From contig JANQHO010000156.1 of NCBI GenBank assembly GCA_028277105.1, positions 1 to 64,000 of the forward strand: 64,000 nucleotides of DNA. Direction: 5' to 3'. The position numbers were made by a program, and so were the translations under genes. Position 1 is the stretch's first letter, and each line of letters opens with the position of its first letter. A model generated the notes under the pieces. That model did no database searches. It was given only the letters and a program-made list of their open reading frames with translations, and had not been told where the DNA came from. Positions 1 to 64,000 of the stretch are shown here, in pieces. The DNA is from Owenweeksia sp. GTDB taxonomy: Bacteria; Bacteroidota; Bacteroidia; Flavobacteriales; Schleiferiaceae.

Positions 1-315
1 GTGATCAAATGCGGAGGGCTTACCGAAGCTAAAAAGGTAGCCGCCATAGCCCATGCTTTTGGTAAACAGATCATGTTACACAATGCCAAGCCAACCCTAG
101 CTTCTGCTGCCAGCCTTGCTTTGCTGGCCTCTATTCCCAATGGAGCTGCTTTCCAGGAATATACAGGCAAAAGGTTGCACCAGGGTTACGGACCATTATA
201 TGATCTTTTTGAGAATGAACTAGAATTTGAGGATGGTTTCCTCAAAGTACCGCAAGGTCCCGGCCTGGGCTTGGTAGTCAACGAAAAAGCAATGGAAAAA
301 AACAATAGGGATTGA
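1..315 (+). CDS. Enolase-superfamily (mandelate racemase/acid-sugar dehydratase type) protein, C-terminal part
   Basis: Only the last 104 residues lie in the window; the reading frame is open at the left edge, so the GTG at base 1 is an internal codon. The fragment matches the end of the C-terminal barrel and capping tail of mandelate-racemase-type enzymes: a KCGGLTEAKK segment, then MLHNAKP, where the family usually carries its His base, and a proline/glycine-rich tail ending GPGLGLVVNE. Family members dehydrate or racemise sugar acids in the cytoplasm, which suits the uronate genes further along. The substrate cannot be told. The stop overlaps the next gene's TTG start by 4 nt, so the two are probably co-translated. 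Confidence 0.75.
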   Translation: MIKCGGLTEAKKVAAIAHAFGKQIMLHNAKPTLASAASLALLASIPNGAAFQEYTGKRLHQGYGPLYDLFENELEFEDGFLKVPQGPGLGLVVNEKAMEKNNRD

Positions 316-1907
316 TCCGCAAAACAGCATTTCTTCTCGTCCTCATAACTTTCTGGGCCTGTACTCCTGTACCCCATAAGCCCAAAGCTAAAACAGCTGA
401 CAAACCCAACATTATCCTTATCATGGCCGATGATATGGGCTATTCCGATCCGGGCTTTTTAGGAGGAGATATTGCTACCCCTTATTTGGATAGTCTTGCC
501 AAAACAGGAGTTGTTATGCTTCATTTTTACAACAATGCCAAATGTTATCCTTCACGGGCATCGCTCTTAACCGGACTTTACCCTCATCGTACCGGACTGG
601 GACGCAGTATTCTGCATCTTAATGAACCTAAAGGAAAGAACGGGCCTTTCCAAGGCTGGCTAAGTCATACCACTCCTACCATAGCTGAATTGCTTAAAAA
701 AGAAGGGTATCGTTGTTACATATCCGGCAAATGGCATGTAGGAGAAAAAAAGGAAGACTGGCCATTACAAAGAGGGTTCGATCGCTATTTTGGATTGGTA
801 AGCGGTGCCAGCAGCTATTTTGAGCTTTTGCCCCAGCCTCCCTCTAGTAAACGCATCCGTCAGATGCTATTGGATAATAAACATTTTATCCCGCCTGATA
901 GTGGTTTCTATATGACTGATGCGATCAGTGATTTTGCCATCAGATGTATCCGGGAGAACCCTGTTGATACGCCCTTTTTTCTTTATGTAGCCTACACTGC
1001 CCCCCACTGGCCGCTTCACGCCCTGGAAAAAGATATGGAAAACTACAAAGGGAAATTCGATATGGGCTGGGACTCTGCACGTAAAGCACGTATAAAACAT
1101 ATACAACAAAAAGCTTACTTTCCTAAAGACGCACCCTTACCCCAAAAGCCCATTTCTGTTACTGATTGGGATGCTGTGGAGAATAAGGAAGAATGGAGCA
1201 GGCGTATGGAGGTTTATGCTGCTATGGTAAACCGGATGGATCAGGGTATAGGTCGTATTTGGAAAGCCATACAACAACTTCCCGATCCGGAAAACACTAT
1301 CATTGTTTTCTTATCCGATAATGGCCCTTCTGCTGAAAACATTGAACACAGGCAGCAACATACAGAAGGTATAGCTGTTGGATTACCTGGTTCTTACCGG
1401 GCTTACAACGAACCCTGGGCCTACGTATCCAATGCTCCTTATCAGAATTACAAGCTCACCCTTAATGAAGGTGGCCTAAAAACCCCTTTGCTTCTTTATT
1501 GGCCTGTACAAATAAAGTCGCCCAAAATCCTAGAGGCCTCCGGTCATATTATTGATCTTGTCCCAACCTTATTATCTGCCATAGGGATGGAAAACCCAGG
1601 ATTAGAGTTTGATGGAAAAAGCTTATTAACACTCATCCAGGGAAAGCATTTCGACCTTCAAGATCGTCCTATCTTCTGGGAGTACAACGGTCATAAGGCC
1701 ATGCTACAGGGTGATTATAAGATCCTGAAACCCCAAAACACTGATAAATGGCAGGTATATAATTTACAGGAAGACCCGTGTGAAACAAAAGATATTGCCG
1801 ATACAGAGGGGAACAAGATGGTTGAAATGATAAAATTATATGAGGAGTGGGAAGGTCAAGTAATGTGGTCATTAATGGATACCTCTCAAAAAATATCCCG
1901 GCCATGA
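312..1907 (+). CDS. Arylsulfatase-type sulfatase, lipoprotein
   Basis: A 531-aa type I sulfatase. The N-terminus is a lipoprotein signal with Cys17 after a hydrophobic stretch, so it should be exported and lipid-anchored. Metal-binding Asp40-Asp41 (MADDMG), the formylglycine motif Cys78-Tyr-Pro-Ser-Arg, Lys140/His142 (GKWHVG) and a late DNG motif are all present, so it looks catalytically complete. It requires Cys-to-formylglycine maturation. The start is TTG: no ATG precedes the catalytic motifs, and the TTG gives the signal peptide and a 4-nt overlap with the upstream stop. It is coupled to an enolase-superfamily gene and a GH28 gene, which suggests desulfation of a uronate-containing polysaccharide. 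The exact sulfate ester is unknown. Confidence 0.87.
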   Translation: MIRKTAFLLVLITFWACTPVPHKPKAKTADKPNIILIMADDMGYSDPGFLGGDIATPYLDSLAKTGVVMLHFYNNAKCYPSRASLLTGLYPHRTGLGRSILHLNEPKGKNGPFQGWLSHTTPTIAELLKKEGYRCYISGKWHVGEKKEDWPLQRGFDRYFGLVSGASSYFELLPQPPSSKRIRQMLLDNKHFIPPDSGFYMTDAISDFAIRCIRENPVDTPFFLYVAYTAPHWPLHALEKDMENYKGKFDMGWDSARKARIKHIQQKAYFPKDAPLPQKPISVTDWDAVENKEEWSRRMEVYAAMVNRMDQGIGRIWKAIQQLPDPENTIIVFLSDNGPSAENIEHRQQHTEGIAVGLPGSYRAYNEPWAYVSNAPYQNYKLTLNEGGLKTPLLLYWPVQIKSPKILEASGHIIDLVPTLLSAIGMENPGLEFDGKSLLTLIQGKHFDLQDRPIFWEYNGHKAMLQGDYKILKPQNTDKWQVYNLQEDPCETKDIADTEGNKMVEMIKLYEEWEGQVMWSLMDTSQKISRP

Positions 1908-3166
1908 GAACACGCAGACATTTCATCAAAACATCCTTAAGCGCTTCAGCCGGAGCCTGTTTCCTACCTTTATCATTATCCAGACCTGCTGAGAAATACG
2001 ATCCGGGTGAAAAGATCCGGGCTTTCCGTAAAATATTGGAAGAGCCTGTTTTCAATAGCTCCTTATTCCATTCGCCTGTGATCATCCAATCCATAAAAAT
2101 TTTTAAAAGCGGGAAACACTATTTTATTGAAGCCCGTTCCAAAGGAGGGGCCCGTGGAATAGCAGTTGGCCGGGATAAATACATTGAAAATATTTACCCT
2201 TTGATCCAAAACCGCATCATTCGCTTTTTCACAGGTAAAAATGCGGTAAAGCTGGATGAACTGATCCACTATATCTACCTCAAGGCTCTAAATTATAAAT
2301 GGCAGGGCTTAGCCTTTTGGGTGGGATTGGCTTATGTGGAATTAGCCCTGCTGGACATGCTGGGGCAAATTGCCCGGAAACCCATTGGTGAATTACTGGG
2401 AGGAAGGGTAAGAGATGACGTAGCTATTTACTACGCCAGTGGCAACAGAGACAATACAGCAATGGAAGAGGTTGATTATCTCAAAAAACTGATCGAGCGA
2501 TCCGGAGCCAATGCCGTAAAATACCGCCTGGGAGCACGTATGCACACCACTCCTGAATCGGATAAAAGAGACCGGCAGCTGATACCTTTAGCACGAAAAG
2601 AACTGGGTGAAGCCATCCTATATGCTGATGCCAACGGTTCTTATATGGTTGATCAAGCCATATCTACCGGGAAAATGCTACAGGAAAACCAGGTAGCTTT
2701 TTTTGAAGAACCTTGTCCTTTTGATCATTATGAAGAAATCAAGATCATAGCAGAAGCTCTGGAAATTCCCCTGGCAGGAGGAGAAGAAGAGAGCAGCACA
2801 CGGCAGTTTATGTGGTTAATGGATAAAAATGTACTTTCTGTAGTACAGCCCGACCTTCTGTTTTACGGAGGGTTAATCCGTTCTATTAAAATCGCCCGTA
2901 TGGCACAACATATAGGTATTGATTGTACGCCACATATATCAGGTGGAGCGCTAGGGTTTTTATATATGATACACTTTGCTTCCTGCGTTCCTAATATCGG
3001 CCCCTTCCAGGAATTCAAGGGAAATAAAGATCAGGTTCCGGTAGAAAGCAACAGCTCTTCATTGCAACCTTCAAATGGAAAGATCGCTATTCCCTGTGAG
3101 CCAGGTTTGGGAGTACAGTTCGAGGAGAGTTTTATGAAAAATGCCAAAGAGATCAAATGCTTATGA
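1904..3166 (+). CDS. Enolase-superfamily enzyme with a Tat signal
   Basis: A 420-aa mandelate racemase/muconate cycloisomerase-like protein. The frame is open further upstream from a GTG at 1847, but the ATG at 1904 forms an ATGA overlap with the sulfatase stop and gives a proper twin-arginine leader (MRTRRHFIKT), so I use it. Visible active-site features are Lys206 in VKYR, Asp242 (YADANG), Glu268 (FFEEP), a Glu cluster near 294-296 (AGGEEES) and His344 (PHISGG), the usual metal ligands and acid/base residues. Family enzymes act on sugar acids. The Tat leader is odd, since known acid-sugar dehydratases are cytoplasmic; the protein may work in the periplasm on uronate products. Substrate unknown. 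Confidence 0.8.
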   Translation: MRTRRHFIKTSLSASAGACFLPLSLSRPAEKYDPGEKIRAFRKILEEPVFNSSLFHSPVIIQSIKIFKSGKHYFIEARSKGGARGIAVGRDKYIENIYPLIQNRIIRFFTGKNAVKLDELIHYIYLKALNYKWQGLAFWVGLAYVELALLDMLGQIARKPIGELLGGRVRDDVAIYYASGNRDNTAMEEVDYLKKLIERSGANAVKYRLGARMHTTPESDKRDRQLIPLARKELGEAILYADANGSYMVDQAISTGKMLQENQVAFFEEPCPFDHYEEIKIIAEALEIPLAGGEEESSTRQFMWLMDKNVLSVVQPDLLFYGGLIRSIKIARMAQHIGIDCTPHISGGALGFLYMIHFASCVPNIGPFQEFKGNKDQVPVESNSSSLQPSNGKIAIPCEPGLGVQFEESFMKNAKEIKCL

Positions 3167-4611
3167 AGAACAGGTGGTTATCCCTAAGCTTATTGGTATT
3201 CCTGTGGTCTTGCCAAACACCATCCCCAAAAGACGGGCAGGTATTTTCTCTCCAATTTGCCAGAGCATATGCCCATCAAAATTGGGAACAGGTCCCGCAT
3301 ATACTCAAGCGCATAAAACCGCCTTCCTTCCCTGCCGATACTTTTTCCGTTTTGGCTCTCGGAGCTAAGGCTGATGGTTTATCCAATACCCGAGAATTTG
3401 TGGGGAAAGCTATTGACAGCGCTGCCCGTAAAGGTGGTGGTGTCGTTTACTTTCCCCCTGGAAACTATTTTATTGATGGGCCCATCCATTTAAAAAGTAA
3501 TGTTAACCTCCACTTAGCCAAAGGAGCACGTTTGATATTCAGTAATCGCCCCGAAGCTTATTTACCTGCTGTAAAAGTACGCTGGGAAGGAACGGTATGT
3601 TATAATTATTCCCCCTTGATCTATGCCTATCAGCAAAAAAACATCGCTATAAGCGGCAAAGGAATAATTGACGGTAATGCCGGAAAATGGTCAATGGAAT
3701 GGCGAAAGCTACAAAAGCCGGATAAAAAAAGGCTGCGCCAGATGGGAAATGATACAATACCCGTAGAGCAGAGGGTTTTTGCAGAGGGGTTTCTGGACTT
3801 AAACAATAATGGGAAAGATGATGGCTTTGGCGATGGGCAGGCTCATTACTTACGTCCTTCATTAATTGTTTTTTACGAATGCAGGAATATCTTGCTTGAG
3901 GATTTTACAGCACAAGACAGTCCTTTTTGGACCATTCATCCGGTTTTTTCCATGAATATCACTATCAGAGGTTTAACGGTAAAAGGAAAAACCCTTAATG
4001 ATGATGGCATAGACCCTGACAGTTGTGAAGATGTACTAATAGAGCACAACGATGTGGAAACCCACGATGATGCTATTTCCATCAAAGCAGGCCGTGACCA
4101 GGACGCCTGGAAAAGGCCTGGTTCCCGCAATATTGTAGTGCGTTACAACAGCCTTAAAAGTGGTGTTAATGCCCTGTGTATTGGCTCGGAAATGAGTGGA
4201 GGAGTAGAAAATGTTTTTATGGCTGATAATAAAATATCCCAGGGCAAGCATGCCCTCAACTTTAAATGTAACCTTGATAGAGGAGGAGAAGTGAAAAACA
4301 TTTTCATCCGTAATAATAAAGTGGATAGCTGTCAGAAAGAGCTACTTATCTTCCGCATGGATTATCACGGTTATAGAGGTAATCATTATCCCACCCGCTT
4401 CAGTAACTTCTTTATCGAAAACCTGCAGGCTGAAAAGACTTACCGCCCATTTAAGATAATCGGGGTTAAGGAGGCTCCCATTAGCAGAATATGGCTTTCT
4501 GACATTGCAGTTAAGCATACTGATACCTCATCCATATTTACTTATGTGGAAGACATACTGCTGGACGATGTCAAAATAGCGGGTGAATTAGTCTCGCAAG
4601 CGCTCCACTAA
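3163..4611 (+). CDS. GH28 polygalacturonase-like lipoprotein
   Basis: A 482-aa glycoside hydrolase family 28 protein, a right-handed beta-helix that hydrolyses galacturonan. I choose ATG 3163 (ATGA overlap with the previous stop) over ATG 3157; it starts a lipoprotein leader with Cys17. The sequence has the Pel-like start (LGAKADG, then KGGGVVYFPPG) and the GH28 acidic residues NDDG (279-282) and HDDA (Asp302-Asp303). An Asp/Asn-rich insert (LDLNNNGKDDG, about 211-221) looks like a calcium loop. It is last in the enolase-sulfatase-enolase-GH28 cluster. Its last 24 bases overlap the convergent glycerate kinase gene. Exo- or endo-action cannot be told. Confidence 0.86.
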   Translation: MKNRWLSLSLLVFLWSCQTPSPKDGQVFSLQFARAYAHQNWEQVPHILKRIKPPSFPADTFSVLALGAKADGLSNTREFVGKAIDSAARKGGGVVYFPPGNYFIDGPIHLKSNVNLHLAKGARLIFSNRPEAYLPAVKVRWEGTVCYNYSPLIYAYQQKNIAISGKGIIDGNAGKWSMEWRKLQKPDKKRLRQMGNDTIPVEQRVFAEGFLDLNNNGKDDGFGDGQAHYLRPSLIVFYECRNILLEDFTAQDSPFWTIHPVFSMNITIRGLTVKGKTLNDDGIDPDSCEDVLIEHNDVETHDDAISIKAGRDQDAWKRPGSRNIVVRYNSLKSGVNALCIGSEMSGGVENVFMADNKISQGKHALNFKCNLDRGGEVKNIFIRNNKVDSCQKELLIFRMDYHGYRGNHYPTRFSNFFIENLQAEKTYRPFKIIGVKEAPISRIWLSDIAVKHTDTSSIFTYVEDILLDDVKIAGELVSQALH

Positions 4612-5706
4612 AAGCTGACCGGTTTTGTAAAGATCATCCTTTATGCTTTGCTTGTAACCTTCTTCCTTTAAAGGAAGTTGATGCAGGGGCAATAAAAAAT
4701 CAAGATCCGCTACCTCAGCAGCTCTTAGTTCACTGATCCCACAAATAATGGCCATTCTCTGATGGGTACCTTTCATATGTAGCAATCTACCTGCTACTTT
4801 TCCCTGCAGGGAAGTGCGGTCAAAACACCCTTCACCAGTCACTATTACATCATATGCTCCTATTTTCTCATGCAGCCTGAGTGCGCTCGCAATTAATTCA
4901 AAACCCGGTTTCAGGCGAGCGTTCAGAAAGAAAACTGCTCCTGCTCCCATGCCTCCCGCTGCTCCGGCTCCTGGTATCTTCTGTAGATCAATCCCGTGCT
5001 TTTCCCTGATCAAACCGGCAAGATGCTTTAAGCCTTTATCCAGTATTTCCACCTGTTCTCGTGTAGCCCCTTTCTGAGGAGCATAGACGTAAGCAGCGCC
5101 CTCCGGACCGTATAGTGGATTGGTAACATCGCAGGCAACTTTAACAGAGGTATCTCTCAGGTTCTCCTGTAAACCTTTAATGTCAATATCCGTAATACGC
5201 CCCAGGTTTTCACCGCAAGGGGAGATCATCATTTTGTTTTTATCTTTAAAATGACTGTTCAAGGCTGCAGCCATTCCTGTTCCCATATCATTGGTGGCGC
5301 TGCCACCTATGCCTAATAATATCTCTTTTGCACCTTGTCTAATGGCATTTAAGATCAGCTGACCGGTACCATAAGTACTGGTTTTTAAGGGGGTTTTTTC
5401 TTCGGGTCTTAAAAGAGCCAGGCCTGAAGCAGCAGCCATTTCTATAATAGCCAGTTTTTGCGATTCTTCATAATAATAAGCCGCCTGTATTGTTCTTCCC
5501 AGTGGATCATCAACTTCAAGCCATATGCATCTGGCCCCCAGATTCTTTCCCATGATCTCTGCAGTACCTTCACCTCCGTCTGCCAGAGGCAACAGTTCAA
5601 TCTGCCAATTTGGTTCTGCTTTTACTATGCCTTCCTTTAACCAGCGGGCTACCTCTGAAGCTGTAGCTGATCCTTTAAATTTATCCGGAGCGATTAGTAT
5701 TCTCAT
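4588..5706 (-). CDS. garK: Glycerate kinase (type I, GarK/GlxK family)
   Basis: A 372-aa glycerate kinase that phosphorylates D-glycerate, normally made from tartronate semialdehyde during aldarate or glyoxylate use. It begins with the family signature MRILIAPDKFKG and has LLPLADGGEGT, GIGGSATND and VTGEGCFD. The frame is open for 23 more codons upstream, but ATG 5706 starts exactly at the family signature and overlaps the permease stop as ATGA. It is translationally coupled to a GntP-type permease. The 3' end runs 24 nt into the convergent GH28 gene. The kinase next to enolase-superfamily genes hints that some substrate is an aldarate that yields tartronate semialdehyde; that is inference. 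Confidence 0.92.
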   Translation of the reverse strand: MRILIAPDKFKGSATASEVARWLKEGIVKAEPNWQIELLPLADGGEGTAEIMGKNLGARCIWLEVDDPLGRTIQAAYYYEESQKLAIIEMAAASGLALLRPEEKTPLKTSTYGTGQLILNAIRQGAKEILLGIGGSATNDMGTGMAAALNSHFKDKNKMMISPCGENLGRITDIDIKGLQENLRDTSVKVACDVTNPLYGPEGAAYVYAPQKGATREQVEILDKGLKHLAGLIREKHGIDLQKIPGAGAAGGMGAGAVFFLNARLKPGFELIASALRLHEKIGAYDVIVTGEGCFDRTSLQGKVAGRLLHMKGTHQRMAIICGISELRAAEVADLDFLLPLHQLPLKEEGYKQSIKDDLYKTGQLLVERLRD

Positions 5707-6995
5707 AGTATAATAGCCAAAAGGCTCAAAATTCCCATTATCAGTATAGACTGCAGAAAACCCAGTAACGACCAAAACTTAAACATCCGGCCTACATCAA
5801 TATTTCCCATCCGGCTCACTACCCAAAAGTAAGAATCGTTGGTATGTGAAACTGCCAACGCCCCAGCCCCGGTAGAAAGTGCTAAAAGGCTCAGGTCTGC
5901 ATAGTTATAATCCTGACTACTTAAAACACCTGACAGTAAAGAAGCGGTTATGATCATAGCCGAGGTACTGGAACCCTGAGCGCTTTTAAGCAACAATGCC
6001 AGTAAAAAAGCGCCCCACATTAAGCCGGTTAATGAACCGGAAAGGGGTAATTGTCCGGATAAGTTCTTTCCCAACTCTGATGATGCTATTACCGCACCAA
6101 AAGCCCCTCCCATAGCAGTAATTAACAAAATAGGGCCGGCCTGTTGAACAGATCTGCTTACCCAACCTTTGGTTTTTTTTCGAGGTAAAAGTATTACAGC
6201 CAGGATCACCCCTACCCCCAGGGCGGGAAAAGGATCTCCCCAGGCTAACCAATAGCTTCCACTTGAAAAAAACCTGATCGTACTGGCTATGGCAATCAGC
6301 AATACCGGTAGGCTTACAGGCAATAACGCCCTGAAAAAAGATATTTCTCCAGTTTTGCTTTCTTCTAATAAACCTGGCATAGCACTTTTTCCCGCCAAAC
6401 TTTTTGAGATGACCCACACACTGAAGAAAGCCCCCAGAATAACCATAAAAAACCCTAAACCAAAGAAAAAACCGTAATCGTTCAAACCCAGGGTGCCTGC
6501 GACAGCTAAGGGTCCCGGTGTAGGGATCAGGAAAACATGGCTCAGATAAAGTCCTATGGCCAGCGATAAATGAAGCAAAATCGCAGGCTTACCACTTTGA
6601 CGGGCCAGGTCAGGATTCAACTTGTTCAACACTACAAATGCCGCATCACAGAAAACGGGAATACCTATCAATATACCAGCTGTAGTTATTCCCCATTGGG
6701 GGTTCTGTTTTCCCGCCATTCTGATAAGCTTGTTTGCCAATACCCTGGTTGCTCCACTATCAGCCAATATTTGTCCCAGCATGCAGCCCAGTAAAATGAG
6801 TAGCCCCACCGAACTCATCAGTTTTCCAAAACCTTCTTGTAAGGCCATTACAATAGCTGTAAGGCTCATTTGGCTGCCTGTACCATAAAGAAAACAAGCC
6901 AGCAAAAGAGCTATAAGTGGATGCCAACGCCAGCGGGTAGTACCCAGCACAATGAGTAGAATTGATAACAAAAGAAAAATCAATGGCTGAAGCAT
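5703..6995 (-). CDS. GntP-family sugar-acid permease
   Basis: A 430-aa integral membrane protein with about a dozen hydrophobic segments, matching the GntP (gluconate:H+ symporter) family in length and in features such as the N-terminal WRWHPLIALL, IPVFCDAAFV and HTNDSYFWVV near the C-terminus. It should import a small sugar acid (gluconate, glycerate or a uronate product). It is cotranscribed with glycerate kinase (4-nt overlap), which makes glycerate or a precursor plausible. The start ATG lies 49 bp from the divergent uxaB start, so both probably share a control region. Confidence 0.88.
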   Translation of the reverse strand: MLQPLIFLLLSILLIVLGTTRWRWHPLIALLLACFLYGTGSQMSLTAIVMALQEGFGKLMSSVGLLILLGCMLGQILADSGATRVLANKLIRMAGKQNPQWGITTAGILIGIPVFCDAAFVVLNKLNPDLARQSGKPAILLHLSLAIGLYLSHVFLIPTPGPLAVAGTLGLNDYGFFFGLGFFMVILGAFFSVWVISKSLAGKSAMPGLLEESKTGEISFFRALLPVSLPVLLIAIASTIRFFSSGSYWLAWGDPFPALGVGVILAVILLPRKKTKGWVSRSVQQAGPILLITAMGGAFGAVIASSELGKNLSGQLPLSGSLTGLMWGAFLLALLLKSAQGSSTSAMIITASLLSGVLSSQDYNYADLSLLALSTGAGALAVSHTNDSYFWVVSRMGNIDVGRMFKFWSLLGFLQSILIMGILSLLAIIL

Positions 6996-7017
6996 CGGGG
7001 GTCGTGAAGGTAAAAAC

Positions 7018-7034
7018 GTCTTTTAAAAAAAGAC
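7018..7034. promoter_or_regulatory. Inverted repeat in the uxaB/gntP divergent control region
   Basis: A perfect 7-3-7 inverted repeat, GTCTTTT-AAA-AAAAGAC, sits in the only 49 bases between the divergent permease and uxaB genes, ending 10 nt before the uxaB start. The position suits an operator. It is A/T-rich and could be chance, and it does not match the operator found next to the LacI gene. Confidence 0.3.
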
Positions 7035-7044
7035 TTTAAACACC

Positions 7045-8439
7045 TTGCAGCCCCTTACCCAAAAGTTGAACAGCATTGAGAAATGTTACAATAATCGCCA
7101 GCTAAGTCCTAAGGTCATCCAGATCGGTACCGGAAATTTTCTGCGTGCTTTTGCCGGAAGTCTGATCGAGAGACTCAACCGTGAAACTGATTTTAAAGGT
7201 GGCATCGCTATGGTGCAGCCTACACGGAATGGCAAAATAAAACAACTACAGGAGCAAAATTATTTATACACCATACTTAGCCGTGGTAATGAAGGAGGAG
7301 TAAAGAAAATGGTTGTCCGTTCTGTAAGTAAAGGCATTGATCCTTATACCAATTACCTTGAATTCTGTCAGTTAGCGGAAAGCACTCATGTAGAATACAT
7401 CATAAGCAATACCACTGAAGCCGGCCTGCAACTGAGCGATAAAGACAGTGTATGGGGCACCATTCCCGAGTCTTTTCCCGCCAAATTATGCGCTCTTCTT
7501 TACCACAGATACCTGAAGTTGAACAAAAAGGCTCCTTTGATACATATTTTGCCTTGTGAGCTGGTTCCAGAAAACGGGAAGTTCTTGAAAAAGCTGGTAC
7601 TAAAAATGACAGATCGCTATAAGCTTGAAAATGGATTCAAAAACTGGCTACATTCCAAAACAAAATTCTATAATACTTTAGTTGACCGTATTGTACCCGG
7701 CTACCCCAAAGATGAATATGAGGGTATCAGTCAAAAGCTGGGATACAACGATCCTTTTCTGATAGCCGCAGAAGACTTTAATTTTTGGGCTATTGAAAGT
7801 GATCAGCCTGTTTTTCCTGAAATCAAAGATTCGGGATTACTCTACACCGACAAGCTGGAATACTACCACCAGCGCAAAGTACAACTGTTGAATGCCAGCC
7901 ATACTGCCATGGTACCCCTTGCCTTGAGCAACAGAATTGAAACGGTAAAAGAGTTTACCGATCATGAATATTGGGGGGAATATTTCCGGGGACTTTTATA
8001 TGAAGAACTGAGTATAGGTTTAGATGAAGATCCGGAAGGGCTTTTAGACTTCATGCATACAGTTATTTCACGCTTTAGCAATCCTTATATATGTCACTAT
8101 TTTAAAGATATTGCCCTCAACACGCTCAGTAAGATACAAACCAGGCTGGTTCCCGTTCTCATAGCTTATTACAAGACTAAAAAACAATGGCCTGCCAAGT
8201 TATGTATGAGTCTGGCGGCTTACATTTATGTTTTTAGCTATACTGATCTTATTGAAATACCCCAAGACCTCAAAGCTGAACTCTCTGCTGAATTGACTGC
8301 CTCCAAAACGGATCGGATAAAAAAAGCACTGGCCCAAAAAACCATATGGGGTAAAGATCTCAGCTCGAAAAAGGGTTTGGTGAAAGCTATTGCCCAACAG
8401 TTGCCAGCTAAAGGGAAATATCCCGCTTCCAGGGAATAA
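7045..8439 (+). CDS. uxaB: Tagaturonate reductase (altronate oxidoreductase)
   Basis: A 464-aa polyol/mannonate-dehydrogenase-family enzyme reducing D-tagaturonate to D-altronate with NADH in galacturonate breakdown. The N-terminal nucleotide-binding motif VIQIGTGNFLRAF and the long helical C-terminal domain (LNASHTAMVPLA) fit UxaB rather than the SDR enzyme found later in this locus. The start is TTG 7045; an in-frame stop at 7024 excludes anything upstream and no ATG precedes the Rossmann motif. The last 32 nt overlap convergent uxaA, which encodes the next step. Confidence 0.88.
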   Translation: MQPLTQKLNSIEKCYNNRQLSPKVIQIGTGNFLRAFAGSLIERLNRETDFKGGIAMVQPTRNGKIKQLQEQNYLYTILSRGNEGGVKKMVVRSVSKGIDPYTNYLEFCQLAESTHVEYIISNTTEAGLQLSDKDSVWGTIPESFPAKLCALLYHRYLKLNKKAPLIHILPCELVPENGKFLKKLVLKMTDRYKLENGFKNWLHSKTKFYNTLVDRIVPGYPKDEYEGISQKLGYNDPFLIAAEDFNFWAIESDQPVFPEIKDSGLLYTDKLEYYHQRKVQLLNASHTAMVPLALSNRIETVKEFTDHEYWGEYFRGLLYEELSIGLDEDPEGLLDFMHTVISRFSNPYICHYFKDIALNTLSKIQTRLVPVLIAYYKTKKQWPAKLCMSLAAYIYVFSYTDLIEIPQDLKAELSAELTASKTDRIKKALAQKTIWGKDLSSKKGLVKAIAQQLPAKGKYPASRE

Positions 8440-10036
8440 AATCGTTTTGTCCCAGCTGTTCGGCTTTGGTAAAGATTTTTCCCGAAGCCACTTCCAATAA
8501 AAGTTCTAATAATTCTTTTGACTTGCCTACAGGTGTACTTTGACCTGTAATAATATCACCACAATCGAGATCAATAACATCTTTCATTCTCTGAGCGAGA
8601 TGGGTATTGCTGGACAACTTGATTACCGGGGACAAGGGATTACCTGTAGGTGTACCCAGGCCGGTGGTAAAAGCTATAAGGTTGGCTCCCGAAGCAGCTA
8701 AAGCAGTAGTACTTTCCACATCATTACCAGGTGTACAAAGCAGGTTCAATCCATTTTTAGTTAGTATATCCGTATAGTCCAATACATCAACTATGGGTGA
8801 AGTCCCTCCTTTTTTGGCAGCTCCGGCTGATTTCATGGCATCAGTCAAAAGGCCATCTTTGATATTGCCAGGGGAAGGGTTAGCTGCAAAACTACTCCCT
8901 GCTTTTTTGGCCTGCTCCTCATATGCTTTCATGAGTTGCTCAAACCTTTCAGCCAATATTGTACTTTCACAACGGTCTATCAGTTCTTGTTCCACTCCGT
9001 TCAGCTCGGGAAATTCTGATAAAACAGCTGAGCCACCTAAAGCTACCAGACGGTCAGAAAGCTCTCCCAGGGCCGGGTTGGCACTAATACCGCTAAAACC
9101 ATCTGACCCACCACACTCCAAACCCAGGGTTAAGGCACTTACAGGTGCTTGTTCCCGCTTATATTGATCTGCTTTAACCATTGCTTCAAAGCTTTCCCGC
9201 ACGAGGTATTCCATAAAGTCTTTCCCGCTGCCCAGTTGCTGTTGTTCTGCCCATACCAACGGGCGACTGTAGTCAGGGGCTATGCGTTTCAGTTCATCTT
9301 TAAGCATGTGCATCTGGGCATTTTGGCACCCCAAACTCAGTATAGTTGCACCAGCTGTATTGGGATGACTGATGTAAGCCGCCAAAAGCCGGACAAGCAT
9401 ATGTGCATCATTCCGTGTACCTCCACAGCCTGAATGGTGAGTAAGGTATTTTATGTCTTCTACATTTTTAAAGAACCTTTGGTTTGTAGTATGTACTGTT
9501 TCTTCAACTGGAAGTTTGAAAGACGATGGTGCATATTTTTTTTTGAGTGCTGACAGATCGTATTGATGATGGCTTCTCCCATAACCCAATTGTTCATCAA
9601 ACACTTTTTGCAGGATTTCTACATTGTGATTTTCGCAAAAGACCAATGGTATAACCAACCAGTGATTACGAGTGCCTATACGGCTATCTTCGCGGTAATA
9701 ACCTTGCCAGGTTATATTTTTTAAGTCATTAACGTCAGGGGCATTCCATTTACATTTTGATTTTTTTACTACCACTTTGGAGGTAGCATGAACAATATTA
9801 TCTACTGTTAATAAATCTCCTTTATTAATATCTTTTGCTGCCTGACCTACTTTTACACCATACATACGGATCTCTTCACCCTGCTTGATACTACCTAAGG
9901 AAAATTTGTGTTTTTGAGGTATGGCATTAGCCAGGGGGAAGCTTTCTTTATCCAGGTAAACTGTATACCCCAAAGGAAGATCTCGTAATGCTACGGCCAC
10001 ATTATCACTGGGGTGTATCTGGAGTATATTTTCCAA
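8408..10036 (-). CDS. uxaA: Altronate dehydratase
   Basis: A 542-aa UxaA-family protein that dehydrates D-altronate to 2-keto-3-deoxygluconate. It has the N-terminal SAF-type domain (about 1-95; KIHPSDN-like start, then GYTVYLD) followed by the large C-terminal domain with GYYREDSRIGTRNHW, a Cys/Gly motif (HHSGCGGTRND), GLECGGSDGFSG and TGLGTPTGNP. It is somewhat longer than the roughly 495-aa enterobacterial enzyme. The start is TTG 10036: the conserved N-terminus begins there and an in-frame stop lies 21 nt upstream with no ATG between. It follows an unrecognised exported protein by 7 nt and overlaps convergent uxaB by 32 nt. Confidence 0.92.
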   Translation of the reverse strand: MENILQIHPSDNVAVALRDLPLGYTVYLDKESFPLANAIPQKHKFSLGSIKQGEEIRMYGVKVGQAAKDINKGDLLTVDNIVHATSKVVVKKSKCKWNAPDVNDLKNITWQGYYREDSRIGTRNHWLVIPLVFCENHNVEILQKVFDEQLGYGRSHHQYDLSALKKKYAPSSFKLPVEETVHTTNQRFFKNVEDIKYLTHHSGCGGTRNDAHMLVRLLAAYISHPNTAGATILSLGCQNAQMHMLKDELKRIAPDYSRPLVWAEQQQLGSGKDFMEYLVRESFEAMVKADQYKREQAPVSALTLGLECGGSDGFSGISANPALGELSDRLVALGGSAVLSEFPELNGVEQELIDRCESTILAERFEQLMKAYEEQAKKAGSSFAANPSPGNIKDGLLTDAMKSAGAAKKGGTSPIVDVLDYTDILTKNGLNLLCTPGNDVESTTALAASGANLIAFTTGLGTPTGNPLSPVIKLSSNTHLAQRMKDVIDLDCGDIITGQSTPVGKSKELLELLLEVASGKIFTKAEQLGQNDFIPWKRDISL

Positions 10037-10043
10037 AACAGAT

Positions 10044-11123
10044 CTATTCTGATTTCAAATACTGAGGTAAGTATTTAGACAATATGCTCATGTTTTCTTC
10101 GGGTTTGGCCAGGTTACGTGGATAATAGTAATAGATCAGATGCTCCGGGGCCTTTTCTATTACCTCCGGTAAGCGTTTATCCATAAGGCTGTTGTCTTTT
10201 ATGTCCATATTGTGATTTTCGATCAGCCAAAGGCTCTTTTTTTCTTGCTTATGAGCTGCTTTGATAAAGCGTTCACCATTGCCCAACAATACTTTGCCCT
10301 TCTGTTCCTCCTGCCCGATATCTTGTGTTCCCCAGGGACGGCCATCACAGCCAAAATAATCCAAACCCTCAATTTTTGAAGCTATATCGATCACCTGTTG
10401 GGAAAGGTTAGCATAGCAAAACATATGAGTACTCACCGAAGGAAATTCTTCTTTAATGTAGATGTTTACCTCACTCCAAAAATCGGCAAAGGCCTGCTGG
10501 TGTTCTTTTTCATTATTGATATCTTTTAATTTTTTCCTGGCGAGATCTGAATAATCCATAACATCAAAAAGTTTGGGTTCATCCCATATCACGCTCTTAA
10601 AGTCGAACATGCGAAGCATTTTTTCGGACTGGGTTTTAAAGAAAGCCTTTGTTTCGGGAGCATGAATACTACAGATCACTCCATTGGCCTTGTTAAACCG
10701 GATTTCACCATTGGGCTTTTTTACCCATATATCCGGGTGCCTTACAGAAAAATGACTGGGCACTTTAGGGGAGCCTGCTACTAAACCGGCCCAGCGGGAA
10801 GGTACTGCAAAGGTTTCCATTCCAAACTCTTTAGCTGTTCTGATGATAAAATGGATATTCTCTTCAGCAGCCCAGAGATCCTGCTCAAGAACAGCTATGC
10901 TTACAGCTTTTGTTCCTATGGATGCCATCCATTTCAGGTCTTCACGAACCTGCTTTGGAACCATAGTATACATATGCGCGCGGAAGTAATAGGCATTGAG
11001 TAATTTCCCTTCTGTTCTTTTAGGTATAAGGATATGATCACTATCTGACCTGTATAGCCAGGGCCAAATGCCCAGTATTGATGTACTCCATCCTAAATAT
11101 TCTATAAACTTTCTCCGTTGCAT
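10044..11123 (-). CDS. Unrecognised exported protein, possible barrel glycosidase
   Basis: 359 aa, family not recognised. The N-terminus MQRRKFIEYLGWS with a following hydrophobic run looks like a twin-arginine leader. The rest reads like an alpha/beta barrel: alternating strand and helix stretches, acidic residues at strand ends (SVIWDEPKLFDV, GLDYFGCDGRPWG, SLWLIENHNMD) and many aromatics, as in carbohydrate-active enzymes. It stands 7 nt before uxaA and downstream of the terminator that closes the TonB receptor unit, so it is probably cotranscribed with uxaA. A glycosidase or uronate-processing role is inference from shape and context only. Confidence 0.7.
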   Translation of the reverse strand: MQRRKFIEYLGWSTSILGIWPWLYRSDSDHILIPKRTEGKLLNAYYFRAHMYTMVPKQVREDLKWMASIGTKAVSIAVLEQDLWAAEENIHFIIRTAKEFGMETFAVPSRWAGLVAGSPKVPSHFSVRHPDIWVKKPNGEIRFNKANGVICSIHAPETKAFFKTQSEKMLRMFDFKSVIWDEPKLFDVMDYSDLARKKLKDINNEKEHQQAFADFWSEVNIYIKEEFPSVSTHMFCYANLSQQVIDIASKIEGLDYFGCDGRPWGTQDIGQEEQKGKVLLGNGERFIKAAHKQEKKSLWLIENHNMDIKDNSLMDKRLPEVIEKAPEHLIYYYYPRNLAKPEENMSILSKYLPQYLKSE

Positions 11124-11172
11124 GACTATTTGCGTTCTAAATGATTCTCGATATTTTGACCCTTATAATTGA

Positions 11173-11202
11173 AAAACCGGCAACTGCTGAGCAGTGCCGG
11201 TA
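11173..11202 (-). terminator. Rho-independent terminator after the T9SS beta-helix gene
   Basis: On the minus strand, ACCGGC and ACTGC arms fold around a TGA-complement loop (one bulged base) and are followed by a run of five T. It lies about 40 nt past the end of the beta-helix gene and closes the receptor/beta-helix unit. Confidence 0.75.
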
Positions 11203-11239
11203 ATCCTCACATTGAAGAAACTATTACTACTTCACTCTT

Positions 11240-12715
11240 CTAATTTTTCAAAAAAGTCTGTGTGCCGAATTCACCGGTTTCCAATTGAGTTTTCAAAATA
11301 TAAACCCCATTCGGTAAATTACTGACATTTACATCTGTTATCACGGCAATACCGGCTTGCTGTTCCATAACTACCTGCCCGGTAAGGCTTACTATACTAA
11401 TCTTTACTATAGTTGACTTGTTATGATTGAGGTTGTTTACAGTAAGAATAGAGGTAGCCGGATTAGGGTATATCTCCAGACCTAATTTTTTGATGTTCTC
11501 GACTAAACCAATGCCCTGGGTTACCAGCCCCCCAACGGGCTGCCCCATATCTCCTCCTATATAAGAAGAGGGACCACCTGTAGGGGTATAATCATAATCA
11601 TAAGGCCAACCCGAACGGTCCCAGGCTGTAAAAGTGCCCGTACCATTAATAAAATCCTGTAGTATGCCTGAAGGTACGGGGGCAGCATTTGAATAGCTGA
11701 TAGATTCAACAAAATTGGTATTGTCTAAACCATTCATTACAGTGTTGGCATTGGCTATACTATCCAGAAATTCAACCGGCTCAAGGGTATCATTCCCATT
11801 AAAGATAGTAACCAGATCAGAGGTCCAGTAAACATTATTGTGACTGATAACCAGATCCGAACTGGGGCCACTGAATTCATCAATCTCTATAATAGCTTCT
11901 GTATCTCCGGTATCCCGGCCATAAATCTGGCTGTTTTTAATAATATTATTGGTAAATATCATTTCGTTCTTGAGTTCTCCGATCTGGAATCCTGCCTGGG
12001 CACAATTGGCAAATGTTGTTTGATTGACATACAGTACATTCACATCAAAGTCTCCTCTTATCCAGCGGGAAGTAATGTTGTATATCTGGTTATTTTCCAG
12101 CCATATAGTGTCTACATCATTTCTACGGGTATCTATAAAACGGCCGTTGTCTATATCTGTAGGTAAGCCAATATTGGAGATGTAGCTGTTAGAGATAAAA
12201 AGTCTTACATTTTCGCCATCTGTACGAAAAGCCGATTGACTGGCTTCATCTATTTCACAATCGTCAATTACTACTCGTGAGTTGTCATTGTAAATACGGA
12301 ATATCTGATCTTCAAATCCTCCCGCATCTACCTTGTTGGTTACACGCACACCTTCCACAGTCAGATCATCCCTTACTCTGAAGGCACGGTCGGTGCTACC
12401 TCCGGTACCGGGTGTTGGTTGCAAGAAAGCCCGGGTAGTATAACCGGGAACGGTTCTGATGTGAAGAGGAAAAGTTCCTTTACTGTTTTCATTCTCTACG
12501 GAACGGTTCAGTTTGTAAATACCTCCATTCTCTAATTCATAGATGGTGTTCAGGTCAACCCGGTCACCTGTGGCAGTGGTATCACCGTCAATAGCGTCAT
12601 TAAGGGTGCCCACTCCTTGCGGAACTTGTACAATGCGCTGGGCAGTCAGCGAAATACCGAAAGTCATTAAAATGACGAACGATCCGGTTTTCAAATAAGA
12701 ATAAGCGTTTTTCAT
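11240..12715 (-). CDS. T9SS-secreted right-handed beta-helix protein
   Basis: 491 aa with a signal peptide (cleavage expected near SLTAQ) and a C-terminal sorting domain of the T9SS type (GLEIYPNPAT through LPNGVYILK). Between them lies a parallel beta-helix of the polysaccharide-lyase/chondroitinase-B sort, with repeated short strands such as VVIDDCEID, VRLFISNSYISN and MIFTNNIIKNS. It should be exported and attached to the cell surface or released. It begins 16 nt after the TonB receptor stop, so it is cotranscribed and probably binds or cuts the polysaccharide that the receptor imports. No catalytic residues could be assigned with confidence. Confidence 0.82.
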   Translation of the reverse strand: MKNAYSYLKTGSFVILMTFGISLTAQRIVQVPQGVGTLNDAIDGDTTATGDRVDLNTIYELENGGIYKLNRSVENENSKGTFPLHIRTVPGYTTRAFLQPTPGTGGSTDRAFRVRDDLTVEGVRVTNKVDAGGFEDQIFRIYNDNSRVVIDDCEIDEASQSAFRTDGENVRLFISNSYISNIGLPTDIDNGRFIDTRRNDVDTIWLENNQIYNITSRWIRGDFDVNVLYVNQTTFANCAQAGFQIGELKNEMIFTNNIIKNSQIYGRDTGDTEAIIEIDEFSGPSSDLVISHNNVYWTSDLVTIFNGNDTLEPVEFLDSIANANTVMNGLDNTNFVESISYSNAAPVPSGILQDFINGTGTFTAWDRSGWPYDYDYTPTGGPSSYIGGDMGQPVGGLVTQGIGLVENIKKLGLEIYPNPATSILTVNNLNHNKSTIVKISIVSLTGQVVMEQQAGIAVITDVNVSNLPNGVYILKTQLETGEFGTQTFLKN

Positions 12716-12731
12716 GGTACTAATTTTTAAA

Positions 12732-15584
12732 TTAAAATTTTAATCTTACCCCTAAATCTGCCGTAAAGCCAAATACTTCACGGTTGGTTTGAAAACGTTC
12801 GTCACCAAAAAAAGCGGTCTCGGCTTGATTGGTGATATTATTCAGATTTAAGAATACCGATATCTTTTTATTGATCTTTTGTTTTAATAAGACGTCCCAA
12901 CGGGTGGTTGACCCTGTAAACTGGTCTCCTTCTTCTCGCGAACCAACGGTAAACAGTGATGCCCCCTGGTGTACCATACTTACCCTGCCACTGAAACCCT
13001 TAATCTCATAACCCAGTGAAACATTGGCTAAAAAATCGGGTTGCTGAGGAAATTGTCCTTTCCTTTCACCATCCCTGAAAATAGGATCGAAAGGGGGGTC
13101 TGGGCTATTGCCCAGTCGCTCAAAGAAAGGATAATAGGTTACTGAATTGATCCACGTGGCATTGGCGCCAAATACTACCCCATTCCAAGGTTTAGGAAGT
13201 TTGCGGAGGTTCCCCTGTACTTCAAGTTCAAGGCCATTTATAAAACTAAGCCCTTCTGCATTGCGGGGTTCACGGATCTCATAACCCTGAAAACTGGGGA
13301 ATTCCGATGAATCCGAAGGTAACACCCTTCCCTGAAAATTATAGACCACATCTGATACTTCCTTGTAGAAGTAGCCTACGGTCAGGAGCCCAAGATCGTT
13401 GTAAAATGACACAAAAAGATCATAATTATTAGAAATGCTGTAATTGAGGTTGGGGCTGGAGCGGGTGATCTGTTGCTGTTCAAAATCTATCCTTATCCAA
13501 GGTGCCAGGTCACTGTAGTTTGGCCGGTTAATGGTTCGGGTATAAGCCAGGCGAATATCCATCCATTTGAAGGGTTGAATCTTTAAATGAAACATAGGGA
13601 AGAGCTCTTCATAGGTTCTGACAGCAGTAGTATCCCGTGCATTGAGGAGTACCCACTCTTCTTCATCCTTGGTAAGATCACCCGTTCTGGCTACATAAGA
13701 GGTAGTAGTGTGTTCATAGCGAAGCCCAGCCAGGGCATTTACATATTTGGTCAATTCAAACTCGCCCATAAAGTAGGTAGCAGCTATATCCTCCACAGCA
13801 CTGTAGCTTTCAATATCCTGCCGTTGATCTTTTATATAAAAAGAACGGTAATCATTGTAAAAATCCTGGATCCTACCGCCATTAAGTGTAGGTACATTAC
13901 CCGTTTCACTGGCCACACCCAAACTAAATTCACCATCTAAAAAAGGCTTGGGAACATACCCTCCTTCTGTAAAATTTCTAACACTGATCCGGTCATCTTC
14001 GGTGAGAATAAAAAGATCCGGGTTATTGTCGGCTATTTCTTCAGCAGAATTAGGTATTAAACGCACGCGTTCTATTGTATTATCGCGATCGTTGTATCTC
14101 AATTTACCTCCAGCCTTGAACCTGGCTTTAAATCTTTCTGAAAACTTGATTTTCTTGCTGAGGTTAAAAGCCAGGTTATCATTTACTTCATAAACATTTC
14201 GGTCGTCCAGGTTTGAATCGTGAAGCTGGGTAGCAGACAAGGTATTTTTGGCACTGTCGGGTACAGCAGCTAAATTATTAGCCGGAGGGTTACCATTAAA
14301 AGCAGCCAGTTCACGGAACCTCATATTGAGATCCAGTTCATTGCGCTGTTCGCTGATCCCCCGGTTAGCACTCCAGTCAAGCTCCAAGGTTTTGGTAAGT
14401 TGATGCTTGCCCGATAAAGTATTGGAAAAAACCGTGGTAAAACGCTTCCTCAGACGCAGATCGTACTCCTGGTAATTACCATCAAGTCGGTAACGCCTAC
14501 GGTAACGTAATTCATCGCGGTATAATTCATTAAAACTGCTGGTTAGTTTTATTTCCCCACTTTCCAGTAAATAATCCAAAGACACACTGGTTCCGTAACG
14601 ATCACGGGTTTCTAACCTGTCTGATAAGTTCAGGTTATTGAGAAAAACCTTACTTTCCCCTCCCGTTTGCTCACCAGAAGCTTCATAGTCGGCTGTTAAA
14701 GCATCACTACTGCGATCAGCTCTTTGAAAATTTGCTGAAACCACCATCCCCAAGCGATCTTTTAAAAACCGGTTCTCTACATTAGCACTACCTTTAAAAA
14801 GCCCAAACCTTTCTTCGTGATCATTATACCCGGTTTGTAAGGAAACACTGGTTTTCCAATCTTTAGCAGCCTTTTTCAAAACAAAATTAACGGCCCCTCC
14901 AATAGCATCGGCATCCATATCAGGCCGCAAGGCTTTGAAAAGCTCTATTCCACCCAACACATCTGGTGAGATCATACTGAGGTCTACGCTGCGATCATCG
15001 GCATCGGTAGAAGGAATTCTTTGACCGTTAATGGTTATAGCGCTAAATCCCGGAGGTAAGCCCCGGATCACTACTTTCTGGCCTTCACCATTTTCCCGTT
15101 GTACACTAACTCCTGAAAGACGGCCTACGGTTTCTGCGGCATTCTGGTCGGGTAATGATTGGATCTTATCCCTGCTTACCACGTTAACTATAGTATTACT
15201 GCGTATCTGCTGGTTGATAGCTGCCTGTTGACCTACGGCCTGTCCGGTTATCTCTATTTCACCCAGCATTTCACTGCCTGACTTCAATTCAAAACGTTCA
15301 TCCAGAACCTCATTTTTCTCAATAGTAACGGCCTTGATAAGAGTTTCAAAGCCAATGAAAGAGACTTCAACATTGTATGTTCCCACTGGAATCTTAGCGA
15401 TCTGAAACTGCCCGTTTTGATCGGTGATAGCTCCCAGGCCTGTTTTCCCGATAACTATGGCTGCACCGGGAAGCGATTCACCAGACGAAGTTTCTACTAC
15501 CGTTCCGCGAAGAGTACCGCTTTGTCCTGAAACTGTCAATTCAGACAGTAAACAAATGACAATAAACAGCTTGTTAAGTTTCAT
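12732..15584 (-). CDS. TonB-dependent receptor, no SusD partner
   Basis: A 950-aa outer-membrane receptor: signal peptide, carboxypeptidase-regulatory-like domain (about 25-105), plug (about 125-235, with VVIRGLPPG and RSVDLSMIS) and a long beta-barrel ending in a hydrophobic strand with terminal Phe (VRLKF). I use ATG 15584 rather than the in-frame TTG six bases upstream, because the signal peptide begins there. The plug resembles the TonB receptor type common in Proteobacteria more than SusC, and no SusD gene follows. Substrate is inferred to be galacturonan oligosaccharide from the neighbours. A promoter-like element shared with the catabolic operon ends 7 nt before the start codon. Confidence 0.93.
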   Translation of the reverse strand: MKLNKLFIVICLLSELTVSGQSGTLRGTVVETSSGESLPGAAIVIGKTGLGAITDQNGQFQIAKIPVGTYNVEVSFIGFETLIKAVTIEKNEVLDERFELKSGSEMLGEIEITGQAVGQQAAINQQIRSNTIVNVVSRDKIQSLPDQNAAETVGRLSGVSVQRENGEGQKVVIRGLPPGFSAITINGQRIPSTDADDRSVDLSMISPDVLGGIELFKALRPDMDADAIGGAVNFVLKKAAKDWKTSVSLQTGYNDHEERFGLFKGSANVENRFLKDRLGMVVSANFQRADRSSDALTADYEASGEQTGGESKVFLNNLNLSDRLETRDRYGTSVSLDYLLESGEIKLTSSFNELYRDELRYRRRYRLDGNYQEYDLRLRKRFTTVFSNTLSGKHQLTKTLELDWSANRGISEQRNELDLNMRFRELAAFNGNPPANNLAAVPDSAKNTLSATQLHDSNLDDRNVYEVNDNLAFNLSKKIKFSERFKARFKAGGKLRYNDRDNTIERVRLIPNSAEEIADNNPDLFILTEDDRISVRNFTEGGYVPKPFLDGEFSLGVASETGNVPTLNGGRIQDFYNDYRSFYIKDQRQDIESYSAVEDIAATYFMGEFELTKYVNALAGLRYEHTTTSYVARTGDLTKDEEEWVLLNARDTTAVRTYEELFPMFHLKIQPFKWMDIRLAYTRTINRPNYSDLAPWIRIDFEQQQITRSSPNLNYSISNNYDLFVSFYNDLGLLTVGYFYKEVSDVVYNFQGRVLPSDSSEFPSFQGYEIREPRNAEGLSFINGLELEVQGNLRKLPKPWNGVVFGANATWINSVTYYPFFERLGNSPDPPFDPIFRDGERKGQFPQQPDFLANVSLGYEIKGFSGRVSMVHQGASLFTVGSREEGDQFTGSTTRWDVLLKQKINKKISVFLNLNNITNQAETAFFGDERFQTNREVFGFTADLGVRLKF

Positions 15585-15591
15585 TTCCAAT

Positions 15592-15623
15592 TAAGACGAT
15601 TAACTCTGGCTTAACCCTTATTT
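15592..15623 (-). promoter_or_regulatory. ECF-sigma-type promoter element before the TonB receptor
   Basis: Read on the minus strand: AAATAAGGGTTA, 13 nt, CGTCTTA. Both blocks and the spacing are identical to the element before the mini anti-sigma gene (25101-25132). Taking GGG as the -35 core gives 16 nt to CGTC, normal ECF spacing. The upstream block overlaps the stop codon of the GH28 gene, and the downstream block ends 7 nt before the receptor ATG, which predicts an almost leaderless message. Confidence 0.7.
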
Positions 15624-16887
15624 AATGATGGGACAAGTCTTTTACTTCTTCAATGGTATAACCATTAGGTGTTACCGACCCGTTAAGCAGGAGTTGGACA
15701 TTATTCATTCTCAGTTGATCGATATAACCAAATACATAATGGCCGGGGTCACTGCTCAGATCAATAGCAGCTACATTTCGAGGGTAGCTTTTGTTGCCCC
15801 TGGGCTTGCTGGCCTCAGCAAAATCTGTGGGTTTGTTATTATAAAGAGTAACATTATTGAGTTCTATTCGCCCGATCTTTTGCTGATCCTGCCCGGCTAT
15901 CAAAACCTTGCCGCTGCTGTAAATATCGATATCGCTCAGTTTTATATCGCTTATACGACCGAGGGGATAATCCGGGCTTTTTTGATCAATATCGATGAAA
16001 ATTGGATATTCCAGACGATGCCGCGATTTGCCGCTAATGCTGATTTGATGAAATTGGCAATGCTGATACAATCCCCCTTCTAACATAAAAAGGGCAATCC
16101 CATAACGGGTATTTTGAATATTGATGTTTTCAAACCGGCAAAATTGAACAACTGACTCAGAGCCCGTGCCGAATTTTATGGCAGCATCGTCACTTTGCAG
16201 GATACAATTGCTTACAAGGACATTCTCAATGGTATCTTTATTGGCCTTCAGACAAATGGCATCGTCTCCCGTTTGGATAAAACAACCTCTGACAACGACA
16301 TTTTTAGAATCTTTTATATCGATACCGTCTGTATTGGGACTACGCGGATGATTTTTAACCGTGATATTTTCCACCCAAACCCGATCACAAAAATTTAGCG
16401 ACAGTACGTGGGAAGGAGAGTTCTGCAAGATTATATCTTCTATTTTTATATTGCTCCCCTCATAAAAAACCAGCCAGGGTTCCGGGCGTTCTTTTGGGGA
16501 AAAATCTTCCTCAAAAAAATTCATCCCCTGGCCATCAATTTTTCCCTGACCGCTGATACTCACATTTTCACAGGGGTCACAATAGATCAAATGGGGATGC
16601 TCTACATCGTAATCAGCCATATCAGTACTTCCCAACAAGGTTGTTCCTGCAGCTAAATAAAGGCCCACATTGCTTTTTAAATGAAGCGTTCCTACCAGAT
16701 ACTTTCCCGGAGGGATGATCAGGGTACCTCCGCCTTTTTCATGCAGGTTGTCAATGGCTTCCTGAATTTGAAGGGAAGCCAACTTTTGTCCGTTTGCATA
16801 ATCCCTTAAGAAAGCTCCCTCTTTTTGGACATTATCACAGGAAGTTAAAAGAGTTGTGGTCAGAAGAAAACCGGCTATACTTTTCAT
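15622..16887 (-). CDS. GH28 polygalacturonase, lipoprotein
   Basis: 421-aa GH28 enzyme. ATG 16887 gives a clear lipoprotein leader with Cys17; an in-frame TTG 21 nt earlier would lie inside dctM and is less likely. Catalytic motifs are textbook: SPNTDG (Asp187), TGDDA (Asp208-Asp209) and GTGSES at about 240-245 where the family has its His/Gly motif. The protein is predicted to hydrolyse galacturonan or galacturonate oligomers in the periplasm or at the membrane, releasing galacturonate for the TRAP transporter encoded immediately before it. It overlaps no gene, but starts 10 nt after dctM ends and closes the catabolic operon. Confidence 0.92.
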   Translation of the reverse strand: MKSIAGFLLTTTLLTSCDNVQKEGAFLRDYANGQKLASLQIQEAIDNLHEKGGGTLIIPPGKYLVGTLHLKSNVGLYLAAGTTLLGSTDMADYDVEHPHLIYCDPCENVSISGQGKIDGQGMNFFEEDFSPKERPEPWLVFYEGSNIKIEDIILQNSPSHVLSLNFCDRVWVENITVKNHPRSPNTDGIDIKDSKNVVVRGCFIQTGDDAICLKANKDTIENVLVSNCILQSDDAAIKFGTGSESVVQFCRFENINIQNTRYGIALFMLEGGLYQHCQFHQISISGKSRHRLEYPIFIDIDQKSPDYPLGRISDIKLSDIDIYSSGKVLIAGQDQQKIGRIELNNVTLYNNKPTDFAEASKPRGNKSYPRNVAAIDLSSDPGHYVFGYIDQLRMNNVQLLLNGSVTPNGYTIEEVKDLSHH

Positions 16888-16897
16888 AAGAAGATTT

Positions 16898-18193
16898 TTA
16901 AAGTCCAAAAAGACCAGGGAGCCAAAGGCTAAGGTCTGGCCAGAAAGTAGTGATCAATAAGACTACTATCATGGCTAAAAACAAAGGGATAAGGGTCCGG
17001 ATAACTCTTTCTATACCAATACCAGCCACCCCACACCCCACAAATAAAACTGAGCCTACGGGTGGGGTACACAGCCCAATGCACAGGTTCATCACCATAA
17101 TGATCCCAAAGTGAATGGGGTCAATGCCTAATTCTGTTACTACTGGTAAGAAAATGGGCGTAAAAATGAGAACAGCCGGAGTCATATCCATAAAGATTCC
17201 TACCAATAGTAAGATCAGGTTTATGATCAGTAATATAGCGATGGGGTTATCACTAACCGCCAACAGGGAACGGCTTACTTCCTGGGGTATATTCTCATAG
17301 CTCATCGTCCAGCTCAAAGCCATGGAGGTAGAAATAAGCAAGGCCACAATAGCAGTAGTATTAGCACTTTGCAGCAATATGCCATACAGGTCTTTAACTT
17401 TGATCTCGCGGTATAAAAAAGATAATACCAGAGTATAAATCACGGCTATCCCTGAAGCTTCAGTAGCGGTAAAAATCCCCACTACTATACCTCCTATCAC
17501 CAGTACCAATAAAAAAAGGCTGGGCAAAGCATGAAAAAAACTACTAAGCCCTTCCGAAAGACTCACCCCCGTAGTAGCTCTGTAACCTTTACGCCAGGCA
17601 ATATAACCTCCTACTATCACGAGAGAGAGACCTAATAATAAGCCCGGAAGATAGCCTGCCAGGAATAGGGCTCCTATGCTTACCCCGCCACTGGCCAGAG
17701 AATATACAATGAGGATATTACTGGGGGGAATGACCAATCCGGTAGTAGAAGCAGTTACATTTACTGCGGCACTGTAACCCGGATCATAGCCTTCCTTTTT
17801 CATACGGGGAGCCATAAAACCGCCTATGGCCGAAGCTGCGGCCACGGCCGAACCAGAAATAGCCCCAAAAAGCATGGCCGCTATAATGTTAATGTAAGCG
17901 AGGCCTCCCGGGAAAAAACCCGTAAACACCCTGGCAAAATCAATAAGCCGCCTGGCAATACCCCCTTTATTCATGATATTTCCCGCCAGGATAAAGAAGG
18001 GGATGGCCAAAAGTGAAAAGCTATCCAGAGCAGTGGCCATTCTTTGGGCAGAAGTAGCTGAAGCTACCGCTATATCCATGTTAATCATCAACACCAAAAA
18101 AGCACTGATGCCAACACTGTAGGCTACCGGCACTCCTAAAAGCAGGAGCCCCACAAAACTGACCAGCAACAAAAGAACGTCAACGTTATCCAT
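16898..18193 (-). CDS. dctM: TRAP transporter large permease (DctM)
   Basis: 431 aa with about 12 hydrophobic segments; the DctM hallmarks are VAYSVGISAF, ILAGNIMNKGGIA, AMLFGAISGSAVAAASA, and GIIMVMNLCIGLCTPPVG. It is the channel-forming subunit of a sodium-driven TRAP transporter in the inner membrane. The start overlaps the dctQ stop by one base (TGATG). Given its place between kdgA and a polygalacturonase, galacturonate or glucuronate is the likely substrate. Confidence 0.95.
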   Translation of the reverse strand: MDNVDVLLLLVSFVGLLLLGVPVAYSVGISAFLVLMINMDIAVASATSAQRMATALDSFSLLAIPFFILAGNIMNKGGIARRLIDFARVFTGFFPGGLAYINIIAAMLFGAISGSAVAAASAIGGFMAPRMKKEGYDPGYSAAVNVTASTTGLVIPPSNILIVYSLASGGVSIGALFLAGYLPGLLLGLSLVIVGGYIAWRKGYRATTGVSLSEGLSSFFHALPSLFLLVLVIGGIVVGIFTATEASGIAVIYTLVLSFLYREIKVKDLYGILLQSANTTAIVALLISTSMALSWTMSYENIPQEVSRSLLAVSDNPIAILLIINLILLLVGIFMDMTPAVLIFTPIFLPVVTELGIDPIHFGIIMVMNLCIGLCTPPVGSVLFVGCGVAGIGIERVIRTLIPLFLAMIVVLLITTFWPDLSLWLPGLFGL

Positions 18194-18720
18194 CAGCGGT
18201 TGATCTTATTTTTTTCGATAACATTGATCCTGGGATTCAAAAAGTTAAGCAGGCTATAAACACAGATAAGCAGGCCACTGAGAGGAATAGCAAGATATAC
18301 GTAGCCCAGAGGAAGTTGCAAAGCAGCCGAGGTTTGCCCTAAGCTTAGCGTAAGAATAACCAGGGAAAAACCTCCGTGAACCATTACGAGGAGGGCAAAA
18401 AAGGCTACCAGGCTATGAATACATCTTTTAAGTATAATCTGTTTCCTTGCTTTTTGACGGGTAACTACTATATCGATCGCCAGGTGAAGCCGCTGTCCGG
18501 TTACGTAGGCTGCCCCTAACAATCCGAGCCAGATCAACAAAAAGCGGGAAAGCTCATCGGTAAAAGAGCTGGGTTCATTTAACAGGTGGCGGGAAGCTAT
18601 CTGCCAAAGTACTACTAATACCAATCCTCCCATGAGGGATACTACCAGAGTACTTAGTATTTTATCCAAAAAATCGCGTAATATGAAACGTTTACGTCCT
18701 CCTCCTACTTCAGTGGTCAT
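18193..18720 (-). CDS. dctQ: TRAP transporter small permease (DctQ)
   Basis: 175 aa with four hydrophobic segments and the DctQ pattern around SSFTDELSRFLLIWLGLLGAA. I start at ATG 18720, which overlaps the end of dctP by 11 nt; a TTG nine bases upstream is the only other choice. It bridges the binding protein and the large permease. Confidence 0.92.
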   Translation of the reverse strand: MTTEVGGGRKRFILRDFLDKILSTLVVSLMGGLVLVVLWQIASRHLLNEPSSFTDELSRFLLIWLGLLGAAYVTGQRLHLAIDIVVTRQKARKQIILKRCIHSLVAFFALLVMVHGGFSLVILTLSLGQTSAALQLPLGYVYLAIPLSGLLICVYSLLNFLNPRINVIEKNKINR

Positions 18721-19708
18721 AAAGAGCAACTTGATTCAAATAATAGTCGATAAGGGAATCTTGCCGATAAGCCTGAAACATCCCTGCAATAGCTTGTTTG
18801 AAGACGCTTTTATCCGGTATTATAATAGTGACCCCTGCCTTTTCCACCTCAGCCAGGGCTTTCTCCTCACTTTCCTCCCATAACTTTCTTTGTAACTTTA
18901 CACTGGATCTTACCGCTTCTTTTAACCAGTTCTTTTCCTGTTGGTTAAGATCATTCCAGGTTTTCAAACTGATCAATAGCACATCAGGTACCAGGGTATG
19001 TTCATCCAAAGAGTAGTATCGACAAACTTCATAATGACGGGAAAGGTAAAAACTGGGAGGATTGTTTTCTGCTCCGTCTACAACCCCCTGCTGTAAAGCA
19101 GTATAAAGTTCTCCCCAACTAATAGGAGTAGGGGAACCTCCCATAGAGCGCACCATGTTAATGGCTGTAATACTTTCCTGTACGCGAATCTTCAAGCCTT
19201 TGAGGTCGGCCGGAGAATGAACTGCCCGATCTTTAGTATAAAAACTGCGACTGCCTGCATCATAAAAACACAGCCCCCTGAAATGCTGAGGGTAGCAGGA
19301 CTTGAGCAACTCTTCTCCCAATGGGCCATCGTAAACTCTATGGGCATGGGATTTATCGCTAAAGGCGTAAGGGATGCTTAAAACACCCATATCGGGAACA
19401 AAATTCTCAAGTACAGCGGCTGAAACTTTAGTGATGTCTACGCTGCCCAACTGTAGCAGTTCCAGGCATTCGCGTTCAGAGCCCAGCTGTTGTGAAGGGT
19501 ATATTTTGAGACTTAGTTCACCGTCTGAGATCTCGGTGAGCTTTTCCCCCAGATGTTCCATAGCCTTATGCACAGGATGATTGACATCCAGGCCATGAGC
19601 CAGTTTGAATTCCTTCCCCTTTTTCTCACTACCGCAGGACATCAATAGCAGCAGAAGGCTCAATGCCCCTCCTAAAAGGTGGTATTTCGGGAGGAGCTTC
19701 CGGGTCAT
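18710..19708 (-). CDS. dctP: TRAP substrate-binding lipoprotein (DctP family)
   Basis: 332 aa. The leader ends in a lipobox (LMSCG), so unlike the soluble periplasmic proteins of Gram-negatives with TRAP systems it is probably membrane-tethered. DctP signatures include a start with FKLAHGLDVNHPVHKA, LKIYPSQQLGSE, GLKIRVQES (the family's carboxylate-binding Arg lies in this segment) and VDGAENNP. The protein captures a carboxylated sugar for DctQM. Its ATG overlaps the kdgA stop (ATGA). Confidence 0.93.
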   Translation of the reverse strand: MTRKLLPKYHLLGGALSLLLLLMSCGSEKKGKEFKLAHGLDVNHPVHKAMEHLGEKLTEISDGELSLKIYPSQQLGSERECLELLQLGSVDITKVSAAVLENFVPDMGVLSIPYAFSDKSHAHRVYDGPLGEELLKSCYPQHFRGLCFYDAGSRSFYTKDRAVHSPADLKGLKIRVQESITAINMVRSMGGSPTPISWGELYTALQQGVVDGAENNPPSFYLSRHYEVCRYYSLDEHTLVPDVLLISLKTWNDLNQQEKNWLKEAVRSSVKLQRKLWEESEEKALAEVEKAGVTIIIPDKSVFKQAIAGMFQAYRQDSLIDYYLNQVALYDH

Positions 19709-20379
19709 AGGTTTCGGATTTCCTTGATCAGATGATAAGCATTTTTAACATCAGTGCTTATTTTTTGATAATTTCCCGTTGAAACGGCCTGTTTATCTAT
19801 AAGTTTGCTCCCCATCCCCACACAACAAGCTCCGGCATCAAACCAGGATTGAAGATTTTCCCCTTCAGGAGATACCCCCCCGGTAGGCATGATCAAAGTC
19901 CAGGGCATAGGCCCTAAGATAGCTTTCACAAAACCCGGCCCGCCAACCTGGGTACCGGGAAAGATCTTAACAATCTCTGCTCCTAATCTGTGTGCTTTAT
20001 CTATTTCTGTTACCGATCCACAACCGGGAGACCATAATACTTTACGTTGGTTACACAGGTATGCTGTTTCTTCGTTCAACAAGGGTGAAACTACGAAGTT
20101 TGCTCCAAGTTGCAGGTAAAGTGCTGCTGTAGGAGCATCTATTACAGAGCCTACCCCCAGTACCATATCGGGCATTTTACTTCGGGTATAACCCATCAAA
20201 TCCGAAAATACTTCATGGGCTTTATCGCCTCGGTTAGTAAATTCAAAAACCCTCACCCCTGCCTCGTATACAGCTTTTAATACCTCTATTGCCACTTCAG
20301 TATCAGCATGGTAAAATACTGGTACCAGACCTGAATCTATCAGCTGTTGAGCTGCTTGTAATCGTCTGAATCTTGCCAT
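19705..20379 (-). CDS. kdgA: 2-keto-3-deoxy-6-phosphogluconate aldolase
   Basis: A 224-aa KDPG/KHG aldolase (Eda family) that splits KDPG to pyruvate and glyceraldehyde-3-phosphate. The general base region is EFTNRG (Glu46) and the Schiff-base lysine is Lys138 in IVKIFPG; a phosphate-binding PTGGV follows. Length is normal. It ends the cytosolic route started by UxaC and sits 1 nt after kdgK. Confidence 0.95.
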   Translation of the reverse strand: MARFRRLQAAQQLIDSGLVPVFYHADTEVAIEVLKAVYEAGVRVFEFTNRGDKAHEVFSDLMGYTRSKMPDMVLGVGSVIDAPTAALYLQLGANFVVSPLLNEETAYLCNQRKVLWSPGCGSVTEIDKAHRLGAEIVKIFPGTQVGGPGFVKAILGPMPWTLIMPTGGVSPEGENLQSWFDAGACCVGMGSKLIDKQAVSTGNYQKISTDVKNAYHLIKEIRNL

Positions 20380-20380
20380 T

Positions 20381-21424
20381 TTATCGTGCTACCCGGCCAC
20401 TGGCGTCACCGGTCATAAGTTTTTCTACTTCTTCTACTGTAACCATATTGAAGTCGCCTCGTATTGTATGTTTCAGACAGCTTGCTGCCACTGCAAATTG
20501 CAAGGCCTTTTCATCATCACTGGGATAAGCGTGCAAACCATAGATTAAACCTCCCATAAAACTATCTCCTCCTCCTACCCGGTCTACAATATGAGTAATT
20601 TGATAAGTTGGTGCTATAAATAATTGGTCACCATTGTAAAGAACCCCACTCCAACTATTATGGTTCGCTGAAACAGAGCCTCTTAAAGTTATGACTGCTT
20701 TTTTACAGCGGGGAAAACGTTCCATTAACTGCCGACATACGCTTTCATAGGCTTTGGCATCCATAGTATCACCCCGTGTAACATCTACCCCTTCCGGGTG
20801 TATTCCAAATACTCTTTCGGCATCCTCTTCATTTCCCAGTATAAGATCACAACCCGAAACCAGATCAGGCATCACATCAGCAGGGGGTTTTCCCCACTTC
20901 CAAAGCTTTTTGCGATAATTCAGATCCGTAGAAACCTTGATCCCTCTTAGATTAGCTTGCTTGATAGCCTCACTACAAACTAATGCTGCACCTTCTGAAA
21001 TAGCAGGTGTAATACCCGTCCAGTGAAACCAGCCAGCCCCTTTAAAAACAACATCCCAATTGATCATGCCTGGTTCTATTTTGCTGAATGCCGAATGCGC
21101 CCGGTCGTAAACTACTTTGCTGCCCCTTGCCACAGCTCCGGTTTCCAGAAAATAGATCCCTAAGCGATCTCCTCCTCTTATGATAGTAGAGGTATCTATA
21201 TTCCATTTGCGCAAAGTGGCTAAAGCTGCTTCTCCAATATCATTTTGGGGCAAGCGGGTCACAAAACGAGTCTTCATACCATAATTGGCCAGAGAAACAG
21301 CTACATTGGCTTCACCGCCACCATACAAAGCTTCGAACGAAGCTGTTTGAGCAAACCGAAGATAGGCAGGGGTTGCCAACCTAAGCATAATCTCTCCTAG
21401 AGTTACTACCGTTTTGTATACCAT
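20381..21424 (-). CDS. kdgK: 2-keto-3-deoxygluconate kinase
   Basis: A 347-aa PfkB-family sugar kinase making KDPG from KDG. Visible family features are the N-terminal TLGEIMLRL, the substrate region LYGGGEANVAVSLANYG, STDLNYRKKLW and the ATP/catalytic motif VGGGDSFMGG. It is about 35 residues longer than the E. coli enzyme, as is common in Bacteroidota. Lies between uxaC and kdgA with 5-nt and 1-nt gaps. Confidence 0.93.
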   Translation of the reverse strand: MVYKTVVTLGEIMLRLATPAYLRFAQTASFEALYGGGEANVAVSLANYGMKTRFVTRLPQNDIGEAALATLRKWNIDTSTIIRGGDRLGIYFLETGAVARGSKVVYDRAHSAFSKIEPGMINWDVVFKGAGWFHWTGITPAISEGAALVCSEAIKQANLRGIKVSTDLNYRKKLWKWGKPPADVMPDLVSGCDLILGNEEDAERVFGIHPEGVDVTRGDTMDAKAYESVCRQLMERFPRCKKAVITLRGSVSANHNSWSGVLYNGDQLFIAPTYQITHIVDRVGGGDSFMGGLIYGLHAYPSDDEKALQFAVAASCLKHTIRGDFNMVTVEEVEKLMTGDASGRVAR

Positions 21425-21429
21425 ATGAG

Positions 21430-22896
21430 TTATGTTGTTGAAGTGCTTTTTCTGTTGAGCTGACCTTTGCTATTTAAGGCTTCCTGATGGGCTGCATCAA
21501 ACTTGAAATAATTACGGGCATTGTAATAACAAATGTCACTGACCAATTTTCCAAGCCATTGATCATCATTAGGCAGCAAACCATTTTCCACGTCATTACC
21601 TAACATATTACACAGTATTCTACGAAAATACTCATGCCTGGGGAAGGACAAAAAGCTCCGACTATCAGTTAACATGCCTATAAAAGTTGATAGCAGCCCC
21701 ATATTACTCAAAGTATTGAGCTGCTTTTCGATACCTTCCTTTTGGTCGAGAAACCACCAGGCACTACCCCATTGTATTTTTCCTTTGGTGCCACTCTCCT
21801 GAAAATTTCCTGTCATAGTAGCAAAAATCTCATTATCAGCCGGATTCAGGTTATAGATAATGGTTTTAGTCAGTTGATCGGTATTTTGAAGACGATTGAA
21901 AAATTGTTGCATTTTTTGGGCCTGGGGAAAATCGCCTATACTGTCATATCCGCTATCAGGCCCATTAACCTCAAGTTTCGACAGATTGGTATTGCGTAAA
22001 GCTCCAAGGTGATACTGCTGAACCCAGCCACGGGCATGATACATACGTGATAATTTGATGAGCACTGCATAACGGAAAACTTCCTTTTTGGATGGAGATA
22101 TTTCCTTATTCTGTCTCATCTGGGTAAAAAGATTATTGATCTCTATCTCATTACAGAGCTGAAAATGCAAGTGAGTAAGCCCATGGTCTGAAAGACGGCA
22201 ACCATTGGCATGGAAATAATCGATCCGGCTTTCCAGAGCATCCATCAAATTATAGAAGCTACTGATCTCTACCCCGCTTACCTCCGCAAGGCGGTCCACA
22301 TAATCATTCCATGATTGTATATTGTCAACCGCATAAGCTTTATCAGGACGAAAGGTCGGCAGCATGATCGGCCCATCTTCTTTTCTGAACATCTGATGAT
22401 ACTCCAAACCCTCAACCGGATCATCGGTGGTACAAACTACTTCAACCTTCATTTTCTTCAGAATCCCCTGGGTCGAAAAGTCAGGCTGTTGAAGCAAACC
22501 CGAGGATTTATCATAAACTTCATCGGCATTATCCTCATTGAGAAGAATGTTTATGCCAAAAGGCTTCTGCAATTCCATATGGGTCCAATGGTACAAAGGA
22601 TTGCGCATAGTATAGGGAACGGTCTTGGCCCATGCGATAAATTTATCACGATCATCGGCAGAACCCGTTATATTCTTTTCATCAACACCCATAGTGCGCA
22701 TAGCCCGCCATTTATAGTGATCCCCTTCCAGCCAGGCACGAGTAATATTCTCAAACTGACGATCTTTGGCAATATCTTCAGGTGAAAGATGACAGTGATA
22801 ATCAACAATAGGCAAGTCGGCTGCGTAATCATAATAGAGACGTGCTGCCGTTTTGGTTTCCAGTAAAAAATCTTCCGTTAAAAATTCTTTCATCAT
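21430..22896 (-). CDS. uxaC: Glucuronate/galacturonate isomerase
   Basis: 488-aa uronate isomerase, which converts galacturonate to tagaturonate and glucuronate to fructuronate and so feeds both branches encoded here. The amidohydrolase-like metal motif VDYHCHLSP (His34, His36) and the C-terminal RHEYFRRILCNMLG are typical. The gene begins ATGATG; either Met is possible. It starts directly after the uxuA stop. Confidence 0.96.
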   Translation of the reverse strand: MMKEFLTEDFLLETKTAARLYYDYAADLPIVDYHCHLSPEDIAKDRQFENITRAWLEGDHYKWRAMRTMGVDEKNITGSADDRDKFIAWAKTVPYTMRNPLYHWTHMELQKPFGINILLNEDNADEVYDKSSGLLQQPDFSTQGILKKMKVEVVCTTDDPVEGLEYHQMFRKEDGPIMLPTFRPDKAYAVDNIQSWNDYVDRLAEVSGVEISSFYNLMDALESRIDYFHANGCRLSDHGLTHLHFQLCNEIEINNLFTQMRQNKEISPSKKEVFRYAVLIKLSRMYHARGWVQQYHLGALRNTNLSKLEVNGPDSGYDSIGDFPQAQKMQQFFNRLQNTDQLTKTIIYNLNPADNEIFATMTGNFQESGTKGKIQWGSAWWFLDQKEGIEKQLNTLSNMGLLSTFIGMLTDSRSFLSFPRHEYFRRILCNMLGNDVENGLLPNDDQWLGKLVSDICYYNARNYFKFDAAHQEALNSKGQLNRKSTSTT

Positions 22897-24066
22897 TTAA
22901 TGGCTTAGTCCATATTCAAGACCCCTCAACTCGGCTAAACCCTTAAGCCTTCCTATGCCCGAATAGCCAGGATTGGTTTTCTTCTTCAAATCATCTAACA
23001 GCTGATGGCCATGATCTGGCCGCATGGGAATTGATATTTGGTGCTTTTGCATCAGCTCGACAAAAAGTTTCACCAAATGGTACATGGAATTGCTTCCTTC
23101 CAGATGATTGGCTTCATAAAAACTACCGTCATCCTCTAACTGAACCGATCGGAGATGAACAAAGTGGATGTGTTTTCCCAATAAACGGATTATGGCTTCC
23201 AAGTCATTATCCTTACGTGCTCCCAGTGATCCGGAGCAAAAACACATTCCGTTTACAGGAGAAGGAACGGCTTCAATAAGCTTCTGGTAATCTTCCAGCG
23301 TACTAGCAACACGGGGTAAGTTAAAAAGGGCAAACGGTGGATCATCGGGATGCAAAGACAAGGTACTGCCACAGTCTTCCACTACCGGTACTATCTCCTT
23401 CAAAAAAGCGATCAGGTTAGCTCTCAATTCATCCGGCCCGGTATTCTCATATTCCCAGAGTTTTTTGCGAAAGCTGTCTATATCCCACCGCTCTTCACTG
23501 CCGGGCAGTCCTGCCAAAATAGTATTTGTCAATTCTGTCTTGCTTGCCTCATCCAACTGTTCGTAAAACCTCAAAGCCACTGTTTTTTGATCTTCTGTCA
23601 GACCGGTACCGGGGAGTTCCAGTTCATACAATAAAAAAGCATGATAGGCTACCAGGTGAAAGCGTAAGGCCTTACCTCTATGTGGTAACTGATAGCTTAG
23701 ATCGGTACGCGTCCAGTCCAGTACCGGCATGAAATTATAGGTAATATTATGTATCCCTGCTGCTGCCAGGTTGCGAATAGTTTCCTGGTAGTTTTTTATC
23801 AGTTGTTTGTAATTTCCCTTCCTGAGTTTAATATTCTCATGTACAGGCACTGACTCAACCACTAACCAATGAAGCCCGGCCTGATCGATCAACTTTTGCC
23901 GTTCTTTAATTTCTTCTACGGGCCATACTTCCCCATTGGGAATGTGGTGAAGAGCGTGTACTACATTTGTCGCACCAGCCTGCCTAACATCCGATAAACT
24001 AACAACATCGTCAGGTCCAAACCAACGCCATGACTGCTTAAACTTATACTGACACATATTTGTCAT
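22897..24066 (-). CDS. uxuA: Mannonate dehydratase
   Basis: 389-aa UxuA that dehydrates D-mannonate to KDG. It shows WRWFGPDD, HHIPNGEVWP, TYNFMPVLDWTRTDL, LHPDDPP and MRPDHGHQ, the usual substrate/metal segments of this barrel enzyme; length equals the E. coli enzyme. The ATG directly follows the upstream gene's TAA. It completes the glucuronate (fructuronate/mannonate) branch. Confidence 0.96.
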   Translation of the reverse strand: MTNMCQYKFKQSWRWFGPDDVVSLSDVRQAGATNVVHALHHIPNGEVWPVEEIKERQKLIDQAGLHWLVVESVPVHENIKLRKGNYKQLIKNYQETIRNLAAAGIHNITYNFMPVLDWTRTDLSYQLPHRGKALRFHLVAYHAFLLYELELPGTGLTEDQKTVALRFYEQLDEASKTELTNTILAGLPGSEERWDIDSFRKKLWEYENTGPDELRANLIAFLKEIVPVVEDCGSTLSLHPDDPPFALFNLPRVASTLEDYQKLIEAVPSPVNGMCFCSGSLGARKDNDLEAIIRLLGKHIHFVHLRSVQLEDDGSFYEANHLEGSNSMYHLVKLFVELMQKHQISIPMRPDHGHQLLDDLKKKTNPGYSGIGRLKGLAELRGLEYGLSH

Positions 24067-24870
24067 TTAAAATCCTCCGAAAGCGCTAAACCCGCCATCT
24101 ACCGGGATAACAGAACCCGTTACAAACGAAGAGGCATCTGAACTCAGCCAATGAACGGCTCCCAGCAATTCGTCAGGTTTACCCAGCCTTCCTGCCGGTG
24201 TATGTTTTATGATGTCCTGTGTCCGCTCGGTATAGCTCCCGTCAGGGTTGGTGAGTAAGCCCCGGTTCTGCTCGGTAAGGAAAAATCCCGGAGCAATGGC
24301 GTTAACCCTTATTCCATCGCCAAATTTGGCGGCCATTTCGCAAGCAAGGAATTTGGTAAAATGATCTACTCCCGCCTTGGCATTGCCGTAGCCCAGCACC
24401 CGGCTAATAGGCCGTGTTGCGGTCATAGATGAAATATTGATAATAGAACCTTTTGAGTTTTTAACCATAAGAGGAGCCAGAAACCGGGTCGCTTTTACGG
24501 TTGATGTAAGATTAAGAGCCACTACTTTCTCGTATGCCTTCATATCCAGGTCAAAAAAATTCTGATCTGGCGCGATAGTAGCACCTGGCATATTTCCCCC
24601 CGCTGCATTAATAAGTATATCCAGTTGGCCGTATTCTCCTTTGAGATCATTGTGAAGGACTTGTAAATTGCTCTCCGAGGTGACATCACAATGCATTACC
24701 TCTATTTTTCGCTCTGTAAACTCCTTGGGAATAGCTCCATTGCGATCTGCTGCAATAACCTTTACTCCGTTTTCGGCCAGGCTAACTGCCATTGTTCTTC
24801 CCAATACACCTGTTCCTCCGGTAATCAGGGCTATTTTACCTGCAAGCCTGAAAAGAGAGCTGATCTTCAT
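24067..24870 (-). CDS. SDR oxidoreductase, probable fructuronate reductase (UxuB role)
   Basis: A 267-aa short-chain dehydrogenase: GGTGVLG cofactor motif near residue 18, NAAGG, a catalytic Ser region (INISSMTA) and YGNAK, and the C-terminal VDGGFSAFGG. Its place directly before uxuA, and the absence of a second UxaB-type enzyme, suggest it reduces fructuronate to mannonate, as SDR enzymes do in other Bacteroidota uxu loci. Could also be a KDG or gluconate dehydrogenase. It overlaps the preceding small gene as ATGA. Confidence 0.85.
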   Translation of the reverse strand: MKISSLFRLAGKIALITGGTGVLGRTMAVSLAENGVKVIAADRNGAIPKEFTERKIEVMHCDVTSESNLQVLHNDLKGEYGQLDILINAAGGNMPGATIAPDQNFFDLDMKAYEKVVALNLTSTVKATRFLAPLMVKNSKGSIINISSMTATRPISRVLGYGNAKAGVDHFTKFLACEMAAKFGDGIRVNAIAPGFFLTEQNRGLLTNPDGSYTERTQDIIKHTPAGRLGKPDELLGAVHWLSSDASSFVTGSVIPVDGGFSAFGGF

Positions 24871-25082
24871 TTTTGGATTTTCTTTTTGATTTTCAGAAAA
24901 GCTTTTTCACTGTCGAAACGACTTTGAGCTTTTTCAGAATAATTCTGGGTCAATATTTCCCTCATATCATCCAGGAGTGATAGGGATAGACCTTCCTTTT
25001 GTAGACGCATTTGAAGCCGTTTGTATGTATCCGTAGAAGGTTTGGCCAGTATGTAGCTGTCTATTAGCGCTGCAATCTCCAT
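24867..25082 (-). CDS. 71-aa protein resembling the cytoplasmic part of a FecR-type anti-sigma factor
   Basis: A small, charged, wholly helical-looking protein with no membrane segment. Its plan (N-terminal helix, mid helix with DDMREILTQ, then RFDSEKAFLKIKKKI) resembles, from memory, the N-terminal anti-sigma region of Bacteroidota FecR proteins, where an acidic residue and EKAW/EKAF precede a basic helix. It lies downstream of an ECF sigma gene in the usual sigma/anti-sigma order, but stops where a FecR protein would enter the membrane. The ATG is preceded by a promoter-like element, and the stop overlaps the SDR start as ATGA, so the gene is placed as first gene of the catabolic operon. 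The overlap argues for a real gene rather than debris. Function is inference. Confidence 0.65.
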   Translation of the reverse strand: MEIAALIDSYILAKPSTDTYKRLQMRLQKEGLSLSLLDDMREILTQNYSEKAQSRFDSEKAFLKIKKKIQK

Positions 25083-25100
25083 TGGTTCCGATTCTTATAC

Positions 25101-25132
25101 TAAGACGGATACCTGGCGACTAACCCTTATTT
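25101..25132 (-). promoter_or_regulatory. ECF-sigma-type promoter element before the catabolic operon
   Basis: On the minus strand: AAATAAGGGTTA, 13 nt, CGTCTTA, identical in both blocks and spacing to the element before the TonB receptor gene at 15592-15623. It ends 18 nt before the 71-aa gene's ATG and follows the ECF sigma gene. A nearby imperfect inverted repeat (CCCTAT / ATAAGGG) means a weak sigma-gene terminator is an alternative reading of the upstream block. Confidence 0.7.
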
Positions 25133-25166
25133 CAATAGGGATTTTTGTGTCACTCCGTTCACAAGC

Positions 25167-25709
25167 CTAATACATAGCTGCCACTTTTCGAAGCTCTTTT
25201 AGGGCTTTGGTCATCTGCGTTTCCACAGTTTTGACTGATATTTTAAGCTTAGCCGCTATTTCAGAATACTTAAGACCTTGTTCCCTGCTCAGGCGGAATA
25301 TTTGCTGGCATTTAGGAGGGAGGTTACGAAGACGCCCCTCGATTTTATTGAGTTGGTAAAGCAATTGAAATTTCTTTTCAATGTCGCTGTGCTCATCTAC
25401 TATTTGCTGCAGTTGTCCGGTATCCTGAAAGCCTTGGCTGCGCTTGTTTTTCTTTAATACGTCTATGCAACGGTTACGCGTAATGGCAAATAGATAATAT
25501 TTAAAGGATGAATTTATTTCAATACTTTCTCTCCGCGACCACAACTTTAAAAAGACGTGGGATACCACATCTTCAGCTTCGTCAGGATCTTCCATAATTT
25601 TAAGGGCGTAAGCACATAAGGAGATATAATATTTTTTAAATAAGACCTGGAAGGACTGATGATCTGAATTCTTTGAGATTCGTATGAAATTTTCTTCGTC
25701 TGATAACAT
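25167..25709 (-). CDS. ECF RNA polymerase sigma factor (FecI-like, Bacteroidota type)
   Basis: 180 aa with region 2 (FKKYYISLCAYALKIMEDPDEAEDVVSHVFLKLW, about 24-57) and region 4 (LPPKCQQIFRLSREQGLKYSEIAAKLKISVKTVETQM, about 129-170). It directs RNA polymerase to specific promoters. It is divergent from a lacI-type gene with a double operator between them, and is followed by the mini anti-sigma gene. No copy of the shared promoter element was found before it, so it is probably not autoregulated but under LacI control. Confidence 0.93.
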   Translation of the reverse strand: MLSDEENFIRISKNSDHQSFQVLFKKYYISLCAYALKIMEDPDEAEDVVSHVFLKLWSRRESIEINSSFKYYLFAITRNRCIDVLKKNKRSQGFQDTGQLQQIVDEHSDIEKKFQLLYQLNKIEGRLRNLPPKCQQIFRLSREQGLKYSEIAAKLKISVKTVETQMTKALKELRKVAAMY

Positions 25710-25784
25710 AAATGAGCACTTTAATCTAACTTTAACGAAATGAAAATAAATAATAGACTTCTAGTTTTCAGCGTTTTATACATA

Positions 25785-25826
25785 AAAATTCACGGGAACG
25801 TTCCCGGGAACGTTCCCGTGAATTTT
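25785..25826. promoter_or_regulatory. 42-bp perfect palindrome with two tandem LacI-type operators
   Basis: The whole 42 bp reads the same on both strands, centred between 25805 and 25806. Inside, GGGAACGTTCCC occurs twice without a gap (25794-25805 and 25806-25817); each is itself a perfect palindrome with the central CG typical of LacI-family operators. It ends 27 nt before the lacI-type start and lies 75 nt upstream of the sigma start, so it can govern both genes. Confidence 0.8.
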
Positions 25827-25853
25827 CTTAGATTGCCTTACTGAACAGATCAG

Positions 25854-26858
25854 ATGAAGCATACCACAATAAAGGATATTGCTCGCGCTTTGGGTATTTC
25901 AAAATCTACTGTTTCCAGAGCATTACGAGATCACTATGACATCAATCCGGAAACGCGAAAATTGGTGCTGGATATGGCGGCAAAAATGAATTATAGCCCC
26001 AGTGCCCAGGCCATTGCCTTCCAGCACGGACAAACCAAAACTATTGCCGTGATCGTGCCTGAAATAGATAACCCTTTTTTTTCTAATTGTATCAATGGAG
26101 TAGAAAATGCCGCTGCCGGAACAGACTACCTCATTATTATTAACCAAACCCGTAACATTGAAAGAGTTGAAGTTGAGACCATCAACCGCCTCATTTCAAT
26201 GCGGGTTGATGGGGTGATCATGTCACTGGCATCGGGTACGGTAAATCTGAATCATATCAAAAGGTTGCAAAACCTGGAAATGCCTTTGGTACTTTTCGAC
26301 CGCGTTACTGACCGTATTGATTGCCATAAAATTTTTAACGATGATTTTGAAGGAGCTTACAAGGCTACTCAATACCTTATAAGCAAAGGGTATCAAAACA
26401 TAGCCCACCTATGCGGATTTAAAAATCTGCATATTTCAAGAGAAAGGCTGGCCGGCTACGAAAAGGCTTTAATGGATGCCGGGCTTAAGGTAAAACCGGA
26501 AAATATCATTGAAACAGATTTTAAGATCAGAGAAGCTAAAATCCACGCCAAAAAACTGCTACAGCAACCTATCCGCCCTGATGCTATTTTTGGAGTAAGT
26601 GATCACGTTGCTTTGGGCTGTATCCTAGCAGCGCGTGAACTAAACCTGAAGATTCCGGATGATATAGCTGTAATAGGTTTTAGTGACCTTACTTATGCTG
26701 AAATATTAAACCCTCCTCTTACTACTATTCAACAACCTTCCTTTGAAATGGGAAAACTCAGTTTTGAAATGATTATGGAACAGATCGAACAGGGAACACA
26801 AAAAGGAACCCGCTCGGTATGTTTGAAAACCAAGCTCATTGAAAGAGGATCTGCTTAG
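25854..26858 (+). CDS. LacI-family transcriptional regulator
   Basis: 334 aa: N-terminal helix-turn-helix (TIKDIARALGISKSTVSRAL, about 4-23) with hinge helix, followed by a periplasmic-binding-protein-like ligand domain (KTIAVIVPEIDNPFFS, DGVIMS, DLTYAEILNPPLTTI). Length is normal. It probably represses itself and the divergent ECF sigma gene through the abutting operators, and releases on binding a sugar acid such as KDG or a uronate. The ligand is inference. Confidence 0.93.
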   Translation: MKHTTIKDIARALGISKSTVSRALRDHYDINPETRKLVLDMAAKMNYSPSAQAIAFQHGQTKTIAVIVPEIDNPFFSNCINGVENAAAGTDYLIIINQTRNIERVEVETINRLISMRVDGVIMSLASGTVNLNHIKRLQNLEMPLVLFDRVTDRIDCHKIFNDDFEGAYKATQYLISKGYQNIAHLCGFKNLHISRERLAGYEKALMDAGLKVKPENIIETDFKIREAKIHAKKLLQQPIRPDAIFGVSDHVALGCILAARELNLKIPDDIAVIGFSDLTYAEILNPPLTTIQQPSFEMGKLSFEMIMEQIEQGTQKGTRSVCLKTKLIERGSA

Positions 26859-26968
26859 TTTATTGCGCTCGGCTAATTGTCCATTTCCGCACATTTAATT
26901 TTTATTTAACCTCCGTAGCTTGCATCTTTGCCATCCTTTACAGATTTAATAATCTAAATGATCATTAT

Positions 26969-29239
26969 ATGAAAAAAATAGTAGCATTTATGCTAGGCCT
27001 GCTGATGGCTTTTCCCGTTCTGGCCAACGAAGGTATGTGGTTGCCTCTCTTATTGAACCGCAACTACGAAGACATGAAAGCCAACGGCTTACAGCTTACA
27101 CCCGAAGAACTTTACTCGGTAAATAATTCCAGCCTTAAAGATGCCATCATTTCTTTTGGCGGTTTTTGTACCGGAGAGATCATTTCTCCCAACGGACTGA
27201 TATTGACCAATCACCACTGTGGTTTCAGTGCCATTCAAACGCATTCTGATGTCGAAAACGATTATCTCAGCGATGGTTTCTGGGCCAAATCCTACGAAGA
27301 AGAAAAATCCAATGAAGGTCTTTATGCCCGCTTCCTGGTTCGCATGGAAGATGTAACTAACCGCATCACCAAAGAACTGACAGATGATATGTCAGAAGAT
27401 GACCGTGCCGCCAAGATCAGGGAAATTGGAAAAACCATAGCCGATGAAGCTAAAGAAGATACACATTACGATGCCAATGTGAAAAGTTTCTTCCACGGTA
27501 ACGAATTTTATCTGTTTGTGTACGAAACTTATAACGATGTACGCCTGGTAGGTGCGCCCCCCTCTTCAGTAGGAAAATTTGGCGGTGATACCGACAACTG
27601 GATGTGGCCCCGCCATACCGGGGATTTCTCTCTCTTTAGAGTTTATAGTGGCCCTGACGGTAAACCGGCTGAATATGCAGAAGAGAATATTCCGCTTACT
27701 CCCAAACATTACCTGCCCATTTCTTTAGACGGGGTTAAAGAAGGAGACTTCACCATGATCTTTGGCTATCCAGGCAGCACAGACCGCTACCTGAGCAGCT
27801 ATGGAGTACAGCAGGCCATTGACGTTTACAACCCTTCTGTTGTAGAGGTACGCGACCTCAAATTACAGGTAATGCGTAAGTATATGGATATGGATCCCGC
27901 TACCCGCATTCAATATGCTTCTAAATACGCCCGTACTTCTAACTACTGGAAATACTATATCGGACAAACGGAGCAACTGCAAAACAACAACGTATACGCC
28001 AAGAAAGTAGCCATTGAAAACGACTTTGACAAATGGGTTAATGCCAATGCCAGTCGTAAAGTTAAATACGGTAGTACCCTGCAGCTACTACAGGAAGGTT
28101 ACAAGGAATCAGACGAATATGTTAAGGGTAATGTTTATGTGATAGAGGCCGGTTTACTGGGTGCAGAGTTACCTCTTTATGCCGTGCGTTTTTCCAGAAC
28201 ATTGAATGCTTATTTTGAGGCAATGGAAGCTATGGAAAAAAAACTGGATGAAGCGAAGAATGACGAGGAAGAAGCTTCCATTGAAGAGGAGTACCAAGGT
28301 AAGATGACTGCCATTAAAGAGTCGTTGAAAGCTAGTGCAGAAGAGTATTTTAAAGACTACAACACAATGCTGGATCAAGAGCTTTTTGCCACTACTATGG
28401 GGCTATATTATAACAATATAGCTACTGAGCAGCAACCTGAATTTCTTAAAAAAGCGGCTAAAAAATACAAAGGCAACTTTGAAGAATATGCCACTGACAT
28501 TTATGAAGAATCATTCCTGACTTCTATGGAAAGCGTAAAGGAATTCCTTGAAGATCCTGATGAAGATGATCTGGAAGAAGATATGGGGGTAATGATCGGT
28601 TCGCAATTGTACGCTACTTATGTGGGTTACAACCAGAACCGCAAAGCCTCAGACGATAAAATGGCCAAAGGATATCGCTTATTTACGGCCGGTTTAAGAG
28701 AAATGAATCCCGATAAGAATTATTATCCCGATGCTAACAGTACTATGCGCGTAACCTATGGCACTGTGGGCAGCTATTACCCAAAAGATGCTGTTTTTTA
28801 TGATTATTACACTTCTTCAAAGGGTATACTTCAAAAAGAAGATCCTAACGATGATGAGTTCATGGTCCCTGATTATTTGACCGATCTTATCAAAAGTGAG
28901 GATTTCGGACCTTATGCCAATGAAAAGGGAGAATTGCCGGTTTGTTTCATCCACAATACCGATATTACAGGAGGTAATTCCGGCAGCCCGGTGATCAACG
29001 GTAAAGGGCAATTAATAGGCTGCGCCTTTGACGGTAACTGGGAAGCTATGAGTGGGGATATTTTCTTTGAGGAGGAATTACAACGCACCATATCTGTAGA
29101 TGCCCGCTACATCCTTTTTATCGTTGATAAATATGCCGGGGCTAAAAATCTCATTGAAGAGATGACCCTGGTAAAAGACAATATGGGACCAGCAGTAGAT
29201 AAGGAAGCTCCTCTGGAAGAAAAGGCTATGGCTAACTAA
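26969..29239 (+). CDS. dpp7: S46-family dipeptidyl peptidase, DPP7 type
   Basis: A 756-aa exported serine exopeptidase that removes dipeptides from the N-terminus of peptides. It has a signal peptide (cut near VLANEG), catalytic His83 (LTNHHCG) and catalytic Ser671 (TGGNSGSPV). The residue 18 after the serine is Gly689 (AFDGNWE); in the Porphyromonas enzymes Gly here marks DPP7 (hydrophobic P1), while Arg marks DPP11 (acidic P1). An acidic helical insert (about 415-530) forms the cap domain. It stands alone and ends at a strong terminator. Confidence 0.95.
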   Translation: MKKIVAFMLGLLMAFPVLANEGMWLPLLLNRNYEDMKANGLQLTPEELYSVNNSSLKDAIISFGGFCTGEIISPNGLILTNHHCGFSAIQTHSDVENDYLSDGFWAKSYEEEKSNEGLYARFLVRMEDVTNRITKELTDDMSEDDRAAKIREIGKTIADEAKEDTHYDANVKSFFHGNEFYLFVYETYNDVRLVGAPPSSVGKFGGDTDNWMWPRHTGDFSLFRVYSGPDGKPAEYAEENIPLTPKHYLPISLDGVKEGDFTMIFGYPGSTDRYLSSYGVQQAIDVYNPSVVEVRDLKLQVMRKYMDMDPATRIQYASKYARTSNYWKYYIGQTEQLQNNNVYAKKVAIENDFDKWVNANASRKVKYGSTLQLLQEGYKESDEYVKGNVYVIEAGLLGAELPLYAVRFSRTLNAYFEAMEAMEKKLDEAKNDEEEASIEEEYQGKMTAIKESLKASAEEYFKDYNTMLDQELFATTMGLYYNNIATEQQPEFLKKAAKKYKGNFEEYATDIYEESFLTSMESVKEFLEDPDEDDLEEDMGVMIGSQLYATYVGYNQNRKASDDKMAKGYRLFTAGLREMNPDKNYYPDANSTMRVTYGTVGSYYPKDAVFYDYYTSSKGILQKEDPNDDEFMVPDYLTDLIKSEDFGPYANEKGELPVCFIHNTDITGGNSGSPVINGKGQLIGCAFDGNWEAMSGDIFFEEELQRTISVDARYILFIVDKYAGAKNLIEEMTLVKDNMGPAVDKEAPLEEKAMAN

Positions 29240-29260
29240 AGCTAGCTTTATTATCACTTT

Positions 29261-29300
29261 AAATAAATAGCCCTGCCAGAAAATGCAGGGCTATTTATTT
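29261..29300 (+). terminator. Rho-independent terminator after the S46 peptidase gene
   Basis: A perfect 16-bp stem (29261-29276 with 29285-29300), an 8-nt loop, GC-rich centre and A/T-rich base running into T residues. Its A-rich 5' side means it may also act on the other strand. Confidence 0.92.
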
Positions 29301-29324
29301 TTAATCAGCGTAAATTCATCTTCC

Positions 29325-29867
29325 ATGCTATACCTGTTCTTCATTGGTAATCTAGCTTTCTTACTGGGTTTCACCCCTCCCGGAACTAAAAAAATTCCCG
29401 ATACAAATAATCTGTACATGGATAAAACGGAGATCAGCAACATCAGCTGGCGGGAATACCTTTACTGGGTTAAGAATAATGAAGATGAAAAAACTTACCG
29501 GGACTGTTTACCTGATCCGCAAATATGGAATGTAGTATACGAGGGGGATATCTCAAAACCGGGTGAATTCGATCATCATCCGGTAGTGGGCATATCTTAT
29601 GAACAGGCATTAGCTTATTGTAAGTGGCGTTCTATGGTAGTCACTCAAATAAGCCCCAAAAAAGTAGTTTATTCCCTCCCTGCCCTTAAGGATTATCAAA
29701 AAGCCCAAAATGTGAAAAAACGCCTGCCATTATGTAGCAATGTTCAGGAAATGACCGCCACTGAAGGTGTAGCTATGGCAAATGATCAAAGCTGTACTAA
29801 TACGGTTACCTATACTAAATCATCGACCAATCTTGGCTTTAGGTGCATTGCCCGTATAGCGGAATAG
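29325..29867 (+). CDS. Small formylglycine-generating-enzyme-like (SUMF1-type) secreted protein
   Basis: 180 aa from ATG 29325. An in-frame ATG at 29283 lies inside the terminator stem-loop and is rejected; the 29325 start also begins a hydrophobic leader. Segments of the SUMF1/FGE fold are present: YMDKTEISNISWREYLYW near the start, VVGISYEQALAYCKWRS in the middle, NVQEMTATEG, and the terminal GFRCIARI. It is much shorter than a typical FGE (about 300 aa) and the active-site cysteine pair is not evident, so a structural role, as for Bacteroidota gliding/secretion SUMF1-like lipoproteins, is as likely as sulfatase maturation. Confidence 0.7.
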   Translation: MLYLFFIGNLAFLLGFTPPGTKKIPDTNNLYMDKTEISNISWREYLYWVKNNEDEKTYRDCLPDPQIWNVVYEGDISKPGEFDHHPVVGISYEQALAYCKWRSMVVTQISPKKVVYSLPALKDYQKAQNVKKRLPLCSNVQEMTATEGVAMANDQSCTNTVTYTKSSTNLGFRCIARIAE

Positions 29868-30074
29868 GCTTCTCTTAAGTTGATATTCCGAATATAATAT
29901 ACGGTAAAGCATCCTCTTCCTACTTTTTACCTGTTATGTCGTTTTTTTCCTGATCCTTAAAGGGCTCCATTTACAGTAAAAGTGTTATGAGAAAACGATT
30001 ACCAGGGCTCTTTAGCATAGGCGAAAATAACAAATACCGCTGCTGAAAAGCTTCGGTTTAAGTAAACATATCTT

Positions 30075-30082
30075 TAGTTTTG
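30075..30082 (+). promoter_or_regulatory. Bacteroidota -7 promoter element before the PdeM-type gene
   Basis: TAGTTTTG matches the TAnnTTTG consensus and lies 16 nt before the start codon. No convincing -33 TTTG was seen at the usual distance. Confidence 0.4.
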
Positions 30083-30098
30083 TTGCCCTTGAGAAGTT

Positions 30099-30740
30099 AT
30101 GGAGTTATTTGAATTCAAAGGGCAGAGACTACAGCTTTTACCCGAAAAAGCTATTTACTGGGAAAACCATAAAGCACTTTTAATAGCCGACACCCACCTT
30201 GGTAAGATCACTCACTTTCGCAAAGCCGGGATTCCCGTACCGGGCCATGCTGCTCAGCAAAACCTGCTTATCCTGGAAAAGCTTTTTAATGATTTTACCC
30301 CTGAAACAGTTTATTTTTTGGGCGACCTTTTTCATTCCGAACTCAATTCTGAATGGCTGGACTTTAAGCTTTTTCTCCGCAAATTCTCCACCGTAGAATA
30401 CCATCTCATTGAAGGGAATCACGACATCCTGCATGAAATCAGCTATCAGAACAGCAATTTTACCGTGCATCAAGAGCCCTTATTGCTTTCTCCTTTTTTG
30501 CTGAGCCATGAACCGCTTGAAAATGAATATGAGGGATACAATCTTTGCGGTCATATCCATCCCGGAGTTACCCTCAGGGGAATGGGACGCCAAAAACTGA
30601 CCTTACCCTGTTTTTATTTTGGTTCCAGGCAAGGTATCATGCCTGCCTTTGGGATTTTCACCGGTTTGTACAAGCTCAATCCATCAAAGGAGGATAGCGT
30701 TTTTGTTGTGGTAAAAGATAAAGTAGTAAAGGTAAGCTAG
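30099..30740 (+). CDS. pdeM: PdeM-type metallophosphoesterase (ligase-associated DNA repair endonuclease family)
   Basis: 213-aa calcineurin-like phosphoesterase with all metal motifs: IADTHLGK (Asp31, His33), FLGDLFHS, EGNHD, LSHEP and CGHIHPG. The sequence plan (short N-terminal strand, HFRKAGIPVPG, FYFGSRQGIMPAFG near the end) is that of PdeM, a nuclease that in other bacteria is encoded with an ATP-dependent ligase and an Lhr-type helicase. Those partners are not beside it here. It converges with the next gene, with a 4-nt overlap. Confidence 0.85.
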   Translation: MELFEFKGQRLQLLPEKAIYWENHKALLIADTHLGKITHFRKAGIPVPGHAAQQNLLILEKLFNDFTPETVYFLGDLFHSELNSEWLDFKLFLRKFSTVEYHLIEGNHDILHEISYQNSNFTVHQEPLLLSPFLLSHEPLENEYEGYNLCGHIHPGVTLRGMGRQKLTLPCFYFGSRQGIMPAFGIFTGLYKLNPSKEDSVFVVVKDKVVKVS

Positions 30741-31624
30741 ATGTATTTTTTAAGAATACTCTCCACTTGTACAGCATAACTCCTGCCAAATAAATTAGTG
30801 TGTACTAAAAGGGGGTACAGATTGTGAATTTCCAGTCTCTCCTGCCAGTTTGATTCGAGGGGAAAATGCTGGTTATAACTGATAAAAACCTGAGAAGGGA
30901 AGCCGCCAAAAAGACTCATCATAGCCAGGTCCATTTCCCGGTGGCCGAAGTAAACTGCCGGATCGATCAATACGGGATTTTCAGCTGGTAAATAATTCCC
31001 ACTCCATAAATCACCGTGTAAGAGCGAAGGCTTTTCCAGAGGCACCAGATCAGGCAGCCGTGATAATAAGTGATCTTTTGTTTTGAGTGTGCTTTTGCTA
31101 AAGTAAGCTTTATCATAAGCCAGAGAAAATTGAGCTTCTATACGCTCCTCGGCAAAAAAACTATACCAGCTTTCATGCTCTTTATTACTTTGGGAAAGGC
31201 TGCCAATGTAATTGTCGTGATCCAACCCATAGTAAGATTGTGTTTGCTGGTGAAGCAAAGCCAGGTGCTCTCCGAAAACCTCCCAAAAAATATCCTGTGG
31301 CTGGCTTTTGGGAACAAATTCCAATAAGAGATAGGCTGTGTTATTATCTTCTAAAGTACCCCAATCTATTACCCGGGGTATTTTAAATTTTGACCCCGAT
31401 CTGAGCAGTTCCAGCCCTCGGGCCTCAGCCTGAAACATTCCCGGATATTCAGAAGCGGAGTTCAGTTTCAAAAAACAGATTTGATCACCAGACACTAATC
31501 TATATGTCTGATTGATATCTCCACCCCTAACTACATTAACTTGTGGTAGCTCTATCCTCTCCTGGAAAAAACCTTTGGAAATTAATATCTTATGAAGAGA
31601 GCTTAATAACTGCTTGTTCAGCAT
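30737..31624 (-). CDS. Fructosamine-kinase-family protein
   Basis: A 295-aa member of the aminoglycoside-phosphotransferase-like fold. Features are GGDINQTYRL (nucleotide loop), the catalytic LLHGDLWSGN, and LIDPAVYFGHREMDLAM, all characteristic of fructosamine/ribulosamine-3-kinases that repair glycated proteins. It overlaps the end of the upstream hybrid histidine kinase by 35 nt, so it is translated from the same message. Confidence 0.9.
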   Translation of the reverse strand: MLNKQLLSSLHKILISKGFFQERIELPQVNVVRGGDINQTYRLVSGDQICFLKLNSASEYPGMFQAEARGLELLRSGSKFKIPRVIDWGTLEDNNTAYLLLEFVPKSQPQDIFWEVFGEHLALLHQQTQSYYGLDHDNYIGSLSQSNKEHESWYSFFAEERIEAQFSLAYDKAYFSKSTLKTKDHLLSRLPDLVPLEKPSLLHGDLWSGNYLPAENPVLIDPAVYFGHREMDLAMMSLFGGFPSQVFISYNQHFPLESNWQERLEIHNLYPLLVHTNLFGRSYAVQVESILKKYI

Positions 31625-33998
31625 CTTCCATGTATTCTCTCAAGCCTTGCCACTTGAGTAAAGTTTGCTTTAATTCATCTGCCTTTATAGGCTTGGTAAT
31701 AAAATCATTCATTCCTGCTTCAAAGCATTTTTTCTTATCAGCCAGGGTAGCATTGGCCGTAACGGCTATTATAATGGGGCGGTTTTTCTGCATACTCACA
31801 ATAATATTACGGGTTGCTTCAAAACCGTCCATCTCCGGCATTTGAATATCCATCAAAATGATATTGTATTGCTTTTTCCTCGCTTTCTCTACTGCTTCCA
31901 AACCATTTGAGGCCAGGTCAATTTCTATGCCCATGGTTTTGATCATCATAGCTAAAAGTTTTTGATTCACAGGGTTATCTTCCGCATAAAGCACCTTAAG
32001 TTGCTTGTCTACTTCCGTTTGCCTTTCTACAACGGGTTTCCTGGATATAGTGCTTAATTTGGCTATGCCAAGCTTAACATTAAAATACACATTGGTTCCC
32101 CGGTCTTTTTTGCTATCTACCTCCACCTTTCCGCCCATCAATCTTACTAGCTCTTTAACTACGGTTAAGCCTAAACCTGTTCCTCCATACCTGCGGGTAT
32201 TGCCATCCTGTCCCTGAAAAAAAGTAGAGAATATTCCACCTATGTTGTTTTTGGGAATACCGATACCGGTATCTTTAATAGAAAACAACAGTTCTACCTG
32301 TTTATCATTAGAGCTTTTCACTTCACCGCTTATTCTCACCACACCTTCTTCTGTAAACTTAAAGGCATTACCTACCAGATGCATAAAAACTTGTTTGAAG
32401 CGGATACTGTCACCAATAAGGTCATTTGGTATATCGCTATCAATATCAATCTCCAGGTCAATCGGTTTATCCTTGCGTTCTCTTAAGGCAAGGTTGATCC
32501 CCCCTTCAATGCATTCCCTGAGATTGAGCGGTTTTTTCTCGAGATTTATCTGTCCCGATTCCAGTTCGGATATACTAAGTATATCCATAATGATTGACAT
32601 CAGCGATTCGCTGTTTTTCTTTATGGTATCTATCTTTTCGTGTTGCTGGTTGTTCAGCTCTGTCCGTTCCAAAAATTCGGTCATGCCCATAATAGCATTC
32701 ATAGGTGTCCTCAACTCATGGCTCATGGTATTGAGAAACTGAGACTTGGAACGGGCGGCCAGTTGGGCCGCTGAAAAGGATTCCCTGAAGTTGCGCCCGA
32801 AACGGATAGCCAGGGCAACGGCCTGGGAAAAGATGAATACTACATAACCTCCGGTAACCAAAAAGGGTTTATCCTGCAATACTTTAAAATAAACCAACAC
32901 CTGTATCATAAGTACCACAAAGAGAGAACCTATACCTATCAGGGTAACATAGGTCATTTTGTGCCTTAAATTGATATTTACCAAGTGGTTAAAGGCCAGA
33001 TAACCCATGGCTAATCCTAAAAACACCAGGTAGAAGTCAATGAATGAGGTAAATATGTAGGTGGGCAAAATCATAGTTGCCAACACCAGTATACCGCTTA
33101 TCACAGCTACTATGTGAAAGAAAACAGGTTTTACCCTCAGAGAGATGAGGTTACGAATAAAATAAGAATAGGAAATAACACTGATATAAAGTGAGATATA
33201 TTCCAGCCTCAACGTAAAAGACCAGGGAGCAAAGCGCATGGCTGCGTGAATAACGTACTGGTCGGTTCCAAGAATACGGTAAGTATAAGCGAAACAGAAA
33301 AGAGAAAAGAACAAACCCGAATAGTCGGTGCGATTAAACCAGTATAAACCCATAGCAAGGGCCCCGGCTATCAGTAAGCAGCCTGCCAGAAAGAGAGTGC
33401 TACTGATGTCGAAATTACGCTTGTAATTGATCTGGTCACTCATCCCCATTTCTATAGGCCGGATAGCTCCCCCTTTGTGGTGATCAAAATTGCTGATCTG
33501 CATCACCATTTCATTCATACCAGGCTTTAATTGCAACGCCTTGGAAGAAGGCCTCCAGTAAGGCACGCTTTCCTGGCGGCTTTTGCCCACTTTACCATTA
33601 CCTTCAAAACCATCGCCATTGATGTAAAGGGCATAAGACGAATAGACTTCCGGTATATTAAAAGTTACCGGAGGCATGGAATCAGGGCAGATTATTTTAA
33701 GGCGATAGGTGGCATAGCCAAACTGATGTTCTTCTTTTAGCAGTTGGGGTAGATCCCCCCAACGGGTAAGAAAATTCATGTAATCGGGTTTGGGCAGATT
33801 TTTGCCATAAATAAAGTCTTCAGGATTGATCAATTCTTTCCAGTAGAATTCCCAATCCCCTTCAAGGCTGATGATCTTTTCTTTGCTGAAATCGTGATCT
33901 CTAAGATCCAATACCCCTTTTTGGGCTTCTTTTGCTTTCATAGCAAGCACTCCCAATAGTATAAATAGTATTGAATAAAGGAATTTACGCATACCCAT
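31590..33998 (-). CDS. Hybrid histidine kinase with 7TM sensor (7TMR-DISM) and receiver
   Basis: An 802-aa membrane sensor. Order: signal peptide, extracytoplasmic jelly-roll domain (about 30-180), seven hydrophobic helices (about 200-390), short linker, HisKA with phospho-acceptor His427 (SHELRTPMN), HATPase with GTGLGLT, and a C-terminal receiver with Asp717 (LMDIQMPEMDG). The 7TM plus jelly-roll layout is the 7TMR-DISM type, which often senses carbohydrates or other small ligands. There is no DNA-binding output, so a phosphorelay partner elsewhere is expected. ATG 33998 and ATG 33992 are both possible starts. The next gene overlaps by 35 nt. Confidence 0.9.
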   Translation of the reverse strand: MGMRKFLYSILFILLGVLAMKAKEAQKGVLDLRDHDFSKEKIISLEGDWEFYWKELINPEDFIYGKNLPKPDYMNFLTRWGDLPQLLKEEHQFGYATYRLKIICPDSMPPVTFNIPEVYSSYALYINGDGFEGNGKVGKSRQESVPYWRPSSKALQLKPGMNEMVMQISNFDHHKGGAIRPIEMGMSDQINYKRNFDISSTLFLAGCLLIAGALAMGLYWFNRTDYSGLFFSLFCFAYTYRILGTDQYVIHAAMRFAPWSFTLRLEYISLYISVISYSYFIRNLISLRVKPVFFHIVAVISGILVLATMILPTYIFTSFIDFYLVFLGLAMGYLAFNHLVNINLRHKMTYVTLIGIGSLFVVLMIQVLVYFKVLQDKPFLVTGGYVVFIFSQAVALAIRFGRNFRESFSAAQLAARSKSQFLNTMSHELRTPMNAIMGMTEFLERTELNNQQHEKIDTIKKNSESLMSIIMDILSISELESGQINLEKKPLNLRECIEGGINLALRERKDKPIDLEIDIDSDIPNDLIGDSIRFKQVFMHLVGNAFKFTEEGVVRISGEVKSSNDKQVELLFSIKDTGIGIPKNNIGGIFSTFFQGQDGNTRRYGGTGLGLTVVKELVRLMGGKVEVDSKKDRGTNVYFNVKLGIAKLSTISRKPVVERQTEVDKQLKVLYAEDNPVNQKLLAMMIKTMGIEIDLASNGLEAVEKARKKQYNIILMDIQMPEMDGFEATRNIIVSMQKNRPIIIAVTANATLADKKKCFEAGMNDFITKPIKADELKQTLLKWQGLREYMEDAEQAVIKLSS

Positions 33999-34122
33999 TT
34001 AGCAAGTAAACAGATATACCAAATTTTAATCCCAACATTTATAGTGTTGATAACAAGAAAGTTAAAAAACCTTACTTATATCCTTTTTCCAAAATAGAGA
34101 CAGATGATATTTTAATTGGAAA

Positions 34123-36084
34123 TCAATAGGTTCCTCCGGGCTTCCGGGCATTCAGTTCCGGGGTATTTTCAAAAGAAGGCAACACAAGAGGTAGCCGTGT
34201 GAGGCCAGCCGTATCGGTTAACGATCTCATGAAAGCAATGATAGCCTCTTTTTCGTCTGCAGAAAGGTGTAAGGAATCAGGCGGAAGTGTTTGATAAGGA
34301 AGATCCAGGCCCAGACCGGCCGCTCCTCCGTGATCGTAAAAATCTACCACCTCTTCCAGAGTTTCATACGCTCCGTTGTGAAAATAAGGAGCAGTAAGCT
34401 CTGCATTTCTAACCGTTACCGTTTTGAAGGATTTTTCATAGAAATAGATTTCCTCTTTGGGAATTTTATTGGCTATGCGGCCGGGATCATTGTCTATACC
34501 TGATTCCGGCTGATTGGGCTTGTTCAATATCCCTAAAACTTCCGATTCATTCTCGTGGAAATAAGGAGGTACCAGACCACTGAAAGTAGGGGCAAAGTGA
34601 CAGGTACCGCAAGCGGCCTTTCCCATAAAAAGATTGAAGCCTCTTTTCACCTGAGGATCGAGATCTTCAATTTCTCCTCTTACATAGCGATCAAAATCAC
34701 TGTTGAAAGAGCCCAGAGAGATCAAGTAGGAGGCTATGGCAGCTGAGAGGGTATTTTTATTGATGATCTCCTTGCCTTTAAAACCGGGAAAAGCCTCGGT
34801 AAAACGTTTTTGGTATTCCTCACTGGAGTTCAGTTTCGAGAATATCTTGCCGTAATTGGTATTGAACTCCTCATGACTGACAATTACGTGCTCTACCTGG
34901 TCTTCAATTTGGAAAGAACGCAGATCCCAAAAGAAACGGTCGGAATAAATGGCATTGAGCACGGTGGGGGCATGGCGTTGCAACTTACCGGTCCCGTCAA
35001 AGGCTATCGGCTTGTCCAGACCATCAGTAAAACCATATTCAGGCTTATGACAACTGGCACAACTGCGCTCGTTGTTACGACTGAGTACCGGATCAAAAAA
35101 CAGCATCCGGCCTAATTCCCTTAACTCTTCATTATCAGTATCTTCTGTTAATTTAGAATAATAGTATGGGTTGAGAAAATCCGTACTGAAGATATTATCG
35201 CTCGTATACTTCCACGACTGCTTGAGTGTGGTAACTTCATCTATGGTTTCCAGCTTTAAACTGAGATGTAATTTGAGCAGGGCTTCAAAAAGAGGATTAA
35301 TGTATTTTTTGAGATATTCCAGCCGGTCAAATCCCTCAAAATCATCATGCTTTTCAAGGTACGCTATGGCATTGTCAAAATATCCCAGTGTTTGTTGCTT
35401 TTGCCCACTTAGATTACCGGGTAAAAGTTTAAGATAAGGTTGTATGGCTTGTTGTAAGGCCTGCATGGAAGAAAGAGCTTCTTCTATGGCATTGGCGGAG
35501 CCAGGGGTATCAAAACCGGTTAGGCCCAGGGCAAAAATGCGTATGACCTGTAAACGGGCAGCTTCAAATATTTCCCGGTCTAAAACAGGATGATTGGTAA
35601 AATCTTTTAGTATAGCACTATATTTTATGTTTAGCTTACGGCTAAGCGCTACAATTTCTTCGGGAGCTTCAAGGGCTTCATCGGTAAATATAATTTCGTC
35701 TAGCCTTTGTAAGCCTTCCGGTTCATGAACTACCGGCATGGGGCGATAGGGATCGAGATGAAGCAGGGGCGCCCCGTTAAGTCCGCCTTTTACGGATATG
35801 GGATAATAGTACTCCAGTAGAAACTCTACTTTTTTGTAGCTAAGGCGGGTTTGCAGGAGGCTCTCCCTGAGCTCTTCCAGGCTGGTTTCGCCATTGGAAT
35901 AGCCAACAGCTTTATTGTTGAGTTCTGCAATGTATTTTGCCAGTTGTTTAGCTTCGGCAACGGCCCTGGAATGGATCTGCTCGGAGGGACTGCCGGGCTT
36001 AAAGGAAAAATGTAATACAAGGGGAATTATAAAAGCGGTGATAAAAAGCACCAGGTATTTTCTATTGTCAATTTTCATCTTCAT
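34123..36084 (-). CDS. Di-haem cytochrome c peroxidase (MauG/CcpA family) with an extra N-terminal domain
   Basis: 653 aa. The C-terminal half (about 315-640) is a di-haem peroxidase with CASCH (342-346) and CGTCH (492-496) haem motifs, GRMLFFDPVLS and NAELTAPYFHNG. The N-terminal part (after a membrane/signal segment) is a helical domain of roughly 270 residues rich in Leu/Glu, with LSYKKVEFLLEYYYP and NGAPLLHLDP that vaguely recall imelysin-like proteins. Periplasmic; may reduce peroxide or modify a partner. It lies downstream of the PhoX-like gene in the same direction, behind a hairpin. Confidence 0.88.
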   Translation of the reverse strand: MKMKIDNRKYLVLFITAFIIPLVLHFSFKPGSPSEQIHSRAVAEAKQLAKYIAELNNKAVGYSNGETSLEELRESLLQTRLSYKKVEFLLEYYYPISVKGGLNGAPLLHLDPYRPMPVVHEPEGLQRLDEIIFTDEALEAPEEIVALSRKLNIKYSAILKDFTNHPVLDREIFEAARLQVIRIFALGLTGFDTPGSANAIEEALSSMQALQQAIQPYLKLLPGNLSGQKQQTLGYFDNAIAYLEKHDDFEGFDRLEYLKKYINPLFEALLKLHLSLKLETIDEVTTLKQSWKYTSDNIFSTDFLNPYYYSKLTEDTDNEELRELGRMLFFDPVLSRNNERSCASCHKPEYGFTDGLDKPIAFDGTGKLQRHAPTVLNAIYSDRFFWDLRSFQIEDQVEHVIVSHEEFNTNYGKIFSKLNSSEEYQKRFTEAFPGFKGKEIINKNTLSAAIASYLISLGSFNSDFDRYVRGEIEDLDPQVKRGFNLFMGKAACGTCHFAPTFSGLVPPYFHENESEVLGILNKPNQPESGIDNDPGRIANKIPKEEIYFYEKSFKTVTVRNAELTAPYFHNGAYETLEEVVDFYDHGGAAGLGLDLPYQTLPPDSLHLSADEKEAIIAFMRSLTDTAGLTRLPLVLPSFENTPELNARKPGGTY

Positions 36085-36109
36085 ATCCAGTAAATATCAG
36101 AAAGGGTAA

Positions 36110-36138
36110 ATCCCGGTACCGAAGATCGGTACCGGGAT
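36110..36138 (-). terminator. Hairpin terminator after the PhoX-like gene
   Basis: A 12-bp perfect stem (ATCCCGGTACCG with its complement) around a 5-nt loop, 31 nt past the stop. Only three T follow on the minus strand, so termination may be partial and allow readthrough into the peroxidase gene. Confidence 0.6.
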
Positions 36139-36168
36139 AAAAGTTTTTTGAAAAAACAAACTATACTT

Positions 36169-37986
36169 TTACTTTACAATGAACTTAAGGGTTTCTCCTT
36201 CTTCAGTTTGAAGGAAGTATGTTCCAGAAGCGAGATCGGAAACATCAATAGAAGTGCGATCGCGGTATACGCGGATACGCTTGCCTAAATTATTGTAAAT
36301 GGCCACGTCTTTCTTCTCGCTCAGGTTAAGCATACGGGTAGTAGGATTAGGATAGATGCTAAAACCACTTTCCAGTTTAACTTCTTCTTCAGTTCCTATA
36401 GTTGTCCTGTCCCAACCAGTTATAGCCAGGGTAAGGGAGTTATTGTAAGGGAAAGGATTGGAAGAAGAAGGGTGCTGGCTGTTTACCAAAATGGTTTTTC
36501 CGTCAGGGGTAGCTACCGCACCGGTAACCTCAGCTCCCAATGGTACGATCGCAATACGCACCAGGTCGTTTGGAGTAGGGTTGGCAATGGTCATATCCAA
36601 CAGGAATAACTCACAGGTTCTGTTAGTAACCCCGGCAGGAGTGCTACCGTAATCCGTTTGGTTAAGGTCTTCACAAATGATCATGTAATCGCGGTTGTTA
36701 ACCGTGAAGAAGTTCAAGCCGTCAGGATTGGATAAGTGTACATCAGGATAAGCATTGATAGCAGGGCTGGTAGCAAAGTCAGGGCCACCTTCAATGTAAG
36801 GTACTACTGTTTGATTGGCAGGATCGTATACTAAAACACGACCGTAGTAGTCAGCATAAGCAGAGCTATCAGGGTGAGTAGACTGAGCAGTTGCTCTGGT
36901 AAAATGATGAGGAGCATGCACGGCACCGGCATTGCTTTCTCCAATCCAACGGTTGGCGGGATTGGCACGGCCGGTTTCTGTCATGTATACCTTACCATCG
37001 TGAGCGGCAAGCCATTCCAGGCGGTTAAACATAGTAGCTCCGGCAGCAACAGCCTCATCAGAAAAGTTGAGCATCTTGTTAGGATCGGCATTGTCAATGG
37101 CAACCCACTTATCAGGGGTAGCAGCATCGTGCTTATATACATAAGTAATCCCCTGGGTAAAATCACCGGCAGTAGTGGCAACAAACTTGGTAAAGAAACC
37201 GGGAGTAGCATCAGCACCGAGGTAAACAGTTTGGTTATCTTTCATAATAACACCACCTTCAAAAGGCTGGCGGCCCCAGTTGTACTGCTTGCGGATAGCT
37301 ACCGCTTCTTTGGGATCGATCTCAACCATGTAGTTGAAGTTTTCGTTCTTTCTGATGGTCAGGTTGTCAAAAGTGGGGAAGTCACCGTTGGTATTGATGG
37401 TAAAATCAGAAGTATCAGTCACACCATTTCCTCCGGCATAGATAGAAGCGTTATTTCCTCTGAACCACTCTTCAGCAGTCCAGATACGTCCGTCAGGAGC
37501 ACTAATACCTCCACAATTCATTCCGGTTTCGCCTACGGTATTTACAAAGTCAACAGCAAAGAATTCTCCGGAGCGTCCGTCATTTAAGGTTTGGTTAACA
37601 ATAATCAAAGAATCGGTATTAGGATCTCTTCTTACTTTGAAAACCGTCATACCGCCACCGTCACCGATACTATCGTTGTCGATGATCATTTCGTGGTTAA
37701 CAGAAACCCAACCGAGGTCACCGCTAACGGAATTATCAGGCGTAAAACCAATGAAGTCGTGCCATTGCTTGGCCAAAGCTTCACCGGCAGCATTACCGTA
37801 AGTAGCAGTTGTTTGTACTTTGTGATAACCACCGACAAACAAAATCTGAGTTTGTAAAGGAGATGGCGGCAAAATAACCGTTGTAGGATTCCAGTTAGTG
37901 TCAATTTCTGGGTCAAAAGCAATCTGGGCCTGGGATAAACCACATACAGCACCAGTTACTAATACACTTAGTAGCAATTTTTTCAT
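36169..37986 (-). CDS. PhoX-like (DUF839) phosphatase with T9SS sorting domain
   Basis: 605 aa: signal peptide (cut after LSQAQ), a PhoX-type beta-propeller body and a T9SS C-terminal domain (GFSIYPNPTT to LASGTYFLQ). PhoX features include LGWVSVNHE, GGISAPDGRIWTAEEW, WGRQPFEGGV, KVYMTETGR, NPDGLNFF and a late EVTGAVATPDGKT with NSQHPSS. PhoX enzymes are calcium/iron alkaline phosphatases that free phosphate from organic esters. The sorting domain means this one crosses the outer membrane to the surface. Divergent from the Bat operon. Confidence 0.85.
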   Translation of the reverse strand: MKKLLLSVLVTGAVCGLSQAQIAFDPEIDTNWNPTTVILPPSPLQTQILFVGGYHKVQTTATYGNAAGEALAKQWHDFIGFTPDNSVSGDLGWVSVNHEMIIDNDSIGDGGGMTVFKVRRDPNTDSLIIVNQTLNDGRSGEFFAVDFVNTVGETGMNCGGISAPDGRIWTAEEWFRGNNASIYAGGNGVTDTSDFTINTNGDFPTFDNLTIRKNENFNYMVEIDPKEAVAIRKQYNWGRQPFEGGVIMKDNQTVYLGADATPGFFTKFVATTAGDFTQGITYVYKHDAATPDKWVAIDNADPNKMLNFSDEAVAAGATMFNRLEWLAAHDGKVYMTETGRANPANRWIGESNAGAVHAPHHFTRATAQSTHPDSSAYADYYGRVLVYDPANQTVVPYIEGGPDFATSPAINAYPDVHLSNPDGLNFFTVNNRDYMIICEDLNQTDYGSTPAGVTNRTCELFLLDMTIANPTPNDLVRIAIVPLGAEVTGAVATPDGKTILVNSQHPSSSNPFPYNNSLTLAITGWDRTTIGTEEEVKLESGFSIYPNPTTRMLNLSEKKDVAIYNNLGKRIRVYRDRTSIDVSDLASGTYFLQTEEGETLKFIVK

Positions 37987-38247
37987 TTGATGTAAGATTT
38001 AGGATTTAAGTCGATGCAAACATCAATTTGTCATGTTAATCTTACCTTATGATCAGTTTAAGGAAACTTTGCTCTTGTGTTAAGATTCACCTGGCATTCT
38101 TATACATTTGATAACATGGGAAAAGGCGCTCCCTTTGAAGTATTAGTTAAGGGGTTAGACTTTTAACAAGACTTTAACTACAAAATGCCAATAAAGCTAT
38201 CAACTTTGCGTAAACAAATACAGGTTTTCAACAATTGTTTATAACAC

Positions 38248-38255
38248 TATTTTTG
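38248..38255 (+). promoter_or_regulatory. Bacteroidota -7 promoter element for the Bat operon
   Basis: TATTTTTG matches TAnnTTTG, 28 nt before the moxR start, in the 297-bp divergent gap to the phoX-like gene. No clear -33 TTTG. Nothing else is recognised in that gap. Confidence 0.4.
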
Positions 38256-38283
38256 CAACACTTTAAACTCACAATACTAGTTT

Positions 38284-39288
38284 ATGGAAGTCACAAAGAG
38301 TACCGCTGACATTCGAGAGCTCAATCAGAAAATCGAGCAGGAAAGTGCTTTTATCGATTTGCTATTGATGGAGATCAACAAATCCATCATTGGTCAAAAG
38401 CAAATGTTGGAAAGACTTTTGCTCGCCCTGCTGGGCAATGGTCATATTTTATTGGAAGGTGTACCCGGCCTGGCTAAAACACTGGCCATAAAATCTTTGA
38501 GCAAAGCCATTGATGCCCAATTCAGCCGCTTGCAATTTACTCCGGACTTACTGCCTTCTGACGTAATTGGCACTCAGATCTACAATATCCAGAAAAACGA
38601 ATTTGCCATTAAAAAAGGGCCTGTTTTTGCCAACTTTGTATTGGCTGACGAGATTAACCGCGCCCCGGCCAAAGTACAAAGTGCCCTTCTGGAAGCTATG
38701 CAGGAAAGGCAGGTTACCATAGGCGATGAAACCTTTAGTCTCCCGAAGCCCTTTTTGGTTTTGGCCACTCAAAACCCGGTAGAACAGGAAGGAACGTACC
38801 CTTTGCCTGAAGCGCAAACCGATCGCTTTATGCTAAAGACAGTGATCACCTACCCCAAACAGGAAGAGGAAAGGCTTATTATGCGCCAAAACCTTGCGGG
38901 AGGAGCAGAATCTATAAAGCCCGTAATAAATATTGATACTATTCTGAAAGCCCGGCAAACGGTAAGCGAAGTATACATGGATGAAAAGATCGAAAAATAC
39001 ATCCTCGATATCGTATTTGCCACCCGAAATCCAGAAGATTACAAGGTTCCCTCTCTAAAACCCCTTATCAGCTTTGGCGCTTCGCCCAGGGGAAGTATTA
39101 ACCTGGCTTCAGCAGCCAGAGTATACGCCTTCATTAAAAGGAGGGGCTACGTAATTCCTGAAGATGTAAGGGCTGTAGCCGAAGATGTATTGCGCCACCG
39201 CATAGGCATTACTTACGAAGCTGAAGCTGAAAATGTAACTAGCGAAGACATCATCAGCCAAATTTTAGATCACGTAGAAGTACCATAA
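38284..39288 (+). CDS. moxR: MoxR-family AAA+ ATPase
   Basis: 334 aa with Walker A EGVPGLAKT (near 60), Walker B LADEINRAPAKVQ, ATQNPVEQEGTYPLPEAQTDRF and the sensor region. MoxR ATPases act as chaperones for the VWA proteins encoded downstream. First gene of the Bat operon. Confidence 0.95.
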   Translation: MEVTKSTADIRELNQKIEQESAFIDLLLMEINKSIIGQKQMLERLLLALLGNGHILLEGVPGLAKTLAIKSLSKAIDAQFSRLQFTPDLLPSDVIGTQIYNIQKNEFAIKKGPVFANFVLADEINRAPAKVQSALLEAMQERQVTIGDETFSLPKPFLVLATQNPVEQEGTYPLPEAQTDRFMLKTVITYPKQEEERLIMRQNLAGGAESIKPVINIDTILKARQTVSEVYMDEKIEKYILDIVFATRNPEDYKVPSLKPLISFGASPRGSINLASAARVYAFIKRRGYVIPEDVRAVAEDVLRHRIGITYEAEAENVTSEDIISQILDHVEVP

Positions 39289-39304
39289 AGATCCTCATCA
39301 GCAA

Positions 39305-40177
39305 ATGAGCAGCACACAGGAACTTCTTAAAAAAGTACGCAGGATAGAAATAAAAACCCGCAGGCTTTCCAACCACCTTTTCTCAGGAGAATATCACAGT
39401 AGCTTTAAGGGGAGGGGAATGGCTTTTAGTGAAGTGAGAAAATACGAGTACGGAGATGATATCAGAGCCATTGACTGGAATGTTACAGCCCGTCTTAACG
39501 AACCTTATATAAAGGTATTTGAAGAAGAACGGGAGTTGACTCTTATGCTGCTGGTCGATGTAAGCGGTTCCGGTAATTTCGGTTCCAGAGTACAGTTGAA
39601 AAGGGAAATGATCACAGAAATATGTGCCACCCTGGCCTTTTCGGCTATCCAGAATAATGATAAAGTTGGCGTAATCCTTTTCAGTGACACTATAGAACTG
39701 TTCATCCCTCCAAAAAAAGGTAAAACTCACACCCTGAGAATCATAAGGGAATTGATAGAATTTAAGCCCCAAAGCCAGAAAACAAACATTGCCGGGGCCT
39801 TGCGCTACTTTTCCAGTATTCAGAAAAAAAGAGCCATTGCTTTTGTATTGTCTGATTTCATGGATCAGGAATACCGCGATCCTTTGCGAATTATGGCCCA
39901 AAGACACGATGTTACCGGCATCCGCATATACGACCCGCGGGAAGAAACACTCCCTAACCTGGGCCTGGTTCCCATGAAAGATCCCGAAAGCGGTAAAGTG
40001 AGCTACATCAACACCGCATCCAAAAGCCTGCGAAGAAAACTCAAGCAGCAGTTTGATTCCAGCTACCGCTATTTCAGGGATAGCTTTACCAGAAGCGGGG
40101 CCGGTCAGCTCTCCATCAGGGTAGATGAATCTTACCCGGCCAAACTATTGGGATACTTTAAACAGAAAAGCGCATGA
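39305..40177 (+). CDS. DUF58-domain protein (Bat operon)
   Basis: 290 aa. It has the DUF58 signature (FKGRGMAFSEVRKYEYGDDIRAIDWNVTAR near 35-65) and a VWA-like fold starting at LMLLVDVSGSGNFGS, a MIDAS-like DxSxS. No transmembrane segment is evident, so it is cytoplasmic. Normally encoded right after MoxR. The stop overlaps the next start (ATGA). Confidence 0.93.
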   Translation: MSSTQELLKKVRRIEIKTRRLSNHLFSGEYHSSFKGRGMAFSEVRKYEYGDDIRAIDWNVTARLNEPYIKVFEEERELTLMLLVDVSGSGNFGSRVQLKREMITEICATLAFSAIQNNDKVGVILFSDTIELFIPPKKGKTHTLRIIRELIEFKPQSQKTNIAGALRYFSSIQKKRAIAFVLSDFMDQEYRDPLRIMAQRHDVTGIRIYDPREETLPNLGLVPMKDPESGKVSYINTASKSLRRKLKQQFDSSYRYFRDSFTRSGAGQLSIRVDESYPAKLLGYFKQKSA

Positions 40178-41115
40178 GGAAGCTGGTGATCTTTACGTTC
40201 GCTGTAGCAATACATTTTGCCTTACCAGCCCAGGACAGTATTTCTTTTACAACCTGGGCCGATACCAATGTTATCCTCCTGGGAGAGCAATTCAAACTTA
40301 CCCTGTCAGCTTCTGTTCCCGAGGAAACAGCATTTGAATGGCCTTTATGGGAAGATACGGTTTCGGGTCTCGAACTGCTGGAAGTATCTAAGCTCGATAC
40401 CACTGCTGATAAAGGTTACTGGCAGATTAACCAACACTTCACCTTTACCTCTTTTGACAGTGGCTTTGTTTTTATTCCTCCACTGGAAGTAAAAGTAAAA
40501 GGTCAGAGGTATTCCAGCCAGGCTTTTCCCATAACTGTAAAGTTTCCCGAAATATCGGAAGAACAGGATTATTACGATATTAAAGATCCTCTTGACGTGC
40601 CCCTAGACTGGTGGCTGATCCTTAAATGGGTGGGCATTATTTCGCTTGCACTGGCTTTAATAGGCGGTTTGATCTACAGGCTTTTCTTTCACAACAAAAG
40701 GGTGGCCCAACTCAGGGAACAAAAGAAAATGCTACCTCCTTTTGAATATGCCATGCTGATGTTGGAAGAACTGGAATCAAAAAAATTATGGCAAAGCGGT
40801 AAGCTAAAAGAATACCACTCTGAACTCACTGATATATTGAGGGTATTCCTGGAGCGGCAATTTGCCATCAATGCTATGGAAAGCACCGCCAGTGAAGTGT
40901 ACGAAAAAACCAGACGCCTCAGAATACCAGAACAACTGGATGAAGACCTCAAAGAAATGCTGAGCTTGAGTGAGCTGGTGAAATACGCCAAAGAAAAACC
41001 GGGACAATTGGAAAATGAAAAGAGTTTTGCCACGGTAAAGACATTCTTATTACACTATAAACCAGAACCGGAAAAGGAAGAAAAACAAGATGGAGTACGA
41101 ATTTCAGAATCCTGA
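40174..41115 (+). CDS. DUF4381-like membrane protein of the Bat operon
   Basis: 313 aa: signal peptide, an extracytoplasmic beta domain (about 20-135), one transmembrane helix (about 150-172) and a cytoplasmic helical tail (LPPFEYAMLMLEELESKKLWQSGKLKEYHSELTDILRVFLERQF). The tail resembles the DUF4381/DUF4129-like region found between DUF58 and BatA genes. It is also like the tail of BatD further on. Role unknown; presumably assembles with the Bat membrane complex. Confidence 0.8.
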   Translation: MRKLVIFTFAVAIHFALPAQDSISFTTWADTNVILLGEQFKLTLSASVPEETAFEWPLWEDTVSGLELLEVSKLDTTADKGYWQINQHFTFTSFDSGFVFIPPLEVKVKGQRYSSQAFPITVKFPEISEEQDYYDIKDPLDVPLDWWLILKWVGIISLALALIGGLIYRLFFHNKRVAQLREQKKMLPPFEYAMLMLEELESKKLWQSGKLKEYHSELTDILRVFLERQFAINAMESTASEVYEKTRRLRIPEQLDEDLKEMLSLSELVKYAKEKPGQLENEKSFATVKTFLLHYKPEPEKEEKQDGVRISES

Positions 41116-42088
41116 GTTTCTGTGGTTTTTGCTGGTGTTGCCTTTGCTGGGATTTTGGCAGTGGTATAACCGGAAAAAGCAAACGCCTGAAATCCTGTAT
41201 CCTTTGGCCAGGGAGCTGGGTGCTGGCAGCGGCAACTGGGTGGCTTATGCCCGTTGGGTATTACCGGCTTTTCGCTTGTTAGCCATCGGTTTGGCTATTA
41301 TTGCCCTGTCCAGGCCACGTTCTTCAGAAGAAAATACCAAGACCCGTTCTACCGAAGGTATTGACATTGTAATGGCTTTAGATGTTTCCGCCAGTATGTT
41401 GGCCCGCGATTTAAAACCCAATCGTATGGAAGCTACTAAAAATGTAGCGGCTGATTTTATTGAAGGACGCCCGAATGACCGCATCGGCCTGGTGATCTAT
41501 TCGGGAGAATCTTATACCCAGGCACCCTTAACCAGCGATCACAAAGTATTACTCAATACGCTGAAAGATGTAAAATACGGGCTCATCCAAGACGGTACTG
41601 CCATCGGAATGGGCTTGTCTACTGCTGTAAGCCGTGTAAAAGACAGCAAGGCTAAAAGCAAGGTGATCATACTGTTAACTGACGGAGAAAACAACACCGG
41701 ACAAATAGATCCTCTTACTGCAGCCCAACTGGCTCAGAAGTTTAACATCAGAGTATATACCATTGGTGTAGGTACTAAAGGTAATGCTCCCACCCCTTAC
41801 GCTTATGACATAAGGGGCAAGTTGATGTTCCGCAATATGCCGGTGAGTATTGATGAAGATCTTCTCAAGAAAATCGCCTCAGAAACGGGAGGCAAATATT
41901 TCCGGGCTACAGACAATAATAAACTCCAGGCTATTTACGAAGAGATCGATCAACTGGAAAAAACCAAATTACAAGAATTGAAATACTACTCGTATGATGA
42001 AAAGTTTGAACTTTTTGCTCTCCTGGCCTTTGTACTTTTCGCTTTGGAAATATTGCTTAAACAAACCCTTTTCAGAAGCTTTATATAG
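41090..42088 (+). CDS. batA: BatA, VWA-domain membrane protein
   Basis: 332 aa: two N-terminal hydrophobic segments, VWA domain with the MIDAS motif ALDVSASM and TDGENNTG, and a C-terminal transmembrane helix. Part of the Bat complex linked to aerotolerance and stress resistance in Bacteroides and to virulence in Francisella. It overlaps the previous gene by 26 nt and abuts batB. Confidence 0.94.
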   Translation: MEYEFQNPEFLWFLLVLPLLGFWQWYNRKKQTPEILYPLARELGAGSGNWVAYARWVLPAFRLLAIGLAIIALSRPRSSEENTKTRSTEGIDIVMALDVSASMLARDLKPNRMEATKNVAADFIEGRPNDRIGLVIYSGESYTQAPLTSDHKVLLNTLKDVKYGLIQDGTAIGMGLSTAVSRVKDSKAKSKVIILLTDGENNTGQIDPLTAAQLAQKFNIRVYTIGVGTKGNAPTPYAYDIRGKLMFRNMPVSIDEDLLKKIASETGGKYFRATDNNKLQAIYEEIDQLEKTKLQELKYYSYDEKFELFALLAFVLFALEILLKQTLFRSFI

Positions 42089-43135
42089 ATGTACCAGTTA
42101 GATCATCCATATTACCTTTATTTACTGCTGGCCGTTCCTGTAATACTGGTATCGTATCTTCTTTTAAGCTGGTGGAAAAAACGGGTAAGGAAAGAATATG
42201 GCGATGCCGATTTACTAAGAAAAATGGCACCTGAAAGAAGCAGTAATAAACCTGTTCTGAAGCTCATTTTATGGCTGTTGATCATCAGTTCTTTATCACT
42301 GGCTCTGGTCAATCCCAAAGTCGGCACCCGCATAGAAAAAGTAAAGCGCGAGGGAGTGGATATAGTCTTTGCACTGGATGTGAGTAAAAGTATGCTAGCC
42401 GAAGATGTCCAACCCAATCGCCTGGCCAGAGCCAAACAGATCATCTCCCGGGTTTTAGATAAGTTGGTAAGCGACCGGGTGGGCATAATCATTTACGCAG
42501 GCAGGGCCTATCCACAACTTCCTATCACTACTGATTACGGAGCAGCCCGTCTCTTCCTTCAAACCGTAGATACCGAGATCATTCCTTCCCAGGGAACTGC
42601 CATAGCCGAAGCAGTAGAACTATCCCTGGATTATTTTGATGACGAAGAGCAGAAAAACAGGGTTCTTGTTATTTTAAGCGATGGCGAAGATCACGAAGAA
42701 GGTTTTAAGGAAGATGCGGAAAAGGCAGCGGAATACGGTATTACGATATATACCATTGGCGTAGGCACCTTACAGGGAGGCCCCATACCTGATTATCGCA
42801 GGGGAATACAGGTGGGATACAAAAAAGACCGGGAAGGAAATGTAGTAGTTACTAAATTACAAACGTCCATACTAAAAGATATTGCCAATACCACTAAAGG
42901 TGCTTACCTCAATGGCAGTAACACCCGCCAGGTAGTAGAATCTTTGATGGGCTATGTGGAAGGGATGGAAAAAAAAGAGTTTGAGACCAGTATGTTTGCC
43001 GATTACGAAGACCAGTTTCAGTGGTTTTTGGGCCTGGCTTTGCTTTTGATGATAATTGATGTCTTGATCCTGGAACGCAAAACACAGTGGTTCAAACGCT
43101 TAAGATTATTTGAAAATGACAAAAACCGCGCTTAA
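42089..43135 (+). CDS. batB: BatB, VWA-domain membrane protein
   Basis: 348 aa, paralogous to BatA: N-terminal membrane segments, MIDAS ALDVSKSM, SDGEDHEEG, and a C-terminal transmembrane helix. Starts directly after the batA stop and overlaps batC by 20 nt. Confidence 0.94.
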   Translation: MYQLDHPYYLYLLLAVPVILVSYLLLSWWKKRVRKEYGDADLLRKMAPERSSNKPVLKLILWLLIISSLSLALVNPKVGTRIEKVKREGVDIVFALDVSKSMLAEDVQPNRLARAKQIISRVLDKLVSDRVGIIIYAGRAYPQLPITTDYGAARLFLQTVDTEIIPSQGTAIAEAVELSLDYFDDEEQKNRVLVILSDGEDHEEGFKEDAEKAAEYGITIYTIGVGTLQGGPIPDYRRGIQVGYKKDREGNVVVTKLQTSILKDIANTTKGAYLNGSNTRQVVESLMGYVEGMEKKEFETSMFADYEDQFQWFLGLALLLMIIDVLILERKTQWFKRLRLFENDKNRA

Positions 43136-43889
43136 CATAAGTCTACTCCTGTTATTTTTTGCCCTGGGAATTCAGGGGCAAAATTATCGCAGTGAAGTAA
43201 ATTCGGGTAATGAGTTATATCTGTCAGAAAAATACGATGAAGCTGAAATAGCCTACAAGAAAGCACTTTCGGAAAAGGAAGATCCCGTTGAAGCAAACTT
43301 TAACCTGGGTAATGCCCTGTTTAAACAAGAACGCTACGATGAGGCTTTGGAATACTATAACAATGCGGGTAAGCTGAGCGATGATAAAAAAATAATTGCC
43401 AAAGCCCAGCATAACATAGGTAATACCCTTCTGCAAAAAAAGAAGTACCAGGAGGCCGTTGAGGCTTATAAAAACTCCCTGAAAAATGATCCCAAAGACA
43501 ATGAGACCCGGTACAATCTCGCCAAAGCCCTGAGAGAATTGCAAAAACAGCAACAGCAGCAACAACAAGATCAGCAGGATCAACAAAACCAGGACCAAAA
43601 AGAAAACAAGAACAAGGACCAGGATAAGCAACAGAACAAAGATCAGCAAGAGCAAAACCAGAATGATAAAAAAGATGACGAGCGGGATAATGAAGGAGAA
43701 AACAAACAACAACAAAAAGGAGATCAACAAGACGAGCAGCAGGAACAAAAGGCACGGGCTGGTGAAATTTCACGTGAAGACGCTGAAAGGCTATTGGATG
43801 CCTTGAACCGTGAAGAGCAAAAAGTGCAGAAAAAAATAAACGAGAAAAAGATCAAAGCCGAACCGCTAAACACCGAAAAAGACTGGTAG
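43116..43889 (+). CDS. batC: BatC, TPR protein with a Gln/Asp/Lys-rich tract
   Basis: 257 aa from ATG 43116 (a TTG six bases earlier is the only alternative). It has a signal peptide, about three TPR units (about 25-135, with NFNLGNALFKQERYDEALEYY) and a low-complexity stretch of roughly 75 residues dominated by Gln, Asp, Lys and Asn, then a short charged tail. Exported to the periplasm. The low-complexity tract makes a long meaningless open frame on the other strand. Confidence 0.92.
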   Translation: MTKTALNISLLLLFFALGIQGQNYRSEVNSGNELYLSEKYDEAEIAYKKALSEKEDPVEANFNLGNALFKQERYDEALEYYNNAGKLSDDKKIIAKAQHNIGNTLLQKKKYQEAVEAYKNSLKNDPKDNETRYNLAKALRELQKQQQQQQQDQQDQQNQDQKENKNKDQDKQQNKDQQEQNQNDKKDDERDNEGENKQQQKGDQQDEQQEQKARAGEISREDAERLLDALNREEQKVQKKINEKKIKAEPLNTEKDW

Positions 43890-43890
43890 G

Positions 43891-45660
43891 ATGTGTTCTT
43901 ACGCGAAAATATTATTAGGTGTCGCTTTATTTTCTTTGAGCTTTTCAGCTTGGAGCCAGGTAAGCTTCACTGCGAAAGCTAATCGGACTATCGTTGGTAA
44001 AAACGAAGAGTTTACGGTAGAGTTCCGGGTAAATTCACGCGGCAAGGATTTTAAAGCACCCAGCTTTGAAAATTTCAGGGTATTGAGTGGACCCAATACT
44101 TCTTTCTCATCTTACATGGATAATTCCGGCATCAGGCAGGTAGCTTCATACAGTTATATACTGCGTCCCGTAAGGGAAGGAACTTATAATATTGGCCAGG
44201 CCAGCATCAGGGCCGAAGGAAAAACTTACCGAACCCAACCTCTTACCATCAAGGTTACGGCTCAAAGCCAAAAGCCCTCTAATCCTAATGACCCTCGCAG
44301 CAAGGCGGCAAAAAATGTGCTCTTAAGAGTTATCACTAACAAAACCTCTTTGTACCAGGGTGAGCCTTTAGTAGCTTCTTATAAGGTTTATTTCAGCACT
44401 GACATTGGCAATCCCGAAATGTTGGAAGAACCCGATTACACCGGTTTCTACCGCAAGGATATAGATATAAAACGCATCACTACCCGGAGAGAACGTTATC
44501 AGGGAAAAGATTTCACTACGGGTACTATCCGCCAGATGGTTTTAATACCCCAACGCTCGGGAAGTATAAAGCCAGGAGCAGTTGAATATAAGATCCCTAC
44601 TCAGATATCGAGTGGCAGAAGGGATATTTTCGGCCGGATGATCGGAAAAACGGTCAACCTCAATATCTCCAGAGACTTCCCCACACTTGAAGTCAAGCCT
44701 TTACCGCTGAAAAATCAACCTTCGGATTTTTCGGGGGCAGTTGGAAATTACAAATTAGACGTAAGTTTAAGCCGCACAGAGGTTACCGCTGATGAATCTA
44801 TTACCCTTAAAATAAAAGTCAGCGGATCGGGAAATCTGAAACTGTTGGAAATACCCGAGCCGGAAGTACCCAGTGCCTTTGAAGTTTACGATCCCAAATA
44901 TTCTGAAAAGATCAGTGTTGGTGCTACCGGTATGAACGGTAGTAAAACCTATGAATATCTCCTGATCCCCCGCTACAATGGGGATTATAAAATACCGCCT
45001 GTTAGTTTCAGTTATTTTGATCCCGATGAAAAAAGATACAAAACCATTAATTCTGAGGAATTTACGGTGAAAGTGAGTGGTGGAAGTAACCAGCCGGCTA
45101 CCACTGGAGGGCAAATTGCCGTTCCCGGTAAAGAAAATGTGGATTTTATCAATGAGGACATCCTCTTTATTAAGACGGATATAGGAAAACTACAGGATAA
45201 GAATAAGACTTTCTACGGCTCCAGGCTTTTTTACGGTATTTTATTGGGCTTGGGACTTGCCTTTTTGGCTATGCTTACCTATTTTTTTACTGCTTATAAC
45301 CGTCAGGGAGATCTGATTAAAGCGAAACAGCAAAAAGCCAGCAAACTGGCCCGCAAACATTTGGGCCAGGCCAAAAAAGAACTCAGCAATAATCAAAAAG
45401 AGGCCTTTTATACTGCGCTCTCCAATGCTATATGGGGTTATTTCTCCGATAAGCTAAATATTCCCCTCAGCAAAATGACCAAGGAAACTATTATTGAAAA
45501 TCTCACCGAAAAAGGGATTGACGGGGAATTGATAGAAAAAGTTACGGAGATTATGGGTAAGGCTGAATTGGCCCGTTTTACTTCCATATCAGATTCTGAT
45601 CCCGCATCAGACTACGAAAAAACCACTGTGGTAATCACCGATATAGAAAAACAATTATAA
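43891..45660 (+). CDS. batD: BatD, oxygen-tolerance-type membrane protein
   Basis: 589 aa: signal peptide (cut near SAWSQ), repeated beta-sandwich domains in the extracytoplasmic part (about 20-420), one transmembrane helix near 450 (FYGILLGLGLAFLAMLTYFF) and a cytoplasmic helical tail. This is the BatD ("oxygen tolerance") family. Two bases separate it from batC. Confidence 0.93.
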   Translation: MCSYAKILLGVALFSLSFSAWSQVSFTAKANRTIVGKNEEFTVEFRVNSRGKDFKAPSFENFRVLSGPNTSFSSYMDNSGIRQVASYSYILRPVREGTYNIGQASIRAEGKTYRTQPLTIKVTAQSQKPSNPNDPRSKAAKNVLLRVITNKTSLYQGEPLVASYKVYFSTDIGNPEMLEEPDYTGFYRKDIDIKRITTRRERYQGKDFTTGTIRQMVLIPQRSGSIKPGAVEYKIPTQISSGRRDIFGRMIGKTVNLNISRDFPTLEVKPLPLKNQPSDFSGAVGNYKLDVSLSRTEVTADESITLKIKVSGSGNLKLLEIPEPEVPSAFEVYDPKYSEKISVGATGMNGSKTYEYLLIPRYNGDYKIPPVSFSYFDPDEKRYKTINSEEFTVKVSGGSNQPATTGGQIAVPGKENVDFINEDILFIKTDIGKLQDKNKTFYGSRLFYGILLGLGLAFLAMLTYFFTAYNRQGDLIKAKQQKASKLARKHLGQAKKELSNNQKEAFYTALSNAIWGYFSDKLNIPLSKMTKETIIENLTEKGIDGELIEKVTEIMGKAELARFTSISDSDPASDYEKTTVVITDIEKQL

Positions 45661-45781
45661 AATGAGCTTAAACAAATTTCTTCATCTATTAAATGGCTAT
45701 GATTAAATTCTTTATGCGAATTACCGAGGGTGAAGGAATTTTTACTCACTTCATTCTCAGCAAAATAAAAATTTCAAACAG

Positions 45782-46522
45782 ATGAAAAGGCTGTTACTTA
45801 TAATCGGTTTGCTTTTTTACTGGCCGGCTTTTTCCCAGGCTACTGAAAAATTTGAATCTGCTAATGAATTGTACCGCAACGGTGAATTTCAAAAAGCTAT
45901 AGAGATTTACCAATCCATTGTTGAAGAGGGTCGGGTAAGCTCTAATCTTTATTTCAACCTGGGTAATGCCTTTTTTAAAAATAATCAGTTGGCCGAGGCT
46001 ATACTTTTTTACGAAAGAGCCTTGAAGCTCAACCCGGGTGATGGCGAAGTGAGACAAAACCTTAACATAGCCCGCAAATCAACTATAGATCGCTTTGAAG
46101 AAGTACCCATGCCCATATTTAAAAGTATCTGGCTGGGCACCATCCGCTTCTTTTCTCCTTCGCAATGGGCCTGGCTTTCCGTTTTTTTTCTGAGTGTTTT
46201 TATTACTGGTACAGGCTTTTATTTGTTCAGCCGTTATAAAAGAAGTGCTTTCATAATTGCCTTTAGTTGTCTTATAGTGGGAATTCTCAACCTGTTTTCA
46301 GGCTGGTTTCACCGGAGCTACAATAACAAACACAGACCTGCTTTGGTAATGACAGCCTCCAGTTATGTAAAAAGCGGACCAGGCAAACTGGCTGAAGACG
46401 TTTTCATTTTGCACGAAGGTGCAAAATTAGAAATAACAGAATCTTTTGAAGATTGGCAAAAAATCAGACTACCCGATGGAAAAATTGGCTGGATTGAATC
46501 AAAAAATGTACAAGAAATATAA
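45782..46522 (+). CDS. batE: BatE, TPR and SH3-like protein
   Basis: 246 aa: signal peptide, two TPR units (about 20-90), two hydrophobic helices (about 125-175), and a C-terminal SH3-like domain (MTASSYVKSGPGKLAEDVF to KIGWIESKNV). Last gene of the Bat operon, after a 121-nt gap that shows no clear terminator. Confidence 0.9.
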   Translation: MKRLLLIIGLLFYWPAFSQATEKFESANELYRNGEFQKAIEIYQSIVEEGRVSSNLYFNLGNAFFKNNQLAEAILFYERALKLNPGDGEVRQNLNIARKSTIDRFEEVPMPIFKSIWLGTIRFFSPSQWAWLSVFFLSVFITGTGFYLFSRYKRSAFIIAFSCLIVGILNLFSGWFHRSYNNKHRPALVMTASSYVKSGPGKLAEDVFILHEGAKLEITESFEDWQKIRLPDGKIGWIESKNVQEI

Positions 46523-47032
46523 TCCTTGAAAATCAAACAGTTTCAGTATTTTTCTATTAAAAATTCCTATTACATTTAGACTTTCGTCTTAAAAATTAGG
46601 CTGATTCACCCCTTTTTATTTAAAGTTTTTTACCGCAAAATATCAGCCCGTATACCTTCATAATACTTTAGCCGCATATAACAAGTCGATATTTGAGCTG
46701 ATAAAGGGTGGGATCACTAGTACATAGAGTAAGCCGATTTGCTAAGATCATTTCATTAGCAGTGTTTCAGGGTACCAATCCATCACAACCTTTTTTATAG
46801 CTCAGATATCCGTTTGTCTACTAACGTATTCCGAAAGAACAGGCTCAGGGGAAGTGGCAGTTACTTGAGGAATAGGTGAAAAGGCAAACTACTTCCCCAC
46901 GGTTTCAGGTATTTGTATGTGCCAAACCTTGGGAACAAGCTTTACTTGCTTCTGAAAACAATCCGCTGTTTTTAAAGGTAAGGCCATGCTATATACCTGT
47001 TTTATTGGAAGTTTAACATTAAATAACTCAAA
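46523..47032. other. 510-bp gene-free stretch
   Basis: No credible coding frame, tRNA or strong terminator is seen. A TATCAGC / GCTGATA inverted pair about 65 nt apart (near 46641 and 46697) is the only structure noticed; it may be chance. An isolated CGTCTTA at 46585 lacks the GGGTTA partner. Confidence 0.5.
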
Positions 47033-47419
47033 ATGAAACAGTTAGTAAAATTATCATTAGTAGCAGCTTTAGTATTTACCTTTGGTAGTTGCGAGAAAAA
47101 CAATCTGGACGATTATCCTGAAAGGCCGGTTACTTATAAAACCGGAGATAATGAAAACGATGAACCTCCCATATTAGAAGGAAGGATTGTTGATGATCAA
47201 ACACAGGAAGGGCTTTTTAGAATAATAGTGGTTCTAAACAGATTTAGTCCCGATAATCCTGCACTGGATAGTACCTATACTGATTCTTCGGGATATTTCC
47301 GCTTTGAACTGGAAACGTCCGGAGACTATTACCTTGATTTCTATGAAAACAGTGAAGTGATAATCACTACCGATAAAATATTGGTAGATGATTCCACATA
47401 CATAACAGTTTATTATTAA
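47033..47419 (+). CDS. Small lipoprotein with a carboxypeptidase-regulatory-like domain
   Basis: 128 aa. Lipoprotein leader (FTFGSCEK, Cys at about 20), an acidic linker, then a single beta-sandwich like those in carboxypeptidase-regulatory or transthyretin-like domains (ILEGRIVDDQTQEGLFRIIVVLNRF ... SSGYFRFELETSGDYYLDF). Probably at the outer membrane. Function unknown. It ends just before a two-way terminator. Confidence 0.75.
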   Translation: MKQLVKLSLVAALVFTFGSCEKNNLDDYPERPVTYKTGDNENDEPPILEGRIVDDQTQEGLFRIIVVLNRFSPDNPALDSTYTDSSGYFRFELETSGDYYLDFYENSEVIITTDKILVDDSTYITVYY

Positions 47420-47426
47420 TCTATTA

Positions 47427-47457
47427 AAAGGCAAGGCACTTTTAGTGCCTTGCCTTT
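47427..47457. terminator. Bidirectional terminator between convergent genes
   Basis: A perfect 13-bp stem (AAAGGCAAGGCAC and complement) around a 5-nt loop. The stop codon of the minus-strand kinase gene lies inside the right arm (47456-47458). Confidence 0.88.
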
Positions 47458-49414
47458 ATACCTGTACTTCAATCCTGAATTCCGCTCCGCTGGAATTATT
47501 TATTTGCAATTCACCCTTTAACTGGCGGGTAAACAATTTTACCAGTTTTAAGCCGGAAGATTTCAACTCATCTATATTGATGTCTTTGATCCCTTTTCCA
47601 TTGTCTTTAATTACGATTGTTAGGTTCTTTCCTTTCTTTTTCATTTTTACCTTGAGTAAGGGCGCATTGGTATCAGACAAGCCATACTTAAAAGCATTAC
47701 TCACCAGTTCATTAACAATCAGTGCCAGAGGAGTAGCTTTATCGGTATCAAGGAAAACCTCTCCTAAATCCAATTGCAGGGAAACTTCACAATCAGGTTT
47801 CTGATAGCTCGTTTTCAGTTGGTGGATCAATTTTTCGGAATAATCTGAAAAGTTGAAGTGGTGAGCCTGATTGTCCGTTACCTGAGAAAGTGAGCGATGG
47901 ATCATCATCATGGCGTTAAGCCTGCTTTCTCCCTGCTTTACAGCTGCTTTGGCCCTGGGATCGTCAATTTGATTAGCCTGAAAGCTAAAGAGGCTTATCA
48001 GGGTTTGGAGGAAGTTTTTAGTTCTGTGCTGAGTATCGTGTAAAAAAGCCTTTTGCAACTCAGCATTTCTTTTGCTTTGTCTGTAAGCATAAACCAGCAA
48101 TATTATTAATACAATAAGAAAAAGTAAACCGAGTAAAAGCGCCTGATTCTTGAAAGTTTCCTTTTCCAGTTGCGCTTCTTTAATAATATTTTCTTTACTC
48201 AATAAGGTTATCTCCTGTTGCTTTTTTTCTACTTCATACCTTATTTGCATTTCCCTGGTTATCCTGCTTTTTTCTGCATTGAGTATTTCCTCTTTAATAA
48301 TGTTGTACAGGTCAATATATTTCAGGGCTTGTTTATACCTTCCCGTACTTTCGTAAAACTCCTTTAAATAGAGATAGCAGTCCAACAATACATCGTTCAT
48401 TTCTTCTACTTCTGCTATCTGTTTACTCTCGTTTAAATACAAAAGCGCCTTACTGTCTTGATCTACAAGAGTGTATAATTTTCCCAGATTAACTAAAATT
48501 GTAGCGTAATTTTTTCTGAAGCGGGCCTCTTTGGCATTCACCAAAGCCTCCAGTAATACTTCTTCTGCTTTGCCATATTCCCCTTTCTTCAGATATATTT
48601 CCCCTATATTTTGTAGTGATACTGCTATGTTCGAATTCTTATATTCTTGTTTAAGTTCTACAGACTTTTTATAATAATCTATCGCCTGGTCGTAGTTCTC
48701 GATATACTTGTAAGTATTACCTATATCGTTGTACGATCTGGAGAGTGATTCTTTGTCATCCAGGTTTTCTCTTATATCAATCGCCTTACGGTGATATTCC
48801 AGGGATTTTTCGTAATCCTTCTCATATCTGAAGAGATTTCCCAACGCCTGATAAGCTTTTGCCAGATGTTCCTGCTGTTTTGTTTCTTCAAACAAACGGG
48901 TCGACTTAATAATGTATTCTATTGCCTTGTCGTATACTGATGCTTTATTGTATTGATTGCCGATATTATATAAGACACGGGCTATAAGAGAGTCGTCCTC
49001 CAAAACCGTATACGCTTCCAGTGCTTTTCGGTAACTGTTCAGTGCCTCGTTATATTCAGAAAGATAGGCGTGAATTACTCCCAGGTTATTTTGAGCCTGA
49101 CCCATGGTTTTAAAATCAGCCTGATTATAGGCTGCTTCACTGGCCTTTTCGTAGTACCTATAAGCAGAATCGTATTCCAAACGGTAAAAAAACCCCTTAC
49201 CCAATTTCATGTATAAATCAGATAATTGCTCTTTTGGAACATGTGAAATACTCTTCTTATACTGAGCAATTGCCGCAGTAAACTCTTTCCTATTCATCAA
49301 AGAGTCTCCTTTGCTTACTATACTTAGAGAAATCGCTTTTACGGGCTGGGCTGAGACGAAACCACTTAAAAGGATTAAACCAAATAGTAATTTTTGGATC
49401 AGTTGACTTTGCAT
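47456..49414 (-). CDS. TPR sensor histidine kinase, HisKA_2 type
   Basis: 652 aa: signal peptide, about seven TPR units (about 30-330, e.g. AKAYQALGNLFRYEKDYEKSLEYHRKAI), coiled-coil, one transmembrane helix (about 415-437), then a HisKA_2-type dimerisation region with His463 (DTQHRTKNFLQ) and a HATPase domain (VNELVSNAFKYG, DNGKGI). Divergent from a LytTR response regulator gene, 68 nt away, which is its likely partner. The ligand sensed is unknown. Confidence 0.92.
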   Translation of the reverse strand: MQSQLIQKLLFGLILLSGFVSAQPVKAISLSIVSKGDSLMNRKEFTAAIAQYKKSISHVPKEQLSDLYMKLGKGFFYRLEYDSAYRYYEKASEAAYNQADFKTMGQAQNNLGVIHAYLSEYNEALNSYRKALEAYTVLEDDSLIARVLYNIGNQYNKASVYDKAIEYIIKSTRLFEETKQQEHLAKAYQALGNLFRYEKDYEKSLEYHRKAIDIRENLDDKESLSRSYNDIGNTYKYIENYDQAIDYYKKSVELKQEYKNSNIAVSLQNIGEIYLKKGEYGKAEEVLLEALVNAKEARFRKNYATILVNLGKLYTLVDQDSKALLYLNESKQIAEVEEMNDVLLDCYLYLKEFYESTGRYKQALKYIDLYNIIKEEILNAEKSRITREMQIRYEVEKKQQEITLLSKENIIKEAQLEKETFKNQALLLGLLFLIVLIILLVYAYRQSKRNAELQKAFLHDTQHRTKNFLQTLISLFSFQANQIDDPRAKAAVKQGESRLNAMMMIHRSLSQVTDNQAHHFNFSDYSEKLIHQLKTSYQKPDCEVSLQLDLGEVFLDTDKATPLALIVNELVSNAFKYGLSDTNAPLLKVKMKKKGKNLTIVIKDNGKGIKDINIDELKSSGLKLVKLFTRQLKGELQINNSSGAEFRIEVQV

Positions 49415-49456
49415 CAGTTTAATAATATTGTTCGTTAAATTAATGATAATGCCTGT

Positions 49457-49464
49457 TATCTTTG
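49457..49464 (+). promoter_or_regulatory. Bacteroidota -7 promoter element before the LytTR regulator
   Basis: TATCTTTG fits TAnnTTTG exactly and lies 18 nt before the GTG start, supporting that start over a TTG at 49462 that falls inside the element. No good -33 match. Confidence 0.45.
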
Positions 49465-49482
49465 ATTATAGTATTATTTACC

Positions 49483-50223
49483 GTGCCTATAGCTAATATT
49501 TTTATAGTAGAAGATCAATTGCTTATTGCCGAAGATACCGCCCAAAGAGTGCGAAATTTGGGATACAACGTATCGGGCATTGCCACCAACGCCACCGAAG
49601 CGCTGGAAGGTATTGGAAAAACATTTCCGGATATTATACTTATGGACATAGATCTGGAAGGTGACGTTGACGGTATTGAACTCGCTGCAAAAATAGATCA
49701 GTTAATGCCTACTCCCATTATTTATCTCACTGATTTGGGCGATCAGCGAACAATAGAACGAGCGGGAAATGTTCATCAGGCGATTTTTATGAATAAACCT
49801 TTCAACGATCATATCCTGGCCTCGCACATAGAGCTGGCTTTACAACAAAAGAAAAAAACAGCAGAAAATTCACCTGCCGCTCACGCTGAGAGTAAAGTGG
49901 TTTTCCTGAAAAAAGGTAAGCAACGGTACAGGGTTAATACTGAAAATATATGTTTCATAAAAGCAGCACGGGCTTACTGCGAAGTATATTTGAAAAGCCC
50001 GCACGACAAAGTGCCGCATAAAGCGTTTGAGCCTGCTGTTAGCCTGGCTGAAGCACTTCATCAACTTTCTACTCCTCCTTTCTTACAAGTACACCGCTCT
50101 TATGTTGTTAACATCAATCATATAGAGGCGCTGGAAGAAAACAATATCAATATCGGGCAGGAAGTAATACCTATTGGCCCAAGTTATAAACGCAGTCTTA
50201 AAGAAGTTATCAAGACTATTTAG
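49483..50223 (+). CDS. LytTR-family response regulator
   Basis: 246 aa from GTG 49483 (MPIANIFIVEDQ), the usual point where receivers begin. Receiver domain about 1-120 with phospho-acceptor Asp55 (ILMDIDLEG) and Lys in MNKPF; a LytTR DNA-binding domain about 140-246 (FIKAARAYCEVYL, LQVHRSYVVNINHIEAL). Paired with the divergent TPR histidine kinase. Confidence 0.93.
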   Translation: MPIANIFIVEDQLLIAEDTAQRVRNLGYNVSGIATNATEALEGIGKTFPDIILMDIDLEGDVDGIELAAKIDQLMPTPIIYLTDLGDQRTIERAGNVHQAIFMNKPFNDHILASHIELALQQKKKTAENSPAAHAESKVVFLKKGKQRYRVNTENICFIKAARAYCEVYLKSPHDKVPHKAFEPAVSLAEALHQLSTPPFLQVHRSYVVNINHIEALEENNINIGQEVIPIGPSYKRSLKEVIKTI

Positions 50224-50327
50224 AAAAGCTTAACCGTTTCTTCGGAAATTAATTTTCACCCTTGGGAAATTAATCCCTAAAGGTAAAGACCCTGCTTTCT
50301 TATTTAGTAGTACTAATAAATGAATGC

Positions 50328-51152
50328 ATGTCCGCTTACCCCGCTCATGAAATTGATTATTTGCTGAATACCGCTGCTTTAAAAGCTGAAGCCAGCTATA
50401 CTCCCAGAGGGTTTGAAAAAATGAGCCGGTCTATCTCCAGTGGAGAAAATCCCTACGGTGTTTATCTGACTGCCCGTTATTTGAGGGAAAGTGTATTAGG
50501 CAAAATAAGGGCTGCTTACGAAAAACATCTGAACAAAGTAGGTTTGAACCGCAATTACATCGATACTATTGCTATCTACCTAGGCTTCCCCCATTTCGAA
50601 GCATTTAAAGATACATGTAAAGAAATCCAGAACCAGTTAACCAATTCTTATAACACGAGGTATGATCTGATAATGCTTTATCATCCTGATGATGAGAATT
50701 ATCTATACCAGAAATACGAAGCCTTATTGGAAACAGAAAGGCTTCGTTTTCTTTGGGTTCCGGTAAGAACCGAACATCTGGCCGAGGTTCATAAGGCGCA
50801 GCAAAGAATGAATGAGTCACTGATATCCTTTTTGTTTATTAGTGATAAGTGGAATAGCGAAAAGATTTCGAACCTTTTTCATCGCTCTTCCAAATTACAG
50901 AACCATAAAAAGGTGTTTTCCCTTCCTGTAAAAGAAGTTACGCGTAAAGAAGCCAGGGCTACTATTTCTCCTTTAGGGGATAAAATTATCTTAAATCCCA
51001 AGCGGTTTGATATGGCGCTTTTTATGGTAAAAACTATAAAGGGTAAATGGAATAGAAAAGACAAGCGTATTAATACCGATTCGGTTATAAAAAAGATACG
51101 CAAAAACAAAATTTTTATACGTAATAAAATTACCTCTTTTGTAGTAAGTTAA
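50328..51152 (+). CDS. Unrecognised two-part protein, possible TIR-like C-terminal half
   Basis: 274 aa, soluble. Residues about 1-95 (FEKMSRSISS ... YLTARYLRESVLGKIR ... NYIDTIAIYLGFPHFEAF) recall a short helical N-terminal module common in Bacteroidota proteins, whose usual form is FE-LS--I ... TLKRLWGY ... LA-YLGY-SW-DF. Residues about 112-205 alternate strand and helix: YDLIMLYHPDDE, FLWVPV, ESLISFLFISDKWNS, KKVFSLPV, a layout like a TIR domain. No conserved catalytic Glu could be fixed. A basic tail follows. It lies 104 nt after the LytTR regulator gene and 8 nt before a lipoprotein gene. Function unknown. Confidence 0.65.
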   Translation: MSAYPAHEIDYLLNTAALKAEASYTPRGFEKMSRSISSGENPYGVYLTARYLRESVLGKIRAAYEKHLNKVGLNRNYIDTIAIYLGFPHFEAFKDTCKEIQNQLTNSYNTRYDLIMLYHPDDENYLYQKYEALLETERLRFLWVPVRTEHLAEVHKAQQRMNESLISFLFISDKWNSEKISNLFHRSSKLQNHKKVFSLPVKEVTRKEARATISPLGDKIILNPKRFDMALFMVKTIKGKWNRKDKRINTDSVIKKIRKNKIFIRNKITSFVVS

Positions 51153-51160
51153 ACTGATAA

Positions 51161-51838
51161 TTGAGACAGAATTTTACATATATATATATTTTAACCATAA
51201 CACTATTATTTTCTTCTTGTAAAAACACATTAGATAAAACCTTCCAACGGGATTCTCTCAAAGAGGACCTGACAGAGATTAAGGAAAACAATTATTTGGA
51301 TTCACCTGATCTTATGCTATTAGGCCTCTACATTGCCATGATTGAAATAAAGGGAGAATCCCCGGAAGGTAAATCTTACCGCGAAATACTGGAAGAAGCC
51401 AGGCTATATAAGGAAAAGGAGTACGCCTGGAACAAAGAGCACGAAGTGTTGCCGGCAGAAAAGTATACCAAAGACCAGCAAAGGCTTGACGCTCTTGAAA
51501 AACTGTTAGATATAAGTCTTAAAAAAAAGAGGCTAAAACAGAAAGGTTGGCGAAATAAGTTGTGCTATACCTTTGAATTGACTAATAATTCAGGTAAAGA
51601 GATAAAAGCCATAAAAGGCACCGTAATTTTGACAGATATTTTTGGCAATAAATTAAAATCTTTTTCGTTATTTTATACAGATATAATTGGAATAGGAGAA
51701 TCCCATATTTGGGAAACTGAAAATGATCACAATTCTTCTATAAATGAAGATAATATTCTTGAAAAAGAATCTTTAAGTAAAATAAGTATGATTTGGAAGC
51801 CAGAAAAGATTATATTTGCTGACAACTCTACACTATAA
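51161..51838 (+). CDS. Hypothetical lipoprotein
   Basis: 225 aa with a TTG start giving a lipoprotein leader (LFSSCKN, Cys20). The middle is a charged helical/coiled-coil region (about 25-130) and the C-terminal part a beta domain (CYTFELTNNSGKEIKAIKGTVILTDIFGN) typical of FxLYD-like or DUF4352-like folds. Cotranscribed with the preceding unknown gene. Ends 49 nt before a strong terminator. Confidence 0.7.
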   Translation: MRQNFTYIYILTITLLFSSCKNTLDKTFQRDSLKEDLTEIKENNYLDSPDLMLLGLYIAMIEIKGESPEGKSYREILEEARLYKEKEYAWNKEHEVLPAEKYTKDQQRLDALEKLLDISLKKKRLKQKGWRNKLCYTFELTNNSGKEIKAIKGTVILTDIFGNKLKSFSLFYTDIIGIGESHIWETENDHNSSINEDNILEKESLSKISMIWKPEKIIFADNSTL

Positions 51839-51887
51839 AAACATAATGTCTTTTTTTCTCGTCAGGTAAAACTGAGGTTAACAGCGG

Positions 51888-51913
51888 AAATCCCGGCCTT
51901 ACGGCCGGGATTT
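51888..51913 (+). terminator. Rho-independent terminator after the lipoprotein gene
   Basis: A perfect 11-bp GC-rich stem (AAATCCCGGCC with complement), TTAC loop and a run of T. Confidence 0.92.
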
Positions 51914-51966
51914 TTTGTTATAGAGTTTTCTCGCTTGGTCAATATTTAAAGAGGGGTTAAAACTAC

Positions 51967-51989
51967 AAACCCTGGCAAAGCCAGGGTTT
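51967..51989. repeat. Short perfect inverted repeat
   Basis: AAACCCTGGC and its exact complement flank AAA. No T-run follows and no gene ends nearby, so a terminator is unlikely. It may be a small palindromic repeat or the end of a lost element; only one copy is seen here. Confidence 0.45.
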
Positions 51990-52025
51990 ACAGGAGTTGA
52001 CCATTCAGGATCTTTCTCGAACCAA

Positions 52026-52208
52026 TTGTTTGAATTTTATGCACGATTTATAGAGCACCCTCCTTTCCGTCTCGTGAAATTATTAAAGCAAATAAATGAG
52101 ATTAAAGCCCGGGCTAATTCAATTCTCCTCGACTTGGATGATCCAGAACCTGAAATCAATTATTTATTGAACCAAGAGAAGAAAGAAAACAAAATGACCA
52201 ACCCTTAG
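52026..52208 (+). CDS. Doubtful 60-aa open frame
   Basis: A TTG-started frame of 60 codons with a protein-like composition (LVKLLKQINEIKARANSILLDLDDPEPEINYLL). No homologue is recognised, there is no neighbour link, and it may be a fragment of a lost gene or chance. Confidence 0.2.
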   Translation: MFEFYARFIEHPPFRLVKLLKQINEIKARANSILLDLDDPEPEINYLLNQEKKENKMTNP

Positions 52209-52512
52209 GAAAAAAGTCCATATAATAATTTCCTATTCTAAAACCTTTGTTTTCAATTAGAGTTATTGTACTCTTTTAGGTGACACAATACCCTCGTTAT
52301 AAAACTCATTGAATTTTCGGGTAGATCACGTAGGATATCATTTTTACACCAGAAATAGCTTCACTCAATTCAAAGAAAAAAGGTTGGTTGCAGCGATGGT
52401 TGTTTAAAAACTGCTTCACCTGGTTTGAATTACTGTTTCGTTCTTTTCCTATGTCTATCTCAAGCAAATTTGCCGTATATTAGCTAGGAGGTCTTAATCC
52501 ATTCCTGGTCTT
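52209..52512. other. 304-bp gene-free stretch before the NarL-type kinase gene
   Basis: A/T-rich with no recognisable promoter consensus, hairpin or frame. It must hold the promoter for the kinase/regulator pair that follows. Confidence 0.5.
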
Positions 52513-54537
52513 ATGTCTTTCTATTTCAAGCTTTTAATTTTATCATTTTGCATAATAGCATCCTCTGTTTTAAAAGCCTCAATTCCAAATAAAAAAAAAG
52601 TTAGCGCCAGACAAATAGAATCAGTAATTCTTGAAGTTGATAGGCTTACAAATAGCTCAAGAGATAGTGCTATTAGTTTGATGGAAACCGCTTTTTCGAT
52701 GCTGAAACACCTTTCAGAATCTGAAGAAAAAAAAAGATTACAAGCTTGGCTTTTTGTAAAAAAAGCGGATTTCATAAAATTGGAAAAACCGGATAGCGCA
52801 CGTAATTACCTAAATCATGGTCACTTATATTTTATAAAGCACCCTGATTATTCTACACTTACTGATATATATGGAATTAAAGCTGACCTCGACTGGCTCA
52901 GCGGCAATACAAGAGAATGCATTGCTAACTTGGACAGTGCCATATATTTTGCACAGCTCCAATCAGAACCTCGTGCCATAGCCATGGAATATTTTAGTAG
53001 CGGTTATTATCTCCAAAATTTAGATCGATGGTATGAGAGCTTTGATAAAGCAACATCTGCCAATGAATATGCGATTTTAAGCGGGGATTCATTGGCCCTC
53101 TCTGCCTCAAATTTACTGCTGGGATCTGTGTATGAACATTTTGATCAATTAGACAAAGCCGAATTCCATCTTGCAAAATCTTTAGTATACGGAAAGAGCG
53201 AATGGGACCTATCACCTATGTACGAACGATATGGAGATATTCTTATTAAGAATAAAAAATTTGAAAAGGTTATTGAGTCTTACAATAATTCATTAATTCT
53301 ATACAAACTCAAAGAAGAATTCGATTACGCCTTAAAAATCTACGTGAAAATCGGTTTAGCCTATCTGGAAATGGGCCAATATGAAAATGCCAAACGAAAC
53401 TACGCTGAAATGCAAAGTGTTGTTGACAAACTAACCATCGAGGGTGCGAGGTTTATGTATTTGTTTTATAGTGCCAAATTTCATGTGGCAATAGGAAAAA
53501 AAAGAGAAGCTATTGAATACCTAAACAAGCTAAGGCTATTGGATTATTTTGAAAAAAGCAGAATGACTTTTAAGCTTTTAAAATACCTAAAAGACATTTC
53601 TATTCTATATGATCAAGTTGGAATGCGCGATCAGTCCTATTTGTATTTATCCAAGTGGGCAGAATTGGAAGACAGCTTAACCTCTCACTCAAATCTAAAA
53701 CATCTGAATGATGTTGAGCAATTGTATTTAGCTGAGCGTCAAAAAAACAAAGAAATAAACGCTACGAATAAGGCTTTAATTGCAAGTCAGAATAAACAAT
53801 ACGTTTTAGGAATAAGCTTATTGATAATCATTCTAATCGCAACAGTAATAATATACTTAGTAAGGGTAAGGGCTTTCAAGGAAAAAGAACAATACAAAAC
53901 CAAACTCCAGGAGACACTTTTAGAACAAGTTTTGATAGGGCAAGATGAAGAGCGTCAACGATTAGCCCGCGAATTACACGATGGCATTGGACAGTCTCTT
54001 GCTGCTCTTAAAATGCAATTAAAAATGTCAAAAGAAGCTCAAGCTTCTGAAAAGAACCTTAAACGAGTTGAGACTCTTTGCAAGGAGGTACGTCATATTT
54101 CTCATCAAATGATGCCCGTGGTCTTGCAAGAAAACGGGCTTATCGAAGCGGTTAACAAACTTGTGAATAGCAGCTTGCGAAAAAATGGGGTAGAAGTAGA
54201 TTTATTAATACATGGAATAAGCGAGAGGCTTCCGAGTAACATTGAGATACACTTATATAGAATACTACAGGAATTAATCAATAATATTCTAAAACACTCC
54301 AAAGCTACAAAGGTAGGTGTACAGATTTTGAAACAGAACAATAAGCTTTTATTTATTACGGAAGATAATGGTAGGGGGTTTTCTAAAAACTCATCTTCAA
54401 ACGGCATCGGCTTGGCCAATATAAAGTCACGATTACAATTAATATCAGGTGAACTTGAAATTGAATCAGAACCTGGTAATGGGACATTTATCAGAATTGT
54501 TTTGGAACTGAAAACTCGAAATAAAATGATAGCCTAA
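52513..54537 (+). CDS. TPR sensor histidine kinase, NarL/HisKA_3 type
   Basis: 674 aa: signal peptide, about six TPR-like units (about 50-400), one transmembrane helix (about 435-455, VLGISLLIIILIATVIIYLV), HisKA_3 with phospho-acceptor His489 (RQRLARELHDGIGQSL), and HATPase (LQELINNILKHSKA, NGIGLANIKSRL). Forms a two-component pair with the NarL-type regulator 10 nt downstream. The coding sequence is visibly more A/T-rich than the uronate and Bat genes. Confidence 0.93.
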   Translation: MSFYFKLLILSFCIIASSVLKASIPNKKKVSARQIESVILEVDRLTNSSRDSAISLMETAFSMLKHLSESEEKKRLQAWLFVKKADFIKLEKPDSARNYLNHGHLYFIKHPDYSTLTDIYGIKADLDWLSGNTRECIANLDSAIYFAQLQSEPRAIAMEYFSSGYYLQNLDRWYESFDKATSANEYAILSGDSLALSASNLLLGSVYEHFDQLDKAEFHLAKSLVYGKSEWDLSPMYERYGDILIKNKKFEKVIESYNNSLILYKLKEEFDYALKIYVKIGLAYLEMGQYENAKRNYAEMQSVVDKLTIEGARFMYLFYSAKFHVAIGKKREAIEYLNKLRLLDYFEKSRMTFKLLKYLKDISILYDQVGMRDQSYLYLSKWAELEDSLTSHSNLKHLNDVEQLYLAERQKNKEINATNKALIASQNKQYVLGISLLIIILIATVIIYLVRVRAFKEKEQYKTKLQETLLEQVLIGQDEERQRLARELHDGIGQSLAALKMQLKMSKEAQASEKNLKRVETLCKEVRHISHQMMPVVLQENGLIEAVNKLVNSSLRKNGVEVDLLIHGISERLPSNIEIHLYRILQELINNILKHSKATKVGVQILKQNNKLLFITEDNGRGFSKNSSSNGIGLANIKSRLQLISGELEIESEPGNGTFIRIVLELKTRNKMIA

Positions 54538-54547
54538 AGCATATACA

Positions 54548-55186
54548 ATGGAATCTCTAGTAATTGCCGAAGACCATAAATTAATTATCGAAGGTTACAA
54601 ACTTCTAATTAATGAGATCGATGGACTTGAAATCGTAGATATTGTTCTTAATGGGGAGAGAGCAATACAGGCGGTTGAACGATGCAAACCTGATTATCTC
54701 ATCCTGGATTTGCACATGCCTAAGGTTAACGGACTGGAGGTGTTAACTTATGTTAGCGAACATCAACTTAAAACAAAAGTAATTATAATTAGCATGTTTG
54801 GTGATGCCTCAATGCATAAAGAAGCACTGCGCCTTGGGGCTAAAGGCTACATTCTGAAGCACGCTGATCAGGAGGAATTTACTACTGCCATTAATATGGT
54901 TAGGAGAGGTAAAAACTATTACAGTGCAGAGATATTTGAAGAACAAGAGACCATTAATAATATCCCTGGAACCAAACCAATTATTCCTATGGTCAGTCTT
55001 TCTTCAAAAGAAGAGGAAATTCTTGTTTTGATCGCCTCAGGTAAAACCAATAAGGAGATAGCAAAAATGCTAAACCGCAGCTACAAAACAATAGATACAC
55101 ATCGCACCAACTTAATGAAAAAGATTAATGCCAACAATGTTACAGGTTTGGTTCGTTATGCTATTGCAAATGGTTATAATATATAG
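54548..55186 (+). CDS. NarL/LuxR-family response regulator
   Basis: 212 aa: receiver with Asp54 (LILDLHMPKVNG) and Lys in ILKHA, and a C-terminal LuxR helix-turn-helix (LSSKEEEILVLIASGKTNKEIAKMLNRSYKTIDTHRTNLMKKI, about 150-192). Partner of the upstream kinase. Confidence 0.95.
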   Translation: MESLVIAEDHKLIIEGYKLLINEIDGLEIVDIVLNGERAIQAVERCKPDYLILDLHMPKVNGLEVLTYVSEHQLKTKVIIISMFGDASMHKEALRLGAKGYILKHADQEEFTTAINMVRRGKNYYSAEIFEEQETINNIPGTKPIIPMVSLSSKEEEILVLIASGKTNKEIAKMLNRSYKTIDTHRTNLMKKINANNVTGLVRYAIANGYNI

Positions 55187-55217
55187 ATTAATGCTTTAGA
55201 TTTTTCTTTAAAACAAA

Positions 55218-55244
55218 AGTAGTCGCTCAGATTGAACGACTACT
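55218..55244 (-). terminator. Rho-independent terminator after the giant T9SS gene
   Basis: On the minus strand an 11-bp stem (AGTAGTCGTTC with one G-T pair) with a 5-nt loop is followed by TTTTGTTTT. Confidence 0.8.
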
Positions 55245-55285
55245 CCCTCCCTATTGCCTCCTCTTTATAAAGAGAATCAATGAGC

Positions 55286-58200
55286 CTATCTTTTGAGAAT
55301 TTTAGCCAATCGGGATCTGACATTGTTGCCATCCAACCTTAATATATAGAAGCCATTCGGCAAATCGCTAATGTCGATTACCCCCTTATACGTACCATTG
55401 ATATTATTTATTTGAAACCTTCTTATTTTTTTCCCGGAAAGATCTGACACTTCAATTATCGCTTCACTTGATCCAAATTGAAATTCAATTTGTAGCATTC
55501 CTTCACTTGGGTTTGGATATACAACAAAATCTCTCAACACATCGTATTCATTGGTGCTAATACTACTACAGAAATCCACATAGATTTCAACTATAGCTGA
55601 GTCACTTCCACAAGAACCGTTTCCCGTAAGCTTATATTGGTATCTATAAGTAGTGTTGGGTATAGAAACCTGATTAAGATCCAAAACTGATCCATTTAAA
55701 CCTCCGGAGCCATCTATATCTACCCAAGTTCCACCTGGGTCGTGTGCACCTAAATAGGTGGTCAGGTCAACAAGAATTGTGTCGCATATTGTATCATGAG
55801 CATCGCTTCCTGCATTGGGCAAAGCGTCAATAGTAAGGGTGACTTCACTCGAATCGTTAGAACAGCCCGGGGCTGAAACAATGTAATAAACCGGGAAAGT
55901 TCCAGAACCAGAAATTGAAGGGCTAAAAGTACTTCCACTCAAAGCTGCGCTTATATTAGGAGCAACCCAGCTACCTCCAGAAGAATGAGATCCTATATAA
56001 GTAACAAGGTCAATTGGTGGAACATTTTCACAGGCATTGAGCAGGCTATCCTTTCCAGCCGTTGGGCAATTTGATGTACAAAAATTAAAGGGTCCTACCC
56101 ATGTACTTAATATTCCATTTGAGCAACTATCCTGTACATAGAAATCATAACAGGAATCACCCGCTAGGCCAGTTAATGTTACTGTGTCGTTATTCAAGGA
56201 TTTCAATGTTGTACCCGCTGTTACGAAATTAAATCCAGCAGGCCCATATTTTACATTCCAATAGAAACTGTTAACAGGTGCCCAGTAAACATCGGCACTA
56301 CCTGTGCTGACATTTGTAACACCTAGTGCTGTAGAAGCATTACAAGGTGCTGAAGCTAAAGTAGTAAAGGTAAATGGACCAGCCCATCCCGATGAAGCTT
56401 CTGTACCACAACTATCCTGAATATAGAAATCATAAATAGTGGAAGGTATTAAAGCGTGATTAGGGGCAGTTAATTGAAAAAAGGTATCTGTTTCAGCTTT
56501 TATTTGCACCCCAAAACCCAAAGCAAAACCTGTACCTCCATATTGAATATTAAAAGTATTCCCTGTTCCTGGAGACCAAGACAATAGTGCTGAGTTTAAA
56601 GTAATGTTAGTAGCAACTCCGTTACTTGAGCTTTGACAAGGAAGAATGAACTCATCAGCCCCTATATCCGGATAAACAATAGAGCGGGAATCACCATCTA
56701 TATCAGTTAAAACATTAAGGGAGTCACCCGAGTTATTTACAATCTGAGCCGAAGCATGAAGGTCGGTTAAACTTAGAAATTGAGGGTCTCCGGAAACAGA
56801 ATGCACGTTTTTACCAGGGTAGGCTGCCTGTATAGAAGGCAAAGAACTATAAACTGTACTTCCCACTTTGAAAAGGTCACCATTCTTATTCTTACCTGAA
56901 TGATAATAATTATTATAATCCATTATAATTGTTGGGTCAACGCTAGCTTGAAATTCAACCGCAAAACCAGAATCTGCAAAAAATATATTATTCCTTATAT
57001 CTAATTGTGTGGTATTAGAACTAAACCGCATTCTGCTGATTGAATTATGAATAACTTCAACCTTATCTACACCTGCCAATGATAAACCATTGCCAGTAGC
57101 AGAATTGACCATATTGTTTTTAACCTCCGCATTGGAGCTAACCCATACGGCAATCCCTATATCGTCAATATTGATTTTATTACCGGAGATTTCAAAATCC
57201 TTTCCTCCCCAGTTTCGAATGCCGAATTCACCTAAACCAACAATGTCATTATTCAGTATTTTATAGTTACTGTTCCTAAGACTTGAAATGCCCCCACGAT
57301 AGTTTCCTCTAAAGGAATTACCCAACACTACTGTATTACTATCTTGAAAACTATTATCAGAACTTCCATGTAGGAATAAACCATACGTACCATTCTTAAT
57401 GATGTTATTTTTGATTACCAAATTATCCCCGTACCCCCCATTATTAGCCAGTAAACCGTTTAATACATCACTGGCACAAATGGCAAATGTATTGTTATTT
57501 GAACTTGTTACCGGACCAATGATAACGCAATTGTCAATCGTTATGTTATCCGACTCTGCCGTTATTAATATTGTCCATTGATTGAAGTTACCGGAGCTGG
57601 AACTGACTACTTTCAGGTTTCTAAAAATCATGTTATCTGCTCCATTAAATTTTACTACTTCATTTTGTGTTAAGCTATCTTGTGATAAAATGGTAGAACT
57701 ACTATCCGCACCATTAAATGTAACTACGTTAATAGATGAGCTTCCATTCAATTCTTTTAAATCCAGGTACTCATTTTGATAATTTCCAGATGCTATATTA
57801 ATGGTTACGGGCCCATTAATTCCGCATAGGTACATTCTCCTGACCGCATCGCTAACTGTGTGAAAATTAGTGGGTGATAGCGGATTATTAGTATTGACTG
57901 TTAACAGACCATTTATAGGGCCTAAACATGGTGTTGTAAATCGAATAGGACCTAACTTGGTAATATAGTTATTGGAAGAACTACAAACCCTTCTCACATA
58001 TACATCGTAACAAGTTTCTTTTGTTAATCCAGTTATGGTCATAGGGCTGGTTCCGATATTAACTGTTCCGGCGGTTCCTTGCGTAAAACCGCAAGGCCCC
58101 CACTCTATTTCATAGTTTTTACCATCTGCATCAAAACTAATGGTAGCAGAAGTAGCAGATAGTGAATCTATTTTAAAGCCTGCCACCTGTTGGCAAGTAT

Positions 58201-60499
58201 CCAATGGTAAAACAATCTCATCAGCTCCAATATCAGGGAATGATGATAATCGCAAATCCCCATCTATATCATCTAAAACAGTAATGCTTGAGTCTCCCTT
58301 ATTATCCGCTAATGGGCCTAATACATGGAAATCCTGATTACCAATAAAAAGAGGGTCTCCTTCAAGCGAATTAGTGTTTAACCAATCATCGGCAAGTCTC
58401 CAGTCAAAAATATTACTGTATACAGTTGAACCAACACTGTAGGTGGGTGCCGATCCCGTAGAATAATAGATATTATGATCTAAAATGTCCTTTGCATTAA
58501 AAGACTCATCCGAATATAATACAACACCACCTGCAAATTCGGTATAAAAAATATTATTGCGAATATCAACGTCACTTTGAAACCTGATCCGTATAGCAGG
58601 TTTTCCTACAAACGTATTGTTATAGATAGAAGTGTTAGAATTTCGATAATCATATAATGCGTAATCTGTATTGGATGAAACCATGTTGTTGTATATTTTC
58701 GATTTAACACCCGTACTGTGTTGCGCATTCGAATTTCTCACGAATAAAGCCCTATCATTCGAGTGTATTTTGTTGTGGGAAATCTCAAAATCAGTTGCTC
58801 CATTTATTTGGACCGCATCGGCACCGATATTTATCAACGAATCTGCATCGTTAAAAGAAATTCTCAAATTGCGAGCTTTGGATATCTCAATGGCATGGTC
58901 ATCCTGGTACCTGAAAGTATTATTGATAATATTTGCACCATTAACATAATCCCTCGCGCTAGAACGATTTCCTCCTAAAAGTGCTATACCTGACTCACCT
59001 CCTATGAATTTTGAATTGCTGATGTTAATGTGATTCGTATTCGTATTGTAACCAAGGGAATGACCGGACATACTGCTGGAAGCGACTATGGCAGTCCTAC
59101 CCGCAATACTACTAATAGGAAGACTGAAAAAACAGCTATCTATTTCAATGTGTTCAGCTAGATCTTGCATCATAACACACCAAGCTTTACCACTACCAGT
59201 ATTGCTGATCCTCATATTCTTAAATGTTATGTAATCAGTACCCTGTAACAACACTGTTGCGGTATCATAAGCAGAGGAATAGGTAAGTTCCACTAAAGAG
59301 GTATCTCCTCCATCAAAGGTTATTCTACTATTTGGCCCTGTTGTGTTAAACAATTCATCCAAATGGATATGATCAATATAAGTACCCGGAGCTATGTTAA
59401 TCAGAAGATTACCGCAAATACCTCTTGTTTTTAAAATACGACTTGCCTCGGTGAAACTCACAAAATTGTTTTGACTAGTTGAATTCGGATCTATAGTATA
59501 AACACCCGAGATAGCTGGTAAAAAAATTGTGGAAATAGTATCGTTTGCTGGATCTGAATCCAGGTTACCATTAGCTGCATTTATCCATACTTTTACTGCA
59601 CTACCCTGCGGATTGGTTAAAACAACATTCCCAATATTGACTCTCATTTCATTTGGGTTTTGACCTCCTATTGTGTCCAGTAAGCCTGTGAATAAATAAG
59701 GGCTTTGAACAACACCATCAACAGACCAATTAATGGAAGCAGATGTAATTCTATTGGAACCATAATTTCTGAGGGTTACATACACTGGAGAAGAGCCCAG
59801 ACACCGTCCATAGGATGAATCCACACAAACGAGGCCCATATTATCAGGAGTATTTGCAAAGGGCGTATACACTACACCTCCCTGAAACAAATAAGATGAT
59901 GTATCATTATATACGTTTGGTATTTGGTTCGTAATGTATCCTTTATCCGGCCCCGAATTAACATAAACAATACTATCGTTATTCGTAAAAAGGGAATCAT
60001 AATTGCTCAACCACCCACTCGAAACCAGTGACCCACCGTCTGTTCCAATTATGAAAAATCCATATGTACCTGCTTTAAACGAAATGCCTGACCCACATTT
60101 CCCCAATAGTTCACTGTAAGTTATTCTACCACCTGTAGCATTAAAATTAAATAAAGCCGTAGCCATTTTCTCCCAACCGTTGGCAGCTTCTATTACCGGG
60201 GCACTATTTGGGATGTGTTGAACTCCTCCTTTTCTGAAATAAACATCAAAATCATATTGTCCACTTATATTACTGTTTAACTCGATGATGAATCTATCAA
60301 TGGTCACCGCTTTTTTTAAATCCAACTCAAAGGTCGCCCCGGGGATTCCAAATGCAAGCGGCCCCAATCTGAGAACAGTGTCCCTTACGTTAGTTTGCCC
60401 ACTACTGTTTAGTGTTAGCAATACCAATATGATCAATGGTATTAGCTGTTGGCACTTGCTGAAAGCAGCTCTGAGGATTATGAAAATTTTTCTTTTCAT
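55286..60499 (-). CDS. Giant T9SS surface protein: beta-helix and fibronectin-III modules, duplicated
   Basis: 1737 aa. Signal peptide, an N-terminal beta region (about 35-330), right-handed beta-helix block 1 (about 345-760), a fibronectin-III-like domain, beta-helix block 2 (about 875-1290), two more fibronectin-III-like domains, two Ig/PKD-like cysteine-poor modules (GSWVAPNISAAL and GTWVDIDGSGGL) and a T9SS sorting domain (FVVYPNPSEG to LPNGFYILRLDG). The two helix blocks end alike (DIDGDLRLSSFPDIGADE and DIDGDSRSIVYPDIGADE), showing an internal duplication. Surface exposed; an adhesin or polysaccharide-binding protein is more likely than an enzyme because no catalytic set was seen. Confidence 0.9.
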   Translation of the reverse strand: MKRKIFIILRAAFSKCQQLIPLIILVLLTLNSSGQTNVRDTVLRLGPLAFGIPGATFELDLKKAVTIDRFIIELNSNISGQYDFDVYFRKGGVQHIPNSAPVIEAANGWEKMATALFNFNATGGRITYSELLGKCGSGISFKAGTYGFFIIGTDGGSLVSSGWLSNYDSLFTNNDSIVYVNSGPDKGYITNQIPNVYNDTSSYLFQGGVVYTPFANTPDNMGLVCVDSSYGRCLGSSPVYVTLRNYGSNRITSASINWSVDGVVQSPYLFTGLLDTIGGQNPNEMRVNIGNVVLTNPQGSAVKVWINAANGNLDSDPANDTISTIFLPAISGVYTIDPNSTSQNNFVSFTEASRILKTRGICGNLLINIAPGTYIDHIHLDELFNTTGPNSRITFDGGDTSLVELTYSSAYDTATVLLQGTDYITFKNMRISNTGSGKAWCVMMQDLAEHIEIDSCFFSLPISSIAGRTAIVASSSMSGHSLGYNTNTNHINISNSKFIGGESGIALLGGNRSSARDYVNGANIINNTFRYQDDHAIEISKARNLRISFNDADSLINIGADAVQINGATDFEISHNKIHSNDRALFVRNSNAQHSTGVKSKIYNNMVSSNTDYALYDYRNSNTSIYNNTFVGKPAIRIRFQSDVDIRNNIFYTEFAGGVVLYSDESFNAKDILDHNIYYSTGSAPTYSVGSTVYSNIFDWRLADDWLNTNSLEGDPLFIGNQDFHVLGPLADNKGDSSITVLDDIDGDLRLSSFPDIGADEIVLPLDTCQQVAGFKIDSLSATSATISFDADGKNYEIEWGPCGFTQGTAGTVNIGTSPMTITGLTKETCYDVYVRRVCSSSNNYITKLGPIRFTTPCLGPINGLLTVNTNNPLSPTNFHTVSDAVRRMYLCGINGPVTINIASGNYQNEYLDLKELNGSSSINVVTFNGADSSSTILSQDSLTQNEVVKFNGADNMIFRNLKVVSSSSGNFNQWTILITAESDNITIDNCVIIGPVTSSNNNTFAICASDVLNGLLANNGGYGDNLVIKNNIIKNGTYGLFLHGSSDNSFQDSNTVVLGNSFRGNYRGGISSLRNSNYKILNNDIVGLGEFGIRNWGGKDFEISGNKINIDDIGIAVWVSSNAEVKNNMVNSATGNGLSLAGVDKVEVIHNSISRMRFSSNTTQLDIRNNIFFADSGFAVEFQASVDPTIIMDYNNYYHSGKNKNGDLFKVGSTVYSSLPSIQAAYPGKNVHSVSGDPQFLSLTDLHASAQIVNNSGDSLNVLTDIDGDSRSIVYPDIGADEFILPCQSSSNGVATNITLNSALLSWSPGTGNTFNIQYGGTGFALGFGVQIKAETDTFFQLTAPNHALIPSTIYDFYIQDSCGTEASSGWAGPFTFTTLASAPCNASTALGVTNVSTGSADVYWAPVNSFYWNVKYGPAGFNFVTAGTTLKSLNNDTVTLTGLAGDSCYDFYVQDSCSNGILSTWVGPFNFCTSNCPTAGKDSLLNACENVPPIDLVTYIGSHSSGGSWVAPNISAALSGSTFSPSISGSGTFPVYYIVSAPGCSNDSSEVTLTIDALPNAGSDAHDTICDTILVDLTTYLGAHDPGGTWVDIDGSGGLNGSVLDLNQVSIPNTTYRYQYKLTGNGSCGSDSAIVEIYVDFCSSISTNEYDVLRDFVVYPNPSEGMLQIEFQFGSSEAIIEVSDLSGKKIRRFQINNINGTYKGVIDISDLPNGFYILRLDGNNVRSRLAKILKR

Positions 60500-61045
60500 C
60501 TTTGAATAAGATTATTTTAATTAATATAAAATCAGTATCATCTATGTTCATCAACAAAGAAAAATCACTAGATCTCAACCCGCAATCAGGTAAAGACTGT
60601 ATTTGCATAAGGTAAATACCCGATGTAGATGCACCTTTAGGGCCTGCAACTCGACTCTTTATGGGAATAAGTATGAATAATCTCTTTTGGACTGAGAGTC
60701 TAAGGAGAAAAAACTGTGCAGAAAATAACCCACCTTTACCGCTCTTTCCTTAGTTGAAGAAACCAGAAGTAATTTTCTTAAAGGGAGTATGTTTAGCTAA
60801 TATTGTATAATTGGCTAAGTGCATTGAAAATATTCTCATTTCTTTTACCACCACCGGTCTTTCAACGAATCAGCATTTTCGCTACTTCACTTTTGAATGA
60901 GGTTAATAAACAGTTGTTCAATGTCTGACATGCGTGTTCTTTACTAACCGCCAACATATGCATAAACGCACCTAATTTACTCAAAAAGTGCGTTTGTTTT
61001 TTCTAATACCTACAACACGTTTTGCTCTTTTACTTCTAGTTCATC
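60500..61045. other. 546-bp gene-free stretch
   Basis: Between the giant gene's start and the end of the four-helix-bundle gene. It must hold the giant gene's promoter, though no TAnnTTTG match was found on the minus strand. No frame worth calling. One hairpin at 60964-60995 is listed separately. Confidence 0.5.
60964..60995 (+). terminator. Terminator-like hairpin without an upstream gene
   Basis: AAACGCAC pairs with GTGCGTTT across a 16-nt loop and is followed by GTTTTTTC on the plus strand. No plus-strand gene ends nearby, so if real it may close an unannotated small transcript. Confidence 0.35.
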
Positions 61046-61399
61046 TTAGTTTTCCAGGTTTTTTATCATTGCGTAAAGTATACGAGAAAGTTCATCCGCT
61101 AAAGCGAGAAGTTCTTTATACAGTTGAGAGGGGATTAGGTTTTGATCTCGGAGTATATCTAAAGCAGCCACGCACTCAAATAATGACCCTCTTGCAATGA
61201 CCATATAATTTTTTCGAGATGGCGGAGTAAAACGACTGGAACCTTCTGCGATATTTAGGATAATGCTTAACGAAGCTCTTCCTAATTGGTCTCGATGATA
61301 TCTTTTTAAACCTTCGGATTCTAAAATATCTTCAGTAATCCTAAAGTGAAATGCTTTAGCTTTCTGGTAAACAGTAAGTTTTTGAAATTCAAATGCCAT
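61046..61399 (-). CDS. Four-helix-bundle protein (S23/IVP family)
   Basis: 117 aa from ATG 61399; a longer frame reaches back through the tRNA gene and is rejected. The family pattern is clear: FEFQKLTVYQKAKAF, DQLGRASLSIILNIAEGSSR, YMVIARGSLFECVAALDI. Homologues are often encoded in intervening sequences of 23S rRNA genes; elsewhere they lie next to tRNA or mobile elements. Its function is not known. It begins about 90 nt downstream of tRNA-Ala on the same strand. Confidence 0.9.
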   Translation of the reverse strand: MAFEFQKLTVYQKAKAFHFRITEDILESEGLKRYHRDQLGRASLSIILNIAEGSSRFTPPSRKNYMVIARGSLFECVAALDILRDQNLIPSQLYKELLALADELSRILYAMIKNLEN

Positions 61400-61431
61400 G
61401 ATGCTGTAGAGTGAGAATGAGTGTGAGTGCG

Positions 61432-61486
61432 AAGAAAAAACAAAACGGAGCGTGTCGCTCTCGCTCTCACACTCCGCTCTGTTTTG
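61432..61486 (-). terminator. Imperfect terminator hairpin after tRNA-Ala
   Basis: Directly after the tRNA on the minus strand, CAAAA/CGGAG/TGT blocks pair with ACA/CTCCG/TTTTG blocks, with bulges and a GAGAGCGAGAGCG loop, followed by TTTTTTC. Confidence 0.5.
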
Positions 61487-61560
<74 letters not shown>

Positions 61561-61597
61561 TTTTTTGAGGAGGGCAAATATAATAAAACCCTGTTAT

Positions 61598-62479
61598 TTA
61601 TTGCACATCTGTTTTTACCCTCTCCTGATGCTCCCGCCTGAGCTCTTTGGTAGTCTTCCGGCTGCCATCATGACTCCAACCGGGAGGGCCAAAAATATAG
61701 TCCTTGAAATATTTCGGATAACGCCATACATCCCTGATCATATCCCACCACTCGTGGGTAGCAATAATTAAGGGGTTATAGGTGTCAATATTTTTGGTAA
61801 GTCCATAAGTAGGCCTTTCTTCTTCCGGTTGAAAAGTACCGAATAACTTATCCCAAATGATCAATATTCCGGCATGATTGCGATCGAGATATTTGATGTC
61901 GGAAGCGTGATGCACCCGGTGGTGAGAAGGGGTGTTAAAGATCGCTTCAAACCAGCGCGGAAGTTTTTTAACCACTTCGGTATGGATCCAAAACTGGTAC
62001 AAAAGGCTTACACTTTGCATAAAAACGATCATCAAGGGGTGAAAGCCGGCTAATGGCATCCAAAGCCAGAAGATAAAACTACCGGTAAAGTTTCCTGTCC
62101 AGGTTTGACGCAAGGCCGTTGCCAGATTGTACTTTTGAGAGGAGTGGTGAATGATGTGGCTGGCCCAAAAAAACCTCACATTATGGGCGGTACGATGAAA
62201 CCAATAATAGCTGAGGTCATCCGCAAAAAGACACAATGCCCAAACCCACCATTCAAAACCTAATTCGAAAAGGCGAAATTGATACATCAGATAATAGGCA
62301 CCAAAAACCAAGGTTTTGGAAATCAAGCCAGTAAGCACATTACCCAACCCCATAGCTATGCTGCTCAAAGCGTCTTTGGCTTCATAAAAGTCGGCTTTCA
62401 TACGGGCAGTAATAATCACTTCTACAGCAATGAATGTCACAAAGAAAGGAATGGCATAATGAATGAGATCGGGGAACAT
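61598..62479 (-). CDS. Sterol-desaturase/fatty-acid-hydroxylase-family protein
   Basis: 293-aa inner-membrane di-iron protein. About four hydrophobic segments and the histidine boxes HRTAH (95-99), HIIHH (108-112) and HHRVHH (186-191) needed for the metal centre. Members hydroxylate or desaturate lipids such as carotenoids, sterols or fatty acids. The substrate cannot be told. Convergent with nothing; it ends 37 nt beyond the tRNA-Ala 5' end. Confidence 0.9.
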   Translation of the reverse strand: MFPDLIHYAIPFFVTFIAVEVIITARMKADFYEAKDALSSIAMGLGNVLTGLISKTLVFGAYYLMYQFRLFELGFEWWVWALCLFADDLSYYWFHRTAHNVRFFWASHIIHHSSQKYNLATALRQTWTGNFTGSFIFWLWMPLAGFHPLMIVFMQSVSLLYQFWIHTEVVKKLPRWFEAIFNTPSHHRVHHASDIKYLDRNHAGILIIWDKLFGTFQPEEERPTYGLTKNIDTYNPLIIATHEWWDMIRDVWRYPKYFKDYIFGPPGWSHDGSRKTTKELRREHQERVKTDVQ

Positions 62480-62605
62480 TAATCAAACGTCATTTTATCT
62501 TATCGAAAATAGGAATTATTACACTTTGCCCGATTTTACGGTTGAAACCGTGCTATCCAAAAGGCTGGTAATTTTTTAAGCTATAACTTTTTAAAGATTT
62601 AAATC

Positions 62606-63484
62606 TCAGACCTTTTCTTTTTCCCGCTCTTCTAAGATCTCGTTGGCTTTGGCGATAGCTTTCTTGAGTTTGTAGTCACTCCAAAGATTCTTATAGTATT
62701 TATTGATGAAATCATCCAGCCTGCGGATCACAAATACATTGTAAGCGCCTTGCAATTTGCCCAGACTGGAGGGTGATAGAGTTCGCAGGCTGAGGGAAAA
62801 ACTACCATCTAAATATTGAATATAGTGCCATATACCGCTGGGCATAAAGAGAGTTTCTCCGTGCTGCAGGTCTGTTTGGTAGCCAGTGGCATATTTCAGG
62901 GCTGGATACTTATCGTAATCAATGTTAGACAAATCGGCTGCACTATGTGTAGTAAAAGGCAGTTTATAAAGATACTTCGACTGGTTTTGATCAAACAAAG
63001 TGATGCGCTTAGTGCCTCCAAACTGGGAGATAAATACGTTGGAAAGGTCGATATCGTAATGCAAGCGGACATCACTCCCTGCACAGCCAAAAAATAAATA
63101 AGGATAATCTTTAAGGTAATTATCCATTATAGGCGTATAGATAAAGTCCTCTTCCAGCTCAGGAACCAGCTTAAAAAGATTGAAGAGAAATATCCTCAGA
63201 TCGGATTTCTCATTATTTTCAAGCATGTCCAGATATTCCCTGAAAGGAACTTCTTTTACGGGAGGCATTTCAATTCTCGTAGGCTCATTATCCTGCCACT
63301 TACCGTGCAGTTTAACCTCGTGGTGTCCGGCCTTTTCCTTAAGGTAATCATAAGTCCACCTTTTAAGGGCTGGCCAGCCTTTGGTATAGTTCTTCAACTT
63401 AACCGGTATACCGGTTTTAACGTATAGTTCGTGAAATTCCTCGGGGCTAATATCTTCTACTACTTCTACCTGATGAAGTTTCAT
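62606..63484 (-). CDS. JmjC/cupin-like (Cupin_8) protein
   Basis: 292 aa with the 2-oxoglutarate/Fe(II)-dependent JmjC-like core: His142 and Asp144 (RLHYDID), Lys159 (GTKRITLF) and a final His220 (SGIWHYIQ). The front part WPALKRWTYDYLKEKAGHHEVKL is typical of cupin-like hydroxylases. Likely a protein or small-molecule hydroxylase; the substrate is unknown. Confidence 0.85.
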   Translation of the reverse strand: MKLHQVEVVEDISPEEFHELYVKTGIPVKLKNYTKGWPALKRWTYDYLKEKAGHHEVKLHGKWQDNEPTRIEMPPVKEVPFREYLDMLENNEKSDLRIFLFNLFKLVPELEEDFIYTPIMDNYLKDYPYLFFGCAGSDVRLHYDIDLSNVFISQFGGTKRITLFDQNQSKYLYKLPFTTHSAADLSNIDYDKYPALKYATGYQTDLQHGETLFMPSGIWHYIQYLDGSFSLSLRTLSPSSLGKLQGAYNVFVIRRLDDFINKYYKNLWSDYKLKKAIAKANEILEEREKEKV

Positions 63485-63531
63485 GGCTTCTCTTTTAGCT
63501 TGACAAAATTATCAATTTTTACAGCCTTAAT

Positions 63532-64000
63532 TTAATAAGACAAACAAACGTTTTTAGGCTCTGTAAAGAAATGAAGGGCTTCAAAGCCTCCTTCGCGGCC
63601 AACGCCACTAGCTTTCATTCCTCCAAAAAGAGTACGCAAGTCTCGTACCAACCAGCAATTTATCCAGATTATTCCCGAATGTAAGGCTGCAGCTACCCGG
63701 TGTGCCTTGTTGAGGTCGGTAGTCCAGATCATAGCCGCTAAACCATATTGAGTGGAATTAGCCATCATCAAAGCCTCCTCTTCCGAATCAAAAGGGGTTA
63801 AAGTAGCTACCGGGCCAAATATCTCTTCCTGGTTAGTACGGCAATTATAGCCCAGTCCTTCAATTACTGTAGGTTCCAGGTAATAACCTTCTTTGTGTTC
63901 CCCTTCTAAAACTACCCGTTTCCCACCACACAGAATTGTTCCGCCTTCTTCGTGGGCAAGTTCTATATAGCTCATAACCTTGTTGAGATGAGCTTCAGAA
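63532..64000 (-). CDS. Aldehyde dehydrogenase, C-terminal part (ALDH8A1-like)
   Basis: The frame continues past the right edge without a start, so the ATG at 63975 is internal. The visible 156 residues hold the cofactor-site EEIFGPV, NSTQYGLAA, VNCWLVRDLRT-like INCWLVRDLRT and GGMKASGVGREGG, ending FFTEPKNVCLSY. The WLVRDLRT/FFTEPKNVC pattern resembles 2-aminomuconate- or 2-hydroxymuconate-semialdehyde dehydrogenases of tryptophan or aromatic breakdown. The catalytic Cys lies outside the window. Confidence 0.85.
   Translation of the reverse strand, partial: SEAHLNKVMSYIELAHEEGGTILCGGKRVVLEGEHKEGYYLEPTVIEGLGYNCRTNQEEIFGPVATLTPFDSEEEALMMANSTQYGLAAMIWTTDLNKAHRVAAALHSGIIWINCWLVRDLRTLFGGMKASGVGREGGFEALHFFTEPKNVCLSY

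Follow-up and report, generated by a model that had tools for sequence, protein, structure and literature searches.

The window, that is, the whole 64-kb stretch of DNA that was analysed, contains a gene for a 71-aa protein, termed mini-FecR here, which is placed between a gene for a FecI-type ECF sigma factor and a uronate catabolic operon. Four other genomes enter the comparison with the window's own genome (G000): G022 represents another genus of the same family, G452 comes from a different family within the same class, and G743 and the related G922 have only the phylum in common with it. The locus comprises the following genes and elements:

25854..26858, (+): LacI-family regulator, encoded divergently from sigma
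25806..25817, no strand: LacI-operator-like palindrome GGGAACGTTCCC, copy 2, abutting copy 1; one mismatch in this copy in G452
25794..25805, no strand: LacI-operator-like palindrome GGGAACGTTCCC, copy 1; same tandem pair in G022
25167..25709, (-): FecI-type ECF sigma factor, 180 aa (TIGR02985 Sig70_bacteroi1); 60% identical ortholog in G022
25101..25126, (-): FecI-type promoter-like element GGGTTA-N14-GTCTTA in the gap between sigma and mini-FecR; counterpart at the same place in G022
24867..25082, (-): mini-FecR, 71 aa, free-standing homolog of the cytoplasmic N-terminal domain of FecR
24067..24870, (-): D-mannonate oxidoreductase-like SDR, ATGA overlap with mini-FecR
22897..24066, (-): mannonate dehydratase, UxuA-like (putative, named from sequence)
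21430..22896, (-): glucuronate isomerase, UxaC-like (putative, named likewise)
20381..21424, (-): KDG kinase, KdgK-like (putative, named likewise)
19705..20379, (-): KDPG aldolase-like (putative, named likewise)
16898..19708, (-): TRAP transporter, DctP/Q/M-like, three genes (putative, named likewise)
15622..16908, (-): GH28 polygalacturonase/rhamnogalacturonidase-like enzyme; the best NCBIfam matches fall short of the cut-offs
15592..15617, (-): second exact copy of the promoter-like element, directly before the receptor start codon; counterpart at the same place in G022
12732..15590, (-): TonB-dependent receptor made up of CarboxypepD_reg, Plug and barrel domains; 15584 is the likely ATG

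The sigma factor scores 162.8 bits against TIGR02985, for which the cut-off is 126.4, and both sigma-70 regions 2 and 4 are present. A domain search of the receptor at 12732-15590 revealed no STN signalling domain. The receptor gene is followed by a gene whose product is secreted and bears a T9SS tail, and farther out lie an altronate/galactarate dehydratase-like gene and a tagaturonate reductase gene; the locus is a uronate/pectin utilisation cluster.

The mini-FecR reading frame has 71 codons, starts with ATG 84 bp past the stop codon of the sigma gene and overlaps the next gene by the 4 bp ATGA. No transmembrane segment is present (best 19-residue hydropathy 0.43), and the periplasmic FecR domain is absent as well, with no Pfam match to it and a protein that ends after the N-domain; zinc-site cysteines are likewise lacking. 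An earlier note on this DNA had described a clean ATG, the ATGA overlap and the missing membrane anchor, all of which are borne out. A frameshifted or decayed full-length FecR as the origin of the small ORF was ruled out, there being no downstream FecR remnant in any frame.

Pfam searches with mini-FecR returned zero matches and a sequence search of the PDB found no relative, and homology was assessed with dedicated profiles. Against a FecR-N HMM built from 25 FecR N-termini and other mini-FecRs, with the window protein and its ortholog left out, mini-FecR scores 18.3 bits and none of 10,000 shuffled sequences scores as well; the G022 ortholog reaches only 7.3 bits, equalled by 3 of 10,000 shuffles, and the top score among about 510 unrelated natural ORFs is 2.7 bits. 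An earlier HMM made of canonical FecRs alone, with no mini-FecR included, gives 17.1 bits for the window protein (1 of 2,500 shuffles as good), 22.4 bits for the G452 protein and 26.4 bits for that of G743. Profile-profile comparison of the two orthologs with 24 FecR N-termini and other mini-FecRs by hhalign yields a probability of 95.7 and E = 9.5e-9 over 69 of 72 columns. In an alignment with 22 FecR N-termini, mini-FecR requires almost no gaps and ends at the point where FecR enters its linker and membrane helix; an FD-x3-A(W/F) motif near its end is common to the FecR alignment, and two tryptophans conserved in FecR are absent. The G452 protein provides a direct link, matching a complete FecR of 334 aa in the N-terminal part with E = 3e-4. 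Mini-FecR is genuinely related, over its full length, to the cytoplasmic N-terminal domain of FecR, and the profile scores thus sustain the resemblance to a cytoplasmic anti-sigma region that had been proposed for it.

The predicted structure of mini-FecR (pLDDT 82) has helices at residues 2-12, 17-29, 34-46 and 58-70 and a short one at 50-55. A FecR N-domain of the window's own genome shares this arrangement of four main helices, which there lie at 10-17, 23-35, 37-54 and 64-75. The top PDB matches of that domain are the anti-sigma domains of MucA, RsiW, RslA and RseA, which are bound to sigma factors in those entries; the matches are weak (E 0.35 and up). Comparison of the mini-FecR model itself with the PDB by Foldseek and VIA-align gave no convincing match, an absence that does not count as evidence.

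Conservation analysis located the closest counterpart in G022, where the locus is fully syntenic from LacI, sigma, mini-FecR, SDR and UxuA through to the TonB receptor and the mini-FecR ortholog has the same length and 38% identity (35-38%). The earlier note had counted absence of the gene from relatives with the same locus as an argument against its reading; the ortholog in identical synteny shows that the gene is conserved there. A contig scan with mini-FecR alone found no relatives, and with the sigma pair the G022 locus was the only close match; among 396 genomes of the order, real matches to mini-FecR occur only in G000 and G022, beside one spurious match with stops. Further mini-FecRs of 66-72 aa follow FecI-type sigma genes in two other Bacteroidota lineages. 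In G452, a TonB receptor gene comes after LacI, sigma and a 72-aa mini-FecR, and genes resembling those for UxuA, GH28 and tagaturonate reductase lie in the vicinity. G743 and G922 have the order sigma, mini-FecR and TonB receptor, in G743 also with secreted-enzyme genes. The receptors at mini-FecR loci belong to one TonB subfamily and are 35-40% identical over their length. In a phylum-wide survey of TonB receptors in 395 genomes, the best 30 receptors were inspected and only the top three (window, G452 and G743) have a mini-FecR locus, indicating that the module is rare. The G452 locus (L079:6024-17471) is a second pectin-type cluster with LacI, sigma, mini-FecR and a receptor of this subfamily, found in a different family and with rearranged catabolic gene order. 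Horizontal spread of the regulatory module is possible.

The small gene could in principle be a remnant of a former FecR system, or could serve only translation coupling of the operon, in either case with no effect on the sigma factor. The loss of the conserved tryptophans fits such a role, as does the faster change of mini-FecR, which is 35-38% identical between the window and G022 compared with 60% for the sigma factors. However, the ORF is intact and of the same length in two genera, and differences in this pair are distributed over codon positions 1, 2 and 3 as 41, 30 and 47 of 71, indicating constraint at the protein level; in another pair of mini-FecRs the substitutions are 23, 15 and 38 of 66. 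Synonymous sites are saturated between these genes, precluding a dN/dS estimate. Together with the occurrence of mini-FecRs in two more lineages and the absence of leftover FecR sequence, this makes a remnant or a pure coupling device improbable.

The gap between sigma and mini-FecR contains the element GGGTTA-N14-GTCTTA, in line with the earlier suggestion that mini-FecR has its own promoter-like element, which is real as a pattern. The generalized pattern GGGTWA-N14-GTCTTW has exactly two exact matches in the 64-kb window, with 0.07 expected, one ahead of mini-FecR and one ahead of the TonB receptor. The G022 locus likewise has exactly two such sites, at the same two genes, with 0.01 expected. 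The pattern was written after the site at mini-FecR and its G022 counterpart had been seen, so that the independent evidence consists of the receptor site in the window and that in G022. Judged from match lengths, the exact 14-base spacing occurs three times genome-wide in G000 and four times in G022, and two of each are at this locus. Similar elements lie ahead of the receptor in G743 and G922; the element preceding the G452 mini-FecR is weak, with 3 mismatches and 11% of shuffles as good. A simple scan for sigma-70 promoters and terminators found nothing clearly over chance.

The pattern is also seen in the FecI-FecR gaps of loci L007, L009, L010 and L057 from other genomes, where it has 0-2 mismatches and a 14-base spacer and lies 8-21 bases before FecR. 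GGGTWA-N14-GTCTTW is thereby a candidate consensus for Bacteroidota FecI-type promoters, and its occurrence fits a promoter that would be read by FecI-type sigma factors. Since such an element precedes mini-FecR, it is plausible that the sigma factor drives the mini-FecR gene, as the earlier note had supposed. Downstream of the GH28 stop codon there are about 37 bases (15584-15622), into which the receptor promoter is squeezed, its -10-like box lying 7 bases before the ATG. This suggests that the receptor mRNA may be leaderless or nearly so; short or no leaders would be implied by -10-like boxes very near the start codons.

In the gap between the LacI and sigma genes, the two abutting GGGAACGTTCCC palindromes form the sole exact pair genome-wide in G000 and in G022. 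The tandem pair is kept in this gap in three genomes, those of the window, G022 and G452 (the last with one mismatch), and in all three LacI is divergent from the sigma gene. In G743 and G922 no LacI gene directly adjoins the sigma gene, indicating that LacI control is not universal. The picture drawn in the earlier note is supported in part: it had described the sigma gene, its small partner and the promoter between them, and had missed the divergent LacI with its tandem operators, which is the likely input, as well as the second promoter copy before the STN-less receptor.

The same genome has 16 matches to ECF sigma factors, several of them with full FecRs. The closest FecI paralogs, C80, C22 and C111, are each followed by a full FecR of 319-340 aa, and the C22 receptor carries an STN-like domain, whereas the window, G022 and G452 receptors lack one. 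These FecI-FecR-SusC/TonB systems share with the window locus a FecI-type sigma factor, a FecR N-domain and an outer-membrane receptor as target, and a FecI-type promoter is found at several Bacteroidota FecI-FecR junctions as it is here. They differ in that their FecRs span the membrane and, at C22, the receptor has a signalling domain, whereas both signalling halves are missing in the window and a LacI gene is divergent. The number of sigma factors in the cell, several paired with full FecRs, would also allow mini-FecR to act, by cross-talk among FecI paralogs, on a sigma factor other than its neighbour; wherever such a protein was found, however, its gene is strictly paired with that of its own sigma factor, which makes this very improbable.

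Building on what is observed at the locus, namely the homology, the lack of a membrane part, a gene order kept among relatives, palindromes that resemble operators and two copies of a promoter-like element, we propose the following circuit. A cytoplasmic uronate-type signal would lift LacI repression at the tandem operators, so that the sigma factor is made. The sigma factor would then transcribe mini-FecR together with the downstream uronate operon, and also the TonB receptor, from the GGGTWA-N14-GTCTTW promoters. A signal from the cell surface would not be needed, because mini-FecR lacks the transmembrane and periplasmic domains and the receptor lacks STN. Mini-FecR would resemble the fragment released from a normal FecR by proteolysis and would keep a pro-sigma role, binding the sigma factor and helping it to work. 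That mini-FecR is a dedicated cytoplasmic partner of the sigma factor in a LacI-controlled circuit is a prediction that we consider likely to be correct.

The sign of its action is less clear. The E. coli fragment FecR(1-85) activates FecI without a signal (PMC8144685), and fragments 1-93 of FoxR and 1-91 of FiuR from Pseudomonas activate their sigma factors, while the corresponding FpvR fragment inhibits (PMC9249621), as does the N-domain of Leptospira LIC12756 in growing cells (PMC13118517). Because the E. coli fragment activates FecI while others inhibit, activator and inhibitor are, as judged from sequence, nearly equal candidates for the effect of mini-FecR on the sigma factor. The earlier note had suggested a soluble inhibitor and negative feedback; in this reading mini-FecR would sequester the sigma factor, and its sigma-driven production would cap expression of the receptor and the uronate genes. 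Such an inhibitor would be in keeping with the weak resemblance of the same-genome FecR N-domain to class I anti-sigma domains that block sigma factors, with the inhibition by the isolated FpvR and Leptospira FecR-like N-domains, with the sigma-type promoter ahead of mini-FecR and with the small soluble anti-sigma factors known from other ECF groups. However, FecR(1-85), the equivalent studied in most detail, is an activator, no mechanism of release can be seen, and if inhibition were the sole role, loss of the whole gene after the takeover by LacI would be simplest, yet mini-FecRs persist in several lineages. We regard inhibition as a real possibility with appreciably less than an even chance. 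A pro-sigma effect is slightly favoured, because this domain would be the sole part of FecR still required after LacI took over control; its probability is only slightly better than even. The statement as a whole, combining a dedicated sigma partner, a LacI-controlled circuit and a pro-sigma sign, falls somewhat short of an even chance.

The nearest known counterpart, E. coli FecR 1-85 released by RseP, is the same part of the protein, of similar size, soluble and a partner of a FecI-type sigma factor; however, it arises by proteolysis of a membrane protein upon FecA signalling, whereas mini-FecR has its own gene. In Sinorhizobium fredii (RirA/FecI-FecR/fprA), as in the proposed circuit, a cytoplasmic repressor controls fecI, and FecI binds the promoters of fecR and the receptor gene and drives both, but FecR is there a normal membrane protein that needs RseP (PMC8822346). 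ChrR, RshA and CfrX are soluble partners of ECF sigma factors like mini-FecR, and CfrX is likewise small. In contrast to mini-FecR, which has FecR homology and no zinc-site cysteines, these proteins sense the redox state or belong to other families. A 79-aa FecR-N-like protein of G880:C91 (L114:1453-1692, (-); 27.9 bits with the FecR-N HMM) comes after a different ECF sigma factor (RpoE/SigW-like, 199 aa) and before an endonuclease III-like gene; other ECF groups, too, may have small soluble proteins that resemble anti-sigma factors.

Neither FecI-FecR systems nor soluble anti-sigma factors are new. No description of stand-alone FecR N-domains was found in the literature searched; the main ECF reclassification work, which lay outside that search, may note them. 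New within this literature is the recurrence of a stand-alone FecR N-domain together with receptors that lack STN, accompanied in three genomes by a divergent LacI gene. Such stand-alone pieces apparently recur where a LacI repressor or a similar input has replaced cell-surface signalling. They may reflect a recurrent rewiring in Bacteroidota, in which FecI-FecR is converted into a sigma factor with a permanently "pre-cleaved" activating mini-FecR and a LacI sugar sensor replaces the receptor as input, a generalization that we put forward tentatively and somewhat below even probability. Whether a FecR N-domain alone activates or inhibits has so far been studied with engineered truncations. The loci described here carry truncations that exist in nature, and their target promoters are predicted, so that the question becomes directly testable in a native setting. 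They also suggest how, in pectin-degrading Bacteroidota, an internal metabolite may come to drive what was a surface-signalling system.
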